Assembly (NCBI GenBank): GCA_902796555.1 | Contig: CADBPR010000101.1 | Coordinates: 1 to 32,446, forward strand | DNA from: an uncultured Bacteroidia bacterium | Lineage (GTDB): Bacteria; Bacteroidota; Bacteroidia; Bacteroidales; UBA932 | Direction: 5' to 3' | Length of the DNA stretch: 32,446 bases | In this document: positions 1 through 32,446 of the stretch, piece by piece | Layout of the letters: each line of letters opens with the position of its first letter | Numbering within the stretch: the stretch's first letter is position 1 | Translations under genes and position numbers: made by a program | The notes under the pieces: generated by a model | What the model saw: the letters and a program-made list of their open reading frames with translations, nothing else | Database searches by the model: none | What the model was told of the DNA's origin: nothing

Positions 1-106
1 GAAAAATACGCAGGTTAAAAATCGTAAGCAAGATTTATACGATTCTTATCTTTTCCGTCATGAATCGGAAAGAATTGCGAATTTGAGAGGCGGACCTGCA
101 ACACAT

Positions 107-155
107 AAAAAAGAGGTGACCTAAGTCAACTTGACTCTTTGGTCACCCCCTCTTT
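107..155 (-). terminator. Rho-independent terminator after the GH109/outer-membrane-protein operon
   Basis: Read on the minus strand, GGTGACC pairs with GGTCACC and the stem extends through AGAG/CTCT with a small bulge. A run of T residues follows. The loop holds a second short inverted repeat (AGTCAA/TTGACT). It lies just past the stop codon of the barrel gene at 178, so it most likely ends the minus-strand transcript that begins at the PfkB kinase gene. The bases to its left (1-106) contain no ORF or RNA gene that I can support. Confidence 0.75.
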
Positions 156-177
156 CTTTATCGTAACGGTTATTTCC

Positions 178-684
178 TTAGAAGCTGTAATACGCGCCGA
201 CAGTGAAATAGTTCCCGTTGACACCCAGTTCAAAGGTGCCGTCATAATAGCCGACCCTACCAAGATGGCCGACAAAAGACAGGTTCTCGGTCAGCGGAAT
301 GGCCAGGCCGGGCGCGATACCGATGCCCCATGTAAAGCCATTGTCCTTTGTATCCAAGATTAGGTCGTGCGAATGATTCAGCGAGAGTTGCACCTGGGCA
401 TCCGCAAACAGGGTAGCCGGTCCCAACTGAAGGAAAGCGTAGCGGAAATACGGCCTGATCTCGAAGCTGCCGCGGGTTTCGGTATCCTTCCAACTATCAA
501 AATCGTATCCGATGACCGTACCGACGGACATTTTTTCATTGAGGTTGTAACCGACCTCCGGAAGGATGGTCAGGTTCGTATAACCGGAATTGGCCATCAG
601 ACCGACCCGGCCTCCTACATAGAACTGTGCATGCGCCGTAAGTGCCAGCATAGCGGCAACGGCAACGAGAATTAATTTTTTCAT
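178..684 (-). CDS. Small outer-membrane beta-barrel protein
   Basis: This 168-residue protein has a Sec signal peptide (MKKLILVAVAAMLALTAHA, cleavage probably before QFYVGG). Alternating aromatic/hydrophobic strands follow, and it ends in ...GAYYSF. A terminal Phe is the usual BAM-recognition residue of outer-membrane barrels. Length and strand pattern fit an 8-stranded OmpA/OmpX-like barrel ('porin family' or 'outer membrane beta-barrel protein' in Bacteroidota). It begins 42 bases after the GH109 gene with no obvious promoter between them, so it is probably the last gene of that operon. It might help small glycans cross the outer membrane, since no SusC/SusD pair is present, but that is inference only. 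Confidence 0.8.
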   Translation of the reverse strand: MKKLILVAVAAMLALTAHAQFYVGGRVGLMANSGYTNLTILPEVGYNLNEKMSVGTVIGYDFDSWKDTETRGSFEIRPYFRYAFLQLGPATLFADAQVQLSLNHSHDLILDTKDNGFTWGIGIAPGLAIPLTENLSFVGHLGRVGYYDGTFELGVNGNYFTVGAYYSF

Positions 685-726
685 TTCTGTTTAAAAGTTT
701 AACAATTACTTAGTCATTCAAATAAT

Positions 727-2127
727 TTACTTAACCATTGCGAAATGCAGGCCGTCGAGACGGTTCCATTCGCCGCGGGTGAAGTCCGGCATGACCACCG
801 GCATGGAGCCGTGACGGATGGACACCTCGGTCAGTTCCACCAGGCTGCTCCACTCAGCCGCGTCATAGACGTCCTGGTCCAGGGGCAAACCGTTGTGCAG
901 GCAGTAAATGAGCCGGTAGTCCATGATGAAGTCCATGCCGCCGTGGCCGCCCACTTCGCGGGCCTTCTCGGCCAGGCCGCCCTCACGGGTAATCGGGTGC
1001 TGGTAGGCAGCCATGATGGCATCCCGCTCCTCGGGACTCATGAACTGCTCGGCATCCAGGTCTTCGATATCCACATCCTTCAGGTCGGCACCGCCCAGGG
1101 CCAGGCCCTCGCTGGGATACTTGTCGGCATACCCCTTGGTGCCGGCCACCTGATACATACGGCTATACGGCTGCGGGGTGACGGTATTGTGCTCCACCAG
1201 GATGGTCTTTCCCTTGCGGGTACGGATCAGGGTGCTGGTATTGTCGCCGTTGGCATATTGGTAAGCGCCCTCGCCATAGCGGGAATCCGCCGTCTCCTGT
1301 CCCTTGAAAGCACCGGTATCCATCGACACCAGCAGGTCCATCTTGTCGCCGCGGTGGATGTTCAGGTCCTGGCAGACCGGACCGATGCCGTGGGTGGGAT
1401 AGACGTCACCGTGGTGGACCCTGTTGTACTTCATGCGCCAGTCGCCCTGGTAACGGTCCCAGTAGGGCTCCAGGTTGTGGCAATAGGAACCCTCCACATG
1501 CACGACCTCACCGAAAAGACCCTCCTGAATCATGTTCAGGCAGGTCAGCTCGAAGAAATCGTAGCAGCAGTTCTCCAGCATCATGCAATGCCTGCGGGTA
1601 CGTTCGGAGGTATTCACCAACGCCCAGCACTCCTCGATGCTGGTGGCGGCAGGCACCTCGATGGCGACATGCTTGCCATGCTCCATCGCATAGACGGCAA
1701 TGGGGGTATGCAGCTGCCAGGGAACGGCCAGATAGACCAGGTCGATGTCATCCCGGGCGCAGAGTTCCTTGTAGCCCTCCTCGCCGGAATATTCCGCGGC
1801 ACGGGGAATGCCGTGCTCGTCCAGAATCTGCTGCGCCGCCTCCACCCGGTCCGGGAAGAGGTCACAGAGAGCGGTAATGGTGGCATCCTCCAGGTAGCAG
1901 AAGCGCTCCACGGCTCCGGGCCCGCGCATACCCAGGCCGACGAAACCTACGCGCACGTTTTCAATGGGGTCGCAGGCGAAACCCAGCATGGACTGCTGGT
2001 CCGCCGGACGCGGAGGCGTATTGTAAACGATTCGGTTGTCCTTGATGGTATAGCCATATTCAGACGTTTTCTGGCCACAAGAAAAGGCCAGCAGAGCGGC
2101 CACAGCCGCAAAAAGGAGCTTTTTCAT
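727..2127 (-). CDS. Gfo/Idh/MocA-fold GH109-like glycosidase (alpha-N-acetylgalactosaminidase), lipoprotein
   Basis: This 466-residue protein has a lipoprotein signal (Cys17 in ...LLAFSCGQ) and an N-terminal Rossmann fold with GFVGLGMRG at about 61-69. Further motifs are GKHVAIEVP (~151-159), an ENCCY segment (~185) and YPTHGIGP (~243), spaced as in family GH109. GH109 enzymes use a tightly held NAD+ to cleave alpha-linked GalNAc by an oxidation-elimination-addition-reduction route. The best reading is an alpha-N-acetylgalactosaminidase-like enzyme anchored in the envelope. A plain dehydrogenase is less likely because of the lipobox, the GH109-type motifs and a GH36-like neighbour 5 bases upstream. 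Exact substrate is not provable here. The Sec/SPII signal lacks a twin-arginine motif, although the enzyme should need a dinucleotide cofactor. Confidence 0.85.
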   Translation of the reverse strand: MKKLLFAAVAALLAFSCGQKTSEYGYTIKDNRIVYNTPPRPADQQSMLGFACDPIENVRVGFVGLGMRGPGAVERFCYLEDATITALCDLFPDRVEAAQQILDEHGIPRAAEYSGEEGYKELCARDDIDLVYLAVPWQLHTPIAVYAMEHGKHVAIEVPAATSIEECWALVNTSERTRRHCMMLENCCYDFFELTCLNMIQEGLFGEVVHVEGSYCHNLEPYWDRYQGDWRMKYNRVHHGDVYPTHGIGPVCQDLNIHRGDKMDLLVSMDTGAFKGQETADSRYGEGAYQYANGDNTSTLIRTRKGKTILVEHNTVTPQPYSRMYQVAGTKGYADKYPSEGLALGGADLKDVDIEDLDAEQFMSPEERDAIMAAYQHPITREGGLAEKAREVGGHGGMDFIMDYRLIYCLHNGLPLDQDVYDAAEWSSLVELTEVSIRHGSMPVVMPDFTRGEWNRLDGLHFAMVK

Positions 2128-2132
2128 GATGT

Positions 2133-3944
2133 TTATTTAACTTCTATCAGATAATTCCCTTCAAAAACCGGGCTAATAACCGGATGGGCGCCGTCCAGCG
2201 TATACGTGCGGGGCGGGTCGGCCGTATATTCCGTTACAGTATAGGTGCGGTTCTCCAGTCCGCGCAGGGTAATGGGCTGTCCGTCCCACTGCGGGGCATA
2301 GAATGCGTAATACATCGCGCCATCTTTCTGAATCACATGGGCTTCCGGTTTGTCGAAGCCATAGTCATACAGGTTGAGATAGACGCCTTTGGAGAGCATT
2401 TTGTCGGTATAGATGGGCACCCATTTGCGCAGCAGGGCCTCCTTTTCGGGCGTCAGCAGACTGCCGCCGTTCTGGGTGGCGTCCGGGTTCGGTTCAGGCC
2501 AGGTGAACTTGGTGCCGATAATGCCGCCAACGCCGATTTGGGACGGGAAATCCAGCCCGCCGTCGGTCAGTTCCACATGGTCGGCATAATAGGCCAGGTC
2601 CGGGCAGAGGGCCGCATAGGCCTTCCGTTTCATGCGCACCTGGGCGCTGGAAGTCGGGTCGGAAGCCACGGCCTGGTTCATATACGGCAGATAGAAAAAG
2701 TTCACGGCACAGCCGCAGGGGCAGATCTGCACCACAGCGCCGGGCTTGTCCGCCTGGGCCCGGTCATACAAGGACCGGAAGAATTCCGGATGGCGCTCAC
2801 AGGCCTCCTCGGGACGGGACAGTCCGCTGGCAGGGTTGTAATCCGGGGCCGACAGGTTCAGGTGCTGGCCGTCCAGCTTGAAGCCGTCGAAATTCCAGTC
2901 TTTCAGAAACAGGTCCACCAGCTCCGCCGTATAGGCATGGGTATGGGGGTTGACCGGCGAAAGGTACCAGCTGTCCCACCAGCTGATATCCTCATGGCTG
3001 CCGTCCTGCTGGACAAGCAGCAGTTCCGGATGCTCCCGGGCCAGCTCGCTTTCGGGGTCGGCCGCCATCGGGGCCCACCACAACTTGGCCTTCAGGCCGG
3101 CCGCATGAATCGCGTCGGTCATGCGCCGCATCCCGTCCGGTCCGATGCGGTCGTTGGCCTGCCAGTCGCCTTCGCAGCGCTGATAGCCGTCGTCCACATC
3201 CACCCACTTGAAGCCCAGTTCCACCACCTTGGGCAGGGTGCCGATGACCTCGTCCACGGTGAAGGTCCGCTCATAGCCCCAGGCGCACCAGACCGGCTCG
3301 AACGCATCGTCGGGCGACACCGGCGGAGTAAAGCCATAGGCTGTTTCCATATATTGCGCAAAGGTGCGCAGGGGCTGGAAGAAATCCCCTTCTCCGGTCA
3401 GAGTAAACTGCTTCACGGCGCAGAGCGTGTCGCCGGGCTGCAGTTCCACGGGCGTATCGAAATCCTGGCGGATACAGGCCCAGGTGCGATTCCCTTTGCG
3501 CTGCACCGGCATCGACACCAGGCGCAGGGCGGGCTCGGCCACACCGACGCTCCGGTTGTCGGTCCGGGTCCACAGGGTGACCATCGGGATACCGCCACCG
3601 TAGTCGGACCCGTTCATTCCCAGGTAGTTGCGCTGATAAAAGCCATCCGGAACCGGCAGCACCCAGTCCTGGCGGTCGGCCGTAGAGGTAGGTTGGAAAG
3701 ACCAGACCTCCGTGCCGGAGATTTCGGTACGGGACGTCTCCATCGCATCGACGCGCAGGGGGGCCGACCCGGTATTGACGAAGGCCACGGTCCGCAGGGT
3801 CATGCCCGCAGTTGCCGGTTCTTCGCGGACGGTCACGGTAACGCCCGAAACCGCCTTTCCTTCAAACAAGAGACGGTCCGCGGCCGGACGGGAACAGGCG
3901 GCCAGGGACAGGGCCAGAAGGGTAAACAGGATTTTTTTCATCAT
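2133..3944 (-). CDS. GH36-like alpha-galactosidase (melibiase fold), lipoprotein
   Basis: This 603-residue protein begins with a lipoprotein signal (LAAC, Cys17). A beta-rich N-terminal domain covers ~20-200 and a (beta/alpha)8 domain ~215-500. The latter has WVDVDDGYQ (~247-255), KAKLWWAP (~286-293), DGFKLDGQ (~353-360) and a downstream ASDP motif (~427-430). By analogy with clan GH-D, Asp358 is the predicted nucleophile and Asp429 the predicted acid/base. The C-terminal ~90 residues form a beta domain. It should remove alpha-linked galactose, or perhaps alpha-GalNAc, from glycans in the periplasm or at the surface. It sits between the PfkB kinase (3 bases away) and the GH109 gene (5 bases away), consistent with translational coupling. 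The choice between Gal and GalNAc cannot be made from sequence alone. Confidence 0.88.
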   Translation of the reverse strand: MMKKILFTLLALSLAACSRPAADRLLFEGKAVSGVTVTVREEPATAGMTLRTVAFVNTGSAPLRVDAMETSRTEISGTEVWSFQPTSTADRQDWVLPVPDGFYQRNYLGMNGSDYGGGIPMVTLWTRTDNRSVGVAEPALRLVSMPVQRKGNRTWACIRQDFDTPVELQPGDTLCAVKQFTLTGEGDFFQPLRTFAQYMETAYGFTPPVSPDDAFEPVWCAWGYERTFTVDEVIGTLPKVVELGFKWVDVDDGYQRCEGDWQANDRIGPDGMRRMTDAIHAAGLKAKLWWAPMAADPESELAREHPELLLVQQDGSHEDISWWDSWYLSPVNPHTHAYTAELVDLFLKDWNFDGFKLDGQHLNLSAPDYNPASGLSRPEEACERHPEFFRSLYDRAQADKPGAVVQICPCGCAVNFFYLPYMNQAVASDPTSSAQVRMKRKAYAALCPDLAYYADHVELTDGGLDFPSQIGVGGIIGTKFTWPEPNPDATQNGGSLLTPEKEALLRKWVPIYTDKMLSKGVYLNLYDYGFDKPEAHVIQKDGAMYYAFYAPQWDGQPITLRGLENRTYTVTEYTADPPRTYTLDGAHPVISPVFEGNYLIEVK

Positions 3945-3947
3945 TCA

Positions 3948-4901
3948 CTATAATTGAATGGCCCGGCCGAAACGGTCCCGGCACAGGTTCCGCACATGTT
4001 CCAGGGAGGTGAAGGCGCCCGTTCCACCCGCAGCCGTCGTATTGACGGCGCCGGTAAGGTTGCCGGTCTCCTGACAGGCTTCCAACGGCAGGCCTTTGAC
4101 AAAGGCGCTGATAAAGCCGGCGTTGCAGCTGTCCCCCGCCCCGATGGCGTCCACAACCGCCCGGTTCAGGAAGGCCGGCAGTTCGGTCCGGCTGCCGTCG
4201 CGGCGCACCAGCAGGGAGCCCCGGGACCCGCATTTGACCAGCATGGCCCGGCCCAGCAACGGCGTTACCTCGGCGATGGCCGCTTCCAGGGAGCTTTTCC
4301 CGGTCAGGGCCTGCAGTTCTTTTTCATTGGGCAGGAACAGGGTCACTTTCGGCAGGACGCTGCGGTAGTCCAGCTGCCAGGTCTCCGCCGGGTCCCACTG
4401 CGTATCCAGCGAGACGGTAACACCCCGCGCGGCAGCGGCGTCCAGCACCCGGTCGATATCCTGCAGCAGACGGGGCTGCAGGAAAAGGGAGGACAGGTGG
4501 ATGTGGCCCGCCAGTTCGAAGACGGCTGGGTCGATGTCGTCGAAACCCATCACGTCCATGGCGCCGGGATAGGTCAGGTTGGCCCGGTCTTCCCCGTAAT
4601 TCATGCAAATGGTGGCGCCTGTGGGCGTGTCGCCTTCAATCAGAAAACGGGTGTCCACCCCCTTGGCTTCCAAGGAAGAACGCACGAGGCTTCCGAAACT
4701 GTCCCGCCCGACCATGCCGACGAAACAGACCCGGCTGCCGAGGGCGGCCGCGTTGGCGGCAAAAATGGCGGTAGAACTGCCCAGGGTCACGGTCATGTCA
4801 CGGGCAAATTTCTCCTTGCCGATTTCCGGTTCGGATTCAATCCCGTTCAGGATGATGTCTACATTCAGTTCGCCGATGGCGGCAATGTCGTAACGTTTCA
4901 T
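3948..4901 (-). CDS. PfkB/ribokinase-family carbohydrate kinase
   Basis: This 317-residue cytosolic kinase starts with the family's N-terminal motif (AAIGELNVDIIL, with a Gly-rich stretch at ~41-50). The C-terminal PfkB signature DAIGAGDSCNAGF (~251-263) is present, and Asp257 is the catalytic base. It is the first gene of the minus-strand half of the GalNAc locus and is divergent from the AgaR-like repressor. In galactosamine catabolism the expected PfkB role is tagatose-6-phosphate to tagatose-1,6-bisphosphate. Kinase activity on free GalNAc or another sugar is also possible, because the family is promiscuous and no hexosamine kinase is seen nearby. I found no clean Bacteroidota promoter in front of it. 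TACTTTTTG near 4964-4972 on the complement is a weak candidate. Confidence 0.85.
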   Translation of the reverse strand: MKRYDIAAIGELNVDIILNGIESEPEIGKEKFARDMTVTLGSSTAIFAANAAALGSRVCFVGMVGRDSFGSLVRSSLEAKGVDTRFLIEGDTPTGATICMNYGEDRANLTYPGAMDVMGFDDIDPAVFELAGHIHLSSLFLQPRLLQDIDRVLDAAAARGVTVSLDTQWDPAETWQLDYRSVLPKVTLFLPNEKELQALTGKSSLEAAIAEVTPLLGRAMLVKCGSRGSLLVRRDGSRTELPAFLNRAVVDAIGAGDSCNAGFISAFVKGLPLEACQETGNLTGAVNTTAAGGTGAFTSLEHVRNLCRDRFGRAIQL

Positions 4902-4984
4902 GCTCCAGGGTTTTATTTATTGCGAATTTCAGAATAATCTGCCAAAAAGTAAGGGAACGGAAGCGTTTTTGTTTCAAAAAAATA

Positions 4985-5002
4985 TTTCGTTTTGTTTCAT
5001 TT
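4985..5002 (+). promoter_or_regulatory. Candidate AgaR operator overlapping the agaR promoter
   Basis: The 18 bases TTTCGTTTTGTTTCATTT match every position of TTTCRTTTYRTTTYNYTT, the core of the E. coli AgaR operator consensus as I remember it (not checked here). A shorter related copy, CGTTTTTGTTTCA at 4964-4976, lies 24 bases upstream. The site covers the TTTG -33 element of the regulator's own promoter, as expected for autorepression. It also lies in the shared 146-base region between the divergent kinase and regulator genes, so it could control both. Confidence 0.6.
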
Positions 5003-5022
5003 CAAAATATTACCTATCTTTG
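4991..5022 (+). promoter_or_regulatory. Bacteroidota-type promoter of the agaR-like gene
   Basis: TTTG (4991-4994), a 20-base spacer and TATCTTTG (5015-5022) form a complete primary-sigma promoter of this phylum. Transcription should start around 5026-5030. This decides the start codon: ATG 5048 leaves a normal short leader, whereas an in-frame TTG at 5033 would sit almost on the transcript end. Confidence 0.8.
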
Positions 5023-5047
5023 CAGCATAGTTTTGAAACCTTACGTT

Positions 5048-5839
5048 ATGGACATCTTTGATTCCGCCCAGGGACGCCGCTCTGCCATCCTGCAGAAAGT
5101 GGCGGACAATTCCAGCGTCAACGTTACTGAACTCAGCCGTGAATTCGGCGTATCGGAGGTGACCATCCGCAAAGACCTCCGCATCCTGAAGGACCGGAAA
5201 CTGCTGGTCCGGGTCCACGGCGGTGCCATCAAACGGGTGCGCGAAAACGAAACGGAAACGGAAGAGCGGAATTTCAGTTTCAAACGCCTAATCAATGTCA
5301 AGGAGAAAGAAGCGATTGGCCGGGCCGCTGCCGCCCATATCAAAAACGGGGACACGATTCTGATTGACTCTGGCACGACCGCCCTGGAAGTGACCCGGAA
5401 CCTGGACCGTTTCCACGACCTGACGATTATCACAAACTCGGTGAACGCTATGACGGAAGCCCTGAAATACAAGCGTTTCCGGGTCATTCTGCTGGGCGGA
5501 ACCGTCCGCGAAGCCAGCAATTCCATCGTGGGCCCGCTGACCGAATCCAACCTCAAGCTGTTCTACTGCGACAAGCTGTTCCTGGGCGTGGACAGCTTCA
5601 GCGTGGAGGCAGGCCTGTCCACCCCCAGCATGGAGGAGGCCAGCACCAACCAGGTCATGATTTCCCGTGCCAGGGAGGTCATCGCCGTCTTCGATTCCAC
5701 CAAGGTGAACAAGCGGGCCCTGTCCTTTATCGCCATGCCGGACAAGATTCATACGGTCATCACCGACAGCCATCTGCCCGCGAATGTCCGCAACCAGTTG
5801 AAGGCCTTGAAAATAAACGTGGAAACGGTTTCGGTCTAA
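5048..5839 (+). CDS. agaR: DeoR/GlpR-family transcriptional regulator, AgaR-like
   Basis: This 263-residue regulator has an N-terminal DeoR-type winged helix (NVTELSREFGVSEVTIRKDLRIL). A C-terminal DeoR sensor domain follows, with the phosphosugar-binding signature LIDSGTTALEVTRNL and the late segment LFLGVDSFSVEAGLSTPS. Full length is typical for the family. It sits between two divergent sugar-catabolic operons, one of them beginning with agaS, so it is most simply the repressor of galactosamine/GalNAc use, released by a phosphorylated intermediate. AgaR-like sites lie in its own promoter and dyad sequences lie before agaS. A hairpin terminator follows it, so it is probably monocistronic. 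Family assignment is firm; the effector is inferred from context. Confidence 0.88.
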   Translation: MDIFDSAQGRRSAILQKVADNSSVNVTELSREFGVSEVTIRKDLRILKDRKLLVRVHGGAIKRVRENETETEERNFSFKRLINVKEKEAIGRAAAAHIKNGDTILIDSGTTALEVTRNLDRFHDLTIITNSVNAMTEALKYKRFRVILLGGTVREASNSIVGPLTESNLKLFYCDKLFLGVDSFSVEAGLSTPSMEEASTNQVMISRAREVIAVFDSTKVNKRALSFIAMPDKIHTVITDSHLPANVRNQLKALKINVETVSV

Positions 5840-5857
5840 GACAGACCCGCCCCTGAA

Positions 5858-5883
5858 TCGAAACGTCCTGAAACGTTTTTCGA
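5858..5883. repeat. Imperfect inverted repeat downstream of the regulator
   Basis: The outer arms TCGAAACGT and ACGTTTTTCGA face each other in a 26-base segment just after the agaR stop codon. It shares ACGTTTTT with the dyad before agaS (5963-5983) and with the upstream AgaR-like copy (4963-4970). It may be an auxiliary operator. I see no promoter here that it would control directly, so this stays tentative. Confidence 0.4.
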
Positions 5884-5918
5884 TTTTTCATAAATAAATA
5901 TTACACAATCAGTTACAG

Positions 5919-5957
5919 AAACACCGGCCCAAAACCGGTGTTTCGTTTCTGATTTTT
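5919..5957 (+). terminator. Rho-independent terminator of agaR
   Basis: AAACACCGG (5919-5927) pairs perfectly with CCGGTGTTT (5935-5943) across a 7-base loop. A T-rich tract (5946-5959) follows. It separates the agaR transcript from the agaS operon. Confidence 0.75.
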
Positions 5958-5962
5958 TTCTC

Positions 5963-6000
5963 ATTTCGGAACGTTTTTGAAATCATTTTGTATAATTTTG
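5963..6000 (+). promoter_or_regulatory. agaS operon promoter with overlapping dyad operator
   Basis: TAATTTTG at 5993-6000 fits the TAnnTTTG -7 element and lies 19 bases before the agaS start. Upstream, ATTTC (5963-5967) and GAAAT (5979-5983) form a dyad around AACGTT. It sits where a -33 element would be, and no clear TTTG with 19-21 spacing is visible. The dyad is a natural place for the AgaR-like repressor to bind. Confidence 0.55.
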
Positions 6001-6019
6001 CAGCGTTAAGAATTGTGTT

Positions 6020-7144
6020 ATGTCCCTTCACTCAGATTACCATACATACCGCGAAATCCGTCAGCAGCCGCGTGTCTGGCGCGAAGCGTATGATTTGATT
6101 TGCGCGCGTAAAGAAGAAATCCTGGCCTTCACGGACAAATATCTGTCGGAAGGCTACAGCGTCATCCTGACCGGCGCCGGCACTTCCGCCTATATCGGAG
6201 ACGCCCTGGAGACGGCCTTGCATTTCACCCGCTTCCGCGGGGCCCGGGCCATTGCGACCACGGACATCCTCACCAACCCCTATCTGTATTTCGATACGTC
6301 CAGCAAGGTGCTGCTGGTGTCCTTTGCCCGGTCCGGCAACAGCCCCGAAAGCGTGGGCGCCGTCCGGTGCGTGGAGCAGACGGCCGGCCAGGTGGCCCAT
6401 ATCATCATCACCTGCAACGCCGAAGGGCGGCTGGCCCAGAAACAGGGTGACAACGTCCTGTGCCTCCTGTTGCCGCCGGCCACCAACGACCAGTCTCTGG
6501 CCATGACCAGCAGCTACTCGACCATGTTCCTGTGCTGCTCGCTGATTGCCAACATCGACCACGTCGACCAGGACGCCCCGCTGGTGGAAGAAGTCGCAGC
6601 CTGCACGGAGCAGGTACTGGACCGCTATGAGCAGGAGCTTTGCGAACTGGCCCGGCGGGATTTCCAGCGTGCCATTTTCCTGGGTTCCGGCCCGCTGAAA
6701 GGCGTGGCGGAAGAGTGCCGGCTGAAGCTGCAGGAGCTGACCGACGGGGCGGTGATGTGCGCCTATGACTCCTTCCTGGGATTCCGCCACGGGCCCAAGG
6801 CCGTGGTCAACAAGGACTCCCTGCTGGTCTACCTGCTTTCCCCCAGCGCGAACGTGCGCCGTTACGAGCTGGACCTGATGCGCCAGATACAGGCCGGCAA
6901 CACGGTGAAGGGCATCCTGGCCGTCTGCACGTCCAATCCGGGGCTGGCGCCGTCGGAATATGACCTGTGCATCGAAACGGGAATGACCCCTTCGATGCCG
7001 CCCTACTACGGCTGCATCACCTTCGTGGTGGCCGGCCAGCTGCTGGGTTATTTCAAATCGATTCATTGCGGGCTGAGTCCCGACAGTCCTTCCATTTCCG
7101 GCAACATCTCCCGGGTGGTGGAAGGCGTAACTTTATATGATTAA
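6020..7144 (+). CDS. agaS: AgaS-family SIS-domain D-galactosamine-6-phosphate deaminase/isomerase
   Basis: This 374-residue cytosolic enzyme has two SIS domains. The first carries TGAGTSAYIG (~51-60) and SFARSGNSPES (~101-111). These are the phosphosugar-binding loops seen in AgaS, as is the LLPPATNDQSLAMTSS segment (~155-170). The second carries FLGSGPLKG and the FRHGPKAVV loop. AgaS converts galactosamine-6-phosphate to tagatose-6-phosphate plus ammonia. It is the first gene of the right-hand operon and overlaps the next gene by 8 bases, so the two are probably translationally coupled. Length and motifs are normal. No GalNAc-6-P deacetylase (AgaA/NagA type) lies in the window to supply its substrate. 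Confidence 0.9.
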   Translation: MSLHSDYHTYREIRQQPRVWREAYDLICARKEEILAFTDKYLSEGYSVILTGAGTSAYIGDALETALHFTRFRGARAIATTDILTNPYLYFDTSSKVLLVSFARSGNSPESVGAVRCVEQTAGQVAHIIITCNAEGRLAQKQGDNVLCLLLPPATNDQSLAMTSSYSTMFLCCSLIANIDHVDQDAPLVEEVAACTEQVLDRYEQELCELARRDFQRAIFLGSGPLKGVAEECRLKLQELTDGAVMCAYDSFLGFRHGPKAVVNKDSLLVYLLSPSANVRRYELDLMRQIQAGNTVKGILAVCTSNPGLAPSEYDLCIETGMTPSMPPYYGCITFVVAGQLLGYFKSIHCGLSPDSPSISGNISRVVEGVTLYD

Positions 7145-8378
7145 TACCATGCCGAAAACAGAAGAACTCCTCCATCAGTTGGACCGCCTGCGCGATGAAA
7201 CAGGCGTCCCGCGTACCATATTCGCCGCCTGCCCGAACTCCCCGACCGTCATCCGGGCTTCCCTGCGGGCTGCCAAACGCAACAATGCCCCGATTTATTT
7301 CGCCGCGACCCTCAACCAGATTGACTGTGACGGCGGCTATACGGGCATGACCCAGGAGGATTTTGTCCGCACCGTCCGCTTCGAAACGGAGCGGGTGCAT
7401 TTCACCGGTCCCGTCATCATCGCCATCGACCACGGCGGCCCTTGGCTGAAAGACCGGCAGCGGACCGAAAAATGGTCCGTAGAAGACGCCATGAACGGGG
7501 TCAAAAAGTCTTTTGAGGCGGCCGTCCTGGCCGGTTACGACCTGATTCACGTCGACCCGACCGTGGACATCAATGTCCCGAAAGGCGAAATCATCGACAT
7601 TCACCTGGTGGCGGCGCGCACCGTGGAGTTGATTGCCCATGTGGAACGCTTCCGCAAGGCGCACGGCATCGCCCCGATTTCCTACGAAGTCGGCACCGAA
7701 GAAGTCCATGGCGGACTGGCAGATGAAAAAACATTCGATACGTTCATCCGTGTTTTAAAAAATGGGTTAATGGTTGAAGGACTCGCCGACGTGTGGCCGT
7801 GCTTCATCGTAGGAAAGGTGGGAACCGACCTGGACACCACCATTTTCGACGAAGAAGTGGCCCGTCGGCTGACGTCCAAGGTACGTCCTCTGGGGAGCTA
7901 CATCAAAGGCCACTATACCGATGATGTAGCCAATCCCGAGGCGTATCCGCGCTGCGGCATGGGCGCCGCCAACGTCGGCCCGGAATTTACAATGAGCGAA
8001 TACAGGGCCCTGTGCGAGCTGGAACAGCTCGAAAAGGAATACCACGCCCAGGGCCGTGTGGCCGTGCTTTCCCACATGCGGGACGTCCTGCTGCAGGAAG
8101 TGAACGACAGCCACCGCTGGGAGAAATGGCTGCACGAAGACGAACAGGGCAAGGCCCTGCAGGACCTGACGCCGGAGCGCCAGGACTGGATTGTGGCCAC
8201 CTGCTGCCGCTACATCTGGCAGCAGCCGCGCCCGCTGGCCGCCCGCGGCTTCCTCTACGCCAACCTGCAGCGGCTCGGCGTCGATGCGGAAGAAATCGTG
8301 CTGGGACGCATCGAACGCGATATGGACAAATATTTCCGTGCATTCAACCTCATTGGAGTCAACGATTTACTGCTATGA
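7137..8378 (+). CDS. kbaZ: KbaZ/GatZ-like tagatose-1,6-bisphosphate aldolase subunit
   Basis: This 413-residue protein matches the KbaZ/GatZ family in its characteristic GGYTGMTQEDF segment, IIAIDHGGPW, YEVGTEEVHGG and a C-terminal VGPEFTMSEY region. In enterobacteria this subunit stabilises and activates the catalytic class II aldolase KbaY/GatY, which splits tagatose-1,6-bisphosphate to dihydroxyacetone phosphate and glyceraldehyde-3-phosphate. The catalytic partner is absent from this window. KbaZ here may use a partner elsewhere, or have its own activity on tagatose phosphates. ATG 7137 overlaps the end of agaS. ATG 7149 is an alternative start and would remove only four residues. Confidence 0.85.
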   Translation: MINTMPKTEELLHQLDRLRDETGVPRTIFAACPNSPTVIRASLRAAKRNNAPIYFAATLNQIDCDGGYTGMTQEDFVRTVRFETERVHFTGPVIIAIDHGGPWLKDRQRTEKWSVEDAMNGVKKSFEAAVLAGYDLIHVDPTVDINVPKGEIIDIHLVAARTVELIAHVERFRKAHGIAPISYEVGTEEVHGGLADEKTFDTFIRVLKNGLMVEGLADVWPCFIVGKVGTDLDTTIFDEEVARRLTSKVRPLGSYIKGHYTDDVANPEAYPRCGMGAANVGPEFTMSEYRALCELEQLEKEYHAQGRVAVLSHMRDVLLQEVNDSHRWEKWLHEDEQGKALQDLTPERQDWIVATCCRYIWQQPRPLAARGFLYANLQRLGVDAEEIVLGRIERDMDKYFRAFNLIGVNDLLL

Positions 8379-8414
8379 TACAATAACACAACAAAATAAA
8401 CCAACCAACATCCG

Positions 8415-9569
8415 ATGAAAAGTACAATCCTCCGCGCTCTTGCCGGGGCAGCTATGATGCTGCTGTCGGCAGCCGCCATGCTCCCGGCTTGCAAAAGCGG
8501 GGAGAAGGGCTTGCAGTATTATACCGAAGCGCATCCCTATGAGATTGTACAGGTACAGGAGCCGCCGCAGAGCAATGCGGTCCGGAACGTCATCCTCATC
8601 ATCGGGGACGGGATGGGACTTGAGCAGGTCAGTTGTGCCTGGGTCCTCAACCGGGGAAAACTCAATTTCGACAATTTCACCGCGACCGGTCTGTCCCGTA
8701 CCTGGTGCACAGACCAGTTGATTACTGATTCCGGCGCCGGGGGAACCGCCCTGGCCGCCGGCGTCAAAACAGCGTACAGCCATGTCGGGACCAGCCCGGA
8801 CAGCACCGAACTGACCACCATCCTGGACAAAGCCCGGGCACTGGGCAAGAAAACCGGCGTTGCGGTGACCTGCCATTTTGCCGATGCCACGCCATGCGAT
8901 TTCTGCTGCCACAACGACTACCGTTATAACCAGGAAGACCTGATTGCAGACTATGTCGACTGCGGCGTAGACTACCTCAGCGGCGGCGGTCTGGACTGGT
9001 TTACCACCAAGCGCACGGACGGGCGGGATATCACGAAAGAAATGGCGGCGGCCGGCTACAACGTCGCCCTGACAGAAGAGGCCCTGATGGCGGCGGAACT
9101 TCCCGTCATCGGGATTCTGTCGCCGGACAACCTGCCGGTCGCACAGGAGCGCGGCGACCTTTTCCGCCATACCGTTTCCCGCGGCCTGGACCTGTTGTCA
9201 GCCGCCGGAGGTGAGCGGGGCTTCGTCATGATGCTGGAAGGTTCCTGCATCGACGACTGGCTGCACGGCAACCGCATCGACCTGGCGATGGGCGAGCTGT
9301 TGGACCTGGACCGGACCCTCGGCGATGTGCTCAAATGGGCCGAAGCGGACGGGCATACCCTGGTGGTCGTCACGGCCGACCATGCCACCGGCAGCCTGAC
9401 CCTGCAGGACGGTTCCCTGACGGAAGGTCGCATCGGCGTGTATTTTGCAAGTGAAAGCCACAACGGCATTGCCGTCCCGGTTTACGCATGGGGACCGGGT
9501 TCCGACGCTTTCAGGGGAATCCGTGAAAATGACGAATGGGGACGGATGATTGCTTCGTTTGTACAATAA
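8415..9569 (+). CDS. Alkaline phosphatase superfamily lipoprotein
   Basis: This 384-residue protein has a lipoprotein signal (LPAC, Cys26) and then an alkaline phosphatase fold. Visible elements are IIGDGMG (metal Asp65), TDSGAGGTALAAGVKT with Ser106 as the phosphorylated nucleophile, LEGSCIDDWLHGN (~274-286, metal Asp/His), TADHATG (~320-326) and a final SHNG His (~349). It should hydrolyse phosphomonoesters in the periplasm or at the cell surface. It lies 36 bases after kbaZ and its stop codon overlaps the transporter start, so it belongs to the agaS operon. A role in dephosphorylating phosphorylated sugars before uptake is plausible, but only the context supports that. Confidence 0.88.
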   Translation: MKSTILRALAGAAMMLLSAAAMLPACKSGEKGLQYYTEAHPYEIVQVQEPPQSNAVRNVILIIGDGMGLEQVSCAWVLNRGKLNFDNFTATGLSRTWCTDQLITDSGAGGTALAAGVKTAYSHVGTSPDSTELTTILDKARALGKKTGVAVTCHFADATPCDFCCHNDYRYNQEDLIADYVDCGVDYLSGGGLDWFTTKRTDGRDITKEMAAAGYNVALTEEALMAAELPVIGILSPDNLPVAQERGDLFRHTVSRGLDLLSAAGGERGFVMMLEGSCIDDWLHGNRIDLAMGELLDLDRTLGDVLKWAEADGHTLVVVTADHATGSLTLQDGSLTEGRIGVYFASESHNGIAVPVYAWGPGSDAFRGIRENDEWGRMIASFVQ

Positions 9570-10441
9570 TGAATATGAAAGAGAAACAGCACAACTGGCT
9601 CCTCTATGCCCTGATTACAATGGTAACCTGGGGCGTTTGGGGCGCCTTCTCCGACCAGCCGGACTATCCGGCCACCCTCACGTATGTGGTATGGGCCCTC
9701 AGTATGGTTCCCTGCGCCCTGGTGGCCCTGTGGAACATCGGTTTCAAACTGGACTTCCGCAAAAAGAGCGTCTGGCTTTCCATGGGCGTGGGCCTGCTCG
9801 GCGCCGGCGGACAGCTGGCCTTGTTCCAGGCCTTGAAATACGGGCCGGGCTACCTGGTGGTGCCGATGATTTCGGTCGCGCCGATTGTGACGGTGATTCT
9901 GTCGGCCATTTTCCTCAAAGAGCGGGTCAGCCGGCTGGGTTATGTGGGGATTTTGCTGGCGTTTGTCGCGATTGTGTGTTTCTCCCTGTCCGGCAAGACG
10001 GATGAGGCCATCAAGAGCAACCTCTGGATTGTCTTCGCTTCGGTGGTATTCATCTTCTGGGGCATCCAGGCCCTGGTGATGAAACTGGCCAACAATGCGA
10101 CGCCCGATGCAGAAAGCGTCTTTGTCTATATGGCGATTTCGGGCGTGCTGCTGATTCCCGTAGCATTGCTGATGACCGACTGGTCCGCGCCTATTAATCA
10201 TGGCTGGAACGGCCCGTGGATGACTTTCTGCGTGCAGATTCTGAACGCCATCGGCGCCTATACGCTGGTGTATGCCAACCGGTACGGGAAGGCGATGATT
10301 GTGGCGCCGCTGGCCGACGCCTGCGCCCCGGTCATCAGCTGCGTCATTTCGCTGGCGCTCTATGCCCACATGCCGTCCCCGACACAGATTGTCGGGATTG
10401 TCGCGGCCATCACCTGCGTCCTCATTTTCTCCAAAGAATAA
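9569..10441 (+). CDS. EamA/DMT-superfamily inner-membrane transporter
   Basis: This 290-residue protein has about ten hydrophobic helices in two repeats typical of EamA (DMT superfamily). The TAATG junction at 9567-9571 overlaps the phosphatase stop with an ATG, which is why I prefer start 9569. An in-frame ATG at 9536 lies inside the upstream gene. The substrate is unknown from sequence. Its place between sugar-catabolic genes makes it a good candidate for import of GalNAc, galactosamine or galactose, in a locus that has no phosphotransferase or SusC transporter. EamA proteins can also export, so direction is not certain. Confidence 0.85.
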   Translation: MNMKEKQHNWLLYALITMVTWGVWGAFSDQPDYPATLTYVVWALSMVPCALVALWNIGFKLDFRKKSVWLSMGVGLLGAGGQLALFQALKYGPGYLVVPMISVAPIVTVILSAIFLKERVSRLGYVGILLAFVAIVCFSLSGKTDEAIKSNLWIVFASVVFIFWGIQALVMKLANNATPDAESVFVYMAISGVLLIPVALLMTDWSAPINHGWNGPWMTFCVQILNAIGAYTLVYANRYGKAMIVAPLADACAPVISCVISLALYAHMPSPTQIVGIVAAITCVLIFSKE

Positions 10442-10447
10442 TCGTAT

Positions 10448-11308
10448 ATGAAGAAATTACTGCTTCTGCTGGCAGCCGCCGTGGCTGCGCTGCCGCTTTA
10501 TGCCGGTCAGGTGAAGACCGACAGTCTGTACAGCCAGGTACTGCGGACAACGGTCCGCTACAATGTCTATCTGCCGGAAGGCTATGACAGCGCGCGGCAA
10601 TACCCTGTCATCTACCTGCTCCACGGGCTCAGTGACGACTACACCGCCTGGGAGCAGCGGGGCCGGATGCAACTGGCCGCCGACGAGCTGATGCGCAGCG
10701 GCGAGGCCGTTCCCACCGTCATCATCATGCCCAACGCCGGCGGACCGGATATCCACCATACCTGGAACGGCTATTTCAACATGCCGGGATGGGCGTATGA
10801 GGATTTCTTTTTCCAGGAGCTGATGCCCGGTGTGGAAGCACGCTACCACTGCGGCGGACGCAAGGGCCTGCGGGCGGTCATGGGCTTGTCCATGGGCGGA
10901 GGCGGCAGCGTCGTCTATGCCCAGCGGCACCCCGAACTGTTTTCCAGCTGTTATGCCATGAGTGCCTGGCTGGACAACAAAGAAGATAGGGTGGGCACCG
11001 AAAATGCCGCGAAAGACTGCCTGTACCATGTCGGCCGGGCCGTACGGGAGCATTCCGCCCTGGATTTCCTGGACCAGGCTTCCGAAGAAACGCTGGCCGA
11101 ACTCCGGACCGTGGCGTGGTTTATCGACTGCGGTGACGACGATTATCTTTTCGACCTGAGCGTCGCCCTGCATCAGCGGATGCGCCGCCTGCGGGTGAAA
11201 AGCGAACTCCGGGTGCGCGACGGTGTCCACAACTGGGAGTACTGGCACCTGGGCCTGCGGCTGGCGCTGCCCTTCGCGTCCCGGAATTTCACAGGGGTCA
11301 GAAACTGA
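10448..11308 (+). CDS. Secreted alpha/beta-hydrolase esterase (putative esterase / CE1-like)
   Basis: This 286-residue protein has a Sec signal (MKKLLLLLAAAVAALPLYAG) and an alpha/beta-hydrolase domain of the 'putative esterase' type (esterase D / feruloyl esterase fold). The nucleophile elbow is GLSMGG with Ser148. An acidic residue in FIDCGDDDY (~230-232) and His261 in GVHNWEYWH complete a likely triad. YLLHGLSDD near residue 57 supplies the oxyanion region. It starts 6 bases after the transporter and is the last gene of the agaS operon. It may remove O-acetyl or other acyl groups that block glycosidases, but the substrate is not shown. Its last 11 bases overlap the end of the convergent DUF2490 gene. 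Confidence 0.85.
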   Translation: MKKLLLLLAAAVAALPLYAGQVKTDSLYSQVLRTTVRYNVYLPEGYDSARQYPVIYLLHGLSDDYTAWEQRGRMQLAADELMRSGEAVPTVIIMPNAGGPDIHHTWNGYFNMPGWAYEDFFFQELMPGVEARYHCGGRKGLRAVMGLSMGGGGSVVYAQRHPELFSSCYAMSAWLDNKEDRVGTENAAKDCLYHVGRAVREHSALDFLDQASEETLAELRTVAWFIDCGDDDYLFDLSVALHQRMRRLRVKSELRVRDGVHNWEYWHLGLRLALPFASRNFTGVRN

Positions 11309-12092
11309 ACTTATAGCCGATACACAACTGCGGGAAGAGCTTGTTGGTCAGCACCATGGACTTGAGCTCCGTCCCTTCCGAATTGGTATCAATCTCTTTG
11401 TCCATCAGATAGTCCGCCAGCAGACGGAAGTCCAGGGTGTGCTTGCGGGTCAGCTTCCATTCCAAGCCGGCGAAGCCGCGGATCCGGTTCACATACACAT
11501 CGCCGTAACCGGTGAAACTGTAGTCGCCCCAGGTGTCTGAAGCCGAGTAGTAGGTGGCGGAACAGGTAGCGCCGTTCAACAGGAGCCGGCCTTCGATACC
11601 GGCATAGGGCTCCACGTTATGGAAGCCGCCGTACTGGGCCTGGAACCGGACCTTGAGGTTCAGCGGGTTGCGCGGACTCTGGAAGGTATTGTTCTCATAA
11701 GCCTTGTGCGTGAAACGGAAAGTCTCCTTCAGGGACAGGGTCCAGTCGCCGGTCTTGAAGCGTTCGGTCAGATACAGAGACAGACGGTGCCTGTTCTGCC
11801 ATTCCTTCGCATTGGGCTTGTAATGGTTGATCAAGGAGTATTCGATGCCGCCCTTGAGGAAAGAATTGAACTTATAGCTCGTCCCCAGGGTCGTATGGAA
11901 ACGGTCGAAGGTGGTGAAATTCTCGTCCAAACGGACTTCCTCATTGAGATAGACATGCCAGCCCTTCGCGATTTTCTTGTCGAGTTCCACGGAGAAACGG
12001 CCGCCGAGTTCGGCATTGAAAGCCTCGCGCGTCTGTGCGGAAAGGGATACGGCCATCAGCAGGGCGGCCGCGGTGAAAAGTATCTTTTTCAT
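11298..12092 (-). CDS. DUF2490-type outer-membrane protein
   Basis: This 264-residue protein has a Sec signal (MKKILFTAAALLMAVSLSAQ) and a run of amphipathic strands of the DUF2490 type. Signs are WHVYLNEEVRLDENFTTFDRFHTTLGTSYKF, with many charged/aromatic alternations, and the C-terminal ...CIGYKFSF ends in Phe as in BAM-assembled barrels. Function of the family is unknown. It is the last gene of a four-gene operon with a DUF4956 membrane protein and a VTC-domain protein. It could be the outer-membrane partner of a trans-envelope process. No terminator is visible on this side, where it overlaps the esterase gene tail to tail. Confidence 0.8.
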   Translation of the reverse strand: MKKILFTAAALLMAVSLSAQTREAFNAELGGRFSVELDKKIAKGWHVYLNEEVRLDENFTTFDRFHTTLGTSYKFNSFLKGGIEYSLINHYKPNAKEWQNRHRLSLYLTERFKTGDWTLSLKETFRFTHKAYENNTFQSPRNPLNLKVRFQAQYGGFHNVEPYAGIEGRLLLNGATCSATYYSASDTWGDYSFTGYGDVYVNRIRGFAGLEWKLTRKHTLDFRLLADYLMDKEIDTNSEGTELKSMVLTNKLFPQLCIGYKFSF

Positions 12093-12101
12093 AACAACTT
12101 C

Positions 12102-12938
12102 TTATTGTTCAACATAATCCTTGGCCTTGGTCAAGGTATTGATGGTATTGCTTTCGCCTTTTTCAAGGGGATAGTGTACTTTGATGAAGGCCGCATCCCG
12201 CAGAAAGTCCACATGGCCGATTTCCACACCCTCGACCTTCACGCCGATGCGTTTCTCCAGGTCGGCAATCAGTTCGGCGCGTTTCTCGGGCACAATCAGG
12301 TCGATGCGGTCATACAGCACCAGTTTGGTGGTGGTCCGTGTCCGGTCGCTTTCCAGTACCCAGATTAAACAGACAATCAGCAGGTTGGAAAGGGCCAGGA
12401 TGGCCACGTTGCCCCACGACAAGGTATAGTGCGGATGCGCGCCCAGCGGGTCGCTCAGGTCGAACAGCGGCGCCAGGCCGTTGACGGCCGCCAGGGCGAT
12501 GATGACGAAAAGATAGGTCATCTCCCGGATGGGGACGGTCTCAGTCCGGTAGCGGATGACGCCGAAAATGGCGAACAGACCGAGGGTCAGGCCCACGCCG
12601 ACCTCCACATTGCCCATCACATAAAGCAGCAACAGCATGGCCGACGAGAAGAGCATGAAGGTAAAATAATAGTCGCGGCGGTGGCTCTTGCGATAGTAGA
12701 ACACCCCGACCAGAATCCAGCATACCAGCAAGTTGATCAGGAAACGGATGCCCAGCTCGCTCAGTTTCTGGGGCGTGGTCATCATGGCTTCGGTAATGGC
12801 GCCGACGTCGAGGTCTTCGTCGGAGAGGGGGTCATAGACGCCCATTTCCGCAGCACCGTCTTCCTGTACAAAGGTCACAAGGGTCTGCGGTGCGCCAAAC
12901 AACAGGCTGAGGCTCAGCAATAACGTGGAGAGAATCAT
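12102..12938 (-). CDS. DUF4956 inner-membrane protein
   Basis: This 278-residue protein has an N-terminal hydrophobic signal-like helix, then about four transmembrane helices (~66-85, 92-110, 113-130, 140-160) and another near 173-193. The soluble C-terminal domain is ~80 residues. The GLFAIFGVIRYRTETVPIREMTYLFV block (residues ~120-145) is typical of DUF4956. Such proteins are often found next to a VTC-domain polyphosphate polymerase, as here: its ATGA start overlaps the stop of that gene by 4 bases. A membrane partner or channel for the VTC product has been assumed by context only. Function remains unproven. Confidence 0.82.
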   Translation of the reverse strand: MILSTLLLSLSLLFGAPQTLVTFVQEDGAAEMGVYDPLSDEDLDVGAITEAMMTTPQKLSELGIRFLINLLVCWILVGVFYYRKSHRRDYYFTFMLFSSAMLLLLYVMGNVEVGVGLTLGLFAIFGVIRYRTETVPIREMTYLFVIIALAAVNGLAPLFDLSDPLGAHPHYTLSWGNVAILALSNLLIVCLIWVLESDRTRTTTKLVLYDRIDLIVPEKRAELIADLEKRIGVKVEGVEIGHVDFLRDAAFIKVHYPLEKGESNTINTLTKAKDYVEQ

Positions 12939-13729
12939 ATCAATTTCTGTTTGATGATTTTTTCGATTTTAATGACTTTCAGTTTGAAACGGTTCGACCG
13001 GGCAGCCGGGTTGGTCAGCGTCGTACCGATGCAGTATTTGCTGACCCGCAGGGGCTTGATGCGCAGGTCCAGCAGGATGTGTTTCATCTCGCTGGCCGCC
13101 CGTCCGTCCTGTTTGAGTTCGATGATGACCATGGGGCCCATGCTGCAGGTCCGGCCGGTATCATGGTTGACAAATTCCAGGGACGTGTCCAGGGTCAGGC
13201 GCTCGGTCTTGGCCGCATTCACCAGGGTAATCCGCCGGAAGCGGGTTTCCATCCGGGGCTTCAGCTGGGCGGCGGTGAAGGCGGAATGGGCGGCGAGATA
13301 GGCACAGGCATCCGGGTCGGTCCGAAAATCGGAAAACAGCTCCGGGGCCACGCTGCAGCGTTTCTTCTTGGTACGGCCGTGGTTGTTTTTCCGCTTGATT
13401 TCCAGAAAGGTATCCCCGGAATTGACATAGACCCGGGTGCGGACCTTCTGGCGGACCAGCCGGCGGGTGGCATGGTCGGTGAACATTTTCAGTCCGTCTG
13501 TGTCATAATACATCGAATTATAGGGACTGATTTTTTCGCCTTCCGTCTCCAGCGCCCGGTACCCCCGGGCCGCCGCCGCTTCCAGCACCCGTTCCAGCTG
13601 GGCTTCATCCGTGACGTACTTCGAATCAATCCGATTCATCAGTTTGATGGCGTCCATCTCGTCCAGATGTATCGTACCGATTCGCTCCCACACCGGGAAA
13701 CGGTCCACTTGTGAAGGCTTATTCAGCAT
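12935..13729 (-). CDS. VTC-domain (polyphosphate polymerase type) protein
   Basis: This 264-residue protein has no signal peptide and the triphosphate-tunnel architecture of the VTC domain. Visible elements are RIDSKYVTD (~33-41), YYDTDG, RLVRQKVRTRVY (~88-99), an LEIKRKNNHGRTKKKR basic strand (~107-122) and a late VIIELKQDG strand. In yeast Vtc4 this tunnel makes polyphosphate from ATP, and the Lys/Arg/Glu-lined strands here fit that chemistry. Whether the bacterial protein makes polyphosphate is not shown. It overlaps the upstream secreted-protein gene by 11 bases and the DUF4956 gene by 4, so the set is probably translationally coupled. Confidence 0.85.
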   Translation of the reverse strand: MLNKPSQVDRFPVWERIGTIHLDEMDAIKLMNRIDSKYVTDEAQLERVLEAAAARGYRALETEGEKISPYNSMYYDTDGLKMFTDHATRRLVRQKVRTRVYVNSGDTFLEIKRKNNHGRTKKKRCSVAPELFSDFRTDPDACAYLAAHSAFTAAQLKPRMETRFRRITLVNAAKTERLTLDTSLEFVNHDTGRTCSMGPMVIIELKQDGRAASEMKHILLDLRIKPLRVSKYCIGTTLTNPAARSNRFKLKVIKIEKIIKQKLI

Positions 13730-14138
13730 TCTGGGTCAGGTATTCGAAAACTTTGATGGTTTTCAGCCGGCCTTTGGCGTCATAGGTATAGGCCGTTTTC
13801 CGGCGGTTGAACTCGTTGTACTCGTACTTCTTGATATTCACCAGCTTGTTCCGGCCGTCATAGACGAGGGTCTTGGCGATTTTGCCGTTAGGGCCGTATT
13901 CATAGCGTTCGCGCCATTTGATGCTGCCGTCGGAATAATACTCGCTTTCCTCGAGTTTCTGCCCGTCGGCATTGTAGGTCGTGACATGGTCCAGGAACTT
14001 GGCGTTGGACTTGGCGTCCGTATTCCATTCTTTGATGACAAGGTTCTTCTTATCGATTTTCTGGTTCTGGGCACCCAGGGAAAGCCCGCCGCAAAGGGCG
14101 AGGCTGAGGGTGAGAAGGATTTTCGCGATGGTCTTCAT
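13719..14138 (-). CDS. Small secreted protein with YD/MORN-like tyrosine-glycine repeats
   Basis: This 139-residue protein has a Sec signal (MKTIAKILLTLSLALCGGLSLGAQ) and then 20-25-residue units of the kind YNADGQKLEE, YGPNGKIAKT, YDGRNKLVN and YDAKGRLKT. These resemble YD/RHS-like or MORN-like beta-hairpin repeats. It lacks a lipobox and transmembrane segments, so it should be periplasmic or secreted. It is the first gene of the VTC-DUF4956-DUF2490 operon. No function can be assigned. The repeats suggest a carbohydrate- or protein-binding surface. Confidence 0.78.
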   Translation of the reverse strand: MKTIAKILLTLSLALCGGLSLGAQNQKIDKKNLVIKEWNTDAKSNAKFLDHVTTYNADGQKLEESEYYSDGSIKWRERYEYGPNGKIAKTLVYDGRNKLVNIKKYEYNEFNRRKTAYTYDAKGRLKTIKVFEYLTQNAE

Positions 14139-14161
14139 AACACTTTGACAGCCGGTGGATT

Positions 14162-14206
14162 ATAAAAGAACCGGACAGCTGTCGCTAAGTTCGGCAAACT
14201 GTCCGG
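14162..14206 (-). terminator. Hairpin between lptB and the VTC operon
   Basis: CCGGACAG (14171-14178) and CTGTCCGG (14199-14206) form a perfect 8-base stem around a 20-base loop. On the minus strand it is followed by TTCTTTTAT. It fits a terminator for the dnaX-lptB transcript. Because only about 24 bases remain before the next minus-strand gene, it could instead lie in that operon's leader. Confidence 0.55.
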
Positions 14207-14254
14207 AAAATGCAAAATTTTTCAACAAAACCGCAGCTGCGACGGGTGAACCGT

Positions 14255-15043
14255 TTATTCCGACGGGGCCGCAGCCAGTTGCTCGCGATGCTCGCGCTGG
14301 GCCCGTTCCACGGAAACGGACCGTTTCAGCACGAAGCCGGAGCCGAGATATTTGGTACGGACATCCTCGTCGGCGGCCAGGGACTGCGGCGTACCGGTCT
14401 GGAGAATGGTGCCTTCATACAGCAGGTAGGCCCGGTCGGTGATGGCCAGGGTTTCGCCCACGTTGTGGTCGGTGATGATGACGCCGATATTCTTGTATTT
14501 CAGTTTGGCGATGATGTACTGGATGTCCTCCACGGCAATCGGGTCCACCCCGGCGAAGGGTTCGTCCAGCAGGATGAACTTCGGGTCGATGGACAGGGCG
14601 CGGGCAATTTCACAGCGGCGCCGCTCGCCGCCGGACAGCTGGATACCCAGGCTCTTGCGCACCTTGGACAGGTTGAATTCGTCAATCAGCTGCTCCAGGC
14701 GGGCCTTGCGCTCGAGTTTGGGGATACCGTGCATCTCCATGATGGACAGAATGTTGTCTTCCACCGACATCTTCCGGAAGACGGAGGCTTCCTGCGGGAG
14801 GTAGCCGACGCCTTTCTGGGCCCGTTTGAACATCGGAAGCCCGGTGATTTCCTCGTCGTCGAGGAAAATGCGGCCGGCATTCGGAACCACCTGTCCCGTA
14901 ATCATATAGAAGCTGGTGGTCTTGCCGGCGCCGTTCGGACCGAGGAAGCCGACGATTTCGCCCTGCTCCACCTCCATGGAAACACCTTTCACGACGGTGC
15001 GGACGCCGTATTTCTTCACCAGGTTCTCAGCTCTGAGTTTCAT
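14255..15043 (-). CDS. lptB: LptB, ATPase of the lipopolysaccharide export ABC transporter
   Basis: This 262-residue ABC ATPase has Walker [10 protein letters not shown] (~35-43), a Q-loop with [17 protein letters not shown], the signature [15 protein letters not shown], Walker [14 protein letters not shown] and a switch His in ITDHNVGE. The Q-loop region and [17 protein letters not shown] are diagnostic for LptB. It powers LptFG-driven extraction of LPS from the inner membrane and its passage along the LptC-A-D bridge. It follows dnaX by 11 bases on the same strand. The last ~20 residues are a charged extension that ends in APSE. Confidence 0.93.
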
Positions 15044-15054
15044 GTCTGTTTCAC

Positions 15055-16929
15055 TTAAAATTTCGTATCCAGCCCGAAATCGTTCACCAGGCTTTTCACT
15101 TCGGGATGCTTGTTCATCAGCTCCAGGGCCTGTTCCTTGGGCAGATACGGCTTCTCTTCCACCTGTTCGTCCGCCATCACGGAAACCAGCAGGCGCAGGC
15201 GCGCGCTGGCGGTAAGTTTCTGCAGACGGCCCTCCAGCTCATGAAGCAGTTTCTCCTGAATCCATTGCTGCTGGGCGGTGTTGACGACAAAGAAGGTCAC
15301 AAATTTCGTTCCGTCTTTTTCTGCTATCTCCACCTTCGCGGAAGACAGGGTTCCGGCCAGACGGGGCCGGTCGGCATAGGCCGCGGGCAGGGACTGCCAG
15401 GCCGCGAGGGTCCGCGCATCATCCGGCAGTTCGTCCGTGCGGATTTCTTCCGGGGCAGGGCCGGCCGTCTCTTCTTTCTCCCGGATGGCGGAAATGGAAA
15501 GGGCGGAAGGCCGGCGGCCAGGTTTGCGGCGGGCAGGGGCGGGTGTCTCCGGAGCGACAGCGGGCTGGGCCGGGGCAGCGGCTTCTGGGGCCTGAGCCGG
15601 GGCAACAGGTGCCGGTGCGGGAGTAGGCTGGGCTGCAGGCGCGACCGGTGCAGGAGCCGTTTCGACTGCGGGCTTTTCGGAAGCCTGCGGCTGAACGGGC
15701 GCCGATGCAGATACCGGAGCGGCGGATGCAGCAGGCGCGGCAGCGGGCTTCGAAGGCGCAGCTTGTACGGGGGCGGAACCGCCCGCCGGCCGGACCTCGG
15801 GCACCGTCACCGGCGCGGGTTTCAAGGACACCTGGGAGCCGCAGAGGAAGCTCAGCTTCATCAGCGCGAACTCGATATGCAGGCGCGGATTGACGCTGGC
15901 GCGATAGCCGGCCTCACAGGCCGTGGTCACCGCCAGGGCGTCATACAGGAACTGCAGCGGACAACGCTGCGCCTGTTCGCGGTATTTTTTCTTGAGGGAA
16001 TCCGGCAGTTCCAGCAGGGCGTCCAGCGCCTCGCTGCGGGCCACGACCAGGTCGCGCAGGTGAGCGCTCAGCGCCGCCACGAAATGCAGGGCGTTGAAGC
16101 CGCGGGCCAGAATCTCGTCGAACTTGAGCAGCGCGTCCTGATAACGGCCTTCCAGGAAGGCGTCCACCAGATAGAAACTGTGCTCATAGTCCAGTACGTT
16201 GAGGTTTTTCAGCACATCCTCATAGCGGACATCGGTCCCGCAGAAGGCCACGGTCTGGTCGAAGATGGTCAGCGCGTCGCGCATGGCGCCGTCCGCCTTG
16301 AGGGCGATGACATGGAGGCTTTCATCGTCGATGTTCACCCCTTCCTTGGCCGCGATGTCACGCAGGTTCCGGACGATATCCAGAATGCTGATCCGGTTGA
16401 AATCGTAGGTCTGGCAGCGGGACAGGATTGTCGGGAGAATTTTATGCTTCTCGGTGGTGGCCAGGATGAAAATCGCATGTGCCGGCGGTTCCTCCAGGGT
16501 CTTGAGGAAGGCGTTGAAGGCCGCCTGGCTGAGCATGTGTACCTCATCCACGATATAGACGCTGTAGCGGCCCACCTGGGGCGGAATGTTCACCTGGTCG
16601 ATGAGCATCTTGATGTCGTCCACGGAGTTGTTGGACGCGGCATCCAGCTCATGAATACAGTAGGAACGGCCTTCCGCGAAAGAACGGCAGGACTCACATT
16701 CACCGCAGGGCTCCATCTCGGCAGTGGGATGGGCGCAGTTGATGGTCTTGGCGAAAATACGCGCGGCACTGGTCTTGCCCACGCCGCGGGGCCCGCAGAA
16801 CAGATAGGCATGCGCCAACTGGCCCCGGATGATGGAATTCTTCAGGGTCTGGACGATGTTGTCTTGTCCGATCAGGGATTCGAAGGAATCGGGCCTGTAT
16901 TTTCTGGCTGAAACGATATAGGGCTCCAT
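15055..16929 (-). CDS. dnaX: DNA polymerase III subunit gamma/tau (clamp loader)
   Basis: This 624-residue clamp-loader ATPase has Walker [10 protein letters not shown] (46-54) and a zinc module with Cys65, 75, 78 and 81. Walker B contains DEVH (~128-131). Sensor 1 lies near ATTE (157-160), followed by the SRC motif (~170). The AAA+ and collar domains end near residue 370. A ~100-residue Pro/Ala-rich linker follows (~371-475), then a C-terminal tau-like region. No programmed frameshift is needed to explain the gene. A TAACTTTG -7 element ends only 7 bases before the ATG, so the mRNA may have almost no leader. Confidence 0.95.
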
Positions 16930-16936
16930 AATGGGA

Positions 16937-16965
16937 CAAAGTTAATCATATTTTCGCTAACTTTG
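16937..16965. promoter_or_regulatory. Divergent promoter pair with mirror-image -7 elements (dnaX / 16982 gene)
   Basis: CAAAGTTA (16937-16944, a TAACTTTG on the minus strand) faces TAACTTTG (16958-16965, plus strand) across 13 AT-rich bases. The minus element would drive dnaX and the plus element the secreted-protein gene at 16982. Neither has a clean TTTG at 19-21 bases, so each may rely on the symmetrical arrangement. Confidence 0.65.
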
Positions 16966-16981
16966 TGCAAAATTCGGGAAC

Positions 16982-17824
16982 ATGAAAAGATTTTTGACCC
17001 TCATCACCTTCCTGGCCCTTTCCCTGGCCATCTGCGCCCAGTCCAAGCCGAACAGCAAGCTGGCCGGGCAGCAAATCAGCACCCGCAGCGAGAAGCTCAG
17101 CGACTTCCCGCTGAAGGTGACCAAGGTGGTGCTCGCGGGCAATGATTTCCAGAATATCGCGCTGAAAGAGGCGGTCCGCAACGCCTGGGCCCTCTCCCCT
17201 TACGAATTCTGCTCGGAAGCCGAATTCCAGCAGCTGAAAACAAGCGATAACTACTATTTCCTGCTGCGGACGGAAGGGACCCGCTATCCCGGGATTTCCT
17301 GCCTGACCCTGGTCAAAGGCGGCGAAAAGGACCTGCGCAACATGCTGGAGGTCTTCACGATGCCCGTCGGTGCGGCCGGCGCTTCCTCCGGGAGCGAGGA
17401 GGTGTTCCTGACGGCCCTGATGAGCGTTATGCAGGAACATGTGGAAAAGGCGCTGAAGGCTGTAGGCGTACGGCTGGGCGCCGTCTCCGGCGGAACGGCC
17501 CGGCTTTCCCGGATGAAACTCTATTTCAACGCGGAGGACCTCAGCCCGCAGATAGACGACGCCTTCAAGGCCGGCCGGTTCGGCAAGGATATGTATATCA
17601 TCGATGCCTCCGGCGCGGAGGACATTCTCATGAGCGGGGCCTATGAGACGGCCGTAAGCTATGTGATTGCCCCCCGGGATCCGGTCAAGGGCGGGGTCTG
17701 CTTCAAGCTCCTGTTCGACGCCCGGACCTTCGAACTGCTGTACCTCGAAAAACACCGGCTGAGCAGCAGCCGGGGCGCGGGCTTCCTCAAATCAGACATC
17801 AGAAAACTGGCAAGACACAGATGA
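16982..17824 (+). CDS. Conserved-looking secreted protein of unknown function
   Basis: This 280-residue protein has a Sec signal (MKRFLTLITFLALSLAICAQ) and no transmembrane helix after it. I do not recognise a domain. Features are a mixed alpha/beta composition, a VVLAGNDFQNIALKEAVRNAW segment that looks like a small ligand-binding or DUF-type start, and an AYETAVSYVIAP block near the C-terminus. Its stop codon overlaps the ATG of the M16 protease gene (ATGA at 17821-17824), so the two products are likely made together and may work together. It has its own promoter facing dnaX. Confidence 0.75.
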   Translation: MKRFLTLITFLALSLAICAQSKPNSKLAGQQISTRSEKLSDFPLKVTKVVLAGNDFQNIALKEAVRNAWALSPYEFCSEAEFQQLKTSDNYYFLLRTEGTRYPGISCLTLVKGGEKDLRNMLEVFTMPVGAAGASSGSEEVFLTALMSVMQEHVEKALKAVGVRLGAVSGGTARLSRMKLYFNAEDLSPQIDDAFKAGRFGKDMYIIDASGAEDILMSGAYETAVSYVIAPRDPVKGGVCFKLLFDARTFELLYLEKHRLSSSRGAGFLKSDIRKLARHR

Positions 17825-19059
17825 GATACGGAAGGACAGCGTCGGGCATGCATTTCGCCGTCAAACGGGGCGGCTCGGCCGTGGGATACTGTGCACTGAG
17901 CATCCGTTGCGGTACCCGGGATGAAGCCGGTTTCCACAGCGGCATCGCCCATTTTACGGAACATACCCTTTTCAAAGGCACGGCGCACAAGAGCGCCCGG
18001 GTCATCAACAGCTATCTGGACCGGCTGGGCGGAGAACTGAACGCCTATACCACCAAGGAAGAAATCGTCCTGCATGCCACCGTCCTGAAGGAGGACCTGC
18101 GCAAAGCCGCCGGACTGCTGCTGGAACTGGCCTCCTGTCCGACCTTCCCCGAACGGGAAATCGAGACCGAACGCGGAGTGGTGATTGACGAGATTCAGTC
18201 CTACAAAGACAGTCCCTCGGACGATGTCTACGACCGTTTTGAGGAGATGCTGTTCGAAGGGCATCCGCTGGAACGCCCCATCCTCGGCCGGGCCGAGAGC
18301 GTACGCCGCATCACATCGGCGGAACTGCTGCGGTTCACGGCGGAAAAGTTCCGGCCGGAGGCGATGGCTTTTACGGTGGTGGCCGACGTGGATGAAGCCC
18401 TCCTGGAGCGACGCGTCAAACACCTGATTGACAGTTATTTCAGTGAAATATCCACCGCCGCTCCCATCGCAGGGGTCCGTCCGGCGGGGATAGCGGTTCA
18501 GCCGCGCCGTTTCGACCTGACCCGTGACAAGCGCAACCACGAAGTGAATGCCGTCATCGGTGCCCTGGCCCCTTCGCTTTACGAAGAACGGGAGCGCATC
18601 ACGGCTGTGCTGCTGGGCAACATCCTGGCCGGACCGGCCTCCAACTCCATCCTCAACGAAATCTTGCGCGAACGCAACGGCTGGGTCTATGCCGTGGAGA
18701 ATTCCTATACGCAATATGCCGACAGCGGCGTAATGGCGATTTGCCTGGGCTGCGACAAATCCAACCTGGAGAAATGCTGCGCCGCCATTCACAAGGAAAT
18801 CCTCAAACTGCAGACCCTCCCCCTGTCCGAATCCCGCTTGAAAGCGGCTAAAAAGCAGCTGCTGGGTCAGCTGGCCATCTCTTCGGACAACGGCGAAGCC
18901 CAGTGCCTGGCCATGGGCAAGAGCCTGCTGGCCTACGGACGCGTATCGCCCGACTCCGAAATCCGCGAAAAAGTGGACGCCGTGACGGCCGCCATGCTGC
19001 AGGAAATGGCCTTGCGGATTTTCCGGCCCGACACCCTGTCCCGGCTGATTTTTCTGTAG
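17821..19059 (+). CDS. M16-family zinc metallopeptidase (processing-peptidase type)
   Basis: This 412-residue protein carries the inverted zinc motif HFTEH (His44, Glu47, His48). A downstream ERGVVIDEI with Glu124 is the third ligand, the pattern of active M16B peptidases. The C-terminal half has the inactive-lobe repeat typical of one ~45-kDa subunit. No signal peptide is obvious at the ATG (MRYGRTASG...), so it is probably cytosolic, while the preceding coupled gene encodes a secreted protein. M16B enzymes clip short peptides inside a closed chamber. The substrate is unknown. An ATG start within ATGA gives translational coupling. Confidence 0.88.
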   Translation: MRYGRTASGMHFAVKRGGSAVGYCALSIRCGTRDEAGFHSGIAHFTEHTLFKGTAHKSARVINSYLDRLGGELNAYTTKEEIVLHATVLKEDLRKAAGLLLELASCPTFPEREIETERGVVIDEIQSYKDSPSDDVYDRFEEMLFEGHPLERPILGRAESVRRITSAELLRFTAEKFRPEAMAFTVVADVDEALLERRVKHLIDSYFSEISTAAPIAGVRPAGIAVQPRRFDLTRDKRNHEVNAVIGALAPSLYEERERITAVLLGNILAGPASNSILNEILRERNGWVYAVENSYTQYADSGVMAICLGCDKSNLEKCCAAIHKEILKLQTLPLSESRLKAAKKQLLGQLAISSDNGEAQCLAMGKSLLAYGRVSPDSEIREKVDAVTAAMLQEMALRIFRPDTLSRLIFL

Positions 19060-19114
19060 GCGCACGGAGCAAAAAGGACCTCAAAGTAGAAAAGCAGACG
19101 TTTTTGGCGGTTTC

Positions 19115-19147
19115 TTTCGGGAATTTGCCAAGTTTTTCGTAATTTTG
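19115..19147 (+). promoter_or_regulatory. Probable promoter of the exbB-exbD-tonB operon
   Basis: TAATTTTG at 19140-19147 fits the -7 element and TTTC at 19115-19118 is a 3-of-4 match to TTTG with a 21-base spacer. It lies 44 bases before the exbB ATG. Confidence 0.5.
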
Positions 19148-19191
19148 CATGATATTGGATTCTTGTGTAAAAAACAAAAAAGACTGCATAC

Positions 19192-19902
19192 ATGATGATT
19201 TTACAAGCGTTGCAGGCAGACTCCCTTGAGACTGCCGCCCAGGCTCTCCAGCAGGCTGCTCCCGTACAGCAGGAGATGTCCTATTCCCTGATTGACATGG
19301 CTGCCAAAGGCGGCTGGCTGATGATTGTCCTCCTGATTCTGTCCATCATCGCGATTTACATTTTCGGTCAGAAATGGTGGCTTATCAGCCGCGCCGGAAA
19401 GGTGGACAAGAATTTCATGAACGATATCCGCGACTATATCCACGAAGGGAAAATCAAATCGGCCCGCGCCCTGTGCGCCCAGTTCGATTCCCCGGTGGCC
19501 CGGCTCGTGGAGAAAGGCATCGAGCGCATCGGCCGTCCGCTGAATGATATCCAGACCGCGGTGGAGAACGTCGGCAATGCCGAGGTCGCCCGGCTCGAAA
19601 AAGGGCTGCCCATCCTGGCTACCATCGCCGGCGGCGCCCCGATGATCGGTTTCCTGGGTACCGTAATCGGTATGGTCCAGGCTTTCTTCAACATGTCCCA
19701 GGCCGGTAACAACATCGACATCACCCTGCTGTCCAGCGGTATCTACACCGCCATGATTACGACGGTCGGCGGTCTGATTGTGGGTATCGTGGCCTATTTC
19801 GGCTACAACCTGCTGACTTCCAAGATTTCCGACCTGGTGTTCAAGATGGAGAGCGCCACGATGGACTTTATGGACCTGCTGCACGAACCGGCTGAAAAAT
19901 AA
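19192..19902 (+). CDS. exbB: MotA/TolQ/ExbB-family proton channel subunit
   Basis: This 236-residue protein has three hydrophobic helices, near residues 42-60, 140-165 and 180-205. The family signature GLPILATIAGGAPMIGFLGTVIGMVQAFFNM covers the second, and the third contains the conserved GGLIVGIVAYFGYNLL. With the ExbD and TonB genes that follow at 6 and 1 bases, it forms an inner-membrane motor that uses proton flow to energise outer-membrane transport or envelope integrity. A TolQ role is an alternative. Either of two ATGs, 19192 and 19195, could be used. Confidence 0.93.
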   Translation: MMILQALQADSLETAAQALQQAAPVQQEMSYSLIDMAAKGGWLMIVLLILSIIAIYIFGQKWWLISRAGKVDKNFMNDIRDYIHEGKIKSARALCAQFDSPVARLVEKGIERIGRPLNDIQTAVENVGNAEVARLEKGLPILATIAGGAPMIGFLGTVIGMVQAFFNMSQAGNNIDITLLSSGIYTAMITTVGGLIVGIVAYFGYNLLTSKISDLVFKMESATMDFMDLLHEPAEK

Positions 19903-19908
19903 TCGATT

Positions 19909-20322
19909 ATGGCTATAAAAAGAAGTACGAAGGTGATTTCGGACATCGGGATGTCTTCCATGACGGACCTGGTGTTCCTGCTGCTCATCTTCTTTCTGAT
20001 TACCTCGACGCTCGTGAATCCGAACGCCCTGAAGCTCCTGCTCCCCAAGAGCACGGGCCAGGTGTCCGCAAAGGCGACCGTGAGCGTGTCCATCAAGGAC
20101 TGGCACGACGGCAAGACCTATACCTACCATCTCAACGGTGACGAGACCCCGGTCCCCTTCGCCGAGGTGGAGGACGGGCTGATCGGCCTGCTGCAGAGCG
20201 AGGAGGACCCGACTTTCTCCATCTATGCCGACGAGAGCGTGCCGGTGGGCGAGGTCGTGGCCGTCATGAATATCGCGAAACGAAACCACTACAAGGTCAT
20301 CCTGGCCACAAGTCCGGAGTAA
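19909..20322 (+). CDS. exbD: ExbD/TolR-family protein
   Basis: This 137-residue protein has one N-terminal transmembrane helix with the essential Asp20 (MTDLVFLLLIFFLITST), and a periplasmic domain. This is the usual ExbD/TolR layout. It is the partner of the upstream channel protein in proton-driven force generation. Only one ExbD gene is here; many Bacteroidota clusters carry two in tandem. Confidence 0.92.
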   Translation: MAIKRSTKVISDIGMSSMTDLVFLLLIFFLITSTLVNPNALKLLLPKSTGQVSAKATVSVSIKDWHDGKTYTYHLNGDETPVPFAEVEDGLIGLLQSEEDPTFSIYADESVPVGEVVAVMNIAKRNHYKVILATSPE

Positions 20323-20323
20323 T

Positions 20324-21106
20324 ATGGAGCCCTACATACAGGAACGAGAGCGGCAACGCAAGCTGGCAGGCGGGACAGGCATCCTGCTGACGGTCGGCGT
20401 GCACCTGGTCCTGGTGGTCTTCGGGGCCTTTTCCGGGATGAAATACCTCTATCCCCCGCCGCCCGAGCAGACTTTCCTGATTGATTTCAGCGAGCCCGAG
20501 CTGCAGCGGCCGCGTCAGGTCCGGAACGGCACCCAGCCGCAGGCCGAGGAAATCGACCGGACCAAACCGCTGGAACTGACCCAGCGTTCCGAGGCCCAGG
20601 AACTGGGCAAAAACAACAACGAAGCTCCCGAGGCCACCGGGGACGACTTCGGAGACGTGGAGAAATACGAGCCTTCCCGTGAAAAGGAAATCAACAACCG
20701 GGCCCTCTTCCACGCCGCCGACAACAAGACGGACAAAGACACCCTGGCCGCCCAGACGGCCAGCAAGGTCACAGAAGCCCTCCAGGCGGGCCATGCCTCC
20801 GGCAACACGACCGTAGGCAAGAGCACCGGAGAGCCGAACGCCCACCTGAAAGGGCGCAAGGTGGAAGGCGTACTGCCCCGGCCGGCTTATTCCGGACAGG
20901 CGCAAGGTACGGTGGTCGTCAACATCTGGGTAGACCAGTACGGTACGGTGAAGCGGGCCGAAGCCGGCGCCGACGGCACCACCGTGATAGACAATAAAGT
21001 ATGGGCCGCTGCCCGGTCTGCGGCAATGAACGCGCATTTCAACATGAGCGCCGATGCCCCCGCCCTGCAGCAAGGTACCATCACATACATATTCAAACTC
21101 AAATAA
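20324..21106 (+). CDS. tonB: TonB-family energy transducer
   Basis: This 260-residue protein has a short cytoplasmic start, one transmembrane helix (ILLTVGVHLVLVVFGAF, ~20-38) and a long charged Glu/Lys/Gln-rich stalk (~45-165). The C-terminal TonB-like domain ends in ...ITYIFKLK. The usual Pro-rich stalk is limited to a PPPP patch after the helix. It should transmit force from ExbB/ExbD to TonB-dependent receptors. The spacing to exbD is one base. A TolA-like role is possible but the C-terminal fold reads as TonB. Confidence 0.9.
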   Translation: MEPYIQERERQRKLAGGTGILLTVGVHLVLVVFGAFSGMKYLYPPPPEQTFLIDFSEPELQRPRQVRNGTQPQAEEIDRTKPLELTQRSEAQELGKNNNEAPEATGDDFGDVEKYEPSREKEINNRALFHAADNKTDKDTLAAQTASKVTEALQAGHASGNTTVGKSTGEPNAHLKGRKVEGVLPRPAYSGQAQGTVVVNIWVDQYGTVKRAEAGADGTTVIDNKVWAAARSAAMNAHFNMSADAPALQQGTITYIFKLK

Positions 21107-21125
21107 CAGCCGTGAGGCAACTATT

Positions 21126-22403
21126 ATGGAAGACAACAAAAATGGCGGTTATACCGCAGAAGGCCGGAAATTAAGGTCGAGACGACCCAGGATTTCCCGC
21201 GCAGCATCCTCCTCCGACGAGCGTCCGCAACAGGCACGCCCCTCCGGAGAGAGAAGAACCTATGGAGAACACAGAAGTTACGGCGAACACAGAAACTACT
21301 CCGACCGTCCCCGGCGCAGTTATGACGAAAGCCGCGGCAATGCCTTCGCTGACAACCGGAGTTTCCGGAGCGAAGAGGAAGGCGGTCGTACCTATGGTGA
21401 AAGAAGAAGTTATGGCGAGCGCAGAAGCTATGGCGAAGGCAGAAGTTACGGAGAAGGCAGAAGCCGCGGCGAGGGCCGTCCGAACGGAGAGCGCCGCAGT
21501 TTCGGCGAAGGCCGCAAGGGTCCCCGTCCGCAGGGCGGACGTCCCCATGCCAAAGGCGCCGCACCCAAACGGGGGGTCAATAAGAAATCGGCCGCTGCGG
21601 AAGGCATCAACCGCATGATCAGCCGCAAGCCCCAGGTGGACCAGATACAGTATTCCGACAACGACCAGGCCCCGACCCTGTTCCAGGAAGAGGTGCGCCT
21701 CAACAAGTTCATCGCCAATTCGGGCGTGTGCTCCCGTCGTGAGGCCGACCAGATGATTCAGGCCGGTGTCGTGACGGTCAACGGCGAGGTCGTGACCGAA
21801 CTGGGTACCAAGGTGAATGTGCTGAAGGACGAAGTGAAGTTCAACGGCGAACGCCTGAAAGGCGAGGAAAAGGTCTACATCGTGATGAACAAGCCGCGCG
21901 GCTATGTCACCACCGCCAGCGACCCCCATGCCGAAAAGACGGTGATGGACCTGCTGAAGGGCTGCCAGTACCGGGTGTTCCCGGTCGGACGCCTGGACAA
22001 GAACACCACCGGCGTGCTGATGTTCACCAATGACGGCGAGATGGCCGAGCGCCTGACCCACCCGTCCTACGACAAGAAGAAGATCTACCAGGTGACCCTG
22101 GACAATCCGCTGACCCAGGAAGATTTCGACAAGATTACCACCGGCATCCTGCTGGGCGACGGCGAAATCAAGGCTGACGAACTGGAATACATCGACGAGA
22201 ACGACCACCGCAAGCTCGGCATCGAAATCCACTCGGGCAAGAACCGCATCGTGCGCCGGATTTTCGAATCCCTGGGCTACGACGTAAAGGCCCTGGACCG
22301 CGTCTATTTCGCCGGCCTGACCAAAAAAGGCGTGAAAAAAGGCGAATGGCGCTACCTCTCCGAGGGTGAGGCCAACGTTCTGAAAATGGGAGCATACCTG
22401 TAA
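21126..22403 (+). CDS. rluB: RluB/RsuA-family 23S rRNA pseudouridine synthase with a repeat-rich N-terminal extension
   Basis: This 425-residue protein has an S4 RNA-binding domain (~188-235: VRLNKFIANSGVCSRREADQ...) and a pseudouridine synthase domain. The active-site motif is GRLDKNTTGVLMFTNDG with Asp291 as catalytic residue. The first ~180 residues are basic and low complexity, with about 6-residue units of the type ERRSYG / EGRSYG. I chose ATG 21126 because an upstream in-frame ATG (21054) lies inside tonB. The stop shares a base with the era start (TAATG). The substrate is most likely a helix-loop uridine in 23S rRNA. Assignment to RluB over other RsuA-type enzymes rests on context and family only. 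Confidence 0.88.
   Translation: MEDNKNGGYTAEGRKLRSRRPRISRAASSSDERPQQARPSGERRTYGEHRSYGEHRNYSDRPRRSYDESRGNAFADNRSFRSEEEGGRTYGERRSYGERRSYGEGRSYGEGRSRGEGRPNGERRSFGEGRKGPRPQGGRPHAKGAAPKRGVNKKSAAAEGINRMISRKPQVDQIQYSDNDQAPTLFQEEVRLNKFIANSGVCSRREADQMIQAGVVTVNGEVVTELGTKVNVLKDEVKFNGERLKGEEKVYIVMNKPRGYVTTASDPHAEKTVMDLLKGCQYRVFPVGRLDKNTTGVLMFTNDGEMAERLTHPSYDKKKIYQVTLDNPLTQEDFDKITTGILLGDGEIKADELEYIDENDHRKLGIEIHSGKNRIVRRIFESLGYDVKALDRVYFAGLTKKGVKKGEWRYLSEGEANVLKMGAYL
21246..21516 (+). repeat. In-frame 18-bp tandem repeats encoding (E[RGH]RSYG)n
   Basis: Within the rluB-like gene, two blocks of 18-base units (about three units near 21246-21300 and six to seven near 21390-21516) encode ERRTYG/EHRSYG and ERRSYG/EGRSYG/EGRPNG-type hexapeptides. 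Third-codon positions differ between copies, so the array looks old and selected at protein level. Confidence 0.75.
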
Positions 22404-23302
22404 TGGCGGAAGGCACGGTACAGAAGCACAAGGCGGGATTTGTCAACATCATCGGGAACCCGAATGTCGGCAAATCCACCTTGATGAACGCCCTTGTGGG
22501 CGAGAAACTCTGCATTGTGACCAGCAAGGCGCAGACCACGCGCCACCGCATCATGGGCATCATGAACGGGGAGGATTTCCAGATTGTCTATTCCGACACC
22601 CCGGGCATCCTGAAGCCCAGCTACCGCCTCCAGCAGAACATGATGAATTTCGTGGACACCGCCATCGGTGACGCGGACATCATCCTGTATGTGACGGATA
22701 CGGTAGAACAGAGTGACAAGAACGCGGACTACATCGCCAAGCTGAAGAAGGTGGAGTGCCCCATCATTCTGGTGATCAATAAAATCGACATCAGCGACCA
22801 GCCGACCGTAGTGCGGCTGATGCAGTGGTGGGCCGAACAGCTGCCCCAGGCGGTCATCTTCCCGGTGTCCGCCCGCGAGAAATTCAACTTGGAGAACATC
22901 TACCAGGCCATCCTGGAACGTCTCCCGGAGGCCCCGGCCTGGTTCGACAAGGACCAGTTCACCGACCGCAACCTGCGTTTCTTCGCATCGGAAATCATCC
23001 GGGAGAAGATTCTGCTGAACTACGACCAGGAAGTGCCCTACAGCTGCGAAGTCGTAGTAGAGGCGTTCAAAGAGGGCGAAAAACGCTATGATATCAGCGC
23101 TGTCATCTATGTGATGCGGGACAGCCAGAAGGGCATCCTGATCGGCAAGGGCGGCGCCGCGCTGAAAAAACTCGGCACCGAAGCCCGGATTGAGATGGAG
23201 GATTTCTTCCAGAAGAAGGTCTTCCTCAATCTGTTCGTGAAAGTGGACGAGGACTGGCGGACCAGCCGCCGGGAACTGAGGAAATTCGGATACGAAGACT
23301 GA
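22403..23302 (+). CDS. era: GTPase Era
   Basis: This 299-residue GTPase has G1 GNPNVGKST (18-26), G3 DTPG (65-68), G4 NKID (126-129), SA[RK]-type G5 in FPVSARE, and a C-terminal KH domain with GKGGAALKKLG. Era binds the 3' end of 16S rRNA and takes part in late 30S maturation. It starts on the last base of the rluB stop codon (TAATG). The gene is full length and typical. Confidence 0.95.
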   Translation: MAEGTVQKHKAGFVNIIGNPNVGKSTLMNALVGEKLCIVTSKAQTTRHRIMGIMNGEDFQIVYSDTPGILKPSYRLQQNMMNFVDTAIGDADIILYVTDTVEQSDKNADYIAKLKKVECPIILVINKIDISDQPTVVRLMQWWAEQLPQAVIFPVSAREKFNLENIYQAILERLPEAPAWFDKDQFTDRNLRFFASEIIREKILLNYDQEVPYSCEVVVEAFKEGEKRYDISAVIYVMRDSQKGILIGKGGAALKKLGTEARIEMEDFFQKKVFLNLFVKVDEDWRTSRRELRKFGYED

Positions 23303-23312
23303 GATTAATAAC

Positions 23313-23319
23313 AGGAGGT
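23313..23319 (+). promoter_or_regulatory. parC: Strong Shine-Dalgarno sequence before parC
   Basis: AGGAGGT ends 4 bases before the ATG at 23324. It is a perfect anti-SD match, whereas the other starts in this window lack one. Bacteroidota starts usually rely on A-rich contexts. Confidence 0.75.
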
Positions 23320-23323
23320 AAGC

Positions 23324-26311
23324 ATGCGTGACGAATGGGACGACATCCCGCAGGAAATGGATGAGGAAGACGCCGAGCAGCAGCCGGTTCAGGAGACCGA
23401 TGCCCGCACTTCGGGCAAATTTGCCAAACTGCTGGGCGAGGACAGCCGGAAGTTCAAGCTCTCCGGCATGTTCAAGGACTGGTTCTTGGACTACTCTTCC
23501 TATGTCATTCTGCAACGGGCCGTTCCGCATATCGTGGACGGACTCAAGCCGGTGCAGCGCCGGGTGCTCCACGCCATGTGGCGAATGGACGACGGACGGC
23601 TCACGAAGGTGGCCAATATCGTCGGACAGGCGATGCAGTTCCACCCGCATGGTGACGCCAGTATCCTGGGCGCCCTGGTCCAGCTGGGCCAGAAAGGCTA
23701 TGCCATTGACTGCCAGGGAAACTGGGGCAACATCCTGACGGGCGACAGCAATGCCGCCGGCCGATACATCGAGGCCCGGCTCAGCAAGTTCGCCAAAGAA
23801 GTGGTTTTCGACCCGAAAATCACCAACTGGATGACCTCCTACGACGGCCGCAACCAGGAACCGACCGAATTGCCGGTGCGCTTCCCGCTGCTGCTCGCAC
23901 AGGGCACGGAAGGCATTGCCGTGGGTATGGCCTCCAAGATTCTGCCCCACAACTTCAACGAGTTGCTGGACGCTTCCATCGCCATCCTGAAAGGGGAACC
24001 GTTCGAGCTTTATCCCGACTTCCCGACCGGCGGTTTCGCCGATTGCTCGAAATACATGCAGGGCCAGCGGGGCGGTACGGTCAAGGTCCGCGCCCGGATT
24101 GAGAAGCTGGACAAGAACACGATTGCGATTACCGAAATCCCTTACGGCAAGACCACCCATGTGCTGATTGACTCCATCCTGAAAGCCAAGGACAAGGGGA
24201 AAATCAAGATTAAGAAGATCGAGGACATGACCACCTCCAAGGTGGACATCGTGATTCATCTGCCCAACGACGTGTCGCCGGACAAGACGATTGACGCCTT
24301 GTACGCCTTCACGGACTGCGAAGTGACGATTAACCCGAACGCGTGCGTCATCAAGGACAACAAGCCTGAATTCATGACGGTCAACGCGATTCTGGAGTAC
24401 AACACCGAGCACACCAAAGACTTGCTGGGCAGGCAGTTGCAGATTCGTCTGGACGAACTGGAAAACGAGTGGCACTACGACTCCCTGGAGCGTATCTTCT
24501 TCGAGGAGGGCGTGTACAAGATTCTGGAAGAGACCCGGCACAAGACCTGGGAGGAGCAGAAACAGGACATCCTGGACCGTATGCTCACCTACCAGCACCT
24601 GGTCCGCCGCGCCATCGTGATGGAGGACATCGACAAGCTCGTGGAGAAGCCGGTGCGCAAGATTTCCAAGTTCGACGCCAAGGCGATGGACGAAAAGATC
24701 CGTTCCATCGAAGAGCAGATGGAGGCCGTGAAATACGACCTGGCCCATCTGGTGGCGTATACCATCAACTGGTTCGAGGGCTTGAAGAAGAAGTACGGCG
24801 ACAAGTTCCCGCGCCTGACCGAAATCACCAGTTTCGAGACGATTGCCGCCACGAAGGTGGTGAACAACAATGCCAAACTCTACGCGAACCTGGAAGCCGG
24901 CTTCGTGGGCATCGGCCTGAAGGCGGCGGACGGCGGCACCTTTGTCAGCGAGTGTTCCGACCTGTCGGAAATCATCATCATCGGCAAGGACGGCCGCTAC
25001 AGCGTGGCCAAGGTCAGCGACAAAGCCTTCTTCGGGGAACACCTGCTCTATGCCGGCGTGTTCAACCGGGGAGACGAGCGGACCATCTACAATGTCATCT
25101 ACCGGGACGGCAAGGCCGGCGCTTATTACGCCAAGCGTTTTGCAATCACCTCCGTCACCCGTGACAAGGAATACAACATCACCCCGGGTACACCCGGGTC
25201 TGAAATCGTCTGGTTCACGGTCAACCACAACGGTGAGGCCGAGACGGTGCGGGTTCAGCTGCGCCCGAAGGCCAAACTGAAGAAAACCAGTTTCGAGTAT
25301 GACTTCTCGACCCTGGCCATCAAGGGCAAGGCGGCCCGGGGCAACCTGGTGACCAAAAACCCGGTCCGCAACATCCAGCTGCGGTCCAAGGGTATCTCGA
25401 CCATCAGCGGCAAGGACATCTGGTACGACGCCGATGTCCAACGGCTCAACGAGGATGCCCGCGGCCTGTACCTGGGCCAGTTCGAGGCGGAAGACAAGGT
25501 GCTGGCCATCTTCACGAACGGCACCTACTATACGACCAGTTTCGACCTCAGCAACCGTTACCAGGGCGACGTGCTCCGCATCGAAAAATTCGACGAGGAC
25601 AAGACATGGACGGCCCTGTACTGGGACGCCGTTGCCAAAGCGTTCTATATCAAGCGTTTCTCCTTCGTATTGAGCGACAATACGGCCCTGCCGTTCATCT
25701 CGGACGCCAAGGGTTCCTATCTGGTGGCCATTTCGGACGACCTGCACCCGCAGGTGGTGGTCACATTCGGTGGAAAATACGCCGCGCGTCCGGCGGAAAC
25801 GATTGACGCCGAAGAATTTATCGCCAAGAAAGGCCTCGCCGCCAAGGGCAAGAAATGCCACAGCTACGACCTGGCCGCTGTCGCTTTCGGCGAGCCGCTG
25901 CACAAGCCCGAAGACGATTTGCCGGAGGAGGACGCCGTGATGGACGACGATGGGGACATGCCGGAAGGAGAAGCCCCGTCGGTAAACGTTGATTCCGCGC
26001 AGACGGCCGGCGACAGCGCTGGGGAAAGCTCCGCGGCAACAGACGACGATGGGGCAGCGGGCAAGGATTCCGATGCGGCAGCGGCGGATATCCCGGAAGC
26101 AGCGGTTTCCGGCCCGGCAGCGGGTACGGATACAGCGGCGCCGGGCGAAGCGGTAAACCTTACCGATATCCTCGAAGCCCCGATAATGGATGTTCCGCAG
26201 ACACCTGCCGAACCCGCCAAAAAGCCAAAAAAAGGCGCCCGGGCCGGTGATATCATCGACCTGTCGATAGACGACATCCCTGACGATGAACCGACCCTCT
26301 TCGACCTTTGA
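23324..26311 (+). CDS. parC: DNA topoisomerase IV subunit A
   Basis: This 995-residue subunit has the breakage-reunion domain (~45-530). The catalytic Tyr is Tyr148 in DSNAAGRYIEARLS, the helix-turn-helix region has MQFHPHGDASILGALVQ (~104-120), and a beta-propeller C-terminal domain extends to about residue 850. A ~130-residue acidic, Ala/Asp-rich tail follows and ends in DEPTLFDL. The gene decatenates daughter chromosomes together with ParE, which is not in this window. I call ParC over GyrA from the Bacteroidota ParC-type DNA-gate sequence and lack of a GyrA box in the propeller. It overlaps queH by 26 bases. Confidence 0.9.
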   Translation: MRDEWDDIPQEMDEEDAEQQPVQETDARTSGKFAKLLGEDSRKFKLSGMFKDWFLDYSSYVILQRAVPHIVDGLKPVQRRVLHAMWRMDDGRLTKVANIVGQAMQFHPHGDASILGALVQLGQKGYAIDCQGNWGNILTGDSNAAGRYIEARLSKFAKEVVFDPKITNWMTSYDGRNQEPTELPVRFPLLLAQGTEGIAVGMASKILPHNFNELLDASIAILKGEPFELYPDFPTGGFADCSKYMQGQRGGTVKVRARIEKLDKNTIAITEIPYGKTTHVLIDSILKAKDKGKIKIKKIEDMTTSKVDIVIHLPNDVSPDKTIDALYAFTDCEVTINPNACVIKDNKPEFMTVNAILEYNTEHTKDLLGRQLQIRLDELENEWHYDSLERIFFEEGVYKILEETRHKTWEEQKQDILDRMLTYQHLVRRAIVMEDIDKLVEKPVRKISKFDAKAMDEKIRSIEEQMEAVKYDLAHLVAYTINWFEGLKKKYGDKFPRLTEITSFETIAATKVVNNNAKLYANLEAGFVGIGLKAADGGTFVSECSDLSEIIIIGKDGRYSVAKVSDKAFFGEHLLYAGVFNRGDERTIYNVIYRDGKAGAYYAKRFAITSVTRDKEYNITPGTPGSEIVWFTVNHNGEAETVRVQLRPKAKLKKTSFEYDFSTLAIKGKAARGNLVTKNPVRNIQLRSKGISTISGKDIWYDADVQRLNEDARGLYLGQFEAEDKVLAIFTNGTYYTTSFDLSNRYQGDVLRIEKFDEDKTWTALYWDAVAKAFYIKRFSFVLSDNTALPFISDAKGSYLVAISDDLHPQVVVTFGGKYAARPAETIDAEEFIAKKGLAAKGKKCHSYDLAAVAFGEPLHKPEDDLPEEDAVMDDDGDMPEGEAPSVNVDSAQTAGDSAGESSAATDDDGAAGKDSDAAAADIPEAAVSGPAAGTDTAAPGEAVNLTDILEAPIMDVPQTPAEPAKKPKKGARAGDIIDLSIDDIPDDEPTLFDL

Positions 26312-26888
26312 CCTGCCCGCACCCGGTGAACGGGTCCTGCTGCATGCCTGTTGTGCGCCCTGCAGCGGTGCGATTGTGGAATATCTGGTCCGAGGGGGCG
26401 TGTCCCCGGTGATTTTCTATAGCAATGCCAACATCTTCCCCCGGGCGGAATATGAGATTCGGCGCGATGAATGTCGCCGTTATGCCGACTCCTACGGCCT
26501 GGAACTGGTGGAAGACCTGTACGACCATGCCGCGTGGCTGGAGGCCGTCCGCGGACTGGAGCAAGAGCCGGAACGGGGCGGACGCTGCCTGCAGTGTTTC
26601 CGTTTCCGCCTGGAACGCGCGGCCCGCTACGCCAGCGAGCAGGGATTTACGCTCCTGACCACCACCCTCGCCTCCTCCCGTTGGAAAAGCCTGGACCAGG
26701 TCAATGCGGCCGGAGAATACGCCTGCAGCCGTTACCCCGGGGTCACCTGGTGGCCGCGCAACTGGCGGAAGGGAGGTCTGCAGGAACGGCGCGGAGAAAT
26801 CATCCGCGAACAATGCTTCTATAACCAGCAATACTGCGGCTGCGAATTCAGTTTCCGCGACCGGGAATCTGTTTCGCCTCTCAGATAA
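26286..26888 (+). CDS. queH: Epoxyqueuosine reductase QueH
   Basis: This 200-residue protein has the QueH (DUF208) cysteine pattern. It runs LLHACCAPC near residues 18-26, GGRCLQCFRFRLERAA mid-protein and CFYNQQYCGCEFS near the C-terminus, plus the SRWKSLDQV segment. QueH is the iron-sulfur replacement for QueG and makes queuosine from epoxyqueuosine in tRNA anticodons. Its ATG lies inside the last 26 bases of parC; no later ATG would keep the first Cys motif intact. It ends the plus-strand operon. Confidence 0.93.
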   Translation: MNRPSSTFDLPAPGERVLLHACCAPCSGAIVEYLVRGGVSPVIFYSNANIFPRAEYEIRRDECRRYADSYGLELVEDLYDHAAWLEAVRGLEQEPERGGRCLQCFRFRLERAARYASEQGFTLLTTTLASSRWKSLDQVNAAGEYACSRYPGVTWWPRNWRKGGLQERRGEIIREQCFYNQQYCGCEFSFRDRESVSPLR

Positions 26889-26907
26889 CCTGCATTTCTC
26901 CGTATCT

Positions 26908-26954
26908 AAAAAAACGCGGGCGGCCCGCGGCAAAAATGCCAGGACCACCCGCGT
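26908..26954 (-). terminator. GC-rich Rho-independent terminator after the 45-aa ORF
   Basis: On the minus strand ACGCGGG pairs with CCCGCGT. Several further GC/GU pairs lie inside a loop that includes GGC-ATTTTT-GCC, and T7 follows directly. There is no T-run on the plus side, so it acts on minus transcripts. Confidence 0.85.
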
Positions 26955-26977
26955 TGCAGCTTAGGTTTCGAAACGGA

Positions 26978-27115
26978 TCAGCTCCAAGAGGCGATGCGCT
27001 CGCGGACCAGCCGGAAAGAGGAGGTATACCGCGGCTGCGCCTTCTGGTTCTCAGCAGGCAGAACCTGTCGGGACGGGTTCTGCACCGCACGTGTCGAAAG
27101 GTTTTCGTTTTTCAT
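26978..27115 (-). CDS. Unlisted 45-residue basic small protein
   Basis: The reading frame begins ATG AAA AAC GAA and runs 45 codons to TGA. It starts MKNENLSTRAV and ends FRLVRERIASWS. It has two Lys and six Arg against three Glu, no signal peptide and no transmembrane segment. A short C-terminal amphipathic helix is likely. It is framed by a perfect promoter (TTTG-N20-TACCTTTG, 28-59 bases upstream) and a strong terminator 24 bases after the stop. The ATG is preceded by an A-rich TATAAATT context, as in well-expressed Bacteroidota genes. I do not recognise the family. A regulatory small RNA with an incidental frame is an alternative. Confidence 0.6.
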   Translation of the reverse strand: MKNENLSTRAVQNPSRQVLPAENQKAQPRYTSSFRLVRERIASWS

Positions 27116-27142
27116 AATTTATAGTAGTTCGTTCTTCTGACA

Positions 27143-27174
27143 CAAAGGTACAATCCCCTTCGAAAACGGCCAAA
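27143..27174 (-). promoter_or_regulatory. Perfect promoter for the 45-aa ORF
   Basis: On the minus strand TTTG (complement of 27171-27174), a 20-base spacer and TACCTTTG (complement of 27143-27150) match the Bacteroidota consensus exactly. The predicted leader to the ATG is about 20-25 bases. Confidence 0.8.
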
Positions 27175-27247
27175 CGAATGTGGCAAAGTCCCCGAAAGCG
27201 ACGTAATTTTTCGCGAAAGTGGCGAAATTGCCCGATTTTGGGTGAAA
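27175..27247. other. Short region with a TTTCGCGAAA palindrome between the small ORF and menA
   Basis: This 73-base stretch has a perfect 10-base palindrome TTTCGCGAAA at 27209-27218. CGAAA recurs at 27161, 27193, 27214 and 27223. It lies upstream of the small ORF's -33 element and downstream of menA, so it could be an upstream regulatory site or part of a menA terminator. I see no T-run that settles this. Confidence 0.4.
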
Positions 27248-28156
27248 TCAGAAGAGCAGAAAGGCCGTAAAGCCGAATCCCATCAGCAGCGACAGCAGGA
27301 AAGTGGCCATGACCAGCAGCGGCAGCATCGGATCCAGGGCGCGGTCGGTCCGTGTCCAGACGCCCATCAGGTGCTTGACATACAGCGGAAGGGTCAGCAC
27401 GAAAAGATAGTGCAGGGGATCCTGGAAACGAAGCAGACAATACGTCAGGAGCAGGACCCATCCCAGGACAATCAGGACGGTCTGGTAAATACGGGCACGT
27501 TTCAGGCCCAGCCGGATGGCGACCGTAACGCGGTTCTCCGCATCCGTCTTCATATCCCGGATATTGTTGACATTCAACACCCCGACACTGAAGCAACCGA
27601 TTGCCGACGCCGGCAGGAACAGGTAGGGATGCGGAACGGCATGCGACGCCACGAAATAAGACCCCAGAACGGAAACCAGACCGAAGAAAAGGAAGACAAA
27701 CAGGTCGCCCAGGCCCCGGTACCCGTAAGGATTCCGCCCCAGCGTATATTTCATCGCACCGGCAATGGCCCCTGCGCCCAGCATCATCAGACAGATGGCG
27801 TCCAGGCTCAGCAGGGTGCCGTAGGAGACCGCAATCATGGCCAGCCCGGAGAGGATGCACAAAACGACGAAAAGCCCGATCAGGCGCTTCATCTGGGGAA
27901 TGGTCATCTCGCCGGAATTCAGGCCGTAGCCCGGACCCTGCCGGTCGGCCGTATCCGTGCCGTGGAGGACATCCCCCAGTTCGTTTGACAGGTTGGACAG
28001 AATCTGCAGGCAAACGGTTGTCAGCATAATCAGGACGGCGACCCAGGGGTCGACACGATAATCGGCCACCGCCAGCAGAATACCCAGAATCACCCCGGCC
28101 AGGGACAGGGGAAGGGTACGCAGGCGCATGGACTTCACGGCAGTACGCAGTTTCAT
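27248..28156 (-). CDS. menA: 1,4-dihydroxy-2-naphthoate polyprenyltransferase MenA
   Basis: This 302-residue membrane prenyltransferase of the UbiA superfamily has the first Asp-rich motif NELGDVLHGTDTADRQGP (~58-75) and the second motif with NNIRDMKTDAENR. Multiple hydrophobic helices follow. MenA attaches the isoprenoid tail to dihydroxynaphthoate in menaquinone synthesis. It overlaps the GT2 gene by 4 bases and is the last gene of the lepA-GT2-menA operon. No other men genes are seen. Confidence 0.93.
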   Translation of the reverse strand: MKLRTAVKSMRLRTLPLSLAGVILGILLAVADYRVDPWVAVLIMLTTVCLQILSNLSNELGDVLHGTDTADRQGPGYGLNSGEMTIPQMKRLIGLFVVLCILSGLAMIAVSYGTLLSLDAICLMMLGAGAIAGAMKYTLGRNPYGYRGLGDLFVFLFFGLVSVLGSYFVASHAVPHPYLFLPASAIGCFSVGVLNVNNIRDMKTDAENRVTVAIRLGLKRARIYQTVLIVLGWVLLLTYCLLRFQDPLHYLFVLTLPLYVKHLMGVWTRTDRALDPMLPLLVMATFLLSLLMGFGFTAFLLF

Positions 28157-28986
28157 TTGAGCTTTCGTTTCGGGAATAAAACTTTCAGATTCAAGGAGAT
28201 AAAGTGCCCAACAGCCCCGAAGAAACCTTTGCTGCGGCTGTCATACAGGAACTGTTCCTTCGGCGGACGGCCCTTCGGACTGAAAAGATAGGCATAGCGC
28301 TCCCGCAGCGGGAAACGGGCATCCCGCCAGCGTTCCACACCGGGATTGCGGTCGCAGCGCGCCAGCACACCGGGGGCGACCACGCGGGCGATGCCTTTTC
28401 GCAAAGCGCGGACGCCGTAGTCATAATCGCCGAAACTGTGGCGATAGGCGGCCTCCAGGTTGCCCAGAACGCGATAGACGCTCCGGGGAACCAGCACCAG
28501 GTTGCCGTTGAAGGTATAACAGGGCGTAGGGATGGCCGGGTCGGGCTCGACGATACGGTTTGACCGGGTGCGGCCGCCGTAGCTGTACTGCCCCTGGGCA
28601 TCCACCGCCGTTCCGACGAGAATGGCCCGGTGCCGAAGGAATTCCGACGTCTCCATCAAGGTGGCCAGCGCACCTTCGTTCATCAAGGTATCGTCATTCA
28701 GCCACAGGTAGAAATCATAGTCTTCCCGGGCCGCCTCCTCCCAGGCTCTGCGCATCCCCTGGTTCCAATACAGACCGCCTTCTCCGCGCAACAGGCGGAC
28801 GGCCGGATACTGCGCCGCCACCGCGTCCGCCGTACCGTCCGTACTGCCGTCATCGACCAGATAAACGGTAAAGGAATACTTCTCCAGGGCCGCCAGGCTG
28901 TCGAACTGCCGGAAACAATTGTCCAGACAGGCGAGGGTCTTCTCCCGCCTGTTGAATACCGTCAGTAATACAGCTACCCCTAACAT
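28153..28986 (-). CDS. Glycosyltransferase family 2
   Basis: This 277-residue cytosolic protein has the GT-A core of GT2. It contains LLTVFNRREKTLACLDN (~6-22), VDDGSTDGT (~44-52) and the metal-binding LWLNDDT (~93-99). In the acceptor region PTPCYTFNGNLVLVPR and HSFGDYDYG resemble rhamnosyl/galactofuranosyl-type enzymes. It should add a sugar to LPS, capsule or glycoprotein; the donor cannot be told. It lies 49 bases downstream of lepA on the same strand. Confidence 0.87.
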   Translation of the reverse strand: MLGVAVLLTVFNRREKTLACLDNCFRQFDSLAALEKYSFTVYLVDDGSTDGTADAVAAQYPAVRLLRGEGGLYWNQGMRRAWEEAAREDYDFYLWLNDDTLMNEGALATLMETSEFLRHRAILVGTAVDAQGQYSYGGRTRSNRIVEPDPAIPTPCYTFNGNLVLVPRSVYRVLGNLEAAYRHSFGDYDYGVRALRKGIARVVAPGVLARCDRNPGVERWRDARFPLRERYAYLFSPKGRPPKEQFLYDSRSKGFFGAVGHFISLNLKVLFPKRKLK

Positions 28987-29015
28987 TTTAAAGAATGATA
29001 AAACAGTTATCGTCT

Positions 29016-29031
29016 ATGCCACCCGTGGCAT
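29016..29031. other. Short hairpin between lepA and GT2
   Basis: ATGCCA (29016-29021) and TGGCAT (29026-29031) form a 6-base stem with a 4-base loop, only 5 bases past the lepA stop. No strong T-run follows on the minus strand, so a processing or attenuating hairpin is more likely than a full terminator. Confidence 0.4.
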
Positions 29032-29035
29032 CATC

Positions 29036-30823
29036 TTAATCCAGTTTCAATACGGCCATGAAAGCACTTTGCGGCACCTGCACCGTTCCAATCTGGCGCA
29101 TACGCTTCTTTCCCTCTTTCTGTTTTTCCAGCAACTTGCGCTTACGCGTAATATCGCCGCCGTAACACTTGGCGGTCACATCCTTCCGCACCTGTTTGAC
29201 CGTTTCCCGAGCGATAATCTTGGCGCCGATGGCCGCCTGAATAGGGATGTCGAACTGTTGGCGGGGAATGAGGTCTTTGAGCTTGACGCACATTTTGCGG
29301 CCGAAATCATAGGCGTTGTCCTCATGAATGAGGGAGGACAGGGCGTCGGCCGGCTCGCCGTTGAGCAGGATATCCAGTCGCACGAGGCGGGCGGGGCGGT
29401 AGCCGGTGATATGGTAATCGAAGGAGGCATAGCCACGGGATACCGTCTTGAGCTGGTCGTAGAAACCGAAGACGATTTCGGAGAGGGGCATGTCGTAGTT
29501 GAGTTCCACCCGGTCGGACGTGATAAAATGCTGCCCCGTGAGCGTGCCGCGGCGGTCCAGGCAGAGCTTCATGATGGCCCCGAAATAGTCCGATTTGGAG
29601 ATAATCTGGGCCCGGATGAAGGGTTCCTCGATATGGTCAATCAGCGTGGGGGCAGGCATGCCCGAAGGGTTGTGGACGTCCATTACTTCGCCCTGGGTCG
29701 TAAAGACCTTGTACGAGACGTTGGGGACGGTGGTGATGACATCCATATTGAACTCGCGGAAGAGCCTTTCCTGAACGATTTCCAGGTGCAGGAGGCCCAG
29801 GAAGCCGCAGCGGAAGCCCGAGCCCAGCGCCAGGGAGGATTCAGGCTCATAGACGAAGGAAGCGTCGTTGAGCTGGAATTTCTCCAACACGGAGCGGAGT
29901 TCTTCAAATTTGGAGGCATCCACCGGATACATACCCGCGAATACCATGGGCTTGACTTCTTCGAAGCCGGCGATGGCGGTTGTGCAGGGATTGTCCTGGG
30001 TGGTGATGGTGTCGCCCACCTTCACCTCGGTGGCGCTCTTGATGCCGCAGATGGCGTATCCTACGTCGCCGCAGCTGATGCCGTCGGTCGGGACAAGTTT
30101 CATTTTCAGAATGCCGACTTCGTCCGCCACATAGTCCATGCCGGTATTGAAGAAACGGACGCGGTCACCTTTGCGCAGCGCGCCGTCGAACACCTTGAAG
30201 TAGGCGATGACCCCGCGGAAGGGGTTGAATACGGAGTCGAAAATCAGGGCGCGCAGGGGGGCCTGCGGATCGCCCTTGGGTGCCGGAATCTTCTCGACGA
30301 TGGCATCCAGGATGGGCGCGACGCCTTGCCCGGTGCGGGCGGAGACTTTGAAAACATCTTCCGGGTCACATCCGATCAAGTCGCATATTTGGTCTGTAAC
30401 CACTTCTACCTGAGCGGCTTCCATGTCGATTTTGTTCAGGACCGGAATGATTTCCAGGTTGTGGTCCACGGCCAGGTAGAGGTTGGAAATCGTCTGTGCC
30501 TGAATACCTTGGGAGGCATCCACGACCAGCAGGGCGCCTTCGCAGGAGGCGATGGACCGGGACACCTCGTACGAGAAATCCACATGCCCGGGGGTATCAA
30601 TCAAGTTCAGGAGGTACTTTTCCCCCTTGTACACGTATTCCATCTGGATGGCGTGGCTCTTGATGGTGATGCCTTTTTCTTTTTCGAGGTCCATATCGTC
30701 CAGCACCTGGTTTTCCATGTCGCGGTCGGACAAGGTCTTGGTCAGTTCCAGCAGACGGTCCGCCAGGGTACTTTTGCCGTGGTCAATATGGGCGATGATA
30801 CAGAAATTCCGGATATGTTTCAT
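29036..30823 (-). CDS. lepA: Elongation factor 4 / LepA
   Basis: This 595-residue GTPase has G1 AHIDHGKST (11-19), G3 DTPGH (76-80) and NKID (130-133). The LepA domain order runs through to the basic C-terminal domain with [22 protein letters not shown], which is diagnostic for EF4/LepA. It acts on ribosomes during initiation and biogenesis. A TATCTTTG -7 element at 30849-30856 (minus) should start the lepA-GT2-menA transcript. Length and sequence look normal. Confidence 0.96.
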
Positions 30824-30848
30824 TCTTACTGATTTTCTTAATAACCTA

Positions 30849-30879
30849 CAAAGATAATCAATTTATCTTTCTATCTTTG
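30849..30879. promoter_or_regulatory. Divergent promoter pair with mirror-image -7 elements (lepA / 30901 gene)
   Basis: CAAAGATA (30849-30856, minus-strand TATCTTTG) faces TATCTTTG (30872-30879, plus strand) across 15 bases. An inner AAAGATAA/TTATCTTT inverted repeat (30850-30857, 30863-30870) is also perfect. The minus element should serve lepA and the plus element the secreted-protein gene at 30901. Confidence 0.65.
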
Positions 30880-30900
30880 CCGAGACTAACAGCAAAATGC

Positions 30901-31455
30901 ATGAAAAAGGTGATTCTTTGTATCATGACGCTTCTGATGGGCCTGTCCCTGTCGGCGCAGGAGCATCTGGCGTTTGAGGGCGTCCCCATCTGCGGCGACG
31001 TCCCGGCCTGTGTCAAAGCCTTGCGGAGCAAGGGATTCAAGCCGAAAGTCCGCCATGAGCAGAACCTGCTGGTCGGCAAACTCTATGGCGAGCCGGTCAG
31101 CCTGATGATAGCACAGACCGCGCAGAGCGAGACTCCGTATCTCTTTCTGGTTACCTATCCCCAGAGCAGTTCCTGGGACGCGCTGAAGAGCCAGTACGAG
31201 TATGTCAAGATGCGCCTGACGGCCTTCTACAATACGCCGACGAATGAGATGGAGTCCTTTGCCTATCCCTATACCGAGGCGGACGGGCTGCGCGCGGTGG
31301 AGTACGGAAAGTGCCAGTATGTGACCACCTGGGCCCTTCCCGAAGGGGAGATTTCGCTGTCTTTGTCCCAGGAGGCCCAGGTCCGGATTTTCTGGATTGA
31401 CCGCGCCGGCCGGGAACGGGCCGAGGCCGAAGCAGGCGGCGGGAGGAGTGAGTAG
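30901..31455 (+). CDS. Small secreted protein of unknown function
   Basis: This 184-residue protein starts at ATG 30901 with a Sec signal (MKKVILCIMTLLMGLSLSAQ). A longer TTG start at 30877 would overlap the promoter -7 element and bury the signal, so I reject it. The body has ICGDVPACVKALRSKGFKP near the N-terminus and an aromatic/Gln-rich centre, with no motif I recognise. The C-terminus is Arg/Glu/Gly-rich. It is likely periplasmic. It stands alone between lepA (divergent) and the 31500 gene, which has its own promoter. Confidence 0.7.
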   Translation: MKKVILCIMTLLMGLSLSAQEHLAFEGVPICGDVPACVKALRSKGFKPKVRHEQNLLVGKLYGEPVSLMIAQTAQSETPYLFLVTYPQSSSWDALKSQYEYVKMRLTAFYNTPTNEMESFAYPYTEADGLRAVEYGKCQYVTTWALPEGEISLSLSQEAQVRIFWIDRAGRERAEAEAGGGRSE

Positions 31456-31464
31456 GGCGGGCCA

Positions 31465-31495
31465 TTGGAGATACGCCATTTTTTATTTATCTTTG
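31465..31495 (+). promoter_or_regulatory. Promoter giving an apparently leaderless mRNA (31500 gene)
   Basis: TTGG at 31465-31468, in the -33 position (TTG with a 20-base spacer), and TATCTTTG at 31488-31495 are followed by only four bases before ATG 31500. The expected transcription start is at or inside the start codon. Confidence 0.6.
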
Positions 31496-31499
31496 CAAC

Positions 31500-32111
31500 A
31501 TGCGTAAACTAACTCTATATCTGATTCTTGCGCTTATGGCAGTATTTTCTCAGCCGGCAAAGGCCGGTAGCGGCGTTTTTGTCAAAGGACTTGACGCATT
31601 TGTAACCTACGATGCAGGCAACGAAGCGACAACGCTCAGTTTCACGACACAGGGCAAGCAGTTCAAAGCCATTTCCCTTTGGTTCGACAACAGCGTAGCC
31701 ATCGCAATCGAAGATGCTTCCGGCGCTCGGACCATCGTCTATCGAGAGGGTGCTCCTACCGGTGTCCAAGGCCTTCCGAAGATTGGCTTCAACGGGTCAA
31801 CTGAATCCCGCAGTAATTCATATCTGATTGGTGTACACGACTTTACAAACAACGGAAACGCAGAGCTGACGATTGCCGTAAACGACGGCCGTGACGGAAT
31901 CGCCGTTTTCGTGCTGACGTTTGACGGTTACAGCTGGAAGCCGATTGGCAAGATGATTACCCGCGGAAAAGGCCTCGGCGGCTGCCGTGTGTTCCGCCAA
32001 GCCCTGACCATGAAGGACGCCGCCGGCACCCTGTACACCTGGACCTGCCACGGCAACACCTTCGATTTCCTTTCCAGCGACAAAGTCAACGACCCCACCG
32101 TCCTCTATTAG
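31500..32111 (+). CDS. Secreted protein of unknown function, possibly beta-propeller-like
   Basis: This 203-residue protein has a Sec signal (MRKLTLYLILALMAVFSQPAKAG). Repeated strand-like segments with GxD/GNA turns follow, e.g. HDFTNNGNAELTIAVNDGRDG and a later DGYSWKPIGKMIT. These resemble FG-GAP/VCBS or integrin-like hydrophilic beta-hairpins, but I cannot name a family. Later in-frame Mets would destroy the signal, so start 31500 is favoured in spite of the missing leader. It stands alone before the right-hand non-coding region. Confidence 0.72.
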   Translation: MRKLTLYLILALMAVFSQPAKAGSGVFVKGLDAFVTYDAGNEATTLSFTTQGKQFKAISLWFDNSVAIAIEDASGARTIVYREGAPTGVQGLPKIGFNGSTESRSNSYLIGVHDFTNNGNAELTIAVNDGRDGIAVFVLTFDGYSWKPIGKMITRGKGLGGCRVFRQALTMKDAAGTLYTWTCHGNTFDFLSSDKVNDPTVLY

Positions 32112-32130
32112 CCGCTCCTGGCGGTCTCAA

Positions 32131-32183
32131 CGTTCTACGTTCTTGACGTTCCTGGCGTTCCCTGTCGTTCCTGACGCTTTCTC
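32131..32183 (+). repeat. Short tandem repeat of CGTTC(C/T)TG-type units
   Basis: Six imperfect units begin at 32131, 32138, 32147, 32156, 32166 and 32175, 7-10 bases long: CGTTCTA, CGTTCTTGA, CGTTCCTGG, CGTTCCCTGT, CGTTCCTGA and CGCTTTCTC. They start 19 bases after the stop of the 31500 gene and do not encode a peptide in either direction that I can support. Confidence 0.7.
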
Positions 32184-32426
32184 CGCATTTCCCGGGGATT
32201 TCGCGCGCCGGGAGTTGCGAAGCGCCGCAGTATCCAATAATCTTCCGAGCTCCGCGGCGGCGCAGCGGAGGGTGGCCGAAAAGAATGTGCGTTGTCTCAA
32301 AAATCTCTGAGTGTTAACCGCCTGTAAATCAGCGATATACTTATTTTCCCCTGGTACAGTTGTGGCTCACCGGGATTTTTCCGTGGAAAAAAGGTCTTGG
32401 GTACGTGTTTATTACGCGTAAAGTTA
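32184..32426. other. Non-coding right-hand spacer with hairpins
   Basis: No ORF or RNA gene that I can name lies in these 243 bases. A GC hairpin (CTCCGC 32250-32255 / GCGGAG 32265-32270) lies in the middle. The later part has a stretch with GGTACAGTTGTGGCTCACC (32352-32370), reminiscent of sequences before integrase genes in this phylum, but I cannot verify that. Confidence 0.35.
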
Positions 32427-32446
32427 TAACTTTGCACACATGAAAA
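32427..32446 (+). CDS. Start of a gene cut by the window edge, with its promoter
   Basis: TAACTTTG at 32427-32434 is a good -7 element. Five bases later ATGAAAA (32440-32446) begins a frame that reads Met-Lys and then leaves the window. No TTTG is present at the usual distance. It could be a leaderless gene. Product unknown. Confidence 0.4.

Follow-up and report, generated by a model that had tools for sequence, protein, structure and literature searches.

A 45-codon frame beside queH appears to belong to a lineage-restricted family of small basic proteins in Bacteroidales, with a conserved promoter and upstream direct repeats

We analysed a 32,446-nucleotide stretch of DNA from an uncultured Bacteroidales bacterium (the window) and found that a 45-codon frame between queH and a menA-like gene has homologues in two related genomes, G293 and G307, where it is likewise preceded by a Bacteroides-type promoter and direct repeats. 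By sequence comparison the frame is most likely a protein gene, and it would belong to a small and new protein family that looks real, has a control region of its own and appears to be restricted to a lineage. The best reading of the whole, to which we assign a probability of about 0.6, is a lineage-restricted, regulated, basic small protein that would dock on RNA, the ribosome or another protein. The features of the locus are as follows.

26286..26888 (+): queH, epoxyqueuosine reductase (Pfam QueH PF02677, E 2.6e-59), convergent to the small gene in all three genomes
26908..26955 (-): intrinsic terminator with a 19-bp stem, one bulge, a UUUU loop and T7
26978..27115 (-): small gene, most likely protein-coding, MKNENLSTRAVQNPSRQVLPAENQKAQPRYTSSFRLVRERIASWS; 45 codons, stop included; homologues in G293 and G307 with frame-following substitutions
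26981..27034 (-): conserved C-terminal codons PRYTSSFRLVRERIASWS, with PRYxSSFRLxRxR in three of three
27143..27174 (-): promoter TTTGGCCGTTTTCGAAGGGGATTGTACCTTTG; -33 element TTTG at 27171-27174, 20-base spacer, -7 element TACCTTTG at 27143-27150
27178..27187 (-): proximal direct-repeat box TTTGCCACAT, centred at about -46 from the inferred transcription start
27217..27226 (-): middle direct-repeat box TTCGCCACTT, at about -85, offset upstream by 39 bp from the proximal box
27241..27246 (-): distal half-box TTCACC, at about -105, just past the menA-like stop codon and 20 bp above the middle box
27178-27246 (-): whole box region in the window; the homologue box regions, also upstream of promoters, are in loci L143 and L163
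27248..28156 (-): menA-like UbiA-family gene (PF01040, E 4.6e-22), upstream of the small gene and on the same strand

The name menA-like follows the preliminary description of this DNA, and the Pfam evidence is for the UbiA family. That description had placed a unit of about 230 bases between queH and menA, and the Pfam assignments of the two neighbours agree with this. The distance from the -33 element through the last T of the terminator is 267 bases, the expected transcript is about 230 bases, and the leader, counted from the inferred start, is about 20 bases. A 22-base spacer separates the 45-codon frame from the 19-bp hairpin. The frame is intact, as had been claimed, and a stop closes it one codon upstream of the ATG (the open frame is 46 codons), so the small ORF cannot be longer. 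An inverted repeat, GCAGAACC...GGTTCTGC, lies within the small ORF at 27058-27083 and is missing at that place in the aligned homologues.

The gene was found in three of 400 sampled genomes of the genus, its own included: that of the window, G293 (44 aa) and G307 (41 aa). Note that the 400 are a sample of a larger genus and that many are incomplete. A tBLASTn search of relatives had been proposed as a check, and it yielded the homologues in two stages. The single sequence found G293 at E 8.1e-8, and a profile built from the window and G293 found G307 at E 2.4e-6; with the single sequence G307 scored E 0.11 and was recognised only by the profile. The single-sequence search returned matches at E<=1 in 90 of the 400 genomes, among which G293 alone, besides the window, fell below 1e-3. 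When 101 genomes (own included) were searched by single-sequence tblastn, 19 matched at E<=10 and, the window excepted, none scored below 0.06.

The two-row profile matched 19 places in 18 of the 400 genomes. Three of these are the family, and the other 16 lie at E 0.0016 to 0.05. Eight weak matches from this search and the two single-sequence searches (L003, L018, L119, L122, L147, L153, L156 and L159) were rejected, all eight being located within longer open frames (175 to 719 codons), either on the opposite strand or in a different register. Five more (L117, L120, L126, L138 and L150) were rejected as none has the conserved core, and the remaining weak matches were covered by a three-sequence profile run on the retrieved loci rather than one by one. 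The sole extra match among 178 genomes of the order, a sample that excludes G293 and G307, was in G519; it falls inside a 587-residue ORF that is read in a different frame, and was put down to chance. Scanned with the three-sequence profile, 47 further genomes of the genus showed no additional member at their queH loci, some of these loci being cut short by a contig end. A pattern scan of genome contigs, which used only the variable N-terminal half and is blind to G307-like members, found one locus; it lies on a contig from a roe-deer rumen Bacteroidales MAG and includes the G293 locus without any change.

At the DNA level, the intergenic stretch matched 149 of 200 genus genomes at E<=1. Among the matches listed, all were short, and outside the genome of the window the best had E 0.0047. 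Sixteen of these loci were inspected and set aside as short chance or coding matches, save a promoter look-alike (L028). The small protein had no relative in Pfam, NCBIfam, PHROGs, PADLOC or PDB at E<=1, a search in which a 45-residue query may miss distant relatives. Phage and plasmid records likewise gave no match at E<=1, and one peptide pattern scanned against viral contigs gave seven stretches, none confirmed. The absence of relatives in PHROGs, PADLOC, phage and plasmid records and viral contigs argues against a phage or defence small protein. The strings PRYISSFR, FRLVRERM and FRLVRERI were not found in the literature searched, which does not prove their absence from print. Lineage-restricted small proteins are a known kind, and this family is absent from the libraries searched. 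Global smORF catalogues exist, for example GMSC for microbiome small proteins, which in the excerpted text of PMC11364881 also consist of small frames of unknown function.

We compared the three proteins (45, 44 and 41 aa) and found that all contain RxVL, an E and PRYxSSFRLxRxR. Between the window and G293, the differences at first, second and third codon positions numbered 13/10/25 for the 44 codons compared and 0/1/7 for the final 18. In the last 18 codons dN was 0.05 and dS 0.60, and the N-terminal half diverges fast, with a dN of 0.65. Over all aligned codons the dN/dS values of the three pairs were 0.36/1.34, 0.69/2.45 and 0.54/1.01, only moderately below 1; the estimate, made in the ORF's own codon frame, is coarse with three sequences. 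We consider it very probable that the gene is translated and under purifying selection.

The product might instead be an RNA, either a small RNA or a transcript antisense to the convergent queH, and the frame incidental; we consider this very unlikely. Such an RNA would suit the short unit and the strong terminator, and the folded transcript is more stable than its shuffles (z -4.7), though the terminator alone reaches z -6.7. An antisense role would also suit the convergence with queH in three of three genomes, and in G307 the small frame and the 3' end of queH share 43 bases. However, the consensus fold of the three sequences is weak (-7.74 kcal/mol, with an unfavourable covariation term of +2.33), both sides of a pair changed at three of 20 pairs, and many pairs are broken. 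Further, the window gave nothing in Rfam at gathering thresholds (best sub-threshold match E 0.077), G293 and G307 have no comparable terminator, and the differences concentrate at third codon positions. In the excerpted text of PMC7366714, intergenic sRNAs of Bacteroides thetaiotaomicron such as GibS likewise have their own start site and an intrinsic terminator; the small gene differs from these in that its reading frame is conserved and no such conservation is seen for a fold. The preliminary description had named a conserved RNA structure over a non-conserved frame as the mark of a small RNA, and we found the reverse: the frame and the peptide core are conserved in two relatives, and no common RNA fold is seen among the three sequences. 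A protein gene is therefore most likely, given the conserved frame and the substitutions that follow codons, with no conserved RNA fold seen.

The strong hairpin with T7 that had been reported was confirmed in the window, where it is far more stable than shuffled sequences (-36.6 kcal/mol, z -6.7). When the 500-base region was scanned with a plain terminator pattern, the hairpin was the one site returned, against 0.9 in shuffles. Since this is the chance level, it is stability and not pattern that singles out the hairpin. No strong terminator was found 3' of the homologues in the stretches examined (z +0.6 for G293 and -1.1 for G307). In G293 no terminator was detected on the small gene's strand downstream in the stretch examined, and in G307 one 5-pair site lies about 390 bases past the gene, within chance. 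Thus, the description of the locus as a self-contained transcription unit holds for this genome but not for the homologues in the stretches examined.

A MenA + QueH tree was built from 28 of the 30 genomes that have MenA loci, leaving out G101 and also G014, in which queH is partial. The window and G293 were joined with support 100, and the placement of G307 was poor (37), so that the tree favours neither gain nor loss. G175, G319 and G197 fell near the window's lineage with weak support (37 in IQ-TREE, 0.13 in FastTree), and no small gene was seen at their queH loci. The gene is thus dispensable, as only three of 400 genus genomes carry it and the queH loci of these near relatives are without it. 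In G293, as in the window, the small gene is directly downstream of the menA-like gene, and the MenA of G293 scored best after the window's own (81%). In G307 the upstream neighbour is not menA but a divergent gene, which we take by eye to be uvrC. The link with queH has therefore outlived a change of upstream neighbour, although three cases are too few to claim, from gene order, a functional tie between the small gene and queH. In G293, but not in the window or G307, a 201-residue ORF (L161 880-1485 (+)) separates the small gene from queH; its FG-GAP match is weak (E 0.0021) and under the curated cut-off.

A young or decaying gene, translated but nearly neutral, could have survived in three genomes by chance. 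The narrow distribution (three of 400), the fast N-terminal divergence and the queH loci of close relatives, where the gene was not seen, are all compatible with this. However, PRYxSSFRLxRxR is intact in all three proteins at C-terminal synonymous divergences of 0.60, 0.89 and 1.13, and the promoter and boxes have survived the change of upstream neighbour. We regard chance survival as unlikely and favour a gene that is maintained by selection.

The perfect TTTG-N20 promoter of the preliminary description is present on the minus strand, and a like promoter precedes both homologues, with spacers of 20, 19 and 19 bases in the three genomes. The window has two copies of the exact pattern TTTG-N20-TANNTTTG, where 0.03 would be expected, and none of 100 shuffles reached that number. 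The other exact match is at 4991-5022 (+). The sigma-ABfr promoter consensus of Bacteroides, as given in the excerpted text of PMC7366714, has TTTG at -33 and TAnnTTTG at -7, and both elements are matched in all three genomes. The promoter is, as judged by its letters, of the main Bacteroidales type and the ordinary Bacteroides kind, with a predicted start. In comparison with the sigma-ABfr promoters of that text, the promoter here has phased direct-repeat boxes upstream, for which we found no match to a known regulator. About 24 bases at 27141-27164 are 92% shared with a stretch inside long ORFs of other genomes (L035 and L041), which was judged to be chance.

The boxes were absent from the preliminary description. 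Two direct repeats, TTYRCCACWT, lie upstream of each promoter, 39, 40 and 39 bp apart in the three genomes; the proximal box starts 13, 14 and 14 bp ahead of the start of the -33 element, and the half-box TTCACC lies 20, 21 and 20 bp above the middle box. The box centres are accordingly at -46, -85/-86 and -105/-107 in all three genomes, counted from an inferred start that is assumed to lie 6 bases after the -7 element. The box pairs of the window and G307 match at 36 of 40 positions, and the best of 300 mononucleotide shuffles reached 28; this statistic was devised after the repeats were seen and describes rather than tests.

We scanned eight genomes with a looser pair pattern and obtained 14 places in seven of them against 12 in a reversed control; both full boxes were present at three of the 14 places, which are the three family loci. 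A combined box-plus-promoter pattern occurred at 12 places in five of the eight genomes and nowhere in the reversed control, and by eye the second box is present only at the three family loci. Counts of the single box TTYGCCACWT and of its reversed control were 9 and 24 in the window's genome (G000), 11 and 17 in G307, and 14 and 5 in G293. A wider regulon was therefore rejected, the single box being enriched in one of three genomes only. As the looser pair is close to control and the single box is not consistently enriched, neither a regulon nor a regulator can be named. A repeat in G175 (L057) is unrelated to the boxes and was dropped. The arrangement looks like a gene-specific regulatory region in which the proximal box lies where an activator would touch RNA polymerase, and we think it rather likely that the gene is regulated through the repeats.

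The small protein itself could bind the repeats and thereby regulate its own gene, since the full box pair is found only at the small gene in the three family genomes and travels with it. However, no helix-turn-helix or other DNA-binding fold is predicted, only a single helix, and 45 residues are short for DNA binding, so that autoregulation seems highly improbable. A separate regulator is the reading that we prefer. A DNA-binding protein would read the phased direct repeats at about -46, -85 and -106 and switch the promoter, the -46 position being suited to an activator that contacts RNA polymerase. This box-binding regulator would sense a condition, upon which the small protein would be made.

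The peptide had been described as basic, and this is true of all three proteins, which have net charges of +5, +5 and +6 and contain six to eight arginines. AlphaFold2, run on the three sequences, gave a single helix at residues 33-44 with a mean pLDDT of 67.5, and the product is predicted to be disordered save for this short C-terminal helix. The amphipathic C-terminal end that had been noted is present in the window, where the hydrophobic moment is 0.53 in FRLVRERIASWS, and in G293 (0.49). G307 ends in ...FRLSRNRND, without the last hydrophobic turn, and its strongest 12-residue segment lies elsewhere, with a moment of 0.43 and a negative mean hydrophobicity. A peptide that acts on a membrane surface through an amphipathic C-terminal helix would fit the two moments and the predicted helix but not G307, which lacks that turn while the PRYxSSFRL core stays. 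A membrane-surface helix is thus not a common feature of the family, and we consider this mode of action distinctly unlikely. As G307 lacks the amphipathic end, the common working part would be the PRYxSSFRL core together with the arginines.

The small protein would most likely act by docking its RxVL...PRYxSSFRLxRxR core onto a larger partner, which may be RNA, the ribosome, RNA polymerase or another protein. That it binds RNA or the ribosome in particular is a tentative suggestion, for which composition is the sole basis. Sra (bS22) of Escherichia coli is a 45-residue basic protein that associates with the ribosome in stationary phase and is encoded by a stand-alone gene. The small protein resembles Sra in length, basic charge and a stand-alone gene, but no sequence relation was seen in searches of Pfam, NCBIfam and PDB at E<=1, which can overlook distant relatives of so short a query. 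An extended reading, speculative and unlikely, is that of a clade-specific stress or hibernation factor: a family of rumen- or gut-type Bacteroidales in which a dedicated regulator would act on the triple repeat and the protein would reprogram the ribosome or RNA polymerase in one particular condition.

The locus illustrates that comparison alone can lend support to a stand-alone 45-codon frame that was read from raw sequence. The family is a small test set whose core motif is defined and whose regulatory region is conserved, and the boxes offer a direct handle, as the protein that binds them would tell when the gene is used and hence its possible purpose.

Elsewhere in the window, a 1183-residue open frame at 22352-25903 (-) runs antisense to most of a 995-residue gene at 23324-26311, presumably parC as labelled by eye. 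This antisense frame is probably a by-product of high G+C codon usage.
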